A stretch of DNA of 64,000 nt from Chitinophaga pinensis (GTDB taxonomy: Bacteria > Bacteroidota > Bacteroidia > UKL13-3). The stretch lies in contig CAMARW010000007.1 of NCBI GenBank assembly GCA_945860865.1, positions 62,001-126,000 on the forward strand, read 5' to 3'. Under the pieces are notes generated by a model, which was not told where the DNA came from, did not search any database, and saw only the letters and a list, made by a program, of their open reading frames with translations. The position numbers were made by a program, and so were the translations under genes. This document shows, piece by piece, positions 1-64,000 of the stretch (position 1 is its first letter; each line of letters starts with the position of its first letter).

Positions 1-1131
1 AAGCCAACACCTATTCAAGAATTGGCTATTCCAGTTATTTTAGCCAACAAAGATTTAATAGCCTGTGCCCAAACAGGTACGGGTAAAACAGCCGCTTATG
101 TTTTGCCCATTATTGATAAAATTTTAGATTCAGACCATAGCCATTTAAATACATTAATTTTAGCACCAACACGCGAATTAGCGGTTCAAATAGACCAGCA
201 AGTGCAGGGTTTTAGTTACTATGTGCCGGTTAGCTCCATTGCCATTTATGGTGGCGGAGATGGTGCCATTTGGGATCAGCAAAAGAAAGCTTTAAAAGCG
301 GGAGCAGATATTATTATTGCCACGCCTGGGCGCCTAATTTCACAGCTTGCCTCGGGAGATATTAAACTAGAGAAATTAGAGCATTTAATTTTAGATGAGG
401 CCGATAGAATGCTTGATATGGGCTTTTATGATGATATCATTAAGATTATTTCCTATTTGCCAAAAAACCGACAAACCTTATTGTTTTCGGCTACTATGCC
501 CCCCAAAATTAGAACATTGGCTTCTAAAATTCTAAATCAGCCAGAAGAAATTAGTATAGCCATCTCTAAACCTGCAGCAGGTATTTTACAACAAGCCTAT
601 TTAACTTATGATGCGCAAAAAATTCCGCTATTGGGCGAAATTTTTAAAGCTACTGCTTATCAAAGTGTAATCATTTTTGCTGGAACCAAAGACCGTGTTA
701 AAAGTTTACAATTTGAACTAAAACGTATCGGTTTAAAAGCGCGTTCTTTCCATTCAGATTTAGAGCAAAAAGAACGCGAAGATCTTATGAATGAGTTTAG
801 AAGCAGAAAAGTGCAAGTGTTAATTGGTACCGATATTTTATCACGCGGGATAGATGTAGATGGAATTGATCTGGTGGTAAATTTTGATGTGCCACCCGAT
901 CCAGAAGATTATGTGCATCGCATTGGAAGAACCGCCCGCGCAGAATCTAAGGGCACTGCCATCACCTTCATTAATGAAAAAGACCAACGCCGTTTTCATG
1001 CCATTGAAACGCTAATAGAAAGAGAAATTCCTAAATTACCTATGCCTTCTTTTTTGGGTGAAGCCCCAATATACTCGCCCAAAACACGCCGGCCTGAACC
1101 TAAACGTGGGTTTAAACCAAAGCGGAAGTAG
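1..1131 (+). CDS. DEAD-box RNA helicase, RhlE-like (5' end missing)
   Basis: ATP-dependent RNA helicase that remodels RNA, probably in ribosome assembly or mRNA decay. The frame is open from base 1, and the first codons already encode the Q-motif (KPTPIQ), so only the extreme N-terminus lies outside the window. Motifs follow in order: AQTGTGKT (Walker A), PTREL, TPGR, DEAD, SAT, then the second RecA domain with GTDILSRGID and HRIGRTAR. The C-terminus is a short basic tail rich in Lys, Arg and Pro, as in small RhlE-type helicases, and there is no extra folded domain. Choice among RhlE, DeaD and other paralogs cannot be settled from this part. An AATTACGAATTA repeat follows the stop codon. Confidence 0.95.
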   Translation, partial: KPTPIQELAIPVILANKDLIACAQTGTGKTAAYVLPIIDKILDSDHSHLNTLILAPTRELAVQIDQQVQGFSYYVPVSSIAIYGGGDGAIWDQQKKALKAGADIIIATPGRLISQLASGDIKLEKLEHLILDEADRMLDMGFYDDIIKIISYLPKNRQTLLFSATMPPKIRTLASKILNQPEEISIAISKPAAGILQQAYLTYDAQKIPLLGEIFKATAYQSVIIFAGTKDRVKSLQFELKRIGLKARSFHSDLEQKEREDLMNEFRSRKVQVLIGTDILSRGIDVDGIDLVVNFDVPPDPEDYVHRIGRTARAESKGTAITFINEKDQRRFHAIETLIEREIPKLPMPSFLGEAPIYSPKTRRPEPKRGFKPKRK

Positions 1132-1139
1132 GAGTTATT

Positions 1140-1168
1140 AATTACGAATTATAAATTACGAATTACGG
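1140..1168. repeat. AATTACGAATTA-type intergenic repeat, single copy
   Basis: A 29-bp stretch of AATTACG/AATTA words just after the helicase stop codon. It differs by one base from the unit at 48602-48630, which also occurs at 48637-48664 and, inverted, at 48836-48863. It is a dispersed intergenic repeat of this genome; no function is known to me. Confidence 0.75.
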
Positions 1169-1191
1169 GTTTATATATTAAAGACTAAAAA

Positions 1192-2217
1192 ATGAAATAT
1201 CAATTATTTGGACATACAGGTTTACGTGTTTCTGAGCTTTGTTTAGGAACTATGGGTTTTGGCACAGAAAACGGTTGGGGTGCAGATTTTAATACTAGCA
1301 AAGAGGTGTTTGATGCTTATGCAAACGCAGGTGGAAATTTTTTAGATACTGCCAATATTTATACGCAAGGAACCTCTGAAAAGTTTTTGGGAGAATTTAT
1401 TGGTTCAGACCGCGACCATTATGTGGTGGCTACTAAATATTCATTGAAGGATAGAAATGGCGACCCAAACTATGCGGGTAACCATAGGAAAAACATGGTA
1501 CGATCTGTACAAGAGAGCTTAAAGCGCCTGCAAACAGATTATATAGATGTTTTGTGGTTGCATATTTGGGATTTTACTACGCATCCAGAAGAAGTTTTGT
1601 TGGCCATGAACGATTTAATTTCCAAAGGTTTGGTGCATTATATTGGTATAAGCGATACGCCCGCATGGCGTGTGGCGCAGGCTAATACAATAGCCGAATT
1701 AAGGGGATGGAACAGATTTGGCGGGCTACAAGTAGAATACAGTTTAATTAACAGAACGGCTGAGCGCGATTTGCTGCCTGTTGCTAAAGCCTTGAACCTT
1801 ACCTTAACTCCTTGGGCACCATTGGCTGGAGGGGCATTAACAGGAAAATATATCAAAGGAGATAAGGGCCGCTTGCTAGAAAATTCTAAAAGATTAAACG
1901 AGCGAAATACCCAAATCGCCCAAAAAGTAATGGCGGTTGCAGAAGCCATGGAATGTACGCCTGCGCAAGTTGCCCTAAAATGGGCCATACAGAGAAACCA
2001 ATCAGTGGTTCCTATTGTTGGAGCCACCAAAGCGCATCAAATAAAGGATGCTTTGGGCTCAGTTAATATCGAAATTCCTGCTAATTTATTGCAAGAACTT
2101 AATGATATATCTGCTATAGAGTTAGGTTTTCCGGGTGATTTTTTCAATGAACCAGGCGTGATAGATGTAACATACGCACAAACTAAATCACAAATAATTT
2201 TTCGTGATTTAGTTTAA
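1192..2217 (+). CDS. Aldo/keto reductase
   Basis: NADPH-dependent oxidoreductase of the aldo/keto reductase superfamily, 341 residues, a normal length for a single (beta/alpha)8 barrel. The catalytic tetrad is visible: Asp in FLDTANIY, Tyr four residues later, Lys in VVATKY and His in VLWLHIWD. The C-terminal cofactor region VVPIVGATKAHQ is also present. It resembles the YajO/Tas/voltage-channel-beta-like class that acts on aldehydes or small ketones, but the substrate cannot be read from the sequence. The ATG follows an A-rich stretch. It is a single gene, converging closely on fabI (14 bp between the stops). Confidence 0.9.
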   Translation: MKYQLFGHTGLRVSELCLGTMGFGTENGWGADFNTSKEVFDAYANAGGNFLDTANIYTQGTSEKFLGEFIGSDRDHYVVATKYSLKDRNGDPNYAGNHRKNMVRSVQESLKRLQTDYIDVLWLHIWDFTTHPEEVLLAMNDLISKGLVHYIGISDTPAWRVAQANTIAELRGWNRFGGLQVEYSLINRTAERDLLPVAKALNLTLTPWAPLAGGALTGKYIKGDKGRLLENSKRLNERNTQIAQKVMAVAEAMECTPAQVALKWAIQRNQSVVPIVGATKAHQIKDALGSVNIEIPANLLQELNDISAIELGFPGDFFNEPGVIDVTYAQTKSQIIFRDLV

Positions 2218-2231
2218 TGCATGTGAAATAT

Positions 2232-3053
2232 TTATGAGGTGCTTTTATCCATTAATTTAAATACATCATAGCTAAATCCGGTATTGCTAAAACCGCCATC
2301 ATGGAAAAGGTTTTGCATAGTAACCATTCTGCTTAAATCAGAGAACATTAATACACAGTAGTCTGCACAAGCCTCAGCACTAGCGTTACCCAATGGTGAG
2401 AGAGCAGAAGCATAATCAAAAAAGTCGCCAAAGCCTTTCACTCCGCTACCTGCAGTAGTTGGGGTTGGACTTTGAGAAATGGTATTTACGCGTACTTTTT
2501 TGGCTTTACCGTAATGGTAACCGAAACTGCGGGCAACTGATTCTAATAATGCTTTAGCATCTGCCATTTCGTTATAATCTGGGAACACTCTTTGCGCTGC
2601 AATATAGGATAAGGCTACAACAGAACCCCAATCATTTATGGCATCCATTTTATAGCAAGTTTGTAATAACCTGTGAAAGCTCATAGAGCTAATATCGTAG
2701 GTTTCGTGTGTCCATTTGTAGTCTAGGTCTGTATAAGTTCTACCCTTACGAATATTTAAACTCATGCCTACAGAGTGTAAAATGAAATCTATTTTACCGC
2801 CCAAAATTTCCATCGATTGGCTAATGAGATTCTCCATATCTTCATTTTTGCTTACATCGCAGGAGATAATTTTGGCTTGGTTGCAAATTTCTGCCAACTT
2901 GTTAATTTCACCCATTCTCATGGCTATTGGGGCGTTGGTTAATACAAATTCCGCTCCTTGTTCATGACATTTTAGGGCAACTTGCCAAGCTATACTTTTA
3001 TCGTTTAATGCTCCAAAAATGATACCTTTTTTTCCTTTTAATAAGTTATTCAT
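2232..3053 (-). CDS. fabI: Enoyl-[acyl-carrier-protein] reductase (NADH), FabI type
   Basis: Catalyses the last reduction in each cycle of type II fatty acid synthesis, in the cytoplasm. The 273-residue product has the divergent SDR architecture of FabI: N-terminal GIIFGALNDKSIAW nucleotide-binding loop, and the catalytic set Tyr150, Tyr160 and Lys167 (Tyr-x6-Lys) in SYIAAQRVFPDYNEMADAK. The frame extends upstream to a TTG at 3086, which would add an artefactual His-rich leader from a run of ATG/ATGATG triplets; I chose the ATG at 3053 because FabI proteins start two or three residues before the LLKGKKG segment. It is divergent from the M1 peptidase with about 90 bp between them. It would be the expected triclosan-class target. 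Confidence 0.95.
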   Translation of the reverse strand: MNNLLKGKKGIIFGALNDKSIAWQVALKCHEQGAEFVLTNAPIAMRMGEINKLAEICNQAKIISCDVSKNEDMENLISQSMEILGGKIDFILHSVGMSLNIRKGRTYTDLDYKWTHETYDISSMSFHRLLQTCYKMDAINDWGSVVALSYIAAQRVFPDYNEMADAKALLESVARSFGYHYGKAKKVRVNTISQSPTPTTAGSGVKGFGDFFDYASALSPLGNASAEACADYCVLMFSDLSRMVTMQNLFHDGGFSNTGFSYDVFKLMDKSTS

Positions 3054-3142
3054 ATTAATTAAATGATGATGATGATAATGATGCAAGTTTAAGGTTTTTA
3101 TGTTGAACGTGGAAAAGGTTTTTATTTGCTTAATTTGCTACT

Positions 3143-4753
3143 ATGAAAAAAGTATATTTAATAAAATCTTCTTTTGTGTTTTTATCTTTTTTTTATTTGT
3201 TTATCAGTGTTTTACAAGCAAAGGAGAATAGGTTACAATCGGTTTATGATGTGCTACATTATAAAATTGAGTTAAAAATTTTACCAGATAACCAGGAAAT
3301 TATAGGTTCGAACCAATTTAAAATACGCGCTTTGAGAGGGTTTAAATCCATATCATTCAACCTTTTTCGCCAGTTTAGCATTAGTTCAGTTATTTATGAT
3401 AAAAAAGTATTACCGCTAAGTAGAAGCAATAATGATTGTATTATTATTTTTCCTGAAACCATTAAAAAAGGAGATACTTTATCTTTTACGGTTCATTATA
3501 GTGGTAAGCCAACCGTTGCCAAAAATGCTCCTTGGGATGGTGGTTTTGTTTGGCAAAAAGATAGCAATCAAAAACCATGGGTGGGCCTTGCCTGCGAAGG
3601 TTTAGGCGCTGCTTCTTGGTTGCCCTGCAAAGACCAATGGGATGACGAGCCCAATAGTGTGAATGTAAATTTGAGGGTGCCTAAGGGTTTGGTTGGTGTA
3701 AGTAATGGGCGGCTATTGAGAAAAAAATCTTATCCAGATGGTACAGATGGTTTTGAATGGGAGGTAAGTTCACCTATAAATCATTACAATATAACTGTAA
3801 ATGTGGGCGATTTTAAACATTGGGAAGACCATTATGTTAGTGCCAATGGAAAAATTTTATCCCTCAATTATTATGTGCTCGAGTATAATTTGGCCCAGGC
3901 AAAAACACATTTTCAACAAGTTAAAAGAATGCTCAAAGCTTTCGAATTTTATTTTGGTAATTACCCGTTTTACCAAGATGGATATAAATTAGTGGAAACA
4001 CCCTACTGGGGAATGGAACACCAAAGCTGTGTGGCTTACGGAAACAACTACAAAAACAACAAATATGGCTTTGATTTTATTATTGTGCACGAAAGTGGTC
4101 ATGAGTGGTTTGCCAATAACATTACTGCTAAAGATAAAGCCGATATGTGGATTCATGAGGGTTTTACAACCTACAGTGAAGCCCTTTTTGTAGAGCACCA
4201 ATTTGGGTTTCCAAGGGCAGTGCAATACCTGATAGAACAAAAAGAAAAAATTAAAAATGAAAGCCCTTTAATTGGTCCGCGTGGGGTAAATTTTAACCGC
4301 CCAGATAATGACAATTACTACAAAGGAACCTGGGTTTTGCATACCTTACGTAACTGCTTAGATAATGATACAATGTGGTTTAATACGCTTAAAGATATGA
4401 ACGAATACTTCAGGCATCAAACGGTTACCAGCAAACAAATTGAGGAGTATATTTCGGTTCGAACCCAAACGGATTGGAAACCTTTTTTTGATCAATACTT
4501 AAGAACCAAAGATTTGCCTGTGTTGGAGTATTTTTTGGTTAAAAAAGATGGATTAAACGAATTGCATTACCGATTAAAATCGCCAGTTAGGAAGCTAAAA
4601 TTGCCCGTTAAAGTAACACTTGCCAGAGATAAATATGAGTTTTTGGTCTTCGAAAAAAAATGGAAAATTATTGATTTGCCCTATTCAGATATAGCATTGT
4701 TTAAATTTAATGAAGGGAGTTTTTTGGTTAACTGGAAGAAAGGATATGAATGA
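3143..4753 (+). CDS. M1-family zinc metallopeptidase, secreted
   Basis: Zinc aminopeptidase-like protein of 536 residues, shorter than classical M1 aminopeptidases (600-900) because the large C-terminal helical domain is missing or reduced. An N-terminal hydrophobic signal peptide (about residues 1-27) points to export to the periplasm or surface. The zinc site is H316-E-S-G-H320 with the third ligand Glu339 in WIHEGF, the canonical HExxH-x18-E spacing. The substrate-anchoring GxMEN motif appears as WGMEH. No T9SS sorting domain is present. Divergent from fabI and followed after 53 bp by a thioredoxin-like gene. A TAATTTG element lies only 6 bp before the ATG. Confidence 0.9.
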   Translation: MKKVYLIKSSFVFLSFFYLFISVLQAKENRLQSVYDVLHYKIELKILPDNQEIIGSNQFKIRALRGFKSISFNLFRQFSISSVIYDKKVLPLSRSNNDCIIIFPETIKKGDTLSFTVHYSGKPTVAKNAPWDGGFVWQKDSNQKPWVGLACEGLGAASWLPCKDQWDDEPNSVNVNLRVPKGLVGVSNGRLLRKKSYPDGTDGFEWEVSSPINHYNITVNVGDFKHWEDHYVSANGKILSLNYYVLEYNLAQAKTHFQQVKRMLKAFEFYFGNYPFYQDGYKLVETPYWGMEHQSCVAYGNNYKNNKYGFDFIIVHESGHEWFANNITAKDKADMWIHEGFTTYSEALFVEHQFGFPRAVQYLIEQKEKIKNESPLIGPRGVNFNRPDNDNYYKGTWVLHTLRNCLDNDTMWFNTLKDMNEYFRHQTVTSKQIEEYISVRTQTDWKPFFDQYLRTKDLPVLEYFLVKKDGLNELHYRLKSPVRKLKLPVKVTLARDKYEFLVFEKKWKIIDLPYSDIALFKFNEGSFLVNWKKGYE

Positions 4754-4806
4754 AAGGTAAATCTTGGCAAGTTTTTTGATTCAAAGAAAAATACTAATAT
4801 AGCAAC

Positions 4807-5310
4807 ATGAAAAAATTATCATTAATGGGATTATTCCTCGTTTTTGCTTTCTTATCCAAAGCTCAAAAAGAAGTTCAAACAATGCCTAGTATTGTACTTA
4901 AGGATATGGACGGAAAGTCTAAAAATGTAGCAGAATACTCGCAATCAGGTAAAATTACCATTATAAGCTTTTGGGCCACCTGGTGCTCGCCTTGCAAAAA
5001 AGAACTTAATAACATGCACGAATTGTACGATGAGTGGAAAGAAAAATATGATTTAAAAATTGTAGCCGTTTGCACAGATAATACCAGAAATACCCAGAAG
5101 GTAAAACCTTATGTGGATGGCCAGGGTTGGGAGTTTGATATTATAATGGATGTAAACCAAGATTTACAAAGAGCCATGAATATTGTGCAAATTCCGCATA
5201 CTTTTCTATTAGATCAAAATGGGAAAATTATCTACCAACACAGTGGTTATGTTGAAGGTGATGAATTTTCGCTAGAAGAAAAAATCAAGGCTTTGATGCC
5301 AAAGAAATAA
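4807..5310 (+). CDS. TlpA/ResA-like thiol-disulfide oxidoreductase
   Basis: Exported thioredoxin-fold protein of 167 residues with a signal peptide ending near LSKAQ (residue 20). The redox centre is C60-S-P-C63 in FWATWCSPCKKEL, and the cis-proline is in VQIPHTF. This class reduces disulfides in the periplasm, for example apocytochrome c or copper-site cysteines of oxidase subunits. It shares strand with the M1 peptidase 53 bp upstream and may be co-transcribed. The actual partner is not visible; a link to the cytochrome oxidase genes 14 kb away is only inference. Confidence 0.88.
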   Translation: MKKLSLMGLFLVFAFLSKAQKEVQTMPSIVLKDMDGKSKNVAEYSQSGKITIISFWATWCSPCKKELNNMHELYDEWKEKYDLKIVAVCTDNTRNTQKVKPYVDGQGWEFDIIMDVNQDLQRAMNIVQIPHTFLLDQNGKIIYQHSGYVEGDEFSLEEKIKALMPKK

Positions 5311-5328
5311 TTATTTTTACGTCTATAC

Positions 5329-6195
5329 CTACAATGCCATCATCATTGCATCCAATTTTATTTCGGATGCTCTGCTGATAGGTGCAAGGGGCAAGCGAAC
5401 GTAATTTTCGCATAATCCCATTTTGCTTAATACGTATTTTATGCCACCCGGATTGCCTTCCATAAATATGCCTTTCATTATGGCATATAATTGATAATGG
5501 ATTTGGCGGGCTTCTTCAAATTTTCCATCTAATCCTAATCTTACCATGCTCGAGAATTGTTTAGGGTAAGCTTGGGCAATTACAGAAATAACGCCGCTCA
5601 TACCCATGGCTAAAAAGGGTAGGGTTAAATTATCATCACCAGAAATTACATCAAACTCTGCAGGCTTCTCATTCATAATATCCATAAATTGTTCTGGATT
5701 GCCGCTAGCTTCTTTGATGGCGGCAAACTTCTCGCTGGCATTGGCCAATCTGAGTGTTGTTTCGGCCGTCATGTTAGAGCCTGTTCTACCGGGTACATTG
5801 TACAATATAATGGGTACTTCTGTATATTCTTGAATGGCCATATAATGTTGAAAAATGCCTTCTTGGGTAGGTTTATTATAGAACGGACTAACAGATAAAA
5901 TGGCGTTATAGCCACTAAAATCGAATGCTTTAAGCGTATCTATTAGCTCTGAGGTGTGGTTGCCTCCAATGCCTGCCACTAGAGGAATTCTGCCAGCTGC
6001 TTGCTCTTTGATAAAAGTATACACTTGAGCCTTTTCTACCTTGCTTAAGGTTACACTTTCTCCTGTGGTGCCTAAGGCAACCAGGTATTCTAAACCACCA
6101 GAAATGCAGTGTTCAACAATATTTGCTATAGCATCAAAGTCTATGCTTAAATCTTTTTTAAATGGGGTTACTAATGCTACGCCTGTGCCTCTCAT
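5329..6195 (-). CDS. dapA: 4-Hydroxy-tetrahydrodipicolinate synthase
   Basis: Condenses pyruvate with aspartate-semialdehyde, the first committed step of lysine and diaminopimelate synthesis. The 288-residue protein is normal for DapA. Schiff-base Lys161 sits in IKEASG, Tyr132 in ILYNVPGRTG, and the Thr pair 43-44 in GTTGE, matching the E. coli catalytic residues. An in-frame codon further upstream (6231) would add 12 residues unlike the family; the ATG at 6195 gives the standard MRGTGVALVTPF start, and a TAnnTTTG promoter element sits between the two candidates, which supports the shorter form. The nearby genes are unrelated in function. Confidence 0.95.
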   Translation of the reverse strand: MRGTGVALVTPFKKDLSIDFDAIANIVEHCISGGLEYLVALGTTGESVTLSKVEKAQVYTFIKEQAAGRIPLVAGIGGNHTSELIDTLKAFDFSGYNAILSVSPFYNKPTQEGIFQHYMAIQEYTEVPIILYNVPGRTGSNMTAETTLRLANASEKFAAIKEASGNPEQFMDIMNEKPAEFDVISGDDNLTLPFLAMGMSGVISVIAQAYPKQFSSMVRLGLDGKFEEARQIHYQLYAIMKGIFMEGNPGGIKYVLSKMGLCENYVRLPLAPISRASEIKLDAMMMAL

Positions 6196-6214
6196 AATTA
6201 ATTCTAATTTTGAA

Positions 6215-6222
6215 CAAAGGTA
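6215..6222 (-). promoter_or_regulatory. Bacteroidota -7 promoter element before dapA
   Basis: TACCTTTG on the minus strand fits the consensus TAnnTTTG exactly. Transcription would begin about 5-8 bases downstream, leaving a leader of roughly 12-15 nt before the dapA ATG at 6195. No clear TTTG -33 element is seen. Confidence 0.5.
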
Positions 6223-6259
6223 AGGTTTCAATAAAATTTATTTAGGCCATTTTAAATAT

Positions 6260-6997
6260 TTACAATGCGCCACGCCAAATAACCTCAGAGGCATATTCGC
6301 CCCAATCTTTCAGTGCTTTGCCAATTTCTGCTTTAAAATCTTTAAAAGGGATGATTTTTGATTTAGTTTTGGGCAAAACAAAAAGGTTTTCTGCAATTAG
6401 TTGTGAGCTAACTTTAGTGGCAAAATAGGTTGTGTTTATCCTCGGAACTACCAGCCCCAATATCATACCTGGCAAGCCATTAAACGATTCTGGTCCGCCA
6501 CCAACTGGTATTTCATCTGTGTAAAAAGCGATAATATAAATAGAGTCTAAAATAATGGTACTGGCTTTCCTGCAATTGTGGCCAGCAATATTTCTAAATT
6601 CATTTTCTAGTTTCCATTGATACTTTGGCAAGCTATCTTTTAGGTGATAACTTTTCTCATAAATTATTTTTTCTGCCTCGTATGTTTGCATACTTAAATG
6701 TTGCAATACGCTATTAGAATTGGCCATTTTATGCCAAGTAAAAGCCGGACTCTCATCTTCCAAGTGCATTTTATAAATTGACTGTTTGGTATTAAACTGC
6801 AATTGAAAAACATCTACTTTGTATTTTGGGGTAGTTTTTTTTCTGGCTTCCGACCAACTATTTTCTTCGCTAAATTGCTTGTGCATATTTTCTCTGCGTT
6901 CAAACAATATTTCGCCACTTAAAATAAGTTGTTGAGCTATAGTAGGGGAACTAAAAATCAATGTAAAAAATAAGATTATGCTTAATTTCTGTTTCAT
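6260..6997 (-). CDS. GLPGLI family protein
   Basis: Exported protein of 245 residues with a signal peptide (about 1-21, ending PTIAQQ) and the diagnostic GLPG(M)ILGL motif near residue 175, preceded by the usual Tyr/Trp-rich beta-strand region and a NIAGHNCRKAST segment typical of the family. GLPGLI proteins are restricted to Bacteroidota, are predicted beta-rich periplasmic or outer-membrane-associated proteins, and have no established function to my knowledge. Its ATG lies one base after the stop of the upstream outer-membrane receptor gene, so the two are almost certainly translated from one message and work together. Confidence 0.85.
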   Translation of the reverse strand: MKQKLSIILFFTLIFSSPTIAQQLILSGEILFERRENMHKQFSEENSWSEARKKTTPKYKVDVFQLQFNTKQSIYKMHLEDESPAFTWHKMANSNSVLQHLSMQTYEAEKIIYEKSYHLKDSLPKYQWKLENEFRNIAGHNCRKASTIILDSIYIIAFYTDEIPVGGGPESFNGLPGMILGLVVPRINTTYFATKVSSQLIAENLFVLPKTKSKIIPFKDFKAEIGKALKDWGEYASEVIWRGAL

Positions 6998-6998
6998 T

Positions 6999-9788
6999 TT
7001 ATTTCCTTCCGTTTTGAAAATTATAAGTTAGGTTCAGCATAAAATACCGGCGTAAAACGATATGGGTATTTTCATTAATATAATTACTCGTAGCATTTCG
7101 CCTGAACCCAATGTTTTGATTTAATAAATCTGAAACACCTAAACGTAAGTCTAATGCATCATCTTTTCCAAACTTTTTGCTTAGGTGAGCATTAATTATA
7201 AGCACATTATTATTGGTATTAAACACCGCTGTTTTTGGTCTTATATTCCAGTCAAAATCTGCCCCAATGTTAAACTTTTTAGGCAAGAAAAATTCTGTAC
7301 CTAGTTCTAAATAATAGGTGTAAAATTGGGTTATAACATCTGGTCTAAGTGATGTTTTAGAGTAGTCGTAACTAACAGAGGGAGAGAAATATATTTCAAA
7401 TGCTTCTTCTTTTTCATAGCTTAAGCTGATGTCGTACGTTAAACTTAAATTATTGTTTACGTTGGGTAATCCATTTATAAAATTCGCATTTTTGTTATAA
7501 CTGGGATTAAAGCTTTGGTTCAAACCGAGGTTAAGTGCATTTATTTTAAAATAATAATAAGCATAACCACTTAATGATTGGTTGCCATCTATATTAACGG
7601 TTTGGTAAACCCTTCTACCTTGTGGGTCTACTTGGTCTGCGTTGGCAAAATCATTAAAGGTATAATTGTAGCGCAAATTGCCATAAAAACTCCTGCCAGA
7701 AACAGGCTGGTAGTGGTTAAAAGTAAGGTTTACGTCGTTGCTAAACCTTTGTCCTAACTGTGGATTGCCTCTGAAAATTACCAATGGGTTGCTTAAATCT
7801 TGAATAGGGTTTATTTGCTGTAGAGTGGGCTGGCGTGTAGAGCCAGAATAACTGATATTGATACTTTTTGTGCTGCCCAATTTATAATTAATGGAGGCCG
7901 TTGGAAATAAGTTTAAAAAGTTTTGATACAAGGTTGTGTCGCGTATTTTATCATCCTGACTTAATTGGGTATGGCTTATGCGCGCCCCAAAAGAAGCATT
8001 TATTTTCTTGGTAATATAGCGCAAACTAACGCCGCCTTTATGGATACCAATATTATAATCTAAATGATTACTTAATGAATCTACTCGTTTTAATTGTCTT
8101 TTATTAAAGGTATTTATAAAAGATTTATTTAGTGTAATATGATAGTCGTAATCGCTAATCAACGACCATGTTTTGCTGAGGGGTTCGGTATATGCAATGC
8201 GCGTTCCAATATTGTTTCCATCTTCTTCGCTTGTTTTTATCTGGTCTAAAACTTGTTCGCTGCTCACTGTGTCATTGCTACTATAAAATTTTGTATCAGA
8301 TATGAGTGTTCCATCACTGTTATTTTTGGTAACTTTTTGGTCGAAGCTCAAGGAAATAGACCTACCTGTTTTCTTAAATTTCTTGTTGTAAAATAAAGAA
8401 TAATTGGCTGTTAATGTTTGTCCAATGCTGGTGTTTGTGCGCTCATTACTATTTACTCTCTGCGAGAGGCTATTTAAGTTTTCAGATTTAAAAGAGTTGT
8501 CGTTATTAAAAATACTTTGGTTGAGGTTAGCTTTTATAGTAAGGGAGCTCAAAGAGTCTATGGTCCAAGTGGCTTTGCCGCTGGCCATGTTATTTATTCT
8601 ATTGGTTTTAACATTGTTTTCTTGTTGGTTAAAATACATAGTATCTGGCAAGATGTATTGGGTATAGTTTCTGTCAAATCCATTTACTAGAATATCTTTT
8701 CTGCTGGCATTTAAGTTATAGGCTAATTTTTCTTTCATTACTTTATCCGAGTAATTGCCACCTAAATAACGTGTATTGGGTATGCCATTTCCGTTAAAAC
8801 CGCCTGCCTCATTTTCAAAAGTAGAGAACATGTATCCATTGGCTTCATCGTATTCTACATTGTTTCCGCCCATGTAATTTTCTCTGTCTTCCCAGTTTAA
8901 GCCTGTTTTGTTGGTATTACTTAGAGTAGAAAATACAGAGGCTTTTCTTTTGTTTTTAAAATTATTGTACATGGCCTCACCTTCATGCCTGTTTTCGTTG
9001 CCAAATGATGCGCTTACACCATCTATACCACTGTTATTTTTGGTTCCATAACCAGCGCCAACTTTACCAAAATAGCCTTTTTTAGCGTCTTCTTTTAAAG
9101 TTAGGTTTATGGTTTTTTCTTTGGTGCCATCATCAATACCTGTTTGCTGCGTTTGCTCACTTTTTTGATCGAACACCTGCACTGTTTCTACATTATCTGC
9201 TTTAATATTTTTAGTAGCAATGGTGGGGTCGTTGCCAAAAAACTCTTCACCATCCACTAAAACTTTTTTAACTTCCTGACCCTGTGCTGTAATTTTCCCT
9301 GCCTTGTCTACTTGTATACCCGGAAGTTTTTTAAGCAAATCTTCGATATTAGAATTTTTATTGGTTAAGAAAGAATCTACCAAAAATTCCGTTGTATCGC
9401 CCTTAATTTTAATAGCAGAGCGGTCTTTAACCAATACCTCACGCAAAAGATTTTCTTTACTTATTAAGGCTATGTTGCCAAAATCCTTACTTTCGTTCTG
9501 ACTTAAAATAAATTTTTCCTCATAATCAGCAAAGCCAGGCCGGGTAATTTGCAAATTGTATGTATCAGCAACAACACCTACAAATAAAAAAGCATTGTTG
9601 GTATTGGCAAATTGGGTTTTATATAAAATGCCCTTAGTGTTTATTAAACTAACGGCCGAGTAAGCCATGGGTTTGTAGTTGGTGGTGTCTGTAATTTTTC
9701 CCTTAACCGTATTTTCTTGGGCATGGGCTTGATTTAAGGCAAGCATAAAGCATAAAATTCCAAGCAGCGTGCGTAAGGCATATTTCAT
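6999..9788 (-). CDS. Outer-membrane beta-barrel receptor with carboxypeptidase-like N-terminal domain
   Basis: A 929-residue outer-membrane protein of the TonB-receptor-like superfamily. After the signal peptide (1-23) come a carboxypeptidase D regulatory-like beta-sandwich (about 24-110, starting VKGKITDTTN), a plug-like segment (about 125-225, with LLKKLPGIQVDKAGKITAQGQ split as LPGIQVD and VLVDGEEFFG), and a long C-terminal beta-barrel ending in an aromatic-rich strand (NLTYNFQ). This is the layout of the outer-membrane beta-barrel family that pairs with GLPGLI proteins. No TonB box is obvious. The ligand is unknown. It is the first gene of a two-gene unit and has a long AT-rich upstream region. 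Confidence 0.88.
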   Translation of the reverse strand: MKYALRTLLGILCFMLALNQAHAQENTVKGKITDTTNYKPMAYSAVSLINTKGILYKTQFANTNNAFLFVGVVADTYNLQITRPGFADYEEKFILSQNESKDFGNIALISKENLLREVLVKDRSAIKIKGDTTEFLVDSFLTNKNSNIEDLLKKLPGIQVDKAGKITAQGQEVKKVLVDGEEFFGNDPTIATKNIKADNVETVQVFDQKSEQTQQTGIDDGTKEKTINLTLKEDAKKGYFGKVGAGYGTKNNSGIDGVSASFGNENRHEGEAMYNNFKNKRKASVFSTLSNTNKTGLNWEDRENYMGGNNVEYDEANGYMFSTFENEAGGFNGNGIPNTRYLGGNYSDKVMKEKLAYNLNASRKDILVNGFDRNYTQYILPDTMYFNQQENNVKTNRINNMASGKATWTIDSLSSLTIKANLNQSIFNNDNSFKSENLNSLSQRVNSNERTNTSIGQTLTANYSLFYNKKFKKTGRSISLSFDQKVTKNNSDGTLISDTKFYSSNDTVSSEQVLDQIKTSEEDGNNIGTRIAYTEPLSKTWSLISDYDYHITLNKSFINTFNKRQLKRVDSLSNHLDYNIGIHKGGVSLRYITKKINASFGARISHTQLSQDDKIRDTTLYQNFLNLFPTASINYKLGSTKSINISYSGSTRQPTLQQINPIQDLSNPLVIFRGNPQLGQRFSNDVNLTFNHYQPVSGRSFYGNLRYNYTFNDFANADQVDPQGRRVYQTVNIDGNQSLSGYAYYYFKINALNLGLNQSFNPSYNKNANFINGLPNVNNNLSLTYDISLSYEKEEAFEIYFSPSVSYDYSKTSLRPDVITQFYTYYLELGTEFFLPKKFNIGADFDWNIRPKTAVFNTNNNVLIINAHLSKKFGKDDALDLRLGVSDLLNQNIGFRRNATSNYINENTHIVLRRYFMLNLTYNFQNGRK

Positions 9789-10133
9789 AGGCGGCGAATT
9801 TGTGGTAATTTAACGTCATATTCAAATGAATTATTGTTAAATATATAATTCATTATAAAACGTAATTTTTTTTTTACTAGAATTAGTTCAAATGAATTTT
9901 ATTAAAAATAAAAGTGAAGTTTTTAATTGTCAATCAGTACAAATTAATTAGTTTATATGAAGGTGAATGACTTTGTTTGTTTTTGAAACAAACTACTAAA
10001 TATAAAAACAAAATTTACTTTTCACTGTAAATGCAATTTTGTTATTTATAAATTTAAACAAAGTGCTTAGGAGCGAAGTTGTTAGTTGGTTTTTAAATAA
10101 ATAATCAAAAATTAAAATCAAGAAACATAAGAT
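9789..10133. other. AT-rich intergenic region between divergent genes
   Basis: 345 bp without a convincing gene. It should hold the promoters of the outer-membrane receptor (leftward) and the 251-residue membrane protein (rightward). It contains a 12-bp direct repeat TTCAAATGAATT at 9821-9832 and 9887-9898, each with a TTCA-N2-TGAA dyad, a possible operator pair. I see no RNA gene or terminator. Confidence 0.5.
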
Positions 10134-10889
10134 ATGGAAGTACATCACCACGTCCACGACCAAGAAGCACCGCATCATAAAAAAAATTGGAAAAACTATT
10201 TCTGGGAATTTCTAATGTTGTTCATGGCTGTTTTTTGTGGTTTTTTAGCAGAGTATCAGTTGGAGCATAAGATAGAAAAAGAAAGGGAAATACAATATAT
10301 CCGCTCATTAATTAACGACTTAAAGACTGATAAAACTAAACTTGATAAAAACCTTATCAAATTTCAAAGATCTCATTTAATGCAAGACACAGCAATCGAG
10401 ATGCTTCCTTCTTTAGAAAGTGGATTTAAGTTTCGCTACTACAAATGTTTTAAAGCTTTTATGTTTTATCCCGACTTTATTTATTCAGACGCAACTATAC
10501 AACAATTAAAAAATTCAGGTGGTTTTAGATTGATTAGAAATCAAAAAGTAGTTGATAGAATCATGAATTATGATGCCAATGTAAAAAGAGCATTGATTAA
10601 TGAGGCAGGACTAGAGATTGCTATGTATAAAACAAGTGATTGTACGATCAAAATATTTAATCAAATCTATCTATTTCAACAATTAAAAAAAGGTGTCGAC
10701 CCAAAACAATTAGAAACTGATGGATTTGATTTTCTTTTAATACATGATAAAATTGTTCTTTCTCAATATGCTAATCAACTTTTGTATCATAGTAACCTTA
10801 GTAAAATTGTCACCAAAAATATGCAAGAGGTAAAATTAAATGCTGATGAGTTATTGAATTTTTTAAAAAAGGAGTATGATATTGAGTAG
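10134..10889 (+). CDS. Bacteroidota membrane protein of unknown function with His-rich N-terminus
   Basis: A 251-residue protein. Residues 1-16 are rich in His, Asp and Glu (MEVHHHVHDQEAPHHKK), followed by one hydrophobic segment (about 24-43, FWEFLMLFMAVFCGFLAEY) and a long helical, probably coiled-coil stretch starting at EHKIEKEREIQYIRSL. The rest (about 65-251) has no motif that I can assign. Small membrane proteins with this N-terminal pattern recur in Bacteroidota, but I know of no function. The His-rich face next to the membrane could bind metal; that is inference. It stands alone: divergent from the receptor gene, and 107 bp upstream of a serine hydrolase on the same strand. Confidence 0.8.
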   Translation: MEVHHHVHDQEAPHHKKNWKNYFWEFLMLFMAVFCGFLAEYQLEHKIEKEREIQYIRSLINDLKTDKTKLDKNLIKFQRSHLMQDTAIEMLPSLESGFKFRYYKCFKAFMFYPDFIYSDATIQQLKNSGGFRLIRNQKVVDRIMNYDANVKRALINEAGLEIAMYKTSDCTIKIFNQIYLFQQLKKGVDPKQLETDGFDFLLIHDKIVLSQYANQLLYHSNLSKIVTKNMQEVKLNADELLNFLKKEYDIE

Positions 10890-10996
10890 GGTTTAAATTG
10901 ACACAAAAAACATTTTGATTATAGGCTGAAAAAACACAATAAATTTTAAATCAACCATAAAAAATATTTGATTTAAAACCATTTAAAAACAAATAC

Positions 10997-12553
10997 ATGA
11001 AAAATATCTTTTTAACATCCTTATTATTAACTTGTTTAGCACCTTACATATCTTTTGCTCAACTATCCTATACACAAATTGATTCATTGGTAGCTGTTGC
11101 TTTGTTGAAATTTAAAGTAGCGGGTACTGCCATTGCCGTTGTGAAAGATGGAAAAGTAATTCACTCAAAAGGATATGGCATGTCGGATATTAACACTAAA
11201 ATAGCTGTCAATGAAAATACTAATTTCCAGATTGCCTCCAATACCAAAGCATTTACAACAACGGCACTAGCTATTTTGGAAGAAGAAGGGAAAATAAAAT
11301 GGACGGACAAAGTGATAGCCCATATACCTGAATTCAAAATGTATAATGACTATGTTACCGAGAATTTTAATATCCAAGATTTATTAACCCATCGCAGCGG
11401 ACTTGGTTTGGGGGTTGGTGATTTGATGTTTTTTCCTGATGGTTCAGATTTTACAATTAAAGATGTAGTAAGTTGCTTTCAATATTTTAAACCTGTTTCG
11501 GCCTTTCGAACAAAGTTTGATTATGATAATTTATTATACATGGTGGCAGGAGAAGTAATTGCAAGAGCAAGTGGTATGAGTTATGAAATGTTTGTACAAA
11601 AGCGAATTATCGCAACATTACAAATGAACAATTCGTTTGTTGGTTATTTACAGCAAGACAAAAGCAACTTAGCAACGCCACATTCATCCGAATCTGGTAA
11701 TATTAAAACAATAGATAGTTATGACATAGGAATGGCAGATGCGGCCGGTGGAATATTCTCTAATGTAGCTGATATGTCGAAATGGATGATGCTGCATTTA
11801 AATAAAGGAAAGTATGGCATTGATTTGAAAACTCCCTTGTTTTCATTAAAAAATCACCGTGAAATGTGGCGGATTCATACAGTTTTAAAAACGAATCAAA
11901 ATCCAAGATACAATTCCCATTTTAACGGTTATGGCTTAGGTTGGATATTATCAGATGTAATGGGCAAATTTAAGGTAACTCATACTGGTGGATTACCAGG
12001 AATGCTTTCTATCGTAACAATGTATCCAGATTTAAATTTAGGTATTGTCATTTTAACCAATACTGAAAATGGCGGAGAAGCACTTTTTTCATCCATTACA
12101 AATACCATAGCTGACAGTTATTTAGGCCTAGATGATAATGCCTGGATAGATAAAATGTTAGCATGGAGAAATAATGATAAAAATGAAGAGGATAGTATTA
12201 CAAAAAAAACTTGGGAAAAAGTTGAATTGGAAAAAAATTATAAGGTAAAAAATGAAAACTTTATAGGAATATATCAGGACAAATGGTTTGGGAAAGTAGA
12301 AGTGTTTGAAAAAAACAAGCAATTATGGATTAAATGTTATCGTTCCCCAAAATTAAATGGACCAATGGCTTTTTACAACGAAAACACCTTTGCCATAAAA
12401 TGGGAATACCAAGCAATGAATTGTGATGCTTTTGCCGAGTTTTCATTTGATAAGGCAGGTAAAGCACAATCTATTAAGATGAAAGGGATTTCTCCAAATA
12501 TTGACTTCAGCTTTGATTTTCAAGATTTAGATTTAAAAAGAATTGACAAATAA
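10997..12553 (+). CDS. Serine hydrolase, class C beta-lactamase/esterase fold, exported
   Basis: A 518-residue exported enzyme of the beta-lactamase-related serine hydrolase superfamily (penicillin-binding-protein fold). A signal peptide ends near SFAQ (residue 22). The catalytic S-x-x-K is SNTK in QIASNTKAFT, the second element is Y-D-N (DYDNLLYMVAG), and the third, KTG-like element is HTGG in VTHTGGLPG. A C-terminal domain of about 110 residues (from KNYKVKNENFIG) resembles the DUF3471-type tail found in many such esterases. Substrates of this group include esters, D-amino peptides and lactams, so the specificity is open. It is followed 130 bp downstream by an AraC-type regulator on the same strand. 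Confidence 0.88.
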   Translation: MKNIFLTSLLLTCLAPYISFAQLSYTQIDSLVAVALLKFKVAGTAIAVVKDGKVIHSKGYGMSDINTKIAVNENTNFQIASNTKAFTTTALAILEEEGKIKWTDKVIAHIPEFKMYNDYVTENFNIQDLLTHRSGLGLGVGDLMFFPDGSDFTIKDVVSCFQYFKPVSAFRTKFDYDNLLYMVAGEVIARASGMSYEMFVQKRIIATLQMNNSFVGYLQQDKSNLATPHSSESGNIKTIDSYDIGMADAAGGIFSNVADMSKWMMLHLNKGKYGIDLKTPLFSLKNHREMWRIHTVLKTNQNPRYNSHFNGYGLGWILSDVMGKFKVTHTGGLPGMLSIVTMYPDLNLGIVILTNTENGGEALFSSITNTIADSYLGLDDNAWIDKMLAWRNNDKNEEDSITKKTWEKVELEKNYKVKNENFIGIYQDKWFGKVEVFEKNKQLWIKCYRSPKLNGPMAFYNENTFAIKWEYQAMNCDAFAEFSFDKAGKAQSIKMKGISPNIDFSFDFQDLDLKRIDK

Positions 12554-12683
12554 GGTAAGCTGTATAAATTTACTTAAAAGAAACACAAAACAACATTTAA
12601 TACATATATTTGATAAATAATGATTTATAAACTCACTTGCTAATTCATCTTATTGATTTTTCGAAATTATAATTGACACGAAT

Positions 12684-13520
12684 TTGAAATTCCGATTAAT
12701 AAACTATAAAACAAAACAACTCTCAGCCAAATACTTGACTGATGTTTATGATTTGTCATGTGGAGAAAAAGAATTTATTTACTGTTGTGTTCCCAATGGA
12801 GAATTAGGAATTACGGTTGTTTTAAAAGGAGAATGCCATATAAAAACAGAAGATGGATGGCAGAAACAATCGAACGTTCATCTTTACGGACTAATTAATA
12901 AAGTTCAATTGCTTAAAATGAGCCCAAATTACCGTGAAATTTCATTTGGTTTCTATCCACATTATCTTCAATTATTTTTAAAAGACTCTTTGCATTCAAT
13001 TAATAAAACTAACGGGACTGATTTGTTGGATTTGTTTAAAAAAGATAAAGTAAACAAACTTTATGAAAATTTAAGTCAATGCAATAATGATGAAGCGTTA
13101 ATGAACAAAATTGAAGAATTTTTGAAAGATAATATACTTATTGCTGAATTGGATAAAAGGGTTTTAGTAGCACACCATTTAATTACTAATGAAAATAGGT
13201 ATAAGGTTGATGACTTAAGTAAATTCTTAAATGTTACGCCCACTACTTTGCGAAACCTTTTTAATCAACATGTTGGGATTTCCCCCAAAGACCTAATCAA
13301 GATCCATCGAATAAAAAAGGCCTTGAACTATCAGTTGACTTGTGAGGAGTCACTCACTCAAATGGCCTATCATTTAAACTATTTTGACCAAGCTCATTTC
13401 TGTAAGGATTTTAAAGATTCAATAGGTATTTCTCCTAAACAGTATTTTATTAATAGCCAACTTAGTACTGATTTTTCCGATTTTCAACATTGGCGTTATG
13501 ATAGTTTTGGAAACATATAA
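12684..13520 (+). CDS. AraC-family transcriptional regulator
   Basis: A 278-residue DNA-binding protein. The C-terminal third (about 175-265) has the two helix-turn-helix units of AraC/XylS proteins, with the signature GISPKDLIKIHRIKKAL and YFDQAHFCKDFKDSIGISPKQYF. The N-terminal 170 residues are a divergent sensor or oligomerisation domain with no motif I can name. The start is uncertain: the frame is closed by TGA at 12654 and the only usual start before the conserved part is TTG at 12684, which I take. It lies downstream of a serine hydrolase and may control it or its own gene. Base composition is AT-rich compared with the oxidase or kor genes. Confidence 0.85.
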   Translation: MKFRLINYKTKQLSAKYLTDVYDLSCGEKEFIYCCVPNGELGITVVLKGECHIKTEDGWQKQSNVHLYGLINKVQLLKMSPNYREISFGFYPHYLQLFLKDSLHSINKTNGTDLLDLFKKDKVNKLYENLSQCNNDEALMNKIEEFLKDNILIAELDKRVLVAHHLITNENRYKVDDLSKFLNVTPTTLRNLFNQHVGISPKDLIKIHRIKKALNYQLTCEESLTQMAYHLNYFDQAHFCKDFKDSIGISPKQYFINSQLSTDFSDFQHWRYDSFGNI

Positions 13521-13673
13521 ATAGTGATCACACCCCATTAATTATTATAAAGATTCATTAGATCCTCCTCTTAAATATTGTTCTGTGAATAGTTAATTCA
13601 CTTTCGTTTTTTACAATTTTAAATTAATCCGCAGCAATATTTTTGTTGTAAAATAATATAAAAATTGTTAATC

Positions 13674-15836
13674 ATGAAAAAAATAAAACTATTTACATTT
13701 TTCTTTTTGCTTTCTTTTTCTTTTGTATCAGCTCAAAAAAAAGAGTGTGGAACTATGGCAAATCTTGAATATTTAAAATCTCAAGATCCACAGCTAGAAA
13801 ATAAAATGTTGCAAAATGAGCAATCATTACAAAACTGGATTAAAACTCATGCTAGTTCTAAACTGGGTAAGAAAGGTACAATCATAACTATTCCTGTTGT
13901 TGTACATGTAGTTTATTCCAATCCAACGGAGAACATAAGTGCTGCACAGGTTTTATCAGCGATAGCAATTTTAAATAAGGATTTTAGAAGATTAAATGCA
14001 GACACCTCAGCTACTCCTTCAGTATTTGCAGCAGTAGCAGCAGATTGTGAAATAGAGTTTTGTCTTGCCACAAAAGATCCAAATGGAAATAGCACATCTG
14101 GAATTACTAGAACTGCTACTACGAAAACTAGCTTTTCCGGTGGAACTTTTAATGGGGTAAGTTGGTCAAATGATGTAGTTAAATATACATCATCTGGGGG
14201 TATTAATGCATGGAATACCTCACAATATTTAAATATTTGGGTTTGTGATGTGAGTAGTTTTCGCGGTTATGCTCAGTTACCTGGCGGCCCCGCTAGTTCT
14301 GATGGTGTAGTTATTGATTATCAATGGTTTGGAAATACTGGCACAGCAGCTTGGGCTTCTTTTACAATAAGAACTGCAACACATGAAATAGGACATTGGT
14401 TAAACTTAAACCATATTTGGGGTAACAACATTTTAGAAACTTCCAATTGTGGTGATGATTCTTGTAATGATACGCCAACCGAGTCTTCGTCAACTTATGG
14501 AATTCCAACATTTCCATACAATACGTATAGCGCATGTAATTCAGGGGCTAATGGTGAAATGTTTATGAATTATATGGATTATACGGATTGCAGGAATATA
14601 TTTACTAAAGATCAAAAGGCTCGAATGATAGCGACTATAAATACATCTAGGCCTGGCTTTCTTACCAGTGTTTGTCAGACAGGAGTTATATATGGTTGTA
14701 CCGATCCTTTAGCGTGTAACTATTCTTCGCAGGCTAATGTTAGTGTTGATTGTAATTATACTTCCTGTGCGGGATGTATGGACTCAGCTGCATATTCTTA
14801 TGATTCTTTAGCTACTATAAGTGATACTGCTTTATGTTTGTACTGTAACCTATCAACTTCAGCAGTAGTAGTTAATCCAAGTAGTAAAAGTGCATTAGAT
14901 GGTTCCATTGATTTATCAGTGACTGGTTTTAATTGTATTAAACCTACTAGTTTAGCTTCAAACTTTGGAACACCTAATGGCTCAACTGGAGTAATGTTCA
15001 ACATGATAAATACTTCTGGGAAACCAATAACCATTACAGGGATTTCTCAAGGTAGTTATGGTTCCTACATTGGTGCAGCCACCAGTTACAATATTTATTA
15101 TTATCCTGGTAGCTATGTAACTCACATAAATAATGCAAATGGTTGGATAGCACTTGCATCTAATTCAAGTGGAACAGTACCATCAGGGGGAACGCTAACA
15201 GTTCCTGTTTATAGTGGTGCAATTCCAATGAAAGCATTAACAATACCAGCTGGGGCAACATACGGTTTTTATTTAGGTCTTAATGGAACATTAACCTATT
15301 CAACTGCTACTGGAACAGCTGGAGTTACTCCTTGGGGAAGTGATGCCGCTCTTACAATTACTGTTGGACATAGTAGTTCTTTTCCAAATGTAGTTAATAC
15401 TCCAAGAGCTCCTCTTATTCAGGTTCATTATGGAACTAATACTTCCACGCTTACTTATCAATGGTCTAATGGTGCAACAACTGAAGACCTTACTGGAGTT
15501 GCTGCAGGAACTTATGTTGTAACAGCTACTGACTGTAATGGTTGTAAAACTTCTAAAACAGTTAATTTAGGTGTTGGTGTAGGTTTGAGTGAGGAGCGAT
15601 TAAACGTTATTTCTATATATCCGAATCCAGCAAAAAACCAAGTCACTGTAAAAGTAGCTGCAAAATCAGTAGGTTCTGATTATATCATTCTAGACTTTTT
15701 AGGTAAAATAGTACTTAAGGGTAAATTGAATACTGAAAATACAATGATCGAGTTAGGGAATTTACGGGGTGGAGTTTATTCGCTAACTATTTCTGATAAT
15801 AATTTAAAGCAAACATTCAAAGTGATAAAAGAATAA
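13674..15836 (+). CDS. Secreted M43 (pappalysin-like) metalloprotease with T9SS sorting domain
   Basis: A 720-residue extracellular zinc protease. Signal peptide residues 1-20. The metzincin site is H237-E-I-G-H241-x5-H247 (HEIGHWLNLNHIW), with Asn where most metzincins have Gly, and a Met-turn in MNYMDY near residue 299. After the catalytic domain come two Cys-rich GCTDPLACNY/GCMDSAAYSY repeats, a SprB-like repeat (N-half near 405-418, C-half TYQWSNGATTEDLTG near 593-605) that seems interrupted by about 170 residues of beta-rich sequence, and a type A T9SS sorting domain from ISIYPNP (about 640) to the end. The ATG at 13674 precedes the signal peptide better than the in-frame TTG at 13665. 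M43 enzymes degrade host or environmental proteins. Confidence 0.88.
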   Translation: MKKIKLFTFFFLLSFSFVSAQKKECGTMANLEYLKSQDPQLENKMLQNEQSLQNWIKTHASSKLGKKGTIITIPVVVHVVYSNPTENISAAQVLSAIAILNKDFRRLNADTSATPSVFAAVAADCEIEFCLATKDPNGNSTSGITRTATTKTSFSGGTFNGVSWSNDVVKYTSSGGINAWNTSQYLNIWVCDVSSFRGYAQLPGGPASSDGVVIDYQWFGNTGTAAWASFTIRTATHEIGHWLNLNHIWGNNILETSNCGDDSCNDTPTESSSTYGIPTFPYNTYSACNSGANGEMFMNYMDYTDCRNIFTKDQKARMIATINTSRPGFLTSVCQTGVIYGCTDPLACNYSSQANVSVDCNYTSCAGCMDSAAYSYDSLATISDTALCLYCNLSTSAVVVNPSSKSALDGSIDLSVTGFNCIKPTSLASNFGTPNGSTGVMFNMINTSGKPITITGISQGSYGSYIGAATSYNIYYYPGSYVTHINNANGWIALASNSSGTVPSGGTLTVPVYSGAIPMKALTIPAGATYGFYLGLNGTLTYSTATGTAGVTPWGSDAALTITVGHSSSFPNVVNTPRAPLIQVHYGTNTSTLTYQWSNGATTEDLTGVAAGTYVVTATDCNGCKTSKTVNLGVGVGLSEERLNVISIYPNPAKNQVTVKVAAKSVGSDYIILDFLGKIVLKGKLNTENTMIELGNLRGGVYSLTISDNNLKQTFKVIKE

Positions 15837-15910
15837 ATAAACTTTAAAGCCTTTCATAGAAATATGAAAAATATAAAATCCAATCAATCAAAACTGTAAA
15901 ATAGAAAATA

Positions 15911-17347
15911 ATGAAAACAAAAAAAATACTATTAAAAGCCATTGTAATATCGTTGTTATTCACATGTACGCAAAGTGTAAAAGCACAAACTGGTTATTAT
16001 TCTCCTTCACTTGTCAACTTTGATGTTGCCATGGCGAATCTTTTAAAAAATTATGATATACCCGGTGGACAATTAGCCATTACTTATAAAGGACGTTTGG
16101 TTTACAGCCGTGGGTTTGGACTTGCTGATGAAACTGCAAAAACTGCTGTATGTCCTGATAATATTTTTAGAATAGCAAGTTTGTCCAAACAAATTACAGC
16201 CATTACTATCATGCATCTTTACGAGCAAGGCAGGGTTGGTTTAAACGATACTGTTTTTGGCCCAAATGGAATACTGAATGATTCAATTTATCAAACTGTA
16301 TTGGACCCTAGGGTTTATAATATTACGGTGAAACATTTACTTTCTCATCAGGGTGGAATGACTAGTTCAAGTTTTTACCTAAAGAGTCAAATGCTTAATT
16401 TTACTCCTGGAACAAATGCTTTATATTCTAATGTAGGCTATGTCTATCTTGGAAGAGTAATTGAAAAAATAACCAAGCAGGATTATGAGACTTATGTGCG
16501 AGACACCATATTAGCTCCTATAGGTATCAGGGATATGCGCTCTGGAAAAAGTCTTTTAATTAATAGGTATCCAAAGGAGGTTCGTTATTACGATGATCCG
16601 AGTGCGCCTCTTGTTCCTTCAATTTTTGATTCTACTGTATTGGTGCCAAGACAATACGGTGGAACATTTAGTATGGAATATAGCAAAGCATGTGGTGGAT
16701 GGATTGCTTCGGCTCAAGATTTATGTAAATTGATGTGTGCTGTTGATAAATTTAGCACAAGACCAGACATTCTTTTATCATCAACCATCAATACCATGGT
16801 TCAACCTATTCATTCTGTTTTTGGTAATCCTTATGCGCTTGGTTGGTTTATTAATACCACTTCTAACAATTGGTGGCATGATGGTTTACTAACTGGCACC
16901 ATGGCTTATCAAGCCAGACGTAATACTGAAATAAACTATGCTGTTTTAGTAAATTCCAATTATAGCAGTGGTCAATATACTGCACTAAGCAGTCTAGTTG
17001 GAACTATAATACCACTTATAACAAGTTGGCCTGCTATTGATTTATTTGATTCAACAATTCTTTGCTCCCCAACAACTTCGGTAAAAAATATTTCCAAAAA
17101 TTCATTCTTATTTACTGTTTATCCAAATCCAAGCAATGGTAAGTTTACGGTTAATGTAGAAGGGTTTCAACAGGAAAATTGTAAACTAGAAATATGTAAT
17201 TTATTAGGACAAGAAATTTATACTGCATTTTTTAAGGAACAACAATCTACTATAGACATTGACCTATCTGGCTTTCCAAAAGGGTTTTATTTTGTGAAAT
17301 TCGATGACGGAACAAATAGCTACAAACAAAAAATTATTATAGAATAA
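15911..17347 (+). CDS. T9SS-secreted serine hydrolase, beta-lactamase-related
   Basis: A 478-residue exported enzyme of the same superfamily as the gene at 10997 but clearly a different branch. Signal peptide about 1-25. The catalytic S-x-x-K is SLSK in RIASLSKQIT, the Y-x-N element is YSN in LYSNVGYVYLG, and the third element is HDG in WWHDGLLTG. The last 75 residues (from about 400, FTVYPNPSNGKF to KIIIE) are a type A T9SS sorting domain, so the enzyme is released or anchored at the cell surface. This differs from the periplasmic classical enzymes. It lies 74 bp after the secreted protease on the same strand; the pair could form an exo-enzyme unit. The substrate is unknown. Confidence 0.87.
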   Translation: MKTKKILLKAIVISLLFTCTQSVKAQTGYYSPSLVNFDVAMANLLKNYDIPGGQLAITYKGRLVYSRGFGLADETAKTAVCPDNIFRIASLSKQITAITIMHLYEQGRVGLNDTVFGPNGILNDSIYQTVLDPRVYNITVKHLLSHQGGMTSSSFYLKSQMLNFTPGTNALYSNVGYVYLGRVIEKITKQDYETYVRDTILAPIGIRDMRSGKSLLINRYPKEVRYYDDPSAPLVPSIFDSTVLVPRQYGGTFSMEYSKACGGWIASAQDLCKLMCAVDKFSTRPDILLSSTINTMVQPIHSVFGNPYALGWFINTTSNNWWHDGLLTGTMAYQARRNTEINYAVLVNSNYSSGQYTALSSLVGTIIPLITSWPAIDLFDSTILCSPTTSVKNISKNSFLFTVYPNPSNGKFTVNVEGFQQENCKLEICNLLGQEIYTAFFKEQQSTIDIDLSGFPKGFYFVKFDDGTNSYKQKIIIE

Positions 17348-17420
17348 CAATGAATTATTTTATGCAGTTAAATTAATACTTTTTTGATTGGTGCTTTCCT
17401 TTGCTTAATTTCGCCGCTTA

Positions 17421-18158
17421 ATGAATAAAAAAACGGAGTGGTTTGCAGATTGGTTTGATTCACCTTATTATCATATTTTATATGGTCATCGGGATAACCT
17501 AGAAGCTGAATTTTTCTTGCGTAATTTGGTTCAGAAATACCAGCCCAAGCCAGGCTCAAGCATTATAGATTTGGCTTGCGGCAAGGGAAGGCATAGTATA
17601 TTTTTAAACACCTTAGGATTTAATGTAACTGGGGTAGATTTATCTGCACAAAGTATTCAAGCTGCTCAGGAACATGCAAACGATAACTTGCATTTTAAAG
17701 TTTGTGATTTGCGCCAAATGGACTTTAAACAACCTTTTGATTTTGCTCTTAATTTATTCACTAGTTTTGGTTATTTTGAAGATTTTGAAACCGATTTATT
17801 AGTTATTCAAAATATTCATCAGTTATTAGAACCACGTGGAATTTTCTTAATAGATTTTTTTAATGCAGCTAAAGTTATCACAAATTTGGTTCAAACAGAG
17901 ACCATAGAGAGAGAAGGAATTTTGTTTCATATTAACCGAGAGGTAACTGATGGAAAAATTAAGAAAAGCATACGTTTTACTCACGAGGGAACATCATATG
18001 CTTTCCAAGAATTGGTTCAGGCCATAACCTTTAAAGATTTTGAAAAGTTATTTAGCCTGGCTGGTTTTACCATCATAGATTGTTTTGGTGCTTATGATTT
18101 ATCAGCTTTTAACGAAAGTAATAGCGATAGACTTATTATTATTGCTCAAAAAAATTAA
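17421..18158 (+). CDS. SAM-dependent class I methyltransferase
   Basis: A 245-residue cytoplasmic methyltransferase of Rossmann type. Motif I is IIDLACGKGRHSIFL (about residues 48-62), followed by the acidic VTGVDLSAQSI (motif II) and CDLRQMDF (motif III region). The C-terminal half has the beta-strand pair usual for the Methyltransf_25/11 group. The substrate cannot be read from the sequence. It begins a tight three-gene unit: the PAP2 phosphatase starts 3 bp after its stop and the ZIP transporter 2 bp after that. A TAATTTCG element, one base off the promoter consensus, sits 8 bp upstream of the ATG. Confidence 0.88.
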   Translation: MNKKTEWFADWFDSPYYHILYGHRDNLEAEFFLRNLVQKYQPKPGSSIIDLACGKGRHSIFLNTLGFNVTGVDLSAQSIQAAQEHANDNLHFKVCDLRQMDFKQPFDFALNLFTSFGYFEDFETDLLVIQNIHQLLEPRGIFLIDFFNAAKVITNLVQTETIEREGILFHINREVTDGKIKKSIRFTHEGTSYAFQELVQAITFKDFEKLFSLAGFTIIDCFGAYDLSAFNESNSDRLIIIAQKN

Positions 18159-18161
18159 GTC

Positions 18162-18716
18162 ATGCTGCAGCAATTACTCGATTTAGATAGGCGTTTTTTT
18201 ATTGCTATAAACAATGGTTTAGCCAATCCTGTGCTCGATTTTTTGACGCCATACCTGCGTACACAAGAAATTTGGTACCCGCTTTATGCTGTTTTTTTAT
18301 TTTTTATTATCAAAGAATATGGCAAACAAAGCTGGAAAATTATTTTGGCTATTATTCTTTTACTTGTGGTATCCGACCAATTTAGTGCAAACCTTGTGAA
18401 AGGTACTTTTATGCGCCTTAGGCCTTGCGCTGAACCTAGTTTGCAAGGCATAACAAGGCATTTAATTGAGCGCTGCGCGGGCTATAGTTTTATGTCGGCT
18501 CACGCTACCAATCATTTTGCTTTGGCTATGTTTTTTTCTTTTTGCTTTCAAAAACAAAAATGGCTTTTGCCAACCATGTTATTTTGGGCTTTTGCTATTT
18601 CTTTTTCACAAGTATACGTAGGTGTGCATTATCCTTTAGATGTGATAGCTGGTGGTTGTACTGGCGCTTTATTTGGTGTTGCTTTCTCAAGGTATGTTTT
18701 TAAATATATAAGGTAA
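18162..18716 (+). CDS. PAP2-family membrane phosphatase
   Basis: A 184-residue integral membrane phosphatase with about five transmembrane helices. The three PAP2 signature regions are recognisable: KGTFMRLRP (K-x6-RP), FMSAHATNHF (PSGH region, with SAH in place of SGH) and SQVYVGVHYPLD (SR-x5-H-x3-D, with Gln where Arg is usual). The catalytic histidines in SAH and GVH and the final Asp are kept. Members dephosphorylate undecaprenyl diphosphate, phosphatidylglycerophosphate or lipid A; which applies here is open. The gene is sandwiched, almost without gaps, between a methyltransferase and a ZIP transporter. Confidence 0.87.
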   Translation: MLQQLLDLDRRFFIAINNGLANPVLDFLTPYLRTQEIWYPLYAVFLFFIIKEYGKQSWKIILAIILLLVVSDQFSANLVKGTFMRLRPCAEPSLQGITRHLIERCAGYSFMSAHATNHFALAMFFSFCFQKQKWLLPTMLFWAFAISFSQVYVGVHYPLDVIAGGCTGALFGVAFSRYVFKYIR

Positions 18717-18718
18717 GT

Positions 18719-19450
18719 ATGAGTTATTGGTGGTTTTTATTGTTACCAGTTGGTCCGCTTGCGGGCAGTTATTTGGCTATTAAAAGCGCCAAAAAGTTTT
18801 CTAAACAGCTCAATTGGTTCTTGGCATTTGCAGGAGCTTACTTGCTGGGAATAACATTATTAAGTCTAATTCCAGAAGTTTTTCAAACTTTTGATCCTTA
18901 CAAGGGATTATTGGTTTTATTGGGTTTCTTTTTTCAAATATTTTTGGAGCGTTATTCTGAAGGTATAGAGCACGGACACATACACATGCACAATCACCTT
19001 AAAAACAAGGTTATTCCTATCGGAATTGTTGCTTCTATGAGTTTACATTCTTTTACAGAGGGATTTCCTTTAGGCGCTTTATGGGTGAACCAAAACACGA
19101 GTTTTTATTCTCTTTTATTTGGCATCATAATCCATGAAGTTCCGGCGGCTTTTGCTTTGTTAAGCATTTTAAAAGGCATTCAATTGTCTAATATTTCTCT
19201 CCGAAACATCAGCTTAATTTACGGATTTATGGCGCTATTTGGTGCTGCTATTAGTGTTTATCTTAAAGCTAGTATCAATGAAGAATTCTTTGATTATTTT
19301 ATGGCTTTCGTAGTTGGTACTTTCTTGCATATTTCTACAACCATTTTGTTCGAAAACAGCGAACAACATCATTTTAGCAAACAAAAATTAATAGCCGTTT
19401 TGTTAGGAATAGGTATCGCTGCTATTATCAGCATTGGCTTTCATGCTTAA
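18719..19450 (+). CDS. ZIP-family divalent metal transporter
   Basis: A 243-residue inner-membrane protein with about seven or eight predicted helices. A His-rich cytoplasmic loop (EHGHIHMHNH, about residues 84-93) and the helix-4/5 metal-site signatures SLHSFTEGFPLG and IIHEVPAAF identify the ZIP family, which imports Zn(II), Fe(II) or Mn(II) into the cytoplasm. It is the last gene of a three-gene unit. Its stop codon overlaps the stop of the convergent TonB-dependent receptor by four bases (TTAA, 19447-19450). The metal cannot be inferred from this sequence. Confidence 0.88.
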   Translation: MSYWWFLLLPVGPLAGSYLAIKSAKKFSKQLNWFLAFAGAYLLGITLLSLIPEVFQTFDPYKGLLVLLGFFFQIFLERYSEGIEHGHIHMHNHLKNKVIPIGIVASMSLHSFTEGFPLGALWVNQNTSFYSLLFGIIIHEVPAAFALLSILKGIQLSNISLRNISLIYGFMALFGAAISVYLKASINEEFFDYFMAFVVGTFLHISTTILFENSEQHHFSKQKLIAVLLGIGIAAIISIGFHA

Positions 19451-21636
19451 TTAAAATCATAACTCAGGCTGAACCAAAAGTTTCTTCCGGCACCGCTAAT
19501 TCCGCTTGCAAAGGTCCGGTAGTTCTGGTCTAGTATATTGTCTATGCCCGCATTTAATCCCAAAGCATTATTTTTCAAAAGGCGGTAACTTCCTCTCATG
19601 TTAATGGTGGCCCATCCGGGTAGGCCGTTCTCTGTTGCATACTGTATATTATCTTCACCTAGCAGGTAGTATTGGCTTAGCGGTTTAGCAGCGCTCAGGA
19701 TACTGTTTAGGCTAATTTGCCATTGCTTCTTTTGATACAGTATTTCTACTCTACCAAACATAGGCGGTATATGGTCTAATGGCATAAGGCTGTCGCCTAA
19801 AATTTTACCCATACTTTTGTTTAGGCTTCCAATTATTTTAACCGTTTTGTGTAATTGGTATTTCAATCCCAAATGGTAACCCAATATGCGGGCCTCTTGG
19901 GCATTTTGGGTGCTGAAAACGGGGGTAATAATTCCATCAAATTCTTGACTATCTAATCCATTACTTTTTGTAAAAAGCGCATTCCAAACATGGGTATAAT
20001 ATAAGTTTGCTTCTATTTGCCAATTTTTTCTGATGCGAGCATCTAATCCAATTTCTTGGGTAATGGCTTGTTCTGGTTTTAAGTTTTGATTGGGAACTAT
20101 TAAAATACTTCCAGGTCTCGAATCAAATACTTTCCCTATATCATCTACATTAGGTAAACGAAAAGCATTACCCACATTGCCATAAATTCTAAGTTGTTTG
20201 TTGGCCATAAACACCAATCCAATATTGGCAGAAACGGGCGCATAACGCTGCTTTATTTGATTGGGTAAAAACGAAAAAAAACTTTTATCGCTAAAGTTAC
20301 TTTGCAGGGTATTGTAATTTAATCTTATCCCTTCGGTAAGTATCCATCTTTGGTTAAATTCCTGACTAACATGCAAGTATGCTCCAAAGGCTTGGGTGTG
20401 TGAGCCGCCATCCGGGTAGCGTGTACTAATATTTCTTTGTTGTGTAGTAATTAAATGGGTTGCAATAGCGCTAGATTCAATTTGGTTATAGGCATATTCC
20501 AATCCATAGCGTATCTCATGTATTTTCCATTTTTTACGCATATCTATGTTTATAGAACCTACCCAAACTTTTTCTTTACGTTGGTTCAGCCATGGGTTAC
20601 CAAAGTTTCTGGTATTTCTGCTTTCATTTACTTGTTGTAAGGCCACAATTACGCGCATTTGGTCCCAACTCTTTCTAACCAAATGACTGCTAAATTGGTA
20701 ATTTAGAAAGTGCATTTTTTCTGGACCATAATACCAATCTCCAAAGCGCGGTAATTTATTTTCAAGTTCGCTTAACCGGTCGTAGCGTTGCACATTGCCT
20801 GTGGTAGAATAATAATAGGAGAGGAGGTGCTCTGCATAAACTTTGGGTTGAAACCTTATTTTGGCCATCAAGTTTTGTTGCTGGTAGGCTGAACCAATTT
20901 GTTTGTGTGGGTTTGGATTTTGCACCACCCTATCCGAATCTCCAACGCGTTGCTGAAACACTTGGCGTAAACCCAAATCACCCATGGCAGCACTTCTGTT
21001 TTTGCCCTGAACCAAATCGTCAAATTTGGATTGAGAATAGTGAAACAAAACGCCCCAATTTTTATAGGCTGCTTGCGTGGTGAGCGATTGCGTTTGCTCT
21101 GCGTTTACACTGCTCATGCGCGATGTTACTGCAACTTGAATTGGCTTGTCTAAACTGGGTTTTAAACTCGTAAAATGCACAACCCCTCCCAATGCATCTG
21201 AACCGTACATGAGAGAACCTGGTCCGTATAAAACTTCTACTTTTTCTAGCATTTGTTGCTCTATACGTAAAACATTTTGTAGGTGGCCGCCTCTGTATAT
21301 TGCATTGTTTAGCCTTATACCGTCTAAAACGAGTAAAACTTTATTGGCTTCAAATCCACGTAAAATTGGACTGCCGCCACCTTGCTGACTTTTTTGAATA
21401 TATACATTGCCCGTTTCAAACAATAAATCTGCTGTGTTTTGTTTGTTTAAATGTAATATGTTTTTGCGTGTAATAAGATCAATTTGTCGGGGTAAGTCTT
21501 TGCGTTTTTCTTCAAACCTATCTGACGAAACCAGTAACTCCTGCATAGGCAATGCAAGGCTGTCTATATCTTGAGCCCATGCAATTTGAATGAACCCCAA
21601 ATACCCAATCAAACATAAAATGGTTAACCTAAACAT
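19447..21636 (-). CDS. TonB-dependent receptor, heme-receptor-like
   Basis: A 729-residue outer-membrane receptor. Signal peptide about 1-21, then a plug domain (about 45-160) with SPILRGFEANKVLLVLDGIR, NNAIYRGGHLQNV and VEVLYGPGSLMYGSDALGG, then a 22-strand-type barrel ending in FWFSLSYDFN. The plug text resembles hemoglobin/heme receptors, and the barrel contains NAFRLPN...PNQNLKPE, a variant of the FRAP/NPNL box of that group. It starts 28 bp after the last small gene of the cytochrome oxidase run, on the same strand, so it probably belongs to that transcript. A role in heme or copper uptake for the oxidase is inference; other ligands remain possible. Confidence 0.85.
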   Translation of the reverse strand: MFRLTILCLIGYLGFIQIAWAQDIDSLALPMQELLVSSDRFEEKRKDLPRQIDLITRKNILHLNKQNTADLLFETGNVYIQKSQQGGGSPILRGFEANKVLLVLDGIRLNNAIYRGGHLQNVLRIEQQMLEKVEVLYGPGSLMYGSDALGGVVHFTSLKPSLDKPIQVAVTSRMSSVNAEQTQSLTTQAAYKNWGVLFHYSQSKFDDLVQGKNRSAAMGDLGLRQVFQQRVGDSDRVVQNPNPHKQIGSAYQQQNLMAKIRFQPKVYAEHLLSYYYSTTGNVQRYDRLSELENKLPRFGDWYYGPEKMHFLNYQFSSHLVRKSWDQMRVIVALQQVNESRNTRNFGNPWLNQRKEKVWVGSINIDMRKKWKIHEIRYGLEYAYNQIESSAIATHLITTQQRNISTRYPDGGSHTQAFGAYLHVSQEFNQRWILTEGIRLNYNTLQSNFSDKSFFSFLPNQIKQRYAPVSANIGLVFMANKQLRIYGNVGNAFRLPNVDDIGKVFDSRPGSILIVPNQNLKPEQAITQEIGLDARIRKNWQIEANLYYTHVWNALFTKSNGLDSQEFDGIITPVFSTQNAQEARILGYHLGLKYQLHKTVKIIGSLNKSMGKILGDSLMPLDHIPPMFGRVEILYQKKQWQISLNSILSAAKPLSQYYLLGEDNIQYATENGLPGWATINMRGSYRLLKNNALGLNAGIDNILDQNYRTFASGISGAGRNFWFSLSYDFN

Positions 21637-21663
21637 GAGGTTGTAAGTAAGTATTTTTTTTGT

Positions 21664-22062
21664 TTAATCGAAAATAAATTGGTGCCTAAATTTTGCAGGC
21701 GGAACGGGGCAAATGGCTAGTTTTTTGTGCCATTTAAATCTATTTTTGGCTACCCATTGGTATAGGTTCAGCAATAGTTTATGAGGTAATAATTGGCCAA
21801 TAAGCAATATTCTAAAAGGCCATGGAAGGCAACTAATAATTTGAAAAATGGCTTTATGGTGTGTATAGATTTGATTGTTCATAAGCAATACAATTGAATC
21901 AAAGGAGGGGGTTTTGTATTTGGCCGGAATTTTTTCTGAGGCAGTTTTGCCTGACAAAGGGGCAAAATAAAAACTTGGTTGGGTGCCAAGTTTTAAAATT
22001 ATCTTTATGAAATTATTGCACAAGGCACAGTTTCCATCATAAAATAGGATGGGCTCGGCCAT
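21664..22062 (-). CDS. DCC1-like thiol-disulfide oxidoreductase family protein (DUF393)
   Basis: A 132-residue protein starting with the family signature LFYDGNCALCNNF (Asp9-Gly-x-Cys12-x-x-Cys15), a thioredoxin-like CxxC motif. A second signature, the small-helix region with FRILLIGQLLPH, follows. Members are predicted thiol-disulfide oxidoreductases of unproven substrate. The gene sits 2 bp after the DUF983 gene in the cytochrome oxidase run and may handle cysteines during oxidase assembly; that is inference from position. No signal peptide is seen. Confidence 0.85.
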   Translation of the reverse strand: MAEPILFYDGNCALCNNFIKIILKLGTQPSFYFAPLSGKTASEKIPAKYKTPSFDSIVLLMNNQIYTHHKAIFQIISCLPWPFRILLIGQLLPHKLLLNLYQWVAKNRFKWHKKLAICPVPPAKFRHQFIFD

Positions 22063-22064
22063 AG

Positions 22065-22463
22065 TTATTTTTTGGCTAAATCTGGGTTGAACCTAATTGG
22101 CGAGAAGAAATATATCATGAGCACGCGTGCATACCTATATGTGAGGGGAGAGGACAATAGTAAAGCACTAACAATGGGAATAATATAAGCGTAAAATCCA
22201 GCTTTCCCATTAGAAACCCACAAAGTAAAACCTCCTATAACCAGCATTAATCCCACTGTTAGTGCGTAACTTACATACATGGCTCCCCAGAAAAAACCTG
22301 GTTCAACTTCATATTTTAAGCCACATACTTTGCAGTTGGTATCCATTTCCATAAACTTTTTAAGGTTATAAAATGGGTAGTTAAACATTTTACCACTTTG
22401 GCATTGTGGGCATTTTGACTTAATAATAGCTAAACCTTTGGATGCTTCGTATTTATCGCACAT
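22065..22463 (-). CDS. DUF983 family membrane protein
   Basis: A 132-residue protein with two N-terminal CxxC zinc-ribbon pairs (KCPQCQSG and NCKVCGLKYE) and two C-terminal transmembrane helices with the FFWGAMYVSYA signature. DUF983 proteins are often found beside cytochrome oxidase genes but their activity is unknown. Here it lies inside the oxidase run between a 90-residue CxxC membrane protein and the DCC-type protein, so three successive genes encode potential cysteine-pair proteins. An assembly or metal-handling role is inference. Confidence 0.85.
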   Translation of the reverse strand: MCDKYEASKGLAIIKSKCPQCQSGKMFNYPFYNLKKFMEMDTNCKVCGLKYEVEPGFFWGAMYVSYALTVGLMLVIGGFTLWVSNGKAGFYAYIIPIVSALLLSSPLTYRYARVLMIYFFSPIRFNPDLAKK

Positions 22464-22474
22464 TTTTTGAGGTA

Positions 22475-22747
22475 TTAAAGATGAGTTGAATTGTTTAATT
22501 TGGCTTCTAGCGTCTTTTTTTCTTTGTATTTCTTGTAATAAATAAAACCAAAAACACCTGCAATGGCATAAGGTAAAACGAGCAAATACATAATGCCATT
22601 GTTTAGGGTATTACCCACGTTTGTGGTGCCTCTTTCTCTAGCCATTTCTAAATTGCTTTTACACATGGCACATTGGGCAGCAGCGGGTAAAGAGTAGATG
22701 CTAAAAACCAATAAAAGAATTAATACTATGCTTAGATATTTTTTCAT
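22475..22747 (-). CDS. Small exported or membrane protein with CxxC, oxidase-linked
   Basis: A 90-residue protein with a signal peptide (about 1-25, ending PAAAQ), an immediate C26-A-M-C29 pair, a short hydrophilic part with ERGTTNVGNTLNNG, and one transmembrane helix (about 52-71), then a basic tail. The mature domain is therefore a short periplasmic Cys-pair peptide tethered by a C-terminal helix. I do not recognise a named family. Position inside the oxidase run, next to DUF983 and DUF420 genes, suggests a role in oxidase assembly, perhaps holding copper. It is 11 bp from DUF983 and 9 bp from DUF420. Confidence 0.8.
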   Translation of the reverse strand: MKKYLSIVLILLLVFSIYSLPAAAQCAMCKSNLEMARERGTTNVGNTLNNGIMYLLVLPYAIAGVFGFIYYKKYKEKKTLEAKLNNSTHL

Positions 22748-22756
22748 TTTGTTTTT

Positions 22757-23308
22757 TTAGTTTGGATAAAATGGACTAATCATTAAATAAACAATTACTC
22801 CCGTTACGGTTACGTATAACCAAATTGGGTAAGCAAATCTTACAATTTTTTTATGAAGCTCAACTTGCATTTGCAAGCCTCTGTAAAAGCTAATTAGGAT
22901 AAGCGGCAAAACGATTGCGGCTAAAATAATATGGCTCGTTAAAATGCTTAAGTAAAAAGTACGCAATGGATTATCTGCTGGGTAACTGGTTTCGGGCGCC
23001 ATCCAATGGTATAAAACATAACTTACTAAAAAAACACTACTTAAGGCAAAAGCCATTAAATTAATGGTCTTATGTTTTTGTATATTCTTTTTCTTAATTT
23101 CAATTAAAGACCAAATTAATAACACACTACAAGTTGCATTTATTATGGCGTTTAGTTTTGGTAAAAAATAGGTCCATGAGGGCAATTCTGCTGGCACAGG
23201 GAGTATCTTCCTATTTAAAACAATTACTGCAATAAGAACAACTAAAGAGATGCCAATAGCAATTCTAAAAAACAACTTATCTTTACTTTCCTGGGTTGTG
23301 GTACTCAT
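22757..23308 (-). CDS. DUF420 family membrane protein
   Basis: A 183-residue inner-membrane protein with five predicted helices. The conserved His in VLYHWMAPE, the SHIILA segment and the C-terminal YPIWLYVTVTGVIVYLM mark DUF420 (also called the YozB group), which is associated with cytochrome oxidase assembly in several bacteria; CtaM of Gram-positives is a related idea. It overlaps the 3' end of the SCO gene by 26 bp, a sign of translational coupling. Its place in the oxidase run supports a role in heme-copper oxidase maturation, not shown directly. Confidence 0.82.
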   Translation of the reverse strand: MSTTTQESKDKLFFRIAIGISLVVLIAVIVLNRKILPVPAELPSWTYFLPKLNAIINATCSVLLIWSLIEIKKKNIQKHKTINLMAFALSSVFLVSYVLYHWMAPETSYPADNPLRTFYLSILTSHIILAAIVLPLILISFYRGLQMQVELHKKIVRFAYPIWLYVTVTGVIVYLMISPFYPN

Positions 23309-23936
23309 ATAACAATACTTTTAAATCTTCCTCTAATCTTTTAATTTCAACGTCGCTATAACTATCGTAAACGCCTCTAATGCGCTTTTCTTTATCTATT
23401 ATAATTAACTGCTGACTGTGGTCAATTGTTTTATCTTCTATAGAAACAGGTAATAAGAAGCCTTGTCCAATTTTAAAGATTTCATCATTTGTGTTTGTTT
23501 TGGCAAAATGCCAAATTTTAGGATCAGCCGAATATTTTTTAGCGTATTCGTTTAATACCTGAACCGAATCATTTAAAGGGTCAACAGTAAAACTTAGAAA
23601 ATGAACTTCAGCAAATTCTTTATATTTCTCATAAACTTTAGATAATCTTCTATTCATAGTAGGGCAAACATCTTCGCAAGAGGCGAAGAAAAAATTTGCA
23701 ACAAAGATTTTGTCATCAAAGCTAGCCAAGTTCAATTTTTTGTTACTTTGATCAGTTACCTCAAAATCGGGTATTTGATAATAAATGGTATCTTTTTGAA
23801 GTTTGCCATCAGGTGGAATGCGCTCACCAAAAATAGGCAGGGTAGTAAAATTGTGACTACCTGCGCTAAGCATATAAAAAATAACAACCGGAACTACAAG
23901 TAGTCCGGTTGCAACCCAAAATCCTTTTCTTTTCAT
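23283..23936 (-). CDS. SCO1/SenC family copper chaperone
   Basis: A 217-residue protein anchored by one N-terminal helix (about 6-24) with a thioredoxin-like periplasmic domain. The copper ligands are visible: C87-E-D-V-C91 in FFASCEDVCPTMN and His173 in TIDHSQQL. SCO proteins deliver copper to the binuclear CuA site of subunit II. It overlaps the subunit IV stop codon by one base and the DUF420 start by 26 bp. The natural client is the CoxB product encoded upstream in the same run. Confidence 0.92.
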   Translation of the reverse strand: MKRKGFWVATGLLVVPVVIFYMLSAGSHNFTTLPIFGERIPPDGKLQKDTIYYQIPDFEVTDQSNKKLNLASFDDKIFVANFFFASCEDVCPTMNRRLSKVYEKYKEFAEVHFLSFTVDPLNDSVQVLNEYAKKYSADPKIWHFAKTNTNDEIFKIGQGFLLPVSIEDKTIDHSQQLIIIDKEKRIRGVYDSYSDVEIKRLEEDLKVLLYEYHNPGK

Positions 23937-24268
23937 TATTTAATCCACCTAAGTAAATTGGTAAAATCACCTTCATTTAACATGAGGGCAACCAAGAAAA
24001 CCACAAATGCCATAGGTAAAACAATCATGTACATAAGAGATTTGCGTTCAAACTTCATGTGCATGAAGATACCAACAATATAATAAGCTTTTACAATTCC
24101 TAAAATGATGAACACCCAATTCTTCATCATATTTTGGTAAGGTAACAATATAAAATACAATACAATATCAACAATTGTAAAGGCAAATAAAATCCAAAAT
24201 GTTTTCCAAATTTGGCTTTTCATGTCTTTAGGCGTTTCTGTGTGCTCTAAATGTTCTGTGTGTTCCAT
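23936..24268 (-). CDS. Cytochrome c oxidase subunit IV, prokaryotic type
   Basis: A 110-residue protein with three transmembrane helices: WKTFWILFAFTIVDIVLYFIL, WVFIILGIVKAYYIVGIFMHMKFE and a C-terminal one. The helix-2 signature AYYIVGIFMHMKFE is typical of bacterial COX4 proteins. It is a small accessory subunit of the aa3-type oxidase and stabilises the CuB region. It follows coxC (subunit III) by 42 bp and has a His/Glu-rich N-terminus (MEHTEHLEHTE). The stop overlaps the SCO start by one base. Confidence 0.88.
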   Translation of the reverse strand: MEHTEHLEHTETPKDMKSQIWKTFWILFAFTIVDIVLYFILLPYQNMMKNWVFIILGIVKAYYIVGIFMHMKFERKSLMYMIVLPMAFVVFLVALMLNEGDFTNLLRWIK

Positions 24269-24310
24269 TGTGTTATTATTAATGCGTTAAATAATATGAT
24301 AATAAAGAAA

Positions 24311-25063
24311 TCAAATGAGGTAGTAGAAGGTAAATACAAATACCCACACTAAATCTACGAAATGCCAATATAAACCTACTTTTTCAATCATTTCGTAATG
24401 ACCTCTTTTTTCGTAAGTGCCATTTAAAACATTAAGGTATATAATAACATTGAGCATAACACCAGAAAACACGTGGAAACCGTGGAATCCAGTTACGATA
24501 AAGAATAATGCCGCAAATGATTTTGGTCCAAATGGATTTTCATATAACCTTGCGCCTTCTCCAATAAAAGTAGACCATTCCCAAGCCTGGCAACCTAAGA
24601 AAGCGGCACCACCAATAATAGTTAATAACATGTATTTAGCCACTTCATCCTTTGCCATTCTATGTCCTGCTTCTACCGCTAATACCATAGTAACAGAGCT
24701 GAAAATGAGTATAAAAGTCATTAAGCTAACAAAAAACAATGGTAAATGCATACCGTGTACAAATGGGAAATGGTTAAAAACCAATTCTGGTGAAGGCCAA
24801 TGATCTTGCACGAATAAACCTGCTTGTTGCATTTGCTCAACAAAATTATCAGACAAATGAGCTAATGGTTTAACAATTTCATTGTGAATTGGAGATTGGA
24901 ATGAATAACGGATAAATCCGTATGCAATTAATAATGATGAAAAAGTAAATGCATCCGAAAGTAAGAAGATCCACATCATCAACTTTCCATAGCTTACACT
25001 AAACGGAGACTTTCCGCCTCCCCATGTAAACTTGTTTTCAGTACTTAAAGTGTTTGTAGCCAT
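24311..25063 (-). CDS. Cytochrome c oxidase subunit III
   Basis: A 250-residue membrane protein with seven predicted helices and the subunit III signatures WEWSTFIGEG, FIVTGFHGFHVFSGVMLNVI and WHFVDLVWVFVFTFYYL, including the conserved Glu and His residues. Subunit III has no redox centre but stabilises the proton-pumping subunit I. It is the longer of two adjacent subunit III-type genes; the 193-residue paralog is 33 bp upstream. Possession of two such proteins in one cluster is common in aerobic Bacteroidota as far as I know. Confidence 0.92.
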   Translation of the reverse strand: MATNTLSTENKFTWGGGKSPFSVSYGKLMMWIFLLSDAFTFSSLLIAYGFIRYSFQSPIHNEIVKPLAHLSDNFVEQMQQAGLFVQDHWPSPELVFNHFPFVHGMHLPLFFVSLMTFILIFSSVTMVLAVEAGHRMAKDEVAKYMLLTIIGGAAFLGCQAWEWSTFIGEGARLYENPFGPKSFAALFFIVTGFHGFHVFSGVMLNVIIYLNVLNGTYEKRGHYEMIEKVGLYWHFVDLVWVFVFTFYYLI

Positions 25064-25096
25064 TTTAAAATTTATGCTTGTTTTAAGGTAAATAAA

Positions 25097-25678
25097 TTAT
25101 CTGTATAGATATAAAAATAGGTAAAGATAGATCCAAAGTATTCCAACAAAATGCCAATAAGTTGCGCACATGCCAGTGTAAAGCAAGTTCCCCGATTCTA
25201 ATTTATTTCTCAAAGACTGAATAAATTGAATCAAAACAAAAATAACACCTCCCAACACGTGAAACAAATGCACTCCAGAAATAACATAAACAAATGAGTT
25301 TGATGGGTTTGAAAACGCAAAAAATACGTTATCAGCGGTAAGTTGACCCCATGCTAAAACCTGTACATAGCAGAATGTTAATCCGAAGGCTAAGGTTAAT
25401 CCCAATAAAAGCTTGGCTTGCGAAAGGCGGTTATTTTTTTGGGCCCATACTGAAAGTTGCATGGTTAAAGAAGAAAGCAAAACAAAAATAGTGTTCCAAG
25501 CAAATAAAGAAGGAAGATTAAATATTTCCCAATTACCTTCTCCTCTGCGCACAATGTATGCACTAGTAAAACCAGCAAATAGCATTACGCTTGCAACAAT
25601 TAGTAACCACAAAACAAATTTCTTTGGGTTAATGATGTAATTAGCATCTTCGGTATTTTTTATAGAGATATTTTCCAT
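25097..25678 (-). CDS. Cytochrome c oxidase subunit III-like protein, short paralog
   Basis: A 193-residue heme-copper oxidase subunit III-family membrane protein with five helices. It keeps the signature SGVHLFHVLGGVIFVLIQF and the C-terminal CATYWHFVGILWIYLYLFLYL. It lacks the two N-terminal helices of full-length subunit III. An in-frame upstream extension to 25738 overlaps cyoE and looks spurious; the ATG at 25678 is only one base past the cyoE stop at 25680 and gives a proper hydrophilic start (MENISIKNTED). It probably joins the other subunit III in the oxidase. Confidence 0.88.
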   Translation of the reverse strand: MENISIKNTEDANYIINPKKFVLWLLIVASVMLFAGFTSAYIVRRGEGNWEIFNLPSLFAWNTIFVLLSSLTMQLSVWAQKNNRLSQAKLLLGLTLAFGLTFCYVQVLAWGQLTADNVFFAFSNPSNSFVYVISGVHLFHVLGGVIFVLIQFIQSLRNKLESGNLLYTGMCATYWHFVGILWIYLYLFLYLYR

Positions 25679-25679
25679 G

Positions 25680-26588
25680 TTAAATTTTATCAAATAAGTA
25701 AGCCAATTGAACCATTGGCAGGTAAATAAACGAGGCAAACATCAATTTTTTGGCTTCTGCTATTTCACAAGTTTTGAATAATCTAAAAGAATAATAAGTT
25801 AACATTAGACCTCCAATAATACCAACTATTGCAGAAATAAACCCACTAATTCCGTATTGATATGGCAACATCCCAATTGGTATTAAAGCTAAGCTAAAAA
25901 CCAAGGCTTGAAAAGCTGTGCCTTTATCTCTACCTGGTGTAGAAGGTAACATTTTGAAACCTGCTCTTTTATAATCATCGTCTAATATCCATGCAATGCT
26001 CCAGAAATGTGGGAATTGCCAAAAGAATTGAACCCCAAAAACAATTAATGCATTGGCATCAATTTTACCAGTAAAAGCAACCCAACCCAACAAGGTAGGG
26101 ATAGCTCCTGGAAAGGCACCCACAAAAACAGATATGGGCGAAATGCGTTTTAACGGAGTATAAACAAAAGCATAGCTAATTAAGGCAATCAATGCCAACC
26201 AACCAGATAGTGGGTTTAAATAAAAGCTAATCAATACTACTCCCGAAATGCCTAAAATGGTGCTAAATATTGAAGCCTCAAGGGCACTCATTCTTTTTGT
26301 AGCCACCGGTCGGTTAGCTGTACGTACCATTAATTTATCGAAATCTTTTTCTATAACCTGATTGATGCCATTGCTTGCGCCTGTTACCAAAAAGCCACCC
26401 AAAGTTAATATAGCTACTTCAAACCAATTAATAGCACCTGTACTAGCTGTTAGGTAGGTAATTACAGAAGAAAACACCACCAAAGAAGTTAGGCGAAATT
26501 TAATCAATTGATTATAATCCTGAACCTTCGCCCTGAAAAAACTCAGTTCGTTTGCGGTATCATTTGTATTTACAGCTTTTACTTTCAC
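25680..26588 (-). CDS. cyoE: Protoheme IX farnesyltransferase (heme O synthase)
   Basis: A 302-residue integral membrane prenyltransferase that adds a farnesyl group to heme b, giving heme O. The Asp-rich prenyl-diphosphate motif is NQVIEKDFDKLMVRTANRP, and the second is LDDDYKRAGFKMLP. Nine helices are expected and fit the hydrophobic pattern. It overlaps ctaA by four bases (ATGA-type), so heme O and heme A synthesis are coupled. Product feeds ctaA and then CoxA (27614-29458). It is also called ctaB in Bacteroidota. Confidence 0.93.
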   Translation of the reverse strand: MKVKAVNTNDTANELSFFRAKVQDYNQLIKFRLTSLVVFSSVITYLTASTGAINWFEVAILTLGGFLVTGASNGINQVIEKDFDKLMVRTANRPVATKRMSALEASIFSTILGISGVVLISFYLNPLSGWLALIALISYAFVYTPLKRISPISVFVGAFPGAIPTLLGWVAFTGKIDANALIVFGVQFFWQFPHFWSIAWILDDDYKRAGFKMLPSTPGRDKGTAFQALVFSLALIPIGMLPYQYGISGFISAIVGIIGGLMLTYYSFRLFKTCEIAEAKKLMFASFIYLPMVQLAYLFDKI

Positions 26589-27562
26589 GCTTTTTTGTTT
26601 TCTATTTTTAGTTCTGTTTTTGTAAACACTAAGATGGCAATAAAAATTTGCAATCCAACTGTTAAACTACCCAATGTTAAATGTATACTTTGAAACTCGC
26701 CCGGAAAACCAAGGTTTGCCAGCACTGCTCCAGTTAATGCTTGGGTACACATTAACAGTATTAAAGCCAACGAGGCTTTGTATAGGATGGAGTTTCTCAG
26801 ATACAATTTCTTAAATACGATAATCATAAAAGCTGTTGTTAATAAATTTAACCAACTCCAACTTCTATGCACCAAAAAAGTATTACCCGCGTTTTCTGTC
26901 CACAACCACCTATTGTCTATTCTTCCAGCAATTTCATCTATTACTTCCCTTACCTGTGTGCCAGTTACCGTTTGAACCAAGGCAATAAATAAGGATAAAG
27001 CGATTAGATATTTTAAATTAGGGTAGGCTTTTACTTGTTCAATTTTAAACTCTTGGCTCGCAGTTGCAGTGTATATTAACAAACCAACAATTACCAATGC
27101 TATTAACATGTGAATGGTAATCATATAAGTTGCTAAGTCAGTTGATACTACAATAGACCCTATCCAACCTTGAAAGCCAACCAAGATAAAAGCTAAAAAA
27201 CTTAGCCAAAAAATCTTTTTGTTATTACTTTTAAGATAAGGATAAGCAAATACCACCGTTAAAAACACCAAAAAACCAATTACAACGCCTATTAATCGGT
27301 TGTAATATTCTGTCCATGTTTTAAACGAATCAAAGTCGGCTATTTCTTTTCCAGCAACGGCAAACTTGGTTTTATAATCTGCAGGTAGCTCGCTAATATC
27401 TGAGGGTGGTATCCATTGTCCAAAGCATTTTGGCCAATCCGGACAACCCATTCCGCTTCCCGTACTGCGTACTAATCCACCTATAAAAATGAGAAAGAAC
27501 ACTGCTGCAATGGTAGCTATCCCAAAGCGTCTAAACCGAATTTGTTTTTTTAATTGAATCAC
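26585..27562 (-). CDS. ctaA: Heme A synthase, COX15/CtaA family
   Basis: A 325-residue membrane protein with eight helices that oxidises the C8 methyl of heme O to form heme A, the cofactor of the aa3 oxidase. Family features visible are GGLVRSTGSGMGCPDWPKCFG split as GLVRSTGSGMGCPDWP and KCFGQW (a Cys pair in the first periplasmic loop), TEYYNRLIGVVIG (heme-binding Glu/His region) and VHRSWSWLN. It is followed by cyoE with a 4-bp overlap. Upstream sits the 33-bp palindrome between it and coxA. Confidence 0.92.
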   Translation of the reverse strand: MIQLKKQIRFRRFGIATIAAVFFLIFIGGLVRSTGSGMGCPDWPKCFGQWIPPSDISELPADYKTKFAVAGKEIADFDSFKTWTEYYNRLIGVVIGFLVFLTVVFAYPYLKSNNKKIFWLSFLAFILVGFQGWIGSIVVSTDLATYMITIHMLIALVIVGLLIYTATASQEFKIEQVKAYPNLKYLIALSLFIALVQTVTGTQVREVIDEIAGRIDNRWLWTENAGNTFLVHRSWSWLNLLTTAFMIIVFKKLYLRNSILYKASLALILLMCTQALTGAVLANLGFPGEFQSIHLTLGSLTVGLQIFIAILVFTKTELKIENKKA

Positions 27563-27574
27563 AATTTTTTATTA

Positions 27575-27607
27575 GGCTGAACCTAAAAATTATTTTTAGG
27601 TTCAGCC
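27575..27607. repeat. 33-bp perfect palindrome between coxA and ctaA
   Basis: Two 16-base arms (GGCTGAACCTAAAAAT and its exact complement) flank a single central T. It lies 13 bases before the ctaA start and 7 after the coxA stop. On the minus strand the arms would fold as a hairpin with a tiny AT loop; there is no T run after it. Both arms contain the dispersed word GGCTGAACC. It could act as an mRNA processing or partial terminator site, or a protein-binding operator. Confidence 0.8.
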
Positions 27608-27613
27608 ATTTAA

Positions 27614-29458
27614 TTAAGCCATTACGGGTTCTTGAACCGATTTTTTGCTCGGCTCAGGCAAACCTACAGCTTCTTCCATTGGGTCTATTTGACCAGCATC
27701 TGGAATATTCTGTGGAATGAAATCTTCTTCAGCACCTGGCTTGCTATAATCATAAGCCCAACGGTATACATGTGGAATCTCTCCAGGCCAGTTTCCATGC
27801 AAATGCTCTACAGGGGCTGTCCACTCTAAAGTGGTAGAATTCCATGGATTTTGCGGGGCTCTTTTGCCTTTGTAAATACTTATAAAGAAGTTAGCTAAGA
27901 ATATTAATTGAGCAGCACCACCTAATATAGCGGCGATTGTAATAAACTGGTTCATATCAACAAATACGTTAAATTGATCGTAAGCAGTGTTTGCGTAATA
28001 CCTACGCGGAACGCCAGCTAAGCCCATAAAGTGCATTGGAAAAAACACACAATATGCAGATACGATAGTTAACCAAAAATGAACATGTCCGGCAGTTTCG
28101 TTCATCATTCTTCCAAATAATTTTGGATACCAATGGTAAATTCCACTTAGCATACCAAAAATGGCTGCGCTACCCATTACCAAATGGAAGTGAGCCACTA
28201 CAAAATAAGTATCATGTAAGTTTATATCTAGAGCGGCATTTCCTAAATAAATACCTGTTAATCCTCCAGAGATAAAGAATGATACCAATCCAATGGCAAA
28301 CATCATTGCAGGCGTTAAATGTAAATTACCTTTCCATAAAGTAGCTAAGTAGTTAAAAGTTTTAACCGCAGATGGAACTGCAATAATCAAAGTACCCAAC
28401 ATAAATACTGAGCCTAAGAATGGATTCATACCTGTAATAAACATGTGGTGACCCCAAACGATGAATGATAAAATACCAATGGCTAAAATTGAACCAATCA
28501 TCGCACGGTATCCAAAAATTGGCTTACGAGAATTGGTTGCAATTACCTCAGAGGTAATACCTAAAGCCGGTAATAAAATAATGTATACCTCTGGGTGACC
28601 TAAGAACCAGAATAAATGCTGGAATAGGATAGGAGAACCACCTGTTCTTTCTATACCACCTGCAAATTCTGCCACAATTTCTGAAAGGTAAAAAGATGTT
28701 CCAAAGCTACGGTCGAAAACCAATAACAATGAGCCTCCTAATAATACTGGGAAAGATAATAATCCTAATATAGCTGTTACAAAAAACGCCCAAATGGTAA
28801 GAGGTAAACGAGTCATCTTCATACCTTTTGTACGCATATTTAAAACAGTAGCAATATAATTAATACCACCTAACAAGGCAGAGGCAATAAAAAGGATCAT
28901 AGCTGCTAACCAGAGTGTCATACCTGTACCCGAACCCGGAATAGCACTTGGCAAAGCAGATAAAGGAGGATAAACCGTCCAACCTGCTGAAGCTGGTCCG
29001 CCATCTACAAATAATGAAGATAACAATACTACAGATGAAGCAAAAAAGAACCAGTATGATAACATATTCATAAAAGGAGATGCCATGTCTCTTGCTCCAA
29101 TTTGAAGTGGAATAAGTAGGTTAGAAAACGTTCCGCTTAATCCTGCCGTTAATACATAAAATACCATGATTGTTCCATGTATGGTAATTAAGGCTAGGTA
29201 GAAATTAGGATCTAATTTTCCGTCTTTAGCCCAATGACCTAAAACACCTTCTAAAAAAGGAAATTTCATATCTGGATAAGCCAATTGTAAACGGAAGATT
29301 AAGGACATAATCATACCAATGGTTCCCATAATAATTCCAGTTATCAAGAATTGGCGGGCAATCATTTTGTGGTCCATGCTAAAAACATACTTCGAAAAGA
29401 AGTTGTCTTCGTGGTGTTCATGCTCTTCGTGATTGTGTGTCAAGTTGTGATCGCTCAT
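27614..29458 (-). CDS. ctaD: Cytochrome c oxidase subunit I, A1 type
   Basis: The 614-residue catalytic subunit with twelve helices. Heme a ligands are His94 (TIHGTIMVFY) and His425; heme a3 ligand is His423 (VAHFHLVMG). CuB ligands are His288 (GHPEVY) and the His337-His338 pair (WGHHMF); Tyr292 of HPEVY forms the His-Tyr crosslink, and Glu290 marks the D-channel type A1. This proton-pumping oxidase reduces O2 to water. The N-terminus is His/Glu-rich (HNLTHNHEEHEHHED), unusual for the family. Stop lies 7 bp before the palindrome; the CoxB stop is 35 bp upstream of its ATG. Confidence 0.95.
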   Translation of the reverse strand: MSDHNLTHNHEEHEHHEDNFFSKYVFSMDHKMIARQFLITGIIMGTIGMIMSLIFRLQLAYPDMKFPFLEGVLGHWAKDGKLDPNFYLALITIHGTIMVFYVLTAGLSGTFSNLLIPLQIGARDMASPFMNMLSYWFFFASSVVLLSSLFVDGGPASAGWTVYPPLSALPSAIPGSGTGMTLWLAAMILFIASALLGGINYIATVLNMRTKGMKMTRLPLTIWAFFVTAILGLLSFPVLLGGSLLLVFDRSFGTSFYLSEIVAEFAGGIERTGGSPILFQHLFWFLGHPEVYIILLPALGITSEVIATNSRKPIFGYRAMIGSILAIGILSFIVWGHHMFITGMNPFLGSVFMLGTLIIAVPSAVKTFNYLATLWKGNLHLTPAMMFAIGLVSFFISGGLTGIYLGNAALDINLHDTYFVVAHFHLVMGSAAIFGMLSGIYHWYPKLFGRMMNETAGHVHFWLTIVSAYCVFFPMHFMGLAGVPRRYYANTAYDQFNVFVDMNQFITIAAILGGAAQLIFLANFFISIYKGKRAPQNPWNSTTLEWTAPVEHLHGNWPGEIPHVYRWAYDYSKPGAEEDFIPQNIPDAGQIDPMEEAVGLPEPSKKSVQEPVMA

Positions 29459-29493
29459 ATACTTTTTTTATATTTTATTTTACGATTTTAAAA

Positions 29494-30936
29494 TTAGTTT
29501 AAGGCTACAGCTGAAGCGTTTGCTGTTTTTTTGTTAACCAATACTTTTTGGGTTTTCATCCATTTTTTGTAATCTTCTTTGGTATGAACAACCACTTTCA
29601 TTTTCATTCTATAATGGGCTCCACCACAAATTTTATTACACAATAAAACGTAATCAAATTCAGGTTTATTCATTTTAGTTCTCATTTCTGCAGTGGTTAC
29701 AGTAGGTTTAAAAGCAAATCTAGTTGGTAAACCTGGCACCACGTTCATTTGTACACGGAAATGTGGTAAGTAAGCACTATGAATTACGTCTTTAGCACGG
29801 AATGCAAAATCAACAGGCTGATTTACCTCTAAATGCAATTCATTCGTAATTACATCATCATGTGCATTCACATCATTTGTATCAACTCCTAGCGCGTTTA
29901 CTTTGCCAACCTCGCGGAAGTTGTGTGAACCTAATTTATTATCAGCACCAGCATAACGAGCATTCCAGCCAAATTGGTAAGCATAGATTTCAATGTTTCT
30001 AGCTTTTTCATTTTTGTTATCCATCATTTCGTCCCAGGTTAATAAACCACGAACAACTAAAATTGTTAAAACAATCGCAGGAATAACTGTCCACAATAAT
30101 TCTATTTTATGATTATCTGGATAATATAAAGCTTTACGTTTGCCGTCTGATTTGTATTTGTATCCGTACCAAAATAACAATACTTGGGTGATAACAAATA
30201 CGATACCTGTTATGATAAGGGTTACCATGAACATACTATCGTACTCAGCACCATGTTCTGATGCGGAACCAGAACTAAATACTGTATGCTTGCTATGTGC
30301 CCAAAATTCCCATGCTGTGGCACCTAATCCAATAATTAGAAAAGCCAACAATAAGATAGAATTTGTTTTATTCCAATTAACAACTGGTTTTCCTTGGATA
30401 TCACCAATTCTTCCTAAAATTTTAGAAACGGTAGCGATAATTAATGTTAATACAATTGCTATAATGAATAATAACCAATTGATGGCACTGTCCCAATCTG
30501 TTGAAGCAGCTGATGCTGTGGCTCCTGCCGTTGGTGCAGGCACGGCAACTCCTGCTGTAGCGGTAACAGCCGGGGTTTCGCTTTCAGCTTTGATATAAGC
30601 CAATAACGACTTAATTTCGTTATCGCTTAGGTTTTCAAATGAGGTCATCATTGCCTCATTATTTTCTTTATATACTTGAACGGCAACAGGATCTCCACTT
30701 TTAACTAAAGCCTGAGAATTCTTAATCCACTTAATTAACCAAGCTTCTTCTCTGCGTTTGTGAACATCTTTTAAAGCTGGACCAACAACTTTCTCGTTGA
30801 TAGCATGACAAGCGGTACAATTTGCGTTGTAAAGCGTTTTTCCTTCTTCTGCACTTTGAGCCGAAAGCTTCAAAGTGAAAGTAAAAGCGATTGCTACAAG
30901 CAAGGTAAATTTAGATAACAGTTTGACAATCTTCAT
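29494..30936 (-). CDS. ctaC: Cytochrome c oxidase subunit II with N-terminal cytochrome c domain
   Basis: A 480-residue protein, much longer than the usual 220-350. Order: signal peptide (1-26), a cytochrome c domain (about 28-120) with heme motif C40-T-A-C43-H44 and a candidate Met ligand at 96-97, an Ala/Pro linker (122-146), two extra hydrophobic helices (about 153-173 and 193-210), the two usual subunit II helices (about 234-258 and 281-299) and the CuA domain. CuA ligands are His386, Cys433, Cys437, His441 and Met444. The Glu that normally lies between the cysteines (CSELC) is Lys435 (CNKIC). Most caa3 oxidases carry the heme c domain at the C-terminus; here it is N-terminal. It is the first gene of the oxidase run, preceded by 163 bp. 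Confidence 0.92.
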   Translation of the reverse strand: MKIVKLLSKFTLLVAIAFTFTLKLSAQSAEEGKTLYNANCTACHAINEKVVGPALKDVHKRREEAWLIKWIKNSQALVKSGDPVAVQVYKENNEAMMTSFENLSDNEIKSLLAYIKAESETPAVTATAGVAVPAPTAGATASAASTDWDSAINWLLFIIAIVLTLIIATVSKILGRIGDIQGKPVVNWNKTNSILLLAFLIIGLGATAWEFWAHSKHTVFSSGSASEHGAEYDSMFMVTLIITGIVFVITQVLLFWYGYKYKSDGKRKALYYPDNHKIELLWTVIPAIVLTILVVRGLLTWDEMMDNKNEKARNIEIYAYQFGWNARYAGADNKLGSHNFREVGKVNALGVDTNDVNAHDDVITNELHLEVNQPVDFAFRAKDVIHSAYLPHFRVQMNVVPGLPTRFAFKPTVTTAEMRTKMNKPEFDYVLLCNKICGGAHYRMKMKVVVHTKEDYKKWMKTQKVLVNKKTANASAVALN

Positions 30937-31099
30937 TTTTTGTTAACTTTTTATGATTACTTTTTTGTTAAAATGCGGTGCAATATAGTTAAAGAAAATT
31001 TTTAAAAAGAAGGAATTTCCTAACATGAAAAAAAATTACACAAGTGCTTTGAAAATCAAGCCCAACAGTAGTTAAAAATGTTTGAAAAATTTTATAATT

Positions 31100-32299
31100 T
31101 TACTTTTCCGACTTCATTGGAGTCTTATAAATGGTAGGCTTATCTAAACTTTTTGCTGCCTTATTTTGTGGTTGATTTGTTTGTGGCAAATTTTGTGGAT
31201 TTAATAAGCTTTTAAATTTTATTGAATCTTGCCTATTGAGCGTTCTAACTTCCATTATACTGTCTAATGCAAATTGCATTTTATTCTTAGTTGGAATCTC
31301 TTTTAATTTAAGTGGTTTTATACCGCTAGGTATTAATCTTGCTCCATATTTGTTTCCCTCTTTTAATTTGGGTCCTATTAAGATTTGAGCGTTATCCTTC
31401 GTAAAAGCAATGTCTTTAATATATAAATCAGGCATTTTGTGTGTGTAAAGCATATTTCCAGAGGCAACTTCCCATACTTTTACTGTTCCATCATTGGCAC
31501 CTGTTACACAATATTTACTATCGTCTGTAAAATTAACGGCTGTTACTTTCCAACTTTCAGCCTGCAATACATGCATTTGTTTCCAGTTTTTTAAGTCCCA
31601 TATTCTGGCTGTTCTATCATTAGCACCGCTTATTAAATATTGACCATTAGCGCTAATTGCCAAAGCACTTACCATATCAGTATGGCCATCTAATGTTCTT
31701 AATGTTTTACCGCTAACCAATGCTAACAATTTAATTTGTTTATCGCTATTGGCAACAAACAAATTGGCCGGACTAGGAGATTTAACGATACTGTTGATTG
31801 TACTACCTGTTTCATACATTTTAATAGGTTTCTTATTGGCAATATCCCAAATAATTAGCTTTCCCTCTTTGTCTCCGCTAAAAATATATTTCCCAGCTTT
31901 ATCAAAAGTAATAGTGTGAATGGCAGTTGCATGTCGTTTATTAGCATCTTGTTGGAAAGAAATTAATCTGAATAAAGAATCATATACAAACAGGTTCATA
32001 TCAGTTCCACCACTAGCAAATAGATTTCCTTGAAGGTTGTATGATATACAATTGATAGGTGCGCTGTGGTTAGTTAGTTTTTGAACCAAATTATATGGGC
32101 TGTCTGCCATATAGATTAGAACTTCATTATTCCATCCAGCTGCCGCTTGTCTTTTTATTTTTGCCGGACTTACCGCTATGGAATTGATGTCGTTATTTGC
32201 ACCAACAAGCACAATGGGTTCTATGAAGTTGCTATCAACTTGAGCCATTAATGGCTTAAGTATAAGAGAAACAAGACATAGCATGATAATTTTTTTCAT
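31100..32299 (-). CDS. WD40-repeat protein, exported
   Basis: A 399-residue protein with a signal peptide (about 1-19, ending LMAQ) followed by seven WD40-type blades forming one beta-propeller. Repeats are recognisable as NGQYLISGANDRTARIWDL and similar segments (SGDKEGKLIIWDI, TGANDGTVKVWEV). The last 90 residues are a low-complexity, Asn/Lys/Gln-rich tail. WD40 propellers are scaffolds; no catalytic domain is present. It sits 163 bp upstream of coxB on the same strand, but the gap suggests separate promoters. Its role is unknown. Confidence 0.85.
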   Translation of the reverse strand: MKKIIMLCLVSLILKPLMAQVDSNFIEPIVLVGANNDINSIAVSPAKIKRQAAAGWNNEVLIYMADSPYNLVQKLTNHSAPINCISYNLQGNLFASGGTDMNLFVYDSLFRLISFQQDANKRHATAIHTITFDKAGKYIFSGDKEGKLIIWDIANKKPIKMYETGSTINSIVKSPSPANLFVANSDKQIKLLALVSGKTLRTLDGHTDMVSALAISANGQYLISGANDRTARIWDLKNWKQMHVLQAESWKVTAVNFTDDSKYCVTGANDGTVKVWEVASGNMLYTHKMPDLYIKDIAFTKDNAQILIGPKLKEGNKYGARLIPSGIKPLKLKEIPTKNKMQFALDSIMEVRTLNRQDSIKFKSLLNPQNLPQTNQPQNKAAKSLDKPTIYKTPMKSEK

Positions 32300-32331
32300 A
32301 AATCAAATGTATATTTATATTTAAAATTTTA

Positions 32332-32628
32332 TTAAATAAAGAATTTAAATAACACAATTACAAGTCCGTACAAAAAGGTTGCTAGTATAATTCCTCTTCC
32401 TGTAGGGTATTTATCGTATTGAATGAAGAGGTAAAATAAGCCTAAATTAATTACACAACATAAACTTAAAAGTGGTGAAAGTAGTTTTTGTTTAACAGAT
32501 AAATCAATGAAATCTGCCAAACTACTTGCATTGTAATTCACTAAATAAAAACCGATAATTCCTATGGTAGGTCCTAATAAACCCAATAAGAATCCCAAAA
32601 ATATATTGTCTTTCCAATTAGTTTCCAT
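32332..32628 (-). CDS. Small three-helix membrane protein
   Basis: A 98-residue inner-membrane protein with three hydrophobic helices (about 10-30, 45-66 and 75-96) and short loops. I do not recognise a family. The ATG at 32628 overlaps the 3' end of surE by 11 bp and gives METNWKD; an in-frame TTG two codons upstream (32634) is less likely. Translational coupling with surE is suggested. In several Bacteroidota a gene for lipid A synthesis (lpxB) lies near surE; no lpxB is in this window. Confidence 0.7.
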   Translation of the reverse strand: METNWKDNIFLGFLLGLLGPTIGIIGFYLVNYNASSLADFIDLSVKQKLLSPLLSLCCVINLGLFYLFIQYDKYPTGRGIILATFLYGLVIVLFKFFI

Positions 32629-33397
32629 GTTCAATATTCCATTGGTTTATAAGTCCTATCGAATTGTGGGCTGTTAAATCAAAATGCACAGGCACAATAG
32701 AGGCATATCCGTTGGCCAATGCCCATTCATCGGTATCGTTACCTTTATCATAATTTACAAACTTGCCGGTAAGCCAATAATATTTTTTGCCATTAGGGTC
32801 TAATCGTTCATCAAAATCTTCTTCCCACTTGGCTAAGGCTTGTCTGCAAACTTTGGTTCCATTAAAATTTTCTAAACTTATTTTAGGGATGTTTACATTT
32901 AGAAGTACACCAATAGGTAATCCATTTGCTAAAATATTTTCAGCTACAGACCTTGCAATTTTGGCAGCCAAATTAAAGTCGGCGTCATAAGAAAAATCGC
33001 ACAAGCTAAAGCCTGCCGAGGGAATTCCCTCAATGCCGCCTTCCATGGCAGCGCTCATGGTTCCGCTATACAATATATTTATAGAACTGTTTGATCCGTG
33101 GTTAATGCCCGATAAAAGTAAATCGGGTTTTCTATGTAAAACTTTATCAACTGCCAACTTTACGCAATCTGCTGGGGTGCCACTGCATTGGTAAGCTTGT
33201 ATTTCTCCATATAAATCTGTTTTTTGAAGCCGCAATGGTTTGCTAATGGTAACGGCATGTCCCATAGCACTTTGAGGGCTATCTGGGGCAACTACCACAA
33301 TTTCTCCCAAACCTTTTACGGCCTGAACCAAAGCTTTAATGCCTGGTGCAGATATCCCATCGTCGTTGCAAATTAATATAAGTGGCTTTTGATTCAT
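32618..33397 (-). CDS. surE: 5'/3'-nucleotidase SurE
   Basis: A 259-residue cytoplasmic metal-dependent nucleotidase that dephosphorylates nucleoside monophosphates and short polyphosphates. The metal-binding Asp pair is in ILICNDDGISAPGI, followed by a conserved Ser region VVAPDSPQSAMGHAVT and the SGINHGSNSSINILYSGTMSAA loop, with Asn and Ser ligands as in the family. Full length. It overlaps the small membrane protein gene and lies 51 bp after dnaB (33449), on the same strand. Confidence 0.93.
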   Translation of the reverse strand: MNQKPLILICNDDGISAPGIKALVQAVKGLGEIVVVAPDSPQSAMGHAVTISKPLRLQKTDLYGEIQAYQCSGTPADCVKLAVDKVLHRKPDLLLSGINHGSNSSINILYSGTMSAAMEGGIEGIPSAGFSLCDFSYDADFNLAAKIARSVAENILANGLPIGVLLNVNIPKISLENFNGTKVCRQALAKWEEDFDERLDPNGKKYYWLTGKFVNYDKGNDTDEWALANGYASIVPVHFDLTAHNSIGLINQWNIEHGN

Positions 33398-33448
33398 TTA
33401 TGCCTACGAAACTACATTAATTTTAGATTTAGAAAAAAATAAATTCTG

Positions 33449-34993
33449 CTAGAAAGGAGCAGGATTAAATCCTTCATGCGATTCATCCTCTTCATTGAGG
33501 CGAGAACTGATAGTTATGAAGCCCGGACTGTCTACCATAAGGTCATTATTGTTCTGAGCATAAGAGTCTTCCATTAAATCTGTGAACTTGGTAAATTCAT
33601 TGATAAACCTCAAACGAATATTTTCGATAGCTCCGTGTCGGTTTTTAGCAATCATTATTTCTGCTTGGCCAATGGTTGGTTGGCCATCTTCCCATTCGTT
33701 TAATTGATAATATTCTGGACGGTAAATAAACATTACCATATCGGCATCTTGCTCAATAGATCCAGATTCACGTAAATCGGAAAGCATTGGGCGATTACTT
33801 GAAGAAGATCTGCGCTCTGTCATACGACTCAGCTGCGACAAGGCAATTACAGGAACATCTAATTCTTTGGCTAGTGCTTTTAATGAGCGAGAGATATAAC
33901 TTACTTCCTGCTCGCGGTTTCCATTTTTAGCATTGGCTTCGTCGCCACGCATCAGCTGAAGGTAATCTATCAATACCATTTGGATATTGCTTTGTTGTTT
34001 TAACCTTCTGCATTTGGCTCTCAACTCAAAAACAGATAAAGCAGGCGTGTCATCAATAAAAATGGGAGCCTCACTTAAACGCGAAATTTTGGAGTTTAGC
34101 TGCGCCCATTCATAATCTTTAAGTTCTCCAGTTCTTAATTTGTGGCCTTGTATTTCTGCTTCAGAACTAATCATCCTGCTCACCATCTGCTTGTTTCCCA
34201 TCTCCAGCGAGAAAATGGCCACACCTCTTGGCGACTCTCCTTCACCCAAACTTTCTAGTGAGGCATTTCTAGCAACGCTCAAGGCAAAGGCCGTTTTACC
34301 CATACCCGGACGAGCAGCTACAATAATTAAATCTGATTTTTGAAATCCTGAAGTAATGCGATCTAATTTATTAAAGCCAGAGGGCACCCCTGTAAACTTA
34401 CCTGTTTTGTGTTTTAAATCTTCAATGTCTTTTAAAGCGTCTCTGATAACCTTATTCAAGGATTGCATAGACTTTTTAATATTTCCTTGAGAAAGTTCAA
34501 AAAGCTTTTTCTCTGCACTATCTAGTAGGTCAAAAGCATCATTGCTATCTTCAAACGCGTCGGTTTGTATTTCACCCGAAATGCGAATCAGTTCACGCTG
34601 CAAAAACTTTTCAGAAATGATGCGAGCATGGTACTCAATATTGGCAGCAGAAGCAATTCTATTGGTAAGTTGCGTAATGTAAAACGCTCCACCTACTAAA
34701 TCTAGCTTGCCCTTTTTCTTTAAATCTGCCGTTACGGTTAAAATATCTATTGGTTCGGCATTAGAAGATAAATCTTTTATGGTTTGATAAATTACACCAT
34801 GTACATCTTTGTAGAAACTTTGCGGCATTAAAATTTCACCTATCAAAGTTATGGCATGCTTTTCTATCATTAAAGCACCCAAAACAGCCTCTTCTAACTC
34901 TATGGCTTGAGGCGGTAATTTACTGCCTTCTGCCAAAATGTTGCTTCCGTATGTTGTTTTTTTCTTCCGTTGAAATCCCTTTTCTTCCTGCAT
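33449..34993 (-). CDS. dnaB: Replicative DNA helicase DnaB
   Basis: The 514-residue hexameric helicase that unwinds DNA at the replication fork. It has an N-terminal DnaB-N domain (about 30-135), a linker, and a RecA-like ATPase domain with Walker A PGMGKT near residue 230, and Walker B VLIDYLQLM. The C-terminal motif with SDLRESGSIEQDADMV is also complete. No intein interrupts it. I chose the ATG at 34993; the frame is open to a TTG at 35041 that would add a basic leader not seen in the family. Divergent from holA, so two replisome genes share one control region. Confidence 0.93.
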   Translation of the reverse strand: MQEEKGFQRKKKTTYGSNILAEGSKLPPQAIELEEAVLGALMIEKHAITLIGEILMPQSFYKDVHGVIYQTIKDLSSNAEPIDILTVTADLKKKGKLDLVGGAFYITQLTNRIASAANIEYHARIISEKFLQRELIRISGEIQTDAFEDSNDAFDLLDSAEKKLFELSQGNIKKSMQSLNKVIRDALKDIEDLKHKTGKFTGVPSGFNKLDRITSGFQKSDLIIVAARPGMGKTAFALSVARNASLESLGEGESPRGVAIFSLEMGNKQMVSRMISSEAEIQGHKLRTGELKDYEWAQLNSKISRLSEAPIFIDDTPALSVFELRAKCRRLKQQSNIQMVLIDYLQLMRGDEANAKNGNREQEVSYISRSLKALAKELDVPVIALSQLSRMTERRSSSSNRPMLSDLRESGSIEQDADMVMFIYRPEYYQLNEWEDGQPTIGQAEIMIAKNRHGAIENIRLRFINEFTKFTDLMEDSYAQNNNDLMVDSPGFITISSRLNEEDESHEGFNPAPF

Positions 34994-35252
34994 AATTCTT
35001 ACATCAATCTTTCGAATAAAGAGAATTTTTATCGCATCCAACTATTGCAGCTTTCTTATTCACATTTAACTTTTTTCTGGGGAAAACATGTGTTAAGCGT
35101 GTGGATTATTATGGAAAATAATTGATAGATAGTGAGATACGATAAATAATTGCAGGGTTTAAATTGGGTTCAAGCATGTGTTTTCTAATTTTAAAAGCCC
35201 ATATGCAACAAACCTTATTTTTTTATAAACATAATATGGGTGTAAATTAAAT

Positions 35253-35270
35253 TGGTTAAGGTTTTAACCA
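35253..35270. promoter_or_regulatory. Inverted repeat upstream of holA
   Basis: Seven-base arms TGGTTAA / TTAACCA with a 4-base centre. It lies about 10 bases before the candidate -7 element of holA, where it might be an operator. No T run follows it, so it is not a classical terminator. Confidence 0.4.
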
Positions 35271-35279
35271 TTGTTTGTT

Positions 35280-35287
35280 TATTTTTG
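35280..35287 (+). promoter_or_regulatory. -7 promoter element before holA
   Basis: TATTTTTG matches TAnnTTTG. A transcription start about 7 bases downstream would exclude the in-frame TTG at 35275 as start codon and supports the GTG at 35335. No TTTG -33 element with good spacing is evident. Confidence 0.4.
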
Positions 35288-35334
35288 AAATATTGAGCCT
35301 ATTACCTTTATTCGCCCTCATTAATGTTTTAGCT

Positions 35335-36360
35335 GTGCCACAAGAAAATATTCAAGCTTACGGAAATATAATAAGCGATTTAAAAGCTAGGAAGTTTTAC
35401 CCTATTTATTTATTACATGGGGAAGAGTCCTATTTTATAGATCAAATTTCCAATTACATAGAAACTTTTGCACTTACTGAGGCAGAAAAGGCTTTTAATC
35501 AAACCGTATTTTATGCCAAAGACGTTGAAGTAGCCGCTGTTGTTGAGGCTGCAAAGCGCTATCCCATGATGGCAAATTTTCAGGTAATTATTGTAAAAGA
35601 AGCTCAAGGTTTTAGAAAATTAGATGAATTTGAATCCTATTTTGATAATCCCGTTCCTACAACTATTTTGGTTATCTGTGTTAAGGGTAAAAAGGTTGAT
35701 GGTAGAAGTAAGTTGTTTAAAGCGAGCAAAAAATCGGTAAGTTTTGAGTCTAAAAAATTGTATGAAGATAGCGAATTACCTCGTTGGATAAAGCAGTATT
35801 TGATCGAAGGTGGCATGCAAATTAATGAGACTAACTGCGCCTTAATTGCAGATCATGTTGGTAGCGATCTTAGCAAGATTGTTAATGAGTTAGATAAATT
35901 GATTATAAACAAAGGCGATTTTACTGACGTAAATGAAGCCATGATTGAAAAACATATTGGTATCAGTAAAGATTTTAATGTGTTTGAACTTTTAACAGCG
36001 GTTGCCCAAAGAAATACTAAAAGAGCCTTCTTTATTAATCACCATTTAAGCGGTACAAAAGAGTTTTCTATCATTCCTTTACTTTCACAATTCAATAGTT
36101 TTTTTATGAAAGGAGTGGTGCTTAAACAAACACAAGTAAAAGACCAAAAGGGTATGATGGCGCTTGGTATTGGGTTCAGACAAATTAAAGATTATGAAAA
36201 ATTATTGGCTAATTTTAATATGCATGAGCTTGAAAATACCATGGCTCTGGTGGCCGAATATGATTTGAAAAGTAAAGGTGTGAATCAATCTACAACAAAC
36301 GACCAAGAATTAATGAAAGAATTCTTATTCAGGGTGTTTTACAGACCAGGTCTAAATTAA
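35335..36360 (+). CDS. holA: DNA polymerase III subunit delta
   Basis: The clamp-loader delta subunit, about 341 residues from the GTG I prefer. Features are the N-terminal FYPIYLLHGEESYFIDQISNYIE split as YPIYLLHGEE and ESYFIDQ, the AAA+-like domains with LPRWIKQYLIEGG, and the C-terminal collar region LMKEFLFRVFYRPG. HolA opens the sliding clamp in the clamp-loader complex. The open frame extends 20 codons upstream to TTG at 35275, adding a hydrophobic stretch (FIFEILSLLPLFAL) that makes no sense in a cytoplasmic subunit, so it is likely untranslated. Start is uncertain. It is divergent from dnaB. Confidence 0.82.
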   Translation: MPQENIQAYGNIISDLKARKFYPIYLLHGEESYFIDQISNYIETFALTEAEKAFNQTVFYAKDVEVAAVVEAAKRYPMMANFQVIIVKEAQGFRKLDEFESYFDNPVPTTILVICVKGKKVDGRSKLFKASKKSVSFESKKLYEDSELPRWIKQYLIEGGMQINETNCALIADHVGSDLSKIVNELDKLIINKGDFTDVNEAMIEKHIGISKDFNVFELLTAVAQRNTKRAFFINHHLSGTKEFSIIPLLSQFNSFFMKGVVLKQTQVKDQKGMMALGIGFRQIKDYEKLLANFNMHELENTMALVAEYDLKSKGVNQSTTNDQELMKEFLFRVFYRPGLN

Positions 36361-36426
36361 TTAAGTAAAATTTTATAAAAAATTAACATAAATTCACTAA
36401 AAGCTTTTTTTAAAAATGTTTTTTTA

Positions 36427-36434
36427 TATTTTTG
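36427..36434 (+). promoter_or_regulatory. -7 promoter element before a T9SS cargo gene
   Basis: TATTTTTG matches TAnnTTTG and would give a leader of about 30 nt before the ATG at 36470. No good -33 element is visible. Confidence 0.4.
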
Positions 36435-36469
36435 AATTCAACAACAAGTTAAAACCAATAAAGAATAAC

Positions 36470-38335
36470 ATGAAAAAAATCTACTTAATGGCGCTAGGTC
36501 TTTTAGCAGGATATGCGCAAGCGCAAACTCCTGTGTTAAATGGTCCGAATGTTTCTAGTCAAGCAGTCAAATACAAAGATGTAATTGAAGCTTCTTCTAC
36601 AAGAACATCAAATGGAACTGGCATAACGCACAGATCTTTAGGCAAAAAATCGTTTGCTACCAAAATTGGTGAAACACAAAACGATCAACAAACCAACGCT
36701 ACCATTTACCGTAGGGTACAATTATTACCTGGGGGTAAAGTATCTGGTACCTGGACTACCAGCGCAGATGCTGCTCCTTACGCTACACGTGGTTCTGGAT
36801 ACAATCATTTTAATGGTACCGCTTGGGGTACAGTTTCTTCTGGTAAAATTGAAACCCAAAGAACTGGTTTTCCTTGCTACGTATATAACCCAACTACAAA
36901 CGAAGAAATTATCACCGCTCACCAAGTTTTAGCAGGTTCTGGTATCGCTGGTGGTGTGGTTATGAGTCGCAAAACAGGTACTGGTCCTGGTACATGGACT
37001 AGCTCTATTGTGTTAGATACTACACCAACTATTCCAGGTGTATTGTGGGTTCAAACTGCTATCTCTGGTGATTATATGATTGCTATTGGTTCTTACACAG
37101 ATAGTTCTTCTGCTCAACCAAATCGTGTTGTTAAAGCAGGTGTGCGCACGCCACAAGTATATTCTCGCTACCAATTTAGCACCAACACTTGGTTAGTTAA
37201 AAACCAATTATTACCAGGTTACGATAACAGCAGATACTATGCTGGTGGTGGAGATAATTACTCTATTGATGCCAATGGTTCTAATGTTGCTATCCTAATC
37301 GGAGGTTTAACAGACGATTTATCTTTGTACAAATCATCTGATGCTGGAGCTACTTGGACAAAAACTATTGTAGATTCATTCCCAGTTCCTGCTTTTGATT
37401 ACAAAAAATTAGTAGATACTTCAAATACCAATGATGGTTCTGTAAACGTAACCATAGCTAATAATGGTGTTGTTCATTGCTTCTGGGCTCGTGGTAGAGT
37501 GTTAGAAAATAATATAGATGATGAGTCTATTAACTTTTACCCTGGTCAAAATGCCATTTTACATTGGGCAGATAACATGCCTTTAGATTCTGCTAAAGTT
37601 ATCGCTGGAATGCCAGATGCTAATAAAAATGGTGAATTAGATTTATCTGGTAGCTGGAACGATGCTACTGCAAGATATGGTAACCACTCTATTGCTACTA
37701 TGCCTTACGCTGCTATAGATGATAATGGAACAATATACCTTATCTACAGTGCTTTAACAGAAGATGATATTAGCACAGATGATAAAAACTTCCGTGATGT
37801 TTATTTAGTTTATTCTAGAAATGGCGGTGCAACTTGGAGCGGTATCCAAAACTTAACTTCTTGGTTAGGATTAAACGCAGAGCAAATCTTTGCTTCATTA
37901 TCTAAGAAAATGGATGGTAGATTACACATGACTTTCTTGCAAAAAACCAGTATTGGTCGCTTTAGCGAAACCAATCCAGGTGCTGCTGGTGTAAATGATA
38001 TCGTTTACATGGTAATTGATACTGCAGATATTTTTGGTGGTGAAATCATTGGTTTAAACAGAATTCAAAGCAACGAATTATTTACTGTAGGTCAGAATTT
38101 CCCTAATCCTTCAAATGGTAACACTAGTATTCCTGTTAATTTTAAATCAAATAGCGCAGTAAATGTAACTGTAGTAAATTTATTAGGCAAAACAGTATAT
38201 ACCCAAACTTTTGAAAATGTAGCTGCTGGTAGCAATAAGTTAGATTTAAACATGGGTTCTATTACTCCTGGTGTTTATGTTTACTCAGTAGAAGCAAATG
38301 GTTTCAAAACTTCACGCAGAATGATTATCGACTAA
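36470..38335 (+). CDS. T9SS-secreted protein with Asp-boxes, sialidase-like propeller
   Basis: A 621-residue exported protein. The ATG at 36470 begins a clean signal peptide (MKKIYLMALGLLAGYAQAQ); an upstream in-frame start (36416) would add a non-signal leader. The body is beta-rich with two Asp-box motifs, SSDAGATW (about residue 289) and SRNGGATW (about 449), as found in sialidase/BNR six-blade propellers. The catalytic sialidase residues cannot be verified, so it may be only a propeller. The last 80 residues (from about 540, VGQNFPNPSNG, to RRMIID) form a type A T9SS sorting domain. It stands between holA and a strong terminator. Confidence 0.85.
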   Translation: MKKIYLMALGLLAGYAQAQTPVLNGPNVSSQAVKYKDVIEASSTRTSNGTGITHRSLGKKSFATKIGETQNDQQTNATIYRRVQLLPGGKVSGTWTTSADAAPYATRGSGYNHFNGTAWGTVSSGKIETQRTGFPCYVYNPTTNEEIITAHQVLAGSGIAGGVVMSRKTGTGPGTWTSSIVLDTTPTIPGVLWVQTAISGDYMIAIGSYTDSSSAQPNRVVKAGVRTPQVYSRYQFSTNTWLVKNQLLPGYDNSRYYAGGGDNYSIDANGSNVAILIGGLTDDLSLYKSSDAGATWTKTIVDSFPVPAFDYKKLVDTSNTNDGSVNVTIANNGVVHCFWARGRVLENNIDDESINFYPGQNAILHWADNMPLDSAKVIAGMPDANKNGELDLSGSWNDATARYGNHSIATMPYAAIDDNGTIYLIYSALTEDDISTDDKNFRDVYLVYSRNGGATWSGIQNLTSWLGLNAEQIFASLSKKMDGRLHMTFLQKTSIGRFSETNPGAAGVNDIVYMVIDTADIFGGEIIGLNRIQSNELFTVGQNFPNPSNGNTSIPVNFKSNSAVNVTVVNLLGKTVYTQTFENVAAGSNKLDLNMGSITPGVYVYSVEANGFKTSRRMIID

Positions 38336-38360
38336 TCTTTAGAATCATATTAAACTAGGC

Positions 38361-38390
38361 AAAAGGCAATCCATTTGGGTTGCCTTTTGT
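38361..38390 (+). terminator. Rho-independent terminator after the Asp-box T9SS gene
   Basis: Nine-base arms AAAAGGCAA / TTGCCTTTT with a 10-base loop that can add three more pairs, followed by a T-rich tail. It lies 25 bases after the stop at 38335. The hairpin is symmetrical enough to stop transcription from both sides. Confidence 0.8.
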
Positions 38391-38477
38391 GTTTTACAGC
38401 AGATCTAAGTACAGTTAAGTTTCACAACCAAGTTGAGCTATTTATGCACACCGAATGCACCGTGCGCAAACATCCCT

Positions 38478-39881
38478 TTAATGATTATAAACTTTTCCTG
38501 GATTTAAAATTTGATTGGGATCAAAGGCAATCTTGATGGCTTTCATTAAATCTAAATTGGTTTGCGGCATTACTACTGTCATGTATTTTTGTTGAACCAA
38601 ACCAATGCCATGCTCACCGCTAATGGTGCCTCCCAAGTTTTTACATAAGGTAAAAATTTCAATAATGGCAGCGTCTAATGTATGGTTCCAAAACTCGTCA
38701 CTTAAATCATCTTTTAAAATATTTACGTGCAAATTGCCATCCCCTGCATGTCCGTAACAAACCGTTCTAAACCCATATTTGGCACCAATTTCTTTTACGC
38801 CCTTAAAGAGCTCTGGCAAGGTTCCGCGGGGTACCACGGTATCTTCTTCTTTGTATGAATTATTGTATTTGGTGGCTTCGCCAATGCTTCTTCTGAGCTT
38901 CCAAAAATATTCCTTTTGCGCCGCGGTTTCGGCAAACAATATATCTGTTACGTTTAATCCATAGAGCACCTCGCTAATGGTTTCGCATTCTTTCATAATG
39001 GTATCCATATCGTTGCCATCCGCCTCAATAAGCAAATAAGCTTTTACCTCGGGCTGAATATCAAAAGAGATTTGCAACATATTAGCCGCTAATCTGAAGC
39101 CTTCAGGCTCTACAAACTCACAAGCAGATGGATTACAACCGGCTAAAAAAATGGCATTTACAGCCTCACAAGCTTTCTCTGGCGAATCAAAAGATGCCAA
39201 CAATAATAGATTGTGTTTAGGCGCAGGAATTAGCTTTAAAATAATATTAGTTACAATGCCCAAAGTGCCTTCGCTACCAATCATTAAATGGGTAAGGTTA
39301 TAGCCGGTAGAATATTTTAGCGTATTGGCTCCAGTTATGATGATATCGCCGTTGGCCAAAACCACCTCCAAATTTAAAACATAATCGCGGGTAGTTCCAT
39401 ACTTCAGAGCCCGGGGACCGCCGCTGCTTAAGCTTACATTGCCACCTAAAAAACAAGAACCTTTGCTGGCGGGGTCGGGCGGATAAAACAATCCTTTTTC
39501 TTTCACCGCTTGTTGTAAAACTTCATTTATTACGCCTGGCTGAACCGAAACTTGAAAGTTTTTTTTGTCTATATAATTAATTTGGTTAAAGCGTTCCATA
39601 CTAAGGCTAACGCCACCATGCAAAGGCAAAGCGCCTCCGCTTAATCCAGTACCAGCACCCCGCGCAGTAACAGGTATATGCTGGGTATTACAATAGGCCA
39701 AAACCTTTGAAACCTCTTGGGTATTGCCGGGCTTTAATACAACCTCTGGAACAAAAAGCAGGTCTTCTGTGTGGTCTTTGCCGTATCGTTGCAAACTTTC
39801 ACTATCTGTTTGCACTTGGGCCGAACCTAAAAGCGCTGTAAAGAAATGCACATCTGCCTCTGTTATCTTCTTGTATTCCAT
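38478..39881 (-). CDS. FAD-linked oxidase, GlcD/D-lactate dehydrogenase-like
   Basis: A 467-residue flavoprotein of the vanillyl-alcohol oxidase/PCMH superfamily that oxidises 2-hydroxy acids such as glycolate or D-lactate. The FAD-binding region is seen in TARGAGTGLSGGALPL, GGNVSLSSGGPRALKYG and GSEGTLGIVT; the C-terminal domain has CYGHAGDGNLHVNIL and SGEHGIGL. The frame opens upstream at GTG 39929 but the ATG at 39881 gives the normal start. No partner iron-sulfur subunit (GlcF) is next to it, so substrate is open. It is divergent from the peptidase gene at 39999. Confidence 0.88.
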   Translation of the reverse strand: MEYKKITEADVHFFTALLGSAQVQTDSESLQRYGKDHTEDLLFVPEVVLKPGNTQEVSKVLAYCNTQHIPVTARGAGTGLSGGALPLHGGVSLSMERFNQINYIDKKNFQVSVQPGVINEVLQQAVKEKGLFYPPDPASKGSCFLGGNVSLSSGGPRALKYGTTRDYVLNLEVVLANGDIIITGANTLKYSTGYNLTHLMIGSEGTLGIVTNIILKLIPAPKHNLLLLASFDSPEKACEAVNAIFLAGCNPSACEFVEPEGFRLAANMLQISFDIQPEVKAYLLIEADGNDMDTIMKECETISEVLYGLNVTDILFAETAAQKEYFWKLRRSIGEATKYNNSYKEEDTVVPRGTLPELFKGVKEIGAKYGFRTVCYGHAGDGNLHVNILKDDLSDEFWNHTLDAAIIEIFTLCKNLGGTISGEHGIGLVQQKYMTVVMPQTNLDLMKAIKIAFDPNQILNPGKVYNH

Positions 39882-39974
39882 TTGGCAAATATCTTTTTTT
39901 AACGGCAAAAATCCGCGCACCAAATGCACTTACCGAATGCATAATTTATTCGCCCCATTCTCTGTTTTTTTATT

Positions 39975-39982
39975 TAGGTTTG
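39975..39982 (+). promoter_or_regulatory. -7 promoter element before the dipeptidyl peptidase gene
   Basis: TAGGTTTG matches TAnnTTTG. The transcript would start around 39988, leaving a leader of about 11 nt before the ATG at 39999. A matching -33 element is not clear. Confidence 0.4.
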
Positions 39983-39998
39983 AACAAAATTAATTTCC

Positions 39999-42173
39999 AT
40001 GAAAAATAAACTCATTTTATGTTTAGTTGTAAGTGCCTTGCAAGTGCCTTTGCTTTGGGCTCAAAAAGAAATTACCTTAGAAGATATTTGGACCAAAGGA
40101 ACCTTCTCTGCCAGGGGAGTGGCGGGTTTTAACTCACTTATAGATGGTAGGTTTTATTGTAACTTAGATGAGAAACAAAACCTACTTAGGTTTGAATTTG
40201 CTACTGGCAAATTGGTAGATACGCTTGTTTCTAATAAAGATATTAAACAGGCCAATGGGGGAGAAGCCCTAGATATGCATAATTATAGCTGGAGCGAAGA
40301 TGAAAGCAGGTTGCTTATTGCCACCCAAACAGAGGCAATCTTCAGGCATAGCTCGCAAAGCCTATTCTACGTGTATGAGTTGGCCAGTAAAAAATTGGTT
40401 CAGCCCGTTAAAGAAAAAATACGCTATGCCACCCTTGCACCTGATAACAGTAAAATGGCCTATGTAAAAAACAACGATTTATACTACTATGATTTTAGAA
40501 CGCAAAACGAAATAAGGGTAACTAAAGATGGTAAAGAAAATGCCGTTATTAATGGCGCAACGGATTGGGTTTATGAGGAAGAATTTGCCATTTGGCAGGG
40601 CTTTTCTTGGAGTCCGAATAGCGATAAAATAGCCTTCTACCGTTTTGATGAAAGCAGGGTGCCAGAGTTTGAAATGACATTGTATGGCAGCCTTTACCCT
40701 AAACAAAATAAGTTTAAATATCCAAAAGCTGGGGAGGTAAATTCTTTGGTTAATATTTTTGTGTATGATACCAAATCTGAACTCATAGCCGAAATGCAAA
40801 CAGGCACCGAAACAGATATTTATTTGCCAAGAATGCAATGGACAAAAAACAATGATGTTTTGTGTATTCAGCGTCTAAATAGACTGCAAAATAAGTTAGA
40901 ATTATTAATGGCTAATGCCAAAACAGGTAGTTCAAAAGTTATTTATAAAGAGGAGAATAAATTTTATATAGACATCACTAACAATTTAAAATTTTTAAAT
41001 GAAGGTAAAACCTTTCTCTTTACCAGCGAACGCGATGGCTATAACCACATTTATTTATATGATTTAAAAGGAAAGTTGCAAAGGCAGTTAACCAAAGGAA
41101 ATTTTGATGTTGATGATATTTATGGGGTAGATGAAAAAAATAAGAAAATTTATTATTCTACCTCGGAGGTAAATGCTGCCGAGCGCTACGTTTATGTGAT
41201 GGGTTTAAATGGTAAAGAGAAACAAAAACTAACTGATGGAAATGGCTGGCATGCCGCCACTTTTAACAGTGATTTTTCTTACTTCTTGCATATTTACAGT
41301 TCCATAAATACGCCTCCAATTTATAGTTTGCGCAATGCTGCCGGCAAATTAGTGCGTGTTTTAGAAGAGAATAAAGCCTTACAAGCCAAGCTGCAAGAAT
41401 ATAATTTGCCTGAAGTAAAGTTTGCCACTATTAAAAATGAATTGGGCGAAGAAATGAATATGTACAGCGTTTTGCCAGCGCAACTAGATACAGTTAAAAA
41501 GCATGCCGTGCTAATGTATGTTTATGGCGGACCAGGTTCTCAAACGGTGATGAATAAGTGGACAGGTGCAAATTATTTCTGGTATCAATTGTTGGCTCAA
41601 AAAGGATATGTTGTGGTTTCTATTGATGGCAGAGGTACTGGCTTTAAAGGCGAAAAATTTAAAAAATGCACCTATTTAAACTTGGGTAAGTACGAAATTG
41701 AAGACCAAATTTTTGCTGCCAAAACCCTTGCTAAACTTCCTTATGTAGATGCCAGCAGAATGGGTATTTGGGGTTGGAGCTTTGGGGGTTATATGGCTGG
41801 TTTGGGCATTTCTAAAGGAAATGATGTGTTTAAGGCAGCTATTTCTGTGGCACCTGTAACCAATTGGCGTTATTACGATAATATTTACACAGAGCGTTTT
41901 ATGCGCACCCCGCAAGAGAATGGTAAAAATTACGACGATAACTCACCTATGAACCACGTAGAGAAAATAAATGGAAATTACCTACTCATTCATGGAACTG
42001 CAGATGATAATGTGCATTTTCAAAATGCCGTTGAAATGGTAGATATGATGATTAAAAAGGGTGTTGATTTTGACTCAGAGTTTTATCCAAACAAAAACCA
42101 TGGTATTGGCGGTAGTAAAGTGCGCTTGCACCTATATAAACGTATGACCAATTTTTTGCTGGAGAAACTTTAA
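39999..42173 (+). CDS. Dipeptidyl peptidase IV, S9B family
   Basis: A 724-residue exported serine peptidase that removes N-terminal X-Pro dipeptides. Signal peptide 1-22 (ending WAQ). N-terminal eight-blade beta-propeller (about 40-460), then an alpha/beta-hydrolase domain. The catalytic triad is Ser594 in GWSFGGYM, Asp669 in GTADDNVHF and His701 in KNHGIGG; the double-Glu motif DWVYEEEFA is also present, which points to DPP IV specificity. Stop overlaps the convergent DUF4197 stop by four bases (TTAA). It lies just upstream of two POT peptide importers, with which it probably cooperates. Confidence 0.92.
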   Translation: MKNKLILCLVVSALQVPLLWAQKEITLEDIWTKGTFSARGVAGFNSLIDGRFYCNLDEKQNLLRFEFATGKLVDTLVSNKDIKQANGGEALDMHNYSWSEDESRLLIATQTEAIFRHSSQSLFYVYELASKKLVQPVKEKIRYATLAPDNSKMAYVKNNDLYYYDFRTQNEIRVTKDGKENAVINGATDWVYEEEFAIWQGFSWSPNSDKIAFYRFDESRVPEFEMTLYGSLYPKQNKFKYPKAGEVNSLVNIFVYDTKSELIAEMQTGTETDIYLPRMQWTKNNDVLCIQRLNRLQNKLELLMANAKTGSSKVIYKEENKFYIDITNNLKFLNEGKTFLFTSERDGYNHIYLYDLKGKLQRQLTKGNFDVDDIYGVDEKNKKIYYSTSEVNAAERYVYVMGLNGKEKQKLTDGNGWHAATFNSDFSYFLHIYSSINTPPIYSLRNAAGKLVRVLEENKALQAKLQEYNLPEVKFATIKNELGEEMNMYSVLPAQLDTVKKHAVLMYVYGGPGSQTVMNKWTGANYFWYQLLAQKGYVVVSIDGRGTGFKGEKFKKCTYLNLGKYEIEDQIFAAKTLAKLPYVDASRMGIWGWSFGGYMAGLGISKGNDVFKAAISVAPVTNWRYYDNIYTERFMRTPQENGKNYDDNSPMNHVEKINGNYLLIHGTADDNVHFQNAVEMVDMMIKKGVDFDSEFYPNKNHGIGGSKVRLHLYKRMTNFLLEKL

Positions 42174-42910
42174 GAACCGCTAAAAACCTTCTTTAAAATA
42201 TCGTTTACACGGTGTAAAGGATTGCGCCTAATATTCCTCTCTTCTTCGCCTACTTTGAAGAATATACCTGTTAACGCCTTTTGCGTAACATGGTCTGTTA
42301 AAGTATTGGTTTTAATTTCTGGCCATAGCAAACCTCCCAAAGAAGCATCGTTGTATGTTTTTAAAACCAATGCGTAGGCTTGCTCTGCTGAGCGGTTTAA
42401 AATTAATGGCTTAGTTAAAGAATTTTGTATTTTAGGCTTAAATGCATCCGTTAAAGGATTGCTTGTTTTACCTTGTAAATAGATGGTTGCGGCGGTATCT
42501 CCACCATTTAAAATTTCGAAACCATCAGCAATGGTAATACCTGTAACGGCTGTAATGAAAATATTTTTAGCCTCGGGTGCGGCATCTTCGGCTGCTCTAT
42601 TTATGGATAAAACAGCCTCATTAATTAACAAACTTCCGCCGGGTAAACTAGATAATACATTATATACCGGCGCCGCTTCTGCGGGTAATAAAATCTTTAC
42701 CAAGTCATCTTTAAAATATCCATCTGTTTGAGATAAAGTAGTAACGGAGGTATCTGTACCTATGGTTAAAGCTGTTTTTAAACCTTCAATAACTTCTTCA
42801 TTACTTATGCCATAATCTTCTAATATTTTAGAGGCTTCTTCGCAAGATTGAAAACTGAGCAAAGAAATTATCATTAGGCCTAATAAAATACTATTTTTTA
42901 TTTTTTTCAT
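42170..42910 (-). CDS. DUF4197 domain lipoprotein
   Basis: A 246-residue exported protein. Residues 1-22 form a lipoprotein signal ending in a lipobox LSFQSC, so it should be membrane-anchored. The rest is the DUF4197 fold with an ALTIGTDTSVTTLSQTDGYFKD segment in which GYFKD and the IALP-like EVLP-type loops are the recognisable conserved points. No activity is known. The ATG at 42910 is preferred to the in-frame upstream codon at 42937. It converges with the peptidase gene and diverges from the first POT gene, which lies 80 bp away. Confidence 0.82.
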   Translation of the reverse strand: MKKIKNSILLGLMIISLLSFQSCEEASKILEDYGISNEEVIEGLKTALTIGTDTSVTTLSQTDGYFKDDLVKILLPAEAAPVYNVLSSLPGGSLLINEAVLSINRAAEDAAPEAKNIFITAVTGITIADGFEILNGGDTAATIYLQGKTSNPLTDAFKPKIQNSLTKPLILNRSAEQAYALVLKTYNDASLGGLLWPEIKTNTLTDHVTQKALTGIFFKVGEEERNIRRNPLHRVNDILKKVFSGS

Positions 42911-42989
42911 CTTTCGAAAATACGAGACTTTCTTCAAATTTGAAAAAGTGATAACAATACATATATTGCGTTCCTAACTATTTATATAT

Positions 42990-44528
42990 ATGAGTCAACA
43001 AATGCAAGCAAGAAAAGACCATCCAAAAGGACTCTATTTCTTGTTTTTCACAGAAATGTGGGAGAGATTTAGCTATTATGGTATGCGTGCCATATTTATC
43101 CTATTCATGACAAAAGTATTAATGATGCAGGATGCAGATGCTTCTGAAATCTATGGCAGTTACACAGGTTTGGTTTATTTAACTCCCTTATTGGGTGGAT
43201 ACCTTTGTGATAAGTTTTTAGGAAATAGGCGAAGTATAATTTTAGGTGGAATTTTGATGGCATTTGGCCAGTTTTTAATGTTCTTGAGCGCTTCTGCAGG
43301 TGGTGGTCCTTCGGCAGTATCCATTATGTGGGCCGGCTTAACTGCCATTATCATTGGTAATGGTTTCTTTAAACCTAATATTTCTACCATGGTTGGGCAA
43401 TTATATCCAGAAGGCGATCGCAGAATAGACAGCGCTTTTACCATTTTTTACATGGGTATTAACCTTGGCGCTTTTTTCTCTCCTTTGGTTTGTGGGTCAA
43501 TGGATTTTAAATACGGTTTCCTGGCTGCTTGTATCGGTATGGTAGTAAGTTTGGTAACTTTTATTCTATACCAAAAGAAATACCTTATTTCGGAAGATGG
43601 TAAAGAAATTGGATTGCCTGTACAAAAACTAGATACCAAAAGTATTGGAATGATCATTGGTTCTATTGCAATTATATTCTTTATGCTCAACTTTAAACAA
43701 ATGTTTAAAAGTGATATACAAGTTATTAGTTACCTCATTTATGGTGCTATGGTGGCTATGCCTATCATCATTTTAAGCGATAAAAGTTTGAATACTATTG
43801 AAAGAAAAAGAATCATCGTGATTTTTATTTTAGCCTTCTTTGTAATCTTCTTTTGGGGTGCATTTGAACAAGCAGGTGCTTCACTTACTTTGTTTGCCGA
43901 CAGACAAACAGACCGGATGCTAATGGGCTGGGAAATGCCTGCTTCTTATTTTCAATCTATCAATCCTTTGGCAGTTATCATTCTTGCTCCCATATTAACA
44001 TTGGTTTGGGGCTTTTTATATAGCAGAAAATTAGAGCCATCTTCTCCAAAGAAAATGGCACTTGGATTATTACTAGTAGCATTGGGTTACGTGGTTATTG
44101 CTATTGCAGTTAAAGGATTAGGCATGGGCGATAAAGTAAGTATGATGTGGTTAATTTCTCTTTATGTTATTCACTCTATTGGCGAATTGTGTTTATCGCC
44201 AATTGGTTTATCTATGGTATCTAAATTGGCACCTTTGCGTTTGTCTTCTCTTATGATGGGAACTTGGTTTTTAGCTAATGCAGCTGCCAATAAATTTGCT
44301 GGTACATTGAGTGCTTTAATTCCGCCTTCTGGAGATATAGACCCAAGCGTTCCTGTAAAATATCCGAGCATTATCGGATTTCAAATTACTAACTTGTATG
44401 AATTCTTTATGGTGTTTATTGTAATGACTGGCTTGTCTGCTGGTATATTATTCCTTTTAAGTTCTTGGTTACAAAAAATGATGAACGAAAACCACCAAGA
44501 ATATAAGCCAGATATGGATGCGCACTAG
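42990..44528 (+). CDS. POT-family proton-coupled peptide transporter (first of two)
   Basis: A 512-residue MFS inner-membrane transporter of the proton-dependent oligopeptide family (PTR2/DtpT). Twelve to fourteen helices. Signatures are the N-terminal EMWERFSYYGMRA (ExxERFxYYG), GGYLCDKFLG, FFKPNISTMVGQLY, and YMGINLGAFFSP. It imports di- and tripeptides with protons. Tandem with a second POT gene 6 bp away; the two proteins are similar but not identical. The first diverges from the lipoprotein gene. Confidence 0.93.
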   Translation: MSQQMQARKDHPKGLYFLFFTEMWERFSYYGMRAIFILFMTKVLMMQDADASEIYGSYTGLVYLTPLLGGYLCDKFLGNRRSIILGGILMAFGQFLMFLSASAGGGPSAVSIMWAGLTAIIIGNGFFKPNISTMVGQLYPEGDRRIDSAFTIFYMGINLGAFFSPLVCGSMDFKYGFLAACIGMVVSLVTFILYQKKYLISEDGKEIGLPVQKLDTKSIGMIIGSIAIIFFMLNFKQMFKSDIQVISYLIYGAMVAMPIIILSDKSLNTIERKRIIVIFILAFFVIFFWGAFEQAGASLTLFADRQTDRMLMGWEMPASYFQSINPLAVIILAPILTLVWGFLYSRKLEPSSPKKMALGLLLVALGYVVIAIAVKGLGMGDKVSMMWLISLYVIHSIGELCLSPIGLSMVSKLAPLRLSSLMMGTWFLANAAANKFAGTLSALIPPSGDIDPSVPVKYPSIIGFQITNLYEFFMVFIVMTGLSAGILFLLSSWLQKMMNENHQEYKPDMDAH

Positions 44529-44534
44529 TTTAGC

Positions 44535-46043
44535 ATGGCAAAAGCAACTTTAGCAGAAATACAAAATTTTAAAGGCAAGTACCCCAAGCAATTGTGGTAC
44601 TTGTTTTTTAGTGAAATGTGGGAACGTTTTAGTTTCTACGGGATGCGTGGCATGCTCATCATTTTTATGGTAAACAAGCTGCAAATGAATTCTGAAGTAG
44701 CCAACCTTCAATATGGAGCCACTCAAGCTTTTGTTTATGCCTTCACTTTTGTAGGTGGTATGTTTGCGGATAAGATTCTAGGATATAGAAAATCGCTTTT
44801 CTGGGGTGGTATTTTAATGATCATTGGCAGCGTAATTTTGGCGGTTGATCCTACTCAGTTTTTCTTCATTGGTATAGGCTTTACTATTATTGGAACGGGT
44901 TTTTTTAAACCTAATATTTCAACCATCGTAGGGAAATTATATGCCGATGGAGATTCTAGAACCGATGCTGGTTTTTCTCTTTTTTATGCAGGTGTTAATT
45001 TGGGCGCCCTCATTGGAGGTTATTTATGCATTGCGGTAGCCAACGGAAGTTTATTAGCAAGCATTGTGCCTGTGGCTTTGCGGTGGAATGTGGCCTTTGG
45101 TTTTGCCTCAGTAGTAATGGTTATTAGTTTACTCACATTTGTAAATACCCAAAAAAGCCTAGGCGAAATAGGAGAGTCGCCCTTACAAAATATTCCAAAA
45201 AATAAAAGAAACCTATACGAAATACTAACCTTCGCAGGTTCTATTGCTTTTATTCCTCTGGTAGTTTTAATGGTTTCTAATGCGGCCTACACAGATTTAT
45301 TTATGAAGATAATTGGTCCGTTCTCTTTGTTGTATTTAGGCTACGAAATGAAAAATTTTAGCGTGAAAGAAAACAAGAAGTTGCTTGCGGCATTGGTTTT
45401 TATCTTGTTTTCAATCCTTTTTTGGGCCTTCTTCGAGCAAAGTGGTGGCTCCCTTAGTCTCTTTGCTGCCAATAACTTAAACAATGAGTTGGCAGGCATT
45501 AAGCTCGATCCAAATGGCGTTAATAATTCGGCTAATTCACTCTTTGTAATCGTTTTTGCAGCCATCGTAGGAATTCTCTGGATTTGGCTGGCAAAGCGAA
45601 AAATAGAACCTAATACGGTAGTTAAATTTGGACTCGGATTCTTGTTTTTAGCAGGTGGTTTTTATGTTTTCTATCAAACACAATTCTTTGCCAACGAAAA
45701 CGGAATCACCTCTTTAAATCTATTTACTTTTGCTTGGTTTGTAATCACATTTGGTGAGTTGTGTCTTTCTCCTATTGGTATGTCTATCATGACCAAATTA
45801 TCTCCTCAAAAGCTGCAAGCGGTTATGATGGGTATGTGGTTTTTGGCTAGCGCTTATGGGCAATATCTTGCTGGAATTTTAGGGGCAAACATCGCAAGTG
45901 CCTCAGAAAATGCCAATAATCTAGATAAGCTTATTATTTACACCAACGGATACAAACAATTGGCTCTGTACGCGCTTATCGCGGGTGTGGTGCTTATTGT
46001 TATTTCTCCTTTGGTTAAAAAATTAATGCAGGAAGTAAAATAA
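44535..46043 (+). CDS. POT-family proton-coupled peptide transporter (second of two)
   Basis: A 502-residue paralog of the previous transporter. Same marks: EMWERFSFYGMRG, GTGFFKPNISTIVGKLY, LFYAGVNLGALIGG and a C-terminal SPIGMSIMTKLSPQKLQ region. The proton-coupling ExxER motif is kept, so it should be active. Divergence between the two copies suggests different peptide preferences. They start and stop within six bases, one transcript. The promoter is likely upstream of the first copy. Confidence 0.93.
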   Translation: MAKATLAEIQNFKGKYPKQLWYLFFSEMWERFSFYGMRGMLIIFMVNKLQMNSEVANLQYGATQAFVYAFTFVGGMFADKILGYRKSLFWGGILMIIGSVILAVDPTQFFFIGIGFTIIGTGFFKPNISTIVGKLYADGDSRTDAGFSLFYAGVNLGALIGGYLCIAVANGSLLASIVPVALRWNVAFGFASVVMVISLLTFVNTQKSLGEIGESPLQNIPKNKRNLYEILTFAGSIAFIPLVVLMVSNAAYTDLFMKIIGPFSLLYLGYEMKNFSVKENKKLLAALVFILFSILFWAFFEQSGGSLSLFAANNLNNELAGIKLDPNGVNNSANSLFVIVFAAIVGILWIWLAKRKIEPNTVVKFGLGFLFLAGGFYVFYQTQFFANENGITSLNLFTFAWFVITFGELCLSPIGMSIMTKLSPQKLQAVMMGMWFLASAYGQYLAGILGANIASASENANNLDKLIIYTNGYKQLALYALIAGVVLIVISPLVKKLMQEVK

Positions 46044-46100
46044 TATCCCATAAATCTGATTTTTTTGTTAAAAATTGAGGTCAAACTATTTCCTTTTTGC

Positions 46101-46108
46101 TATTTTTG
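46101..46108 (+). promoter_or_regulatory. -7 promoter element 3 bases before an ATG
   Basis: TATTTTTG matches TAnnTTTG and ends 3 bases before the ATG at 46112. If used, transcription would begin at or next to the ATG, giving a leaderless message. A possible TTG -33 lies at 46075-46077 with rather long spacing. Confidence 0.35.
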
Positions 46109-46111
46109 ACT

Positions 46112-46831
46112 ATGCTACAAAACATAGATTTAACGCAAATTTTAGTGCTAGATATTGAAACGGTGCCCCAATATCCTTCTTTTGCCGAAATGCCCGAAAA
46201 TTGGCAAAATTTATGGAGTAAAAAATCGGCAACACTGCGTAATTCAGAAGGACAATCAGAATCTGAGGTATACCCTAGAGCGGGTATTTACGCAGAGTTT
46301 GGTAAAATAATTTGTATTTCTTGTGGCTATTTTAGTAGCTCTGGCCGAACCTATCAATTTCGTGTGAAATCATTTTATGGAGAGGATGAGGCCAAACTTT
46401 TGAGTGAATTTAACCAAATGTTGGTTCGCCATTTTAGCGACCCAGCAAACTCTCTTTGCGCCCACAATGGCAAGGAGTTTGATTACCCCTACATTGCTCG
46501 CCGTTGCTTGTTAAATGGATTAGAAATACCAGAGTTGCTAAATACTGCGGGCAAAAAACCTTGGGAGATAAAACTACTTGATACCATGGAATTATGGAAG
46601 TTTGGCGATTATAAAAGCTATACTTCACTCGAATTATTGGCCGCCTCTTTTGGTATACCCACGCCCAAAGATGATATTGATGGCAGCAAAGTTTGGACAG
46701 TTTATTGGAATGATAAGGACCTAGAGCGCATCAAAATATACTGCGAAAAAGATGTAATTACCGTTGCGCAATTACTCTTAAAATTTAGAAACGAAGCCTT
46801 GCTTGAGCCAGAACAAATTGTTAGCGTTTAG
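46112..46831 (+). CDS. Predicted 3'-5' exonuclease, PolB-type exonuclease domain
   Basis: A 239-residue nuclease-like protein related to the exonuclease domain of family B polymerases, without a polymerase domain. Exo I is D14-I-E16 in LVLDIETVP, Exo II is the Asn/Asp in CAHNGKEFDYPYIARR (about 118-127), Exo III is YCEKDVITVAQLL near residue 210 with the final catalytic Asp. Two-metal-ion 3'-5' exonuclease acting on DNA or RNA is the expected activity. ATG at 46112 gives a proper start; it lies right behind a -7 promoter element. Confidence 0.87.
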   Translation: MLQNIDLTQILVLDIETVPQYPSFAEMPENWQNLWSKKSATLRNSEGQSESEVYPRAGIYAEFGKIICISCGYFSSSGRTYQFRVKSFYGEDEAKLLSEFNQMLVRHFSDPANSLCAHNGKEFDYPYIARRCLLNGLEIPELLNTAGKKPWEIKLLDTMELWKFGDYKSYTSLELLAASFGIPTPKDDIDGSKVWTVYWNDKDLERIKIYCEKDVITVAQLLLKFRNEALLEPEQIVSV

Positions 46832-46885
46832 AATCTTAAAAAAACAAGATATTGCTGTTAAAATTCAAGTCTAAGAAATGAATAA

Positions 46886-48073
46886 CTATTTCCCAGCCAG
46901 TAGCACCTGCAATCGTTCACTTAATTTTTTCACAATACCAGGCCAAGCATATGTGTCGAAAAAGGCATTTGAAATGGGTAGTTTTTGCTCGGTAAGGCTA
47001 CTCAATATATGTTGGGTAAATGCCGCCCAGTTATCATCGGGTGCAATTTTTAAATAGGAGTTACATACTTCTTGGTTTATGCCCAATGCGCCTGTGTAGG
47101 TAGATACAATGGTTTTATTTCTGCCCATGCCCTCGAGGGCTTTGGTTTTAACGCCACCACCACTCAATATAGGGTTTAACAATACCACAGCGGCATCAAT
47201 ATAAGTTTCAATATCTTCTACAAAACCTAAGTATTGCATTTGCGGATAATCCTTCATTTTATCGACTAAGTTTTCTGGCAAATCTTTGCCACAAATAAGC
47301 AAACTAAAATTATTGCCCAGTGCCTTTTCCAACTTAGGATAAACCTCGGTTATTAGGTAATTTGCGCCTTCATAATTGGGAGCGTAGTGCATGGTACCAA
47401 AATACAGAATTATGTTTTGGTTCAAGCTTAGGTCATGGCGTTTGGCTATGGTTTCTTTGGCATGTGCAATGGGTGGTGGAATTTGGCTGTAGGCTATACC
47501 TGTGGGAATTAAGGCTGTTTTTTCTGGTGCTAAATTAAATTCATATTGGGCCTGTTTCTGGTCTACCTCGCTCAAATAAATCATTAAGTCTGACATTTGA
47601 TGCACCATTTTTTCGTACATATACATTAAGCTCCACCATGATTTGCCCATACTTTTAAAACGCAAGTATTCTATGTTATGGCAGCGAACAAAAACCTTTT
47701 TGCGGGTAAGCAACTTAAGCAATGGAATCATCCATCCCATAAAGGGTTGATCCAAAAAAATAACGTCACTTGCCTGTGCTTTTATGTGCTTGGCCAAAGT
47801 AAAAGGCAAGAAAATATTGAGGTAGCGCTGCGGTTTAAAGCGCATGCCAAATATAATTTCAAAATTTAACTCAGCAGTATCAATAGGGGAGTATGAATCT
47901 ACAGTAAACACTTTTACTTGGTGTTCTTTGCCCATATATTGCAATAATTGCAATGTAGATATTTCTCCGCCTGTAGTAGCAGGTAAAAATGGGTAAGAAA
48001 CAAGGGCGAAAATTTTCACTTTTGGTTTTTTGCTTGCAACAATAAAGCTATTTTTGAACAAATTTCCAAACAT
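46886..48073 (-). CDS. Glycosyltransferase family 4-like
   Basis: A 395-residue GT-B glycosyltransferase related to GT4, probably in polysaccharide or LPS synthesis. N-terminal domain starts FALVSYPFLPATTGGEIST, the C-terminal domain carries ILYFGTMHYAPNYEGANYL and the nucleotide-sugar-binding region VLLNPILSGGGVKTKALEGMG split as VLLNPILSGGGVK and KALEGMG. The start is uncertain: ATG at 48073 overlaps the divergent hpt start in CATG; GTG at 48019, right before the conserved part, is an alternative that frees space for the hpt promoter. The substrate is unknown. Confidence 0.82.
   Translation of the reverse strand: MFGNLFKNSFIVASKKPKVKIFALVSYPFLPATTGGEISTLQLLQYMGKEHQVKVFTVDSYSPIDTAELNFEIIFGMRFKPQRYLNIFLPFTLAKHIKAQASDVIFLDQPFMGWMIPLLKLLTRKKVFVRCHNIEYLRFKSMGKSWWSLMYMYEKMVHQMSDLMIYLSEVDQKQAQYEFNLAPEKTALIPTGIAYSQIPPPIAHAKETIAKRHDLSLNQNIILYFGTMHYAPNYEGANYLITEVYPKLEKALGNNFSLLICGKDLPENLVDKMKDYPQMQYLGFVEDIETYIDAAVVLLNPILSGGGVKTKALEGMGRNKTIVSTYTGALGINQEVCNSYLKIAPDDNWAAFTQHILSSLTEQKLPISNAFFDTYAWPGIVKKLSERLQVLLAGK
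48029..48056 (+). promoter_or_regulatory. Promoter before hpt
   Basis: TTTG at 48029-48032 and TATTTTTG at 48049-48056 with 16 bases between fit the Bacteroidota -33/-7 pattern with slightly short spacing. The transcription start near 48063 leaves about 9 nt before the hpt ATG at 48072. The elements lie inside the N-terminal coding part of the glycosyltransferase if that starts at 48073. Confidence 0.5.
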
Positions 48074-48614
48074 GGATTCTTTGCTCGTTAACAATCAAGT
48101 CTTTCAACTTTTTATTTCCGAATCGCAAATCTTAGCGCGCGTAGCCCAATTGGCTCAAATGCTGCAAGCAGATTATGCCCATAGTAAACCTGTATTTGTG
48201 GCCGTGCTCAATGGCTCGTTTATGTTTGCATCCGATTTATTAAAGGAAATAAACTTTGATTGCGAAATTCAATTTGTAAAAGTAAGCAGCTATCAGGGTA
48301 CTCAAAGTACAGGTAAAATACAAGAAATCATAGGTCTAAACCAATCCATTGCAAATAGAAATGTTATTGTTTTGGAAGACATTATAGACACTGGCTTAAC
48401 TATGCAACAACTTTTAATAAGTATTAAAAACCTTCATCCCAGTAGCGTGGAGGTTTGCTCTCTGTTACTTAAGCCCGATGCAATCAAAGTGCCGCTAAAC
48501 ATAAAATATGTGGGATTTGAAGTAGGCAATGAATTTCTTTTAGGCTATGGTTTAGATTATGATGGCCTAGGTAGAAATTTGAGACACCTTTTTAAATTAC
48601 GAATTACGAATTAA
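48072..48614 (+). CDS. hpt: Hypoxanthine phosphoribosyltransferase
   Basis: A 180-residue purine-salvage enzyme that converts hypoxanthine (and often guanine) with PRPP to IMP/GMP. The PRPP-binding motif is VVLEDIIDTGLTMQQL (residues about 100-115). The base-recognition end VGFEVGNEFLLGYGLDYD is also clear. The last residues (KLRITN) and the stop codon are encoded by the AATTACGAATTA repeat, so the natural C-terminus may have been a little different. ATG overlaps the divergent glycosyltransferase ATG in CATG at 48071-48074. Confidence 0.92.
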   Translation: MDSLLVNNQVFQLFISESQILARVAQLAQMLQADYAHSKPVFVAVLNGSFMFASDLLKEINFDCEIQFVKVSSYQGTQSTGKIQEIIGLNQSIANRNVIVLEDIIDTGLTMQQLLISIKNLHPSSVEVCSLLLKPDAIKVPLNIKYVGFEVGNEFLLGYGLDYDGLGRNLRHLFKLRITN

Positions 48615-48668
48615 AAATTACGAATTACGGTAAATGAATTACGAATTAAAAATTACGAATTACGAATG
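48595..48668 (+). repeat. AATTACGAATTA repeat array, left arm of an inverted pair
   Basis: The array begins inside the last codons of hpt. Two copies of a 28-base unit start at 48602 and 48637, 35 bases apart. The second, with its next four bases (48637-48668), is repeated exactly in inverse orientation at 48832-48863. One variant also lies at 1140-1168. Function unknown; possibly the end of a non-autonomous mobile element. Confidence 0.85.
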
Positions 48669-48685
48669 GGTGCTGGTGTTGTTTT

Positions 48686-48703
48686 AAATCCCTTTGGGAT
48701 TTT
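48686..48703 (+). terminator. Weak hairpin after hpt
   Basis: AAATCCC-TTT-GGGATTTT, a 7-bp stem followed by four T, inside the repeat-flanked segment. It could end hpt transcription. Confidence 0.45.
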
Positions 48704-48774
48704 GACGCCGAAATAACCTTTTTCCAAAGACTGATTTGTCCTCACGGTCCCAACGGTCCTAAATGTCCCTTTTC

Positions 48775-48796
48775 AAAAAAAAAGGGGCAAAGCCCC
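48775..48796 (-). terminator. Terminator for the cold-shock gene
   Basis: On the minus strand GGGGC-TTT-GCCCC is followed by nine T. It lies 70 bases beyond the stop of the cold-shock-domain gene and is inside the segment flanked by the inverted repeats. Confidence 0.75.
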
Positions 48797-48804
48797 AAAA
48801 AAAA

Positions 48805-48839
48805 TACGAATGAAAGCAAACACATTACCTTCATTCGTA
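48805..48839. repeat. Inner hairpin of the repeat island
   Basis: Ten-base arms TACGAATGAA (48805-48814) and TTCATTCGTA (48830-48839) separated by 15 bases. The right arm merges with the right inverted repeat (48832-48863). It makes the right end of the island a compact stem-loop. Confidence 0.7.
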
Positions 48840-48863
48840 ATTCGTAATTTTTAATTCGTAATT
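48832..48863 (-). repeat. Right arm of the 32-bp inverted repeat pair
   Basis: Exact reverse complement of 48637-48668. The two arms enclose 163 bp (48669-48831) without a gene but with two hairpins. The arm ends 6 bases before the stop codon of the cold-shock gene at 48869. Confidence 0.85.
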
Positions 48864-48868
48864 CTAAA

Positions 48869-49414
48869 TTATTCCGGATTTTCCACTGTTGCAGCATCAG
48901 ATTCAGGTTCTGCTGGAGCTGCGGCAATTGGCGCGGCAACTACTGGCACAACTTTTTCTGGCTTGTCAAATTTTACTTTAACGGCATTAGCGCCCTTGTG
49001 ATTCATTTCAATTTCAAAGGTAACTTTATCACCTTCTTTTACTTGGTCTATTAAACCATTCATGTGCACAAATACACCGTTTTGGTTTTTGGCATCTTTA
49101 ATAAAACCATATCCTTTAGATTCGTTAAAAAAGGTAACCACACCTTTTCTAATAGCCTCTTCTGGTTCAGCAGGTAATTGCTTACCAACGCCAATAACTA
49201 CGTCTTCTAAATTAATCTCTCGGCGTTTTTTAGGATCTGGAGGAGTAGAGGTAAGGTTTCCGTTTTCGTCTACGTATGCTAGCATATCAGAAAGGTCTTG
49301 ACCCTTTTGTGAATTTGCTTTACGGTCAGCTTTCTTCTCCTCTTTTTCTTTTCTCTTTTTAAGCTTTAATTTTTCTTTTTCTTTTTTGCTGAAGGTTTCT
49401 TGTGATTTGGCCAT
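48869..49414 (-). CDS. Cold-shock-domain protein with charged N-terminal extension
   Basis: A 181-residue RNA-binding protein. Residues 1-45 are a highly charged Lys/Glu-rich helix (KEKEKLKLKKRKEKEEKK). A linker leads to a cold-shock domain (about 90-149) with RNP1 KGYGFI (100-105) and RNP2 VFVHM (114-118). The tail (150-181) is Ala/Pro/Glu-rich. Ordinary CspA proteins are about 65-70 residues, so this is an extended form, likely a cytoplasmic RNA chaperone; the basic extension may bind ribosomes or RNA. It converges with hpt across the repeat island. Confidence 0.85.
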   Translation of the reverse strand: MAKSQETFSKKEKEKLKLKKRKEKEEKKADRKANSQKGQDLSDMLAYVDENGNLTSTPPDPKKRREINLEDVVIGVGKQLPAEPEEAIRKGVVTFFNESKGYGFIKDAKNQNGVFVHMNGLIDQVKEGDKVTFEIEMNHKGANAVKVKFDKPEKVVPVVAAPIAAAPAEPESDAATVENPE

Positions 49415-49756
49415 TTATATTTTAATTGTTATTGCACTTTAATTTTGGTGCCTAGGCTTTTGCAAAAGTTTAAGCAGAAAATTTTTAGTGTGCCAAAGGT
49501 AGGTTAATTATTTGATATTTTTGTTTTTAGCTAAAATACTTAACACGCAAGTTTTGGTTCGAACCGAATTGCTTATAAATTGCCACAAAAAAAGTAAAAC
49601 GGCCCATTATTGTATAAGCAAACCGCGCAACTCTTGCAGGTGGTCTAGAAAAAAATGCGAGGCCGCTAGCAAAATTGGGCTGAACCTAAATTTCTTGCAA
49701 AAATCATTGTTGAATCCAAAACTTTCTGTTTTATTCGCATCTTCATTTTTACTCGT
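49415..49756. other. Intergenic region before adk
   Basis: 342 bp between the divergent cold-shock gene and adk. An 83-codon frame (49512-49763) runs through it and into the adk start but shows no protein-like features. It holds GGTTCGAACC (49556-49565) and GGCTGAACC (49678-49686). I see no other structured element. Confidence 0.5.
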
Positions 49757-50329
49757 ATGCTAAACATAGTTTTATTCGGACCTCCAGGTGCAGGAAAAGG
49801 AACGCAATCTGCCAAGCTTATTGATAAATATCAATTGATACATCTATCTACGGGCGATATTTTTAGAGCCAATATTAAGGGTGGAACCGAGCTGGGTTTG
49901 CTAGCCAAGAGTTTTATAGACCAAGGTAAACTGGTGCCAGATGAGGTAACTATTGGTATGTTGGCTTCTGAAGTAAATAAACAGGTAGAACCTAAGGGTT
50001 TTATTTTTGATGGTTTTCCGCGCACCTCGGCGCAAGCTGCAGCCTTAGATGATTTGTTGCAAAGTAAAGGAACCGCCATTAGTCTTATGCTAGCCCTCGA
50101 AGTTGAGGAGGAGGAATTACGTAAGCGTTTATTTATTAGGGGTAAAGATAGTGGCCGAGCTGATGATCAAAATCCTGAAATTATCCAAAACCGTATCGAT
50201 GTTTATAATGCCGAAACTATGCCAGTAAAAGACTTCTATTTGGGTCAGAACAAATACAAAGGCATACCGGGAATGGGCGAAATTGAAACCATTTTTGATG
50301 CGCTCTGCGCAGAAATAGATAAAGCATAA
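49757..50329 (+). CDS. adk: Adenylate kinase, short-LID type
   Basis: A 190-residue enzyme that interconverts 2 ADP and ATP plus AMP. Walker A is GPPGAGKGTQ (8-17), the AMP-binding region has HLSTGDIFR and DGFPRT (77-82 region), and the short LID is RGKDSGRADD with no zinc Cys. The length is normal for the short-LID class. It is followed by a strong terminator and then obg. The ATG is read straight from the sequence; its upstream region holds no clear promoter element. Confidence 0.95.
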   Translation: MLNIVLFGPPGAGKGTQSAKLIDKYQLIHLSTGDIFRANIKGGTELGLLAKSFIDQGKLVPDEVTIGMLASEVNKQVEPKGFIFDGFPRTSAQAAALDDLLQSKGTAISLMLALEVEEEELRKRLFIRGKDSGRADDQNPEIIQNRIDVYNAETMPVKDFYLGQNKYKGIPGMGEIETIFDALCAEIDKA

Positions 50330-50345
50330 GCAAGTATTTGCTAAT

Positions 50346-50380
50346 AAAAGCCCATAAAGATTATCTTTGTGGGCTTTTTT
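50346..50380 (+). terminator. Terminator after adk
   Basis: Complementary arms AAAAGCCCATAAAGAT and ATCTTTGTGGGCTTTT pair with one G-U wobble. The right arm runs into six T. It ends 40 bases before obg. Confidence 0.9.
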
Positions 50381-50420
50381 ACGTTTTGAACCAAGTAAAT
50401 TAGCTTCAATACTTTCTCTT

Positions 50421-51407
50421 ATGGCCGAATCAAATTTTGTAGATTACGTTAAAATATGTTGTAGAAGTGGTAAGGGTGGCGCAGGTGCCATGCATTTCTT
50501 GCGCGATAAACATACCGCTAAGGGTGGTCCGGATGGGGGAGATGGCGGACATGGTGGCAATATTATTCTACGTGGTAATGCCAACTTGTGGACACTCCTG
50601 CATTTAAAATACCGCAAACATGTAATTGCTTCGCCAGGAAATAATGGCGATGCGGGTTTAAGAAAAGGGAAAGATGGCAAAAACGAAATTATTGAAGTGC
50701 CACTGGGTACGGTTGCCAAAGATGCCGAAACTGGTCAGTTCTTATTTGAGGTTACAGCCCACGGCGAAGAGCATGTGCTAACCGCAGGGGGTAGAGGTGG
50801 ATTGGGTAATTACCATTTTAAAACTTCGGTAAACCAAGCGCCAACACACGCCCAACCGGGTGTGCCAGGCAAAGAAGAATGGCGTATATTAGAATTAAAA
50901 ATATTAGCAGATGTGGGTTTAGTGGGTTTTCCAAATGCGGGTAAATCTACCTTATTGTCTGTAATTACAGCGGCTAAACCGGCTATTGCAGCTTATCCTT
51001 TTACTACTTTAGTACCCAATTTGGGCATAGTGCCTTACAGAGAATACCAGAGTTTTGTAATGGCAGATATACCGGGAATTATAGAAGGCGCGCATGAAGG
51101 CAAAGGCTTGGGAACGCGCTTTTTGCGCCATATAGAACGCAATGCCACCTTATTGTTTATGGTGCCAGCAGATAGCGCAAACATTAAAGTAGATTACAAT
51201 ATTTTGCTCAAAGAACTCAAGTTATACAACAAAGAACTGTCGCAAAAATCGCGCTTATTAGCCATAACCAAATGCGATTTACTGAGTCCAGAAGAGCTTA
51301 AAGCCATCAAAAAAACACTCCCTCGTGTACCGCATGTTTTCATCAGCTCTGCCGCCCAACAAGGGTTAGACGAGTTGAAGGATAAGCTGTGGCAGATGAT
51401 TCAGTAG
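50421..51407 (+). CDS. obg: GTPase Obg (ribosome assembly and stress)
   Basis: A 328-residue GTPase needed for 50S ribosome maturation. N-terminal glycine-rich Obg fold (about 1-155, with [11 protein letters not shown]-like start [15 protein letters not shown]), then a GTPase domain: G1 GFPNAGKST near residue 168, G2 PFTTLVPN, G3 [10 protein letters not shown]4 TKCD and G5 SSAA. There is no C-terminal OCT domain; this short form is typical of Bacteroidota. The frame is open 18 codons upstream of the ATG at 50421, but that would overlap the adk terminator. A TACGTTTT-like element 30 bases upstream may be its promoter. Confidence 0.93.
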
Positions 51408-51500
51408 GGACCATAGTCCATAGTCCATAGTTTTTGTTCCTTCAACATTCGACATTTAGCATTCGATGTTCGACATTTCCTCGTTTCTTCGTTCCTTAGT
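51408..51500. repeat. Short-word repeat island after obg
   Basis: Three CATAGT(C) units in tandem (51410-51431) are followed by a cluster of CATTCGA/TTCGACATT words (51444-51478) and TTCGTT words. Low-complexity intergenic repeats; no gene or hairpin of note. Confidence 0.6.
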
Positions 51501-51537
51501 AGTTTGTTCCGTTTTTATAATTTGATATATTTACGGC

Positions 51538-51711
51538 ATGAATTTAATAAAAGTTAGCGCCAATATTCTGTCTGAACCCAAACAAGTATGGGACAAATAC
51601 ACCCAACCCGAATGCATTACCCAATGGAACTTTGCCGATCCAAGTTGGTGTTGCCCAAGTGCCAGCAATGATTTGCAGGTAGGCGGCCAAAAGCTAATAG
51701 CCAATAACTAG
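51538..51711 (+). pseudogene. Truncated SRPBCC/AHSA1-like gene
   Basis: An open reading frame of 57 codons (MNLIKVSANILSEPKQVWDK..., continuing with PECITQWNFADPSWCCPSA and NDLQVGGQKLIANN before the stop). It reads like the N-terminal third of a polyketide-cyclase/AHSA1 SRPBCC-fold protein, which normally runs on for another 80-100 residues after the VGG segment. The frame ends in TAG at 51709-51711, and the convergent asparaginase gene starts its stop codon 4 bases later, so the remainder has been deleted. A functional minimal protein seems unlikely. An AT-rich stretch with ATTTACGGC precedes the ATG. Confidence 0.75.
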
Positions 51712-51714
51712 AAG

Positions 51715-52203
51715 CTATTCATTTTCCTCAAATATCCCCGATTCTCTGTTTTTGCGGCAGTTATTCCAATCAAAGTAGCGGCCATTCATGGCTATGTAAA
51801 CGCCTGCAGGTAGTGTTTGGGCAAAGGCTAAGGCGCCACCTAGGTTAAAGAGGCCATCGCTTGAACCAAATTTATAGGGTATCATGGCGCCTGTTAGGAT
51901 GATGGTTTTGTTAATTTTTTCTGAAGCTAAGTAGGCCGCGGTGTGGGTCATGGTATCTGTGCCATGCGTTATAACAATGCGGTTTTCTTCGCTTGTTCTG
52001 CAGTTTTCTGCTATTTCGCTGCGGTGCGTATCTGTCATGTCTAAACTATCTATTAACATCAGTGTTTTAATGTTTAAGGATAATTTGCTTCTCCCTAGCT
52101 TTAAAATTTCATGAATATGGGTGTCTTTAAAAAACAATTGTCCGTTTAATTCATTATATTCTTTATCAAACGTACCACCGGTTACAAACAATTTTATATT
52201 CAT
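51715..52203 (-). CDS. Single-domain asparaginase-like protein
   Basis: A 162-residue protein corresponding to the N-terminal domain of L-asparaginase. It has the first Thr in FVTGGTFDKEY, the second catalytic pair Thr-Asp in ITHGTDTMTHTAAYL, and ILTGAMIPYKFGSSDGLFNLG. Classical asparaginases (about 330 residues) have a second domain, absent here; short family members consisting of this domain alone exist in several bacteria. Since the ends are clean and the active-site residues are kept, I treat it as intact. Its stop is 3 bases from the truncated SRPBCC gene. It lies divergent from korA. Confidence 0.82.
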   Translation of the reverse strand: MNIKLFVTGGTFDKEYNELNGQLFFKDTHIHEILKLGRSKLSLNIKTLMLIDSLDMTDTHRSEIAENCRTSEENRIVITHGTDTMTHTAAYLASEKINKTIILTGAMIPYKFGSSDGLFNLGGALAFAQTLPAGVYIAMNGRYFDWNNCRKNRESGIFEENE

Positions 52204-52348
52204 AATTTATTTTTTTCAAAGTAAAGCAAACCCAAGAAAGGAATCAAATAAGCAGCTTAGTTTTTTTTATTGCGTAAAATCATTTCTTTATTGCAACTAA
52301 ATTTATAGTTTCGCAGCAATTTGCATTCCTCTATTTATTAAACATACA

Positions 52349-54199
52349 ATGACAGCAACAACAGATAAAGAAGTAGGTTCGGTAGTTATTAGATTTGCTG
52401 GAGATTCTGGCGACGGTATGCAGCTTACCGGCACCCAATTTACCAATGCTACGGCTTTGCATGGTAATGATTTGGCCACTTTCCCTGATTTTCCAGCAGA
52501 AATTCGCGCACCATTAGGAACACTCGCAGGTGTTTCTGGCTTTCAAATACACTTCGGTTCAACCAAAATTAACACACCCGGCGACGAGTCTGATGTGCTG
52601 GTTGCCATGAACGTGGCCGCCCTTAAGGTTAATATTAAAAACCTGAAAAAAGGCGGAGTAATCATTTTAAATACCGATGGTTTTGATGCTAAAAACCTTC
52701 GTTTGGCCAACGTTCCTGAAGCTCAGAATCCGCTTACAGATGGTTCTTTGGCAGATTATGATGTAAAAACCATAGATGTAACAAAAATAACCCGCGCGGC
52801 GCTTGCCGATAGCGGACTAGGTACCAAAGAAATAGACCGGTGCAAAAATATGTTTGTATTGGGTTTAGTTTATTGGATGTACCACCGCCCAATAGAAAAT
52901 ACCTTAGAATTTATTAAAGCTAAATTCAAGAAGAATGAAGCGGTAATGCAGGCCAATTTAAAAGTTTTAAACGCTGGTTGGAACTACGGAGAAACTACCG
53001 AAATGTTTGCCAATAGGTATACAGTGGCCGCCGCTAAAATGGAGCCTGGTATTTACCGCGGTATCATGGGTAACCAAGCGGCTGCATTTGGTTTAATTGC
53101 GGCTTCTGTAAAATCTGGTTTGCCAGTTTTTTACGGAACTTACCCAATAACTCCTGCCTCAGATATTTTACACGAATTATCTAAGTATAAAAACTTTGGT
53201 ATCAAAACCTTTCAAGCCGAAGACGAAATTGCGGGCATTTGTGCGGCAATTGGTGCTGCCTTTGGCGGACATTTAGCTATAACTGGCTCGTCGGGACCTG
53301 GTATTGCCTTAAAAGGTGAGGCTATTGGTTTAGCAACCATGTTAGAGTTGCCGCTGGTAATTGTTAATGTACAACGTGCCGGCCCTTCTACGGGTATGCC
53401 TACCAAAACAGAACAAGCAGATTTAATGCAGGCTATGTTTGGTAGAAATGGCGAATGCCCGGTTGTGGTATTGGCTGCCCAATCTCCTTCAGATTGTTTT
53501 ACTCTGGCTTTTGAGGCTTGTAAAATTGCCTTAGAACACATGATACCCGTTTTCTTTTTAAGTGATGGTTATATTGCCAATGGTGCAGAACCTTGGAAAT
53601 ACCCGAGTACCGCAGATTTGGCTGATATCAAGGTAAGCTTTGCTGCTGCCCGCGAGGCAGGCGATGAGCCCTTTATGCCTTATTTAAGAGACGAAAAATT
53701 GAGCAGGCCTTGGGCCGTGCCTGGCACCAAAGGTTTAGAACATAGAATTGGTGGTATAGAAAAACAAAATATTACGGGTAATATCAGTTATGATGCCGCC
53801 AACCACGAAATAATGACGCACTTACGTCAAGAAAAAGTAGATAAAGTGGCTGATTTTATTTCGGATCAAACCATAGATACGGGTGAAGAAAGTGGAGACT
53901 TATTAATTTTAGGTTGGGGTGGAACCTACGGCGCACTTAAAACGGCCACAAATATTTTAATTGAAGAAGGCTACAAAGTTTCGCATACCCAAGTGCGTTA
54001 CATCAATCCATTCCCTAAAAATTTAGGTGATTTACTTAAACGTTTTAAGAAAGTAGTTGTACCAGAATTAAACAATGGGCAGCTTGTTAAAATTATACGC
54101 GACAAGTATTTTGTTGATGCCATTCCGTATAATAAAATACAAGGTCAACCTTTTATGAGCAATGAAGTGGTTGCCAGAATTAAACAAATTTTAGACTAA
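52349..54199 (+). CDS. korA: 2-Oxoacid:ferredoxin oxidoreductase subunit alpha (gamma-alpha fusion)
   Basis: A 616-residue subunit of the 2-oxoglutarate (or other 2-oxoacid) ferredoxin oxidoreductase. The N-terminal 190 residues are the gamma domain ([17 protein letters not shown]), fused to the alpha domain with [28 protein letters not shown] and [15 protein letters not shown]. It forms a complex with the beta subunit 4 bp downstream (54204) that decarboxylates 2-oxoglutarate to succinyl-CoA. Substrate 2-oxoglutarate is the usual one for this fused form in aerobes; pyruvate or branched acids cannot be excluded. No ferredoxin gene is adjacent. Confidence 0.9.
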
Positions 54200-54203
54200 A
54201 AAC

Positions 54204-55229
54204 ATGACAGCTACAATAGAAAAACTTACGCCAAAAGACTTTGCTTCTAACCAAGAAGTAAGATGGTGTCCTGGATGTGGAGATTACTCTATACTAAAGC
54301 AAGTTCAAACTGTTTTGCCAGATTTAGGCAGACCTAAAGAAGAATTTGTATTTATATCTGGTATTGGGTGTTCTTCTCGCTTTCCTTATTATATGGATAC
54401 CTTTGGGATGCACTCGATACATGGCAGGGCAACGGCTGTTGCTACCGGTTTAAAGGCAACTAGGCCAGAATTATCTGTTTGGATTATATCAGGAGATGGC
54501 GATTCTATGAGTATTGGAGGTAACCACTTTATTCATTTATTGCGCCGCAATCCAGATGTGAATTTATTGGTATTTAACAACCAAATTTACGGATTAACCA
54601 AAGGGCAATACTCGCCTACATCTGAGCAAGGAAAGGTAACCAAATCTACACCAATGGGTTCTATAGATTATCCATTTAATCCTATTGCTTTGAGTTTAGG
54701 TGCTGATGCTACTTTTGTGGCTAGAACGATGGATAGAGATCCTAAACATCAGCAAGCCATGATACGCAGGGCATACGACCATAAAGGAACTTCTTTGGTA
54801 GAAATTTACCAGAATTGTAATGTATTCAACGATGGTGCTTTTGAGGTTTTTACAGAAAAATCGAGCAAGAAAGAGCAAACATTAATGATGGAACATGGTA
54901 AGCCTTTGGTGTTTGGCGAAAATGCCGATAAGGGAATTAAGCTAGATGGGTTCAAGCCAATTATTGTAGATTTAAACGATAGCTCTGTGAGCGATTTGTG
55001 GGTACATGATGAAACTGATTTAGTTAAAGCTACCATTTTATCACGCTTTTACGATGATCCTTCAGATGAAAACCACTTCCCTCGTCCGTTTGGGGTGTTT
55101 TATGTAAATGGCAAAAAAGCCACTTTCGATGAGTTGTTTAATGCCCAAATAGCCTATGCTAAAGAAAAAATGGGTGCAGGCGATTTAGATAAACTTATTG
55201 CCGGGAAAGAAACCTGGATTGTTAATTAA
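54204..55229 (+). CDS. korB: 2-Oxoacid:ferredoxin oxidoreductase subunit beta
   Basis: The 341-residue thiamine-diphosphate-binding partner of KorA. The TPP/Mg motif is in [21 protein letters not shown] split as [14 protein letters not shown] and [11 protein letters not shown]. Cys pair C22-x-x-C25 (WCPGCGDY) and [11 protein letters not shown] are the expected iron-sulfur ligand cysteines. It is translated from the same message as korA. A strong hairpin terminator follows 20 bases after its stop. Confidence 0.92.
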
Positions 55230-55248
55230 TTCTTAAAAGAATACATGT

Positions 55249-55285
55249 AAAAGCCTGCTATTGAAAAATAGCAGGCTTTTTTGTT
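55249..55285 (+). terminator. Terminator after korAB
   Basis: Perfect 14-base arms AAAAGCCTGCTATT / AATAGCAGGCTTTT with a 4-base loop and a T-rich tail. It ends the korAB transcript. Confidence 0.95.
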
Positions 55286-55320
55286 TTTTAAATGTTAAAA
55301 TTGTATAAAATATTATTATT

Positions 55321-57891
55321 ATGAAGCATTTTAACTTTCGTAAGTCGCTAAGGTTTTTGTTTTTATTTGCCCTATTAGGCATTAGTACCCTAACCTTTAC
55401 CAACCAATCTACTGCCCCTGCTGGTAGCACTAACGCTCCTTCAGAAGGAACTTGCACGGGTTGCCACAGTGGTTCTGCCATTAGTTCTGGAACCGCCCAT
55501 GCTTCTATTACATTAACGGGTTTACCCGCTGGCGGCTATTCGCCGGGGGTAACTTATAATTTAACTTTTAGTGCACAATCTGCGGCCACCAGTAAAAATG
55601 GCTTTCAGGTAACGGCTTTAAATGCAAGTAATACCATGGCGGGTTCTTTTACCGCCGGTACTGGCTCTCAATCGCAAATGGGTTCGGGCCGAACCTATAT
55701 AGGACATAATGTTTCTGGTACTTCGCAAAACCAATGGAGTTTTAGTTGGACAGCACCTAACCCTGCCGTGGGTACTGTTACTTTTTATACTGCATTAAAT
55801 GCTACCAATGCCAACAGTGCCACATCGGGCGATGCGGTTTATGTAAAAACATTTACAGCTTCTTCGGGTAATTTGCCTGTTGCTACCATTACTTCACCTG
55901 CCAATAATGCTATATTTTGTGTTGGCGATACGGTTCAATTTACTGGCACTGCTACTAATAGTCCAATATCGTATGCTTGGGATTTTTTAGGTAATTCTCC
56001 CAATGCCTCTACCCAACAAAATCCTAAAATTGTAATGAATTCGGTTGGGTTTAGAACAGTTAGATTTAGAGCTACCAACAGTGCTGGCACTTCTGCCAAT
56101 GCGCAAATTACACTTCAGGTGGTGGCCAAACCTACTGCTACTATTAGTGGAAAAAACATAATCTGTGGCAACGATTCTGTAACACTTACTGCTAATAGCG
56201 GTACAGGTTTTACATATTTATGGCAGCCGGGTAATTTAAGTACTCAAAGTATAAAAGTAGGTTCAGCCGGAAACTATACAGTTAGGGTTTCAAATGGCGC
56301 CAATTGCTCGGTTACAAGTACGCCATTTGTAGTAATTTCTGGTGGCCCTAAGCCACAAGTAAGCTTAACGCTTTCTAGCGACACTATTTGCTCTAGTGAT
56401 AGCGTTTTGTTAACGGCTAGCAGCGGTTTAAATTCATATGTTTTTTACCGCAACGGATTAACCATAGACTCAACAACTCAAAACCAAATATGGGTGAAAG
56501 GTTTAACAGCCAATACCATATTGGGAGTAAAAGCCTATACGGGTGTTTGCGTCAGTGATATGGCAGAAAAGTTGGTTCAGGTTAATATTAAACCAGCTGC
56601 ACCAGCTATCAATTGTGGTCCTTTTACTAGCAGTTCTGTGAGTTTTAACATTGTTGGTTTAAACACACAAATTAGCATAGATTCTGGCAAAACTTGGTTA
56701 ACTCCAAATCAAGGAAACGTGCATTTTATATCGGGTTTAAGTCCCAATACCTCTGTAACTTTATGGGCGCGCAGGCAAGTTGGCTTTCCTTGTTTATATA
56801 CTGTAGTTTCTGATAAAACTTGCGCTGCTGCTAATTGTGCACCTTTAACTTTAAGCATTACAGCACCCAAAAATATTTGTCAAGGTGCTCCTTCATCAGA
56901 TAAAATGATGCGGGTTGTATCTACCAATGCCATTAGGCCATTCTATAATTTTGAATACCCAAAGCCATTTTTGGGAAGCAGTTGGACAAAGCAAGATTCT
57001 TTTCCGGCTAATATCTCTATAACTGGGCCTTTAGTTTTTAAAATAGCTGTTATTGATTCTGCCAATGCCTTATGCCCAATTAAGGATACAAGCTTTACCA
57101 TCAATTTCGTTAATTTTCCTGGTGGTCCACCCATGCTAACTTTTAATAAAAGCAATTATTGTGTAGGGGATTCTATTAGCTTTTTAGTTAATAATGCAAA
57201 CTCCATAGTTAATAAGTATAAGTATTACAAGGTTGACGGGGCTAACCGAATAGAATTTGCCAGTAAAATAAAACCAAATTATAATGTGGGTCCATTGCCG
57301 CTTAGTCCAAATTTTGTAAACGGAACTTCAGTAATAGCGCAAGCCATAGATACGGTTTCTGGATGTGGAATTTTTTCAAATACCAGAGCCATAAACGTGG
57401 AGGCCTTGCCTAATGTTGGATTTACCTATGCTAAAACTAATTTACAAATTGTATTAACAGATACAAGCAATAGCACGGTAACGAGGGATTGGTATATGGA
57501 GGGTGATTCTTTCCCTAGCAATCAACGCGTGTTTAATTATACCTTTAAAAATGCAGGTTTAAATACCATTAAAATGAAAGGCGTATCTAATTTTGGTTGC
57601 GTGAATGTAGTAGAAAAAACGGTTCAGATAACGGCAACTGGATTAGCTAATTTAAATAATGAAATTGGTTTGGAAGTATTTCCAAATCCCAATAGCGGAA
57701 GTTTTACCTTAAGGTTTAATAGTACAGCGCCAGCCCAAGTTACTTTATATAATTTGCACGGACAATTAGTTTACCAAACGGAGCAGTATGCCAATGAATT
57801 GGTACAATTGAACCCATTAACGCCGGGCGTCTATCTTTTAAAAGTGGAAGTAAATAATAAGATTGTTGTTCAAAAGATGGTGATAGAATAG
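55321..57891 (+). CDS. T9SS-secreted protein with CxxCH N-terminal domain and PKD/Ig-like repeats
   Basis: An 856-residue extracellular protein. Signal peptide about 1-28. The mature N-terminus has a choice-of-anchor V-like (Reeler-like) domain (about 30-185) with SEGTCTGCHSGS, i.e. C45-T-G-C48-H49, a heme c attachment pattern, though the domain also occurs as a non-heme one. Next a PKD-type domain (about 190-265), several Ig-like segments, and a type A T9SS sorting domain from about 783 (VFPNPNSGSFTLRF) to VQKMVIE. It is a probable cell-surface adhesin or matrix protein. It stands behind the korAB terminator. Confidence 0.85.
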   Translation: MKHFNFRKSLRFLFLFALLGISTLTFTNQSTAPAGSTNAPSEGTCTGCHSGSAISSGTAHASITLTGLPAGGYSPGVTYNLTFSAQSAATSKNGFQVTALNASNTMAGSFTAGTGSQSQMGSGRTYIGHNVSGTSQNQWSFSWTAPNPAVGTVTFYTALNATNANSATSGDAVYVKTFTASSGNLPVATITSPANNAIFCVGDTVQFTGTATNSPISYAWDFLGNSPNASTQQNPKIVMNSVGFRTVRFRATNSAGTSANAQITLQVVAKPTATISGKNIICGNDSVTLTANSGTGFTYLWQPGNLSTQSIKVGSAGNYTVRVSNGANCSVTSTPFVVISGGPKPQVSLTLSSDTICSSDSVLLTASSGLNSYVFYRNGLTIDSTTQNQIWVKGLTANTILGVKAYTGVCVSDMAEKLVQVNIKPAAPAINCGPFTSSSVSFNIVGLNTQISIDSGKTWLTPNQGNVHFISGLSPNTSVTLWARRQVGFPCLYTVVSDKTCAAANCAPLTLSITAPKNICQGAPSSDKMMRVVSTNAIRPFYNFEYPKPFLGSSWTKQDSFPANISITGPLVFKIAVIDSANALCPIKDTSFTINFVNFPGGPPMLTFNKSNYCVGDSISFLVNNANSIVNKYKYYKVDGANRIEFASKIKPNYNVGPLPLSPNFVNGTSVIAQAIDTVSGCGIFSNTRAINVEALPNVGFTYAKTNLQIVLTDTSNSTVTRDWYMEGDSFPSNQRVFNYTFKNAGLNTIKMKGVSNFGCVNVVEKTVQITATGLANLNNEIGLEVFPNPNSGSFTLRFNSTAPAQVTLYNLHGQLVYQTEQYANELVQLNPLTPGVYLLKVEVNNKIVVQKMVIE

Positions 57892-57905
57892 TTGAATTAT
57901 TGCAG

Positions 57906-58595
57906 TCATTTAAACAAATCTACGGCGTAGCCAATTTGTAAAAAATCTGTTCCAGTTTCATCGTTTATTCGGTAATCAAATTGATGCAGGTACCCCATGT
58001 GTATGGTGGTGTTTTTATTGGGCTTATAAGCCAAGGCAAGCAACATCCTGTTTCGTTCAAAATACGGCTCGTTATTAGTAAAAAAGAGTTCGTTGCTAAA
58101 ACTTATTCTAAAAGGCCTAAACCCGTGCTGCTCTTTACCCAATGGTTTTGCCAGTTCTAATCGGTACCTAAAGCGGTTTCGGTAGCCATTGCTGGTAAAG
58201 CGCATTTCTGCTCTGTAGCGTTGCTCAATGTTTATGCTGCCAACATTTTGCCTTAAAGTTACCATGGGCCAGAGCCGTATTTCATCATTATTTTTAGGTG
58301 TTTCAAAATTACCTCCTTCTTTGTAGGTTTGGTAGCTGCCCAGCCCCAAACTAAAAATGGCATTAGGGTAAGCTTGGTAATTTACACCACCTTTGTATTC
58401 GTAATAATGAAAATGGTCGTAAAATTTTAGAGAGCGCAATTGGGCTTCGGCAAAATAGCTCAATTTAGGTGTGGCCTTGTACTTCAAGTTAATAATATTC
58501 CAGGAGCCAAGGCCTGTGTAGGTTTGAGCTGGTACTTGGTAAATGCACAACATGGCTAATAAAAATAGCCAATAGTTTTTAGTACAATTAAACAA
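57906..58595 (-). CDS. DUF2490 family outer-membrane protein
   Basis: A 229-residue exported protein with a signal peptide (1-23, ending VPAQ) and a predicted small beta-barrel. Alternating hydrophobic/aromatic strands (LSYFAEAQLRSL, VSINIEQRYRAEMRF-like, FRYRLELAKPL) and the final strand QIGYAVDLFK fit the DUF2490 family. Its function is unknown; position in the outer membrane is inferred. 12 bp separates it from the Dabb gene, same strand. Confidence 0.82.
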   Translation of the reverse strand: MFNCTKNYWLFLLAMLCIYQVPAQTYTGLGSWNIINLKYKATPKLSYFAEAQLRSLKFYDHFHYYEYKGGVNYQAYPNAIFSLGLGSYQTYKEGGNFETPKNNDEIRLWPMVTLRQNVGSINIEQRYRAEMRFTSNGYRNRFRYRLELAKPLGKEQHGFRPFRISFSNELFFTNNEPYFERNRMLLALAYKPNKNTTIHMGYLHQFDYRINDETGTDFLQIGYAVDLFK

Positions 58596-58607
58596 TTTTA
58601 AAGTTGT

Positions 58608-58910
58608 TTATAGTTCATAATCAACTACCCTTCTTTCGCTCCTGGCCTCAGCAATAAAAGGCATGCAAGCTTTGTGTAGCGGGTGCTGTTGATAGTAATT
58701 TAAGGCTTCTTTGCTTTCAAATTCGCTGTATAAAACCAAGTCGGAAGCTTCAGCAGATTCTACAAAATTAATACCCACTTCAATTTTAATCAATCCCTCA
58801 ATTTGGCCTTGCAGGTTTTCTAATTTTTCTTTGATAGCAGCGGCATTTTCGGCTTTGCTTAAGCCATTAGCCTCCGCATGTAATTTCCAAAAAACAATAT
58901 GTTTGATCAT
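58608..58910 (-). CDS. Dabb family (stress-responsive alpha/beta barrel) protein
   Basis: A 100-residue cytoplasmic protein with MIKHIVFWKLH at the start, the Dabb-domain signature, and YSEFESKEALNYYQQHPLHKA near the C-terminus. These proteins form small ferredoxin-like dimers; activity is usually unknown, with a few relatives in decarboxylation or lactone formation. Its start overlaps the stop of the preceding secreted-protein gene by four bases, and DUF2490 follows by 12 bp; the three form a small operon. Confidence 0.88.
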   Translation of the reverse strand: MIKHIVFWKLHAEANGLSKAENAAAIKEKLENLQGQIEGLIKIEVGINFVESAEASDLVLYSEFESKEALNYYQQHPLHKACMPFIAEARSERRVVDYEL

Positions 58911-59500
58911 TTTTTCTGTGTACTTTTAATGGGCGTTTCTTTACAAGTTAACCTAAAGGCAGAGCGCTGGTATCCGTTGGGATCTGTATAGGTTTCAATC
59001 TTTTCTTTATTAATCTGCTTCCATTCAAAAATGCCCTGCTGAAAAATGATTCCAAACGGGTTTTTCTTTGGAACCTCATAGGTATCGGGCATTCCATTAA
59101 TTTGTTTCCACTGCTTTTCTGTAACCAGCGTATAGGTAACTATTTTGCTTTTGGTGGTCATTTTTTGCGATAAATATTTGGCATAAATAGCAATAGGAGC
59201 GGGGTTGCTTAATATGGCATACTTTGTGGGTATGTATGAATCTTTAGCAAAAGCGGCCATGCATAAATTGCCTTCTACCATATTATTTGTGCTATACAAA
59301 TAGTTTATAAATTCTTGAAAATCTCTTGCTAATACAGGTTCTCGCATTATTTTAAAACTGGGGTTTTGGGGTTTATTTGGCGTTGCAGGAATTTGCAAAA
59401 GTGCATCCAGCTTTATGGCTTGGTGTTCAATGCCATTTTCTTGCGCAAATAATAGGTTCGAACCCAATAATACGGCCAATAAGAATTTCCATTTTTTCAT
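58907..59500 (-). CDS. Exported protein of unknown function
   Basis: A 197-residue protein. The ATG at 59500 (MKKWKFLLAVLLGSNLLFAQ) gives a clean signal peptide, so the frame's upstream opening at 59542 is not used. No domain is recognised. The mature part is beta-rich with a C-terminal ETYTDPNGYQRSAFRLTCKE segment. It shares an operon with Dabb and DUF2490 genes. A periplasmic or surface location is the only inference I make. Confidence 0.75.
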   Translation of the reverse strand: MKKWKFLLAVLLGSNLLFAQENGIEHQAIKLDALLQIPATPNKPQNPSFKIMREPVLARDFQEFINYLYSTNNMVEGNLCMAAFAKDSYIPTKYAILSNPAPIAIYAKYLSQKMTTKSKIVTYTLVTEKQWKQINGMPDTYEVPKKNPFGIIFQQGIFEWKQINKEKIETYTDPNGYQRSAFRLTCKETPIKSTQKK

Positions 59501-59526
59501 GTATACGAACATAAGTGGTTTAAACC

Positions 59527-59562
59527 AAAACAGCCAATACAAAATGTTGTACTGGCTGTTTT
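59527..59562 (-). terminator. Terminator after dnaK
   Basis: Arms AAAACAGCCAATAC / GTACTGGCTGTTTT pair over 14 bases with one wobble and an 8-base loop. It is 20 bases downstream of dnaK (59582, minus strand). On the other strand it has five T and could work in that direction too. Confidence 0.85.
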
Positions 59563-59581
59563 TATAAATTAGTTAGATGAA

Positions 59582-61480
59582 TTATTTTACTTCTTCAAAC
59601 TCTACATCTTCTACATTATTGGAAGCATCAGCATTAGGTTCGTTGCTTGGTGCACCTTCTGGTGCGCCACCTTGTGCTTGCTGCGCAGCGTAGATATCCT
59701 GACTAGCTTCTTGCCAAGCGGCGTTTAATGTTTCCATAGCGGCATCAATGGCAGGGATATTTTTCTCTGCATGTGCTTTTTTCAAATCCTCTAAACCGCT
59801 TTCAATTTTCTCTTTTTTGTCGGCCGGAATTTTATCACCATATTCTTTTACTTGCTTTTCCGTTTGGAAAATTAAGCTATCGGCTTGGTTTATTTTTTCA
59901 ACTTCTTCCTTAGCACGTTTATCAGAATCTGCGTTGGCTTCAGCTTCGCGCTTCATTCTTTCAATTTCTGCATCGCTTAAACCCGAACTGGCTTCAATTC
60001 TAATTTTTTGCTCTTTTCCAGTACCTTTGTCCTTTGCACTTACATGCAAAATACCGTTGGCATCAATGTCGAAAGTAACTTCTACTTGTGGCACACCGCG
60101 CGGTGCTGGTGGAATATCACTTAAATGGAACCTACCGATAGAACGGTTTTGATTAGCCATTGGGCGTTCGCCCTGCAATACATGTATTTCTACCGATGGC
60201 TGATTGTCTGATGCGGTAGAGAAAACTTCGCTACGTTTGCTTGGAATGGTAGTATTAGATTCAATTAATTTGGTCATTACACCGCCCATGGTTTCAATAC
60301 CTAAGCTTAATGGTGTAACATCTAATAACAATACATCTTTTACTTCTCCGGTTAAAACACCACCTTGAATGGCCGCACCAATAGCTACTACCTCATCAGG
60401 GTTTACGCCTTTTGAAGGTGATTTGCCAAAGAAAGCTTCAACGGCAGCTTGTATAGCAGGAATCCTAGTTGAACCACCTACCAAAATTACCTCATCAATG
60501 TCATTAGTAGATAGGCCGGCATTTTTAAGGGCACTTCTACAAGGCTCAATGGTGCGCTTAATTAAGCTATCAACCAATTGCTCAAATTTGGCGCGGGTTA
60601 AAGTTTTTACCAAGTGCTTAGGACCACTAGCAGTGGCAGTTACATAAGGTAAGTTTATTTCGGTTTGAGCCGAACTCGATAATTCAATTTTCGCTTTTTC
60701 TGCAGCTTCTTTTAAACGTTGCAAAGCCATAGGATCTAAGCGTAAATCGATGCCTTCTTCAGTTTTAAATTCATCGGCCATCCATGCAATGATAGCATTG
60801 TCAAAATCATCACCACCTAAATGGGTATCACCATCGGTAGATTTTACTTCAAATACACCATCACCTAATTCAAGAACAGAAACGTCGTGTGTACCACCAC
60901 CGCAATCAAATACTACAATTTTCATGTCCTTGCCTTTTTTGTCAACACCATAGGCAAGGGCAGCAGCAGTTGGTTCGTTAATAATTCTACGCACAGTTAA
61001 GCCAGCAATTTCACCCGCTTCTTTGGTAGCCTGGCGTTGGGCATCGTTAAAGTATGCTGGTACCGTAATTACCGCTTCTTTAACTTCTGTTCCCAAATAA
61101 TCTTCAGCAGTTTTCTTCATTTTTTGAAGAATCATGGCTGAGATTTCTTGCGGCGTATACATTCTATCATCAATGTTTACGCGCGGTGTGTTGTTGTCGC
61201 CTTTTTCTACTTTGTAAGGTACTTTTCCAATTTCGCTGCTAATTTCTGAGTACGTATGCCCCATGAAACGCTTGATAGAATAAATAGTGTTGATAGGGTT
61301 GGTTACTGCTTGTCTTTTAGCAGGGTCGCCAATTTTACGTTCCCCATCTTTTAAAAATGCCACAATGGATGGAGTAGTTCTTCTACCCTCACTGTTGGCG
61401 ATAACCACAGGTTCATTGCCTTCCATTACAGAAACACAAGAGTTGGTTGTTCCTAAATCGATTCCTATTATTTTGCTCAT
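59582..61480 (-). CDS. dnaK: Chaperone DnaK (Hsp70)
   Basis: A 632-residue Hsp70. ATPase domain: [38 protein letters not shown] split as [13 protein letters not shown], and [18 protein letters not shown] (the usual DLGGGTFD is DCGGGTHD). Substrate-binding domain is complete ([20 protein letters not shown]) with the lid. C-terminus EDVEFEEVK is as in the family. The dnaJ and grpE partners are not in this window. Dyads upstream (61545-61571) may regulate it. Confidence 0.96.
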
Positions 61481-61544
61481 AATTATTTAATTTTCTTTAC
61501 TAATATTTGCTTCAGTTTAGCAATGAAAATGCCAATTCAAAAAT

Positions 61545-61571
61545 CTGACAGTATTGCCAGCTTGTTGACAG
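61545..61571. promoter_or_regulatory. Repeated TGACA/TGCCA dyads upstream of dnaK
   Basis: CTGACA (61545-61550), TGCCAG (61555-61560) and TTGACAG (61565-61571) are spaced by 4 bases each. The first two form a dyad with centre GTAT. They lie 65-91 bases upstream of the dnaK ATG. I know no heat-shock operator in Bacteroidota that fits; it is a candidate control site only. Confidence 0.35.
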
Positions 61572-61625
61572 CTAAGAGCAGATTATAAGTCAAAATTTCT
61601 GCCCCAATGGCAGTTTTGCTGACAA

Positions 61626-62591
61626 TTAAAAGGTAAAGTTGGGTAGTTCTTGGGAGAGCAGAATGATAGTAGAAATATCAAATTCTTGCATCCTATTATT
61701 GAAATTTCTGCTAGAGAAAATGCCCAGGCCTCCGTTAGAAATATTTGAGTATTGCGGGTTTTTTTGAACAATGCTAAGATTGGGTTTGCTTAAATCAATC
61801 ATGGTTCTGAATTCGGGAGCGCCTCCAAATGTTGAGAATTCAATGTTTATAGATCTTCTTATTTTATTTGAATTAACGGGTATCCTAGCTTTCATATAAT
61901 CTATAAAACCAGTAGAGCTCACATTTAATGTATAGTCTCTATCAGCTTCAAAATCTCTGGCTTTCGCCAATTCATAATTAATAGTTTTAAACTCAAAGAT
62001 ACTGGTATCATTGGCGTTCATTTCTTTGTAGGTGTAATTTATGTTTAAATCGTACAGCGCAGCGTTTCTGCCTGATTTGAACCTAAACTGAAAAGTATGT
62101 TTTGGAACATCGTATCTTAAAACAGTAGTTCTTGCATAGATAATAGCGTCTTTAACCAATGGGGTACGAGAGGTAAAATACTTGTCTTTTTTGGGCAGAT
62201 AAATAATAAGCTCATAAATTTCGTTGGCATTATTATTTTTGGGTAATTTACAAGCGTATAGGGTGTTTCTGGCATTAGAGAAAAAGCCAGTATCCTTGGG
62301 AATTGTATCTACGCGGGTGCATAGAAAGGTGTCTTTACTAACAATATTGATGAGTTTAACAATTACGGAATCAAAATACAAAGAATCTGCAATTTGGGCT
62401 CCCTCAGCTGTGCTCTGATTTCCAGAATTTTGGTATAATTTCTCAATACGTAAAAATTGCGTGGCTTGGTTTTGATCTAAAAAGGCATAAACAATAGGAA
62501 TATCTTTATAGGGGGCATTGATATCTATATCGTTTTTACAGGCAAATAGGCCAGAAAAAAGTGTAATTACTAAAAGGATTTTACTTTTCAT
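61626..62591 (-). CDS. Lipoprotein of unknown function, Bacteroidota-type
   Basis: A 321-residue exported protein with a lipobox (LFSGLFAC at residues 11-18) followed by KNDIDINAPYKDIPIVYAFLD. The ATG at 62591 starts a proper lipoprotein signal; the frame opens earlier at 62627. Body is beta-rich with many Asn/Tyr/Phe residues, without a motif I can assign; loose resemblance to DUF4249-type lipoproteins is possible but not shown. It diverges from panB. Confidence 0.7.
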   Translation of the reverse strand: MKSKILLVITLFSGLFACKNDIDINAPYKDIPIVYAFLDQNQATQFLRIEKLYQNSGNQSTAEGAQIADSLYFDSVIVKLINIVSKDTFLCTRVDTIPKDTGFFSNARNTLYACKLPKNNNANEIYELIIYLPKKDKYFTSRTPLVKDAIIYARTTVLRYDVPKHTFQFRFKSGRNAALYDLNINYTYKEMNANDTSIFEFKTINYELAKARDFEADRDYTLNVSSTGFIDYMKARIPVNSNKIRRSINIEFSTFGGAPEFRTMIDLSKPNLSIVQKNPQYSNISNGGLGIFSSRNFNNRMQEFDISTIILLSQELPNFTF

Positions 62592-62646
62592 TGTATGCAA
62601 ATTAAGCATTTTTTTTTGGGTGTTCAAAAATAAGTAGTCAATCTAA

Positions 62647-62675
62647 TTTGAATTTAGGTTTTATCTCTACCTTTG
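62647..62675 (+). promoter_or_regulatory. Promoter before panB
   Basis: TTTG (62647-62650) and TACCTTTG (62668-62675), 17 bases apart, form a full Bacteroidota -33/-7 promoter. The start near 62682 leaves about 12 nt before the ATG at 62694. Confidence 0.65.
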
Positions 62676-62693
62676 AAGTTCATTATATTTTAT

Positions 62694-63509
62694 ATGAGTG
62701 TTCACAAAGAATTTAAAAAGGTTACTACTCACACCTTAATTGAAATGAAAATGCGTGGAGAAAAAATCTCTATGTTAACAGCTTATGATTATAGCATGGC
62801 CAAAATATTTGATGCGGCTAAAATTGATGTTTTATTGGTTGGAGATTCTGCCTCAAATGTAATGCATGGTCACGAAACCACTTTGCCTATCACCTTAGAT
62901 GAGATGATTTCTCATGCCTCGGCTGTTATAAGAGCTGTTTCGCGTGCTTTGGTTGTGGTAGATTTGCCTTTTGGTTCGTACCAAGGAAATTCTAAAGAAG
63001 CCCTCAATTCTGCTATACGTATAATGAAGGAGGCCGAAGCCCATGCCGTTAAGCTTGAGGGTGGGGAAGAAGTGGCTGAATCTGTAAAAAGAATTTTAAC
63101 AGCAGGTATACCCGTAATGGGTCATTTGGGTTTAACACCGCAGAGTATATACAAATTTGGCACCTACGAGGTAAGGGCAAAAGAAGAAGCCGAAGCCCAA
63201 AAGTTATTGCACGATGCTCAACTTTTAGAACAGGCTGGCTGTTTTGCTATTGTTTTAGAAAAAATTCCATCGCAATTGGCTAAACAAGTTACGCAGATGG
63301 TTAAAATACCTGTAATTGGTATTGGGGCTGGGGCAGATGTGGATGGGCAAGTGCTGGTTAGTCATGATATGCTGGGTATTAACAAAGATTTTTCACCAAA
63401 ATTTTTACGTAGGTATTTAAATTTATACGACCAAATTCAAACTGCCGTAGAACAATATGTAGCCGATGTAAAGTCTGTAGACTTTCCAAGCGAAAAAGAA
63501 CAATATTAA
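62694..63509 (+). CDS. panB: 3-Methyl-2-oxobutanoate hydroxymethyltransferase
   Basis: A 271-residue enzyme that makes ketopantoate, first step of pantothenate (CoA) synthesis. It has [31 protein letters not shown] with the metal-binding Asp and Gly residues, [11 protein letters not shown] and [14 protein letters not shown]-terminal HDMLGI is typical. The ATG at 62694 gives the standard start; an upstream in-frame TTG at 62673 lies inside the promoter. 20 bp separates it from the pseudouridine synthase gene on the same strand. Confidence 0.95.
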
Positions 63510-63529
63510 TAAACGTATTGCCCGCACTT

Positions 63530-64000
63530 ATGCCAAAAATTTTATGGGAAGACAATCACCTCATAGCAGCTTTTAAGCAGAGCGGACAAACCGTTCAGCC
63601 AGAACCCAATAAGCCCGCTTCTTTGGAAGAGGAAGTGAAGATTTACCTTAAAGAAAAATACCAAAAACCAGGTGCAGTTTACCTTGGCGTAATTCATCGA
63701 TTAGATATGCCTGTAGAAGGTATTGTGCTCTTTGCTAAAACCTCTAAAGCCTTGGTAAGAATGAATGAAATCTTTCAGCAAAGAGCGGTTCAAAAGATTT
63801 ACCAAACTTGGGTTCATTATAAGCCAGTTGCACCAACTGGGCATTTGCTTAATTGGCTTAAGCGCGACGAAAAAAAGAATTTTACCAAAGCATATAGCAC
63901 CGAAATAAAGCAATCTGAAAAGGCCGAATTGACCTATGAAGTGCTACAAATAAAAGGCAAATTTGCGCTTTTAAAAGTTACTTTGTTAACTGGTAGAAAG
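63530..64000 (+). CDS. RluA-family pseudouridine synthase (3' end missing)
   Basis: The first 157 codons of an RNA pseudouridine synthase. It starts MPKILWEDNHLIAAFK (beta-alpha of the RluA/RluD core), then VYLGVIHRLDMPVEGIVLFAKTSKA, with the catalytic Asp in HRLD, and YQTWVHYKP. The reading frame is open to base 64000 (ending LLTGRK), as expected for the active-site-flanking region. Likely modifies rRNA or tRNA uridines. Co-transcribed with panB by position. The S4 domain, usual in RluD, is absent at the N-terminus. Confidence 0.9.
   Translation, partial: MPKILWEDNHLIAAFKQSGQTVQPEPNKPASLEEEVKIYLKEKYQKPGAVYLGVIHRLDMPVEGIVLFAKTSKALVRMNEIFQQRAVQKIYQTWVHYKPVAPTGHLLNWLKRDEKKNFTKAYSTEIKQSEKAELTYEVLQIKGKFALLKVTLLTGRK

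Follow-up and report, generated by a model that had tools for sequence, protein, structure and literature searches.

The fused CoxB and its gene neighborhood

The 64,000-nucleotide stretch of DNA analysed here (the window) encodes a 480-residue fused cytochrome c/CuA subunit II, CoxB (29494..30936, -), in a single unbroken frame from an ATG to a stop codon. It shows the following order of parts: a signal peptide (residues 1-27; 30856..30936, -), hydrophobic at 3-21 and predicted as a helix at 2-20 by AlphaFold2; an ActA-type monoheme cytochrome c domain delineated by Pfam, sequence comparison and AlphaFold2 (residues 28-120; 30577..30855, -), with the heme attachment motif CTACH at residues 40-44 (30805..30819, -); and an Ala/Thr/Pro-rich, disordered and fast-evolving linker (residues 121-147; 30496..30576, -). 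These are followed by transmembrane helices 1-2, an extra hairpin that is found class-wide (residues 148-217; 30286..30495, -), helices 3-4, the canonical CoxB pair (residues 227-306; 30019..30258, -; COX2_TM match at 233-294), and the periplasmic CuA domain (residues 310-465; 29542..30009, -). The CuA loop, CNKICGGAHYRM, occupies residues 433-444 (29605..29640, -), and His386 is a further ligand.

Besides that of the signal peptide, the hydrophobic segments lie at 152-170, 193-211, 236-254 and 280-298, and an AlphaFold2 model with 46 homologues as input places a heme domain at about 29-120 (per-block pLDDT about 86-96), helices at 148-181, 188-217, 227-262 and 273-306, and then the CuA domain, with the linker at 125-145 falling below a pLDDT of 50. 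Pfam recovers Cytochrom_C (E 5e-13) and COX2_TM (4e-9), both above cut-off; the match to the CuA model COX2 is just below it (19.4 bits, cut-off 22), and TIGR02866 matches with an E-value of 5e-31 but scores 107.8 bits, below its cut-off of 147.7. The sequence-only reading of signal peptide, CxxCH domain, linker, four helices and full CuA site in one frame is thus borne out by motifs, Pfam and AlphaFold2. Its proviso that an internal start codon might separate the two parts finds little in its favor: there is no ATG at residues 98-200 and the only candidates are TTG112 and GTG132, close to where the heme domain ends, so that separate translation is unlikely.

The CuA ligands His386, Cys433, Cys437, His441 and Met444 are invariant across 46 sequences. 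Among the aligned fused CoxB proteins (n=13) the CxxCH and Met97 are likewise invariant, and the latter is probably the sixth (axial) heme ligand beside His44. The CxxCH at 40-44 is the only one in the protein, and no C-terminal heme c domain follows CuA. Phe322, in the motif QFGW, is invariant in 46 Bacteroidia sequences; Thermus caa3 has QFWW, and the mitochondrial-type subunit II has QWYW at this place, with the electron-entry Trp.

The coxB gene stands at the head of a cox cluster without complex III genes, in a context typical of an A-type oxidase subunit II in that it adjoins coxA and cox assembly genes. The gene for subunit I, coxA (27614..29458, -; TIGR02891 E 8e-180), follows 35 bases after coxB, and beyond it come ctaA for a COX15-like assembly protein (26585..27562, -; PF02628 E 2e-49), ctaB for a UbiA family protein, probably the heme O synthase (25680..26588, -; PF01040 E 1e-55), two consecutive coxC-like genes (25097-25738 and 24311-25063, -), a subunit IV-like gene (23936-24268, -) and SCO1 (23283-23936, -). 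At the end of the cluster a 90-residue protein with no Pfam match (22475-22747, -) combines the motif AQCAMCKSNLE with a hydrophobic stretch; a similar protein with AQCAMCKSSV is encoded next to cox genes at a locus from another class (L225 12898-13257), and the family is perhaps an uncharacterised oxidase assembly protein.

Relationship of the heme domain to ActA and the traits shared across the class

The usual CoxB has two helices, and in the known caa3 oxidases heme c sits C-terminally on subunit II, with a Glu as the textbook residue between the CuA cysteines. The sequence-only reading therefore regarded the protein as a caa3-like subunit with reversed domain order, two added helices, a Lys (Lys435) at the Glu position and an electron path leading across four helices. 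The N-terminal placement of heme c holds, and so do the number of helices and the identity of the residue. However, nearly every Bacteroidia CoxB protein examined, heme-bearing or heme-less, has four helices and the Lys, and CNK-[IV]-CG is the norm of the class at the CuA loop (CNKICG in the window), so that neither the extra hairpin nor Lys435 sets this protein apart. In the sampled members of other classes of the phylum, CoxB matches start only with helix 3, which corresponds to the usual subunit with two helices. Further, since the number of helices is even, the N-terminal heme domain and CuA are both periplasmic, and no electron has to cross the four helices. A profile comparison addressing a possible derivation of the helix 1-2 hairpin from the hairpin of ActA gave 45%, over 15 columns only. 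In families f52 (L076, L081, L104) and f37 (L075, L078), the fused CoxB has an insert of about 70-90 residues in the CuA domain, located before a DDxxxxxEIH segment.

A caa3 origin is also not what sequence comparisons recover. The nearest solved relative by sequence is the N-terminal domain of ActA from the alternative complex III (ACIII) of Flavobacterium johnsoniae (6btm_A, E 4e-30, residues 29-184), with other monoheme cytochromes next at E 7e-13. In the window genome itself, all of actABCDEF is present as an operon on a different contig from coxB, with an ActA containing six CxxCH motifs; the ActA-type domain is hence present on both partners. Identity between CoxB and this ActA is 76% in the heme core, 36% in the linker and 22% in the region of the first helix, indicating that the shared part is the heme domain. 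Judged from these sequence relationships, the N-terminal part of CoxB represents a copy of ActA's mobile heme domain. As in F. johnsoniae ActA (6BTM; PMC8552683), a homologous class-I monoheme domain stands between a signal peptide and a linker that leads to a transmembrane segment; unlike there, the window copy is joined to CoxB and the genome carries the domain on both proteins. With caa3 subunit IIc (Thermus 2YEV; Rhodothermus marinus, Bacillus) it shares a heme c covalently tethered to the CuA subunit, but the domain is at the opposite end, comes from another cytochrome source and is mounted on a four-helix subunit.

Distribution, possible exchange and reciprocal loss of the domain

The sequence-only reading suggested a homolog search for N-terminal CxxCH combined with CuA; 46 loci retrieved from nine families all have the same order in one frame. 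With the arrangement shared so widely, and the heme domain as constrained as the oxidase core, a fusion by chance, an artefact of the frame or an error of assembly can be set aside with near certainty. Similar records are labelled as uncultured Bacteroidota metagenome-assembled genomes, apparently mostly freshwater. Among 120 Bacteroidia genomes that are at least 95% complete and have both genes, the fusion is present in 19. A small sample of the other classes of the phylum contained no N-terminal heme fusion; one candidate (G473) proved to encode the cytochrome c as a separate gene upstream of coxB. The possibility raised earlier, that this is an already described trait of all Bacteroidota, thus does not hold: it is present in 19 of the 120 genomes, and we found no description of a CoxB-ActA-domain fusion in the open papers searched, an absence that is weak evidence because these include few subscription papers. 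A fused CoxB of the type seen in the family of the window genome (L065 7416-8864, +; nearest G036) is also encoded in a genome of another family, f20 (G252), that has its own kind of ActA, reflecting either horizontal transfer or a binning error.

The two partners show a clear pattern of combinations. Six-heme ActA accompanies an unfused CoxB in 100 of the 120 genomes and a fused CoxB in 14, including the window genome; five-heme ActA accompanies a fused CoxB in five, and a shortened ActA occurs with an unfused CoxB in one (G088). The cox genes adjoin the ACIII operon in 83/101 genomes with unfused CoxB versus 0/19 with the fusion (Fisher p 3e-12, kinship ignored), although fusion and linkage cluster in the phylogeny, and such p-values therefore imply more independent events than there are.

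When targeted searches beyond the sample are included, ActA proteins lacking the domain are found in five lineages, corresponding to five changes on the CoxB tree: genus g14 of the window family, families f16, f52 and f57, and genus g109 of family f49. All of these have a fused CoxB (a g14 genome, G060, was left out because no CoxB was found in it). Several of the shortened ActA proteins still have their signal peptide and linker, suggesting that the domain has been lost. The ActA of genus g14 (L095, L096, L097, L221) starts at the transmembrane hairpin and has five hemes, with neither signal peptide nor heme domain. Cytochrome b (PF00033) was found neither in the window genome nor in five genomes with domain-less ActA. 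The one exception to the pairing of a shortened ActA with a fused CoxB is G088, where a truncated ActA is found together with an unfused CoxB; this breaks the absolute rule that every genome has the domain on at least one partner and implies that the heme arm is not strictly required. In this genome (L205, L206, L207) a divergent ACIII lies beside nitrate reductase-like genes, an apparent ActD-ActE fusion of 364 residues contains one CxxCH, and two cox clusters lack the heme arm.

The converse loss is seen on CoxB. Within the window family, CoxB is heme-less in genera g5, g6 and g10, where a signal peptide and short linker are left, as well as in g3, g4 and g12. In the window genus, the CoxB of G018 (L024 1264-2694, -) retains its frame, signal peptide and oxidase core, and ADCPDH replaces the CxxCH; identity to its sister is 33% in the heme domain versus 83% in the core, so that the former has lost its constraint. 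The CoxB heme is lost or degenerate where ActA retains six hemes, and such repeated loss shows that CoxB can do without it as long as ActA has a domain of its own.

In a tree of the heme domains, the CoxB and ActA copies cluster by lineage (the window family, f37, f49/f58, f55 and f17). A constrained single CoxB clade is rejected with a log-likelihood difference of 252 (p-AU 1.5e-16), ruling out one CoxB fusion without later exchange. The CoxB core tree needs seven gains or losses of the fusion, six of them forced by well-supported branches. These trees are compatible with several fusions as well as with a single old fusion followed by repeated old exchange. Within the window family, CoxB-ActA pairs from the same genome average 73.4% identity versus 67.1% across genomes (permutation p 0.0004). 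Codons at conserved residues of the two window-genome copies are identical at a frequency of 0.46, near the 0.43 expected by chance; hence, any exchange between actA and coxB is old, and recent gene conversion between them can be rejected. We tentatively propose, at slightly less than even odds, that the heme carrying electrons from complex III to the oxidase in Bacteroidia is a portable module which was repeatedly copied or converted between actA and coxB, genes of two different respiratory complexes, and then lost from either, making its distribution a natural swap experiment that identifies the direct donor to CuA.

A proposed tethered electron carrier between ACIII and CuA

In the two pairs with unsaturated dS, the heme domain has a dN/dS of 0.04-0.07, like that of the oxidase core, and the linker one of 0.4-0.7, evolving about ten times faster than the heme domain. 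A constrained heme domain on a fast-evolving linker is the pattern that a tethered carrier would be predicted to leave. A precedent is presented by F. johnsoniae, where the N-terminal heme domain of ActA is mobile, was not seen in the structure and is proposed to supply cytochrome aa3, ACIII is the sole electron source of that oxidase, and ActE is dispensable (PMC8552683). In addition, the ActA N-terminal domain seems to take over the function that a cytochrome c domain has in caa3 subunit IIc (PMC5928083). As in the Flavobacterium ACIII-aa3 supercomplex, the window genome has the same two complexes, with an ACIII operon and no cytochrome b; unlike there, its cox operon is separate from the ACIII operon, and a heme arm is also attached to CoxB. 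By analogy with the F. johnsoniae ActA domain, the presumed task of the CoxB heme would be to pass electrons to the CuA of aa3.

We hence propose, with a probability of roughly three in four, that the heme domain of CoxB, a copy of that of ActA, is a tethered shuttle which carries electrons from ACIII to CuA and which either partner can bear. The front domain would be exported and receive heme c in the periplasm, where it would hang from helix 1 by the flexible linker of about 25 residues, on the side of CuA. Electrons are predicted to arrive from ACIII, via ActE, the heme wire of ActA or ActA's own N-terminal heme, upon which the arm would swing and pass them to the CuA of the same subunit. 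The CoxB heme would thereby play, from the side of the oxidase, the part proposed for the sixth ActA heme from the side of ACIII in F. johnsoniae.

The donor might instead lie outside ACIII, with the CoxB heme serving soluble cytochrome c or other dehydrogenases in the manner of a conventional fixed cytochrome c, after cox ceased to be co-transcribed with ACIII. The separation of all 19 fused genes from the ACIII operon would fit such a role, as would the retention of both domains in the window genome, where that of CoxB is not needed merely to replace that of ActA. Nevertheless, the domain copies that of ACIII itself and is closer to the ActA of its own genome than to those of relatives, and G088 aside, the ActA domain has been lost only where CoxB carries one; we therefore regard donors other than ACIII as unlikely. 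Much less probable still is a reading in which evolution has left the fused domain as a relic with no part in electron transfer. The degenerate G018 copy and the signal peptide-linker remnants in g5, g6 and g10 would be in keeping with a relic, but purifying selection as strong as that on the oxidase core in the window genus and the invariance of CxxCH and Met97 in the aligned fused members argue against it.

The preferred reading, of a shuttle between ACIII and CuA, bears on which heme passes electrons from ACIII to the oxidase: lineages with the domain on ActA, on CoxB or on both are natural experiments that point to this domain as the direct donor. Those with the domain on CoxB only could hold it close to CuA for structural work. 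More generally, these proteins present a case of a redox domain moving between the partners of a respiratory supercomplex.
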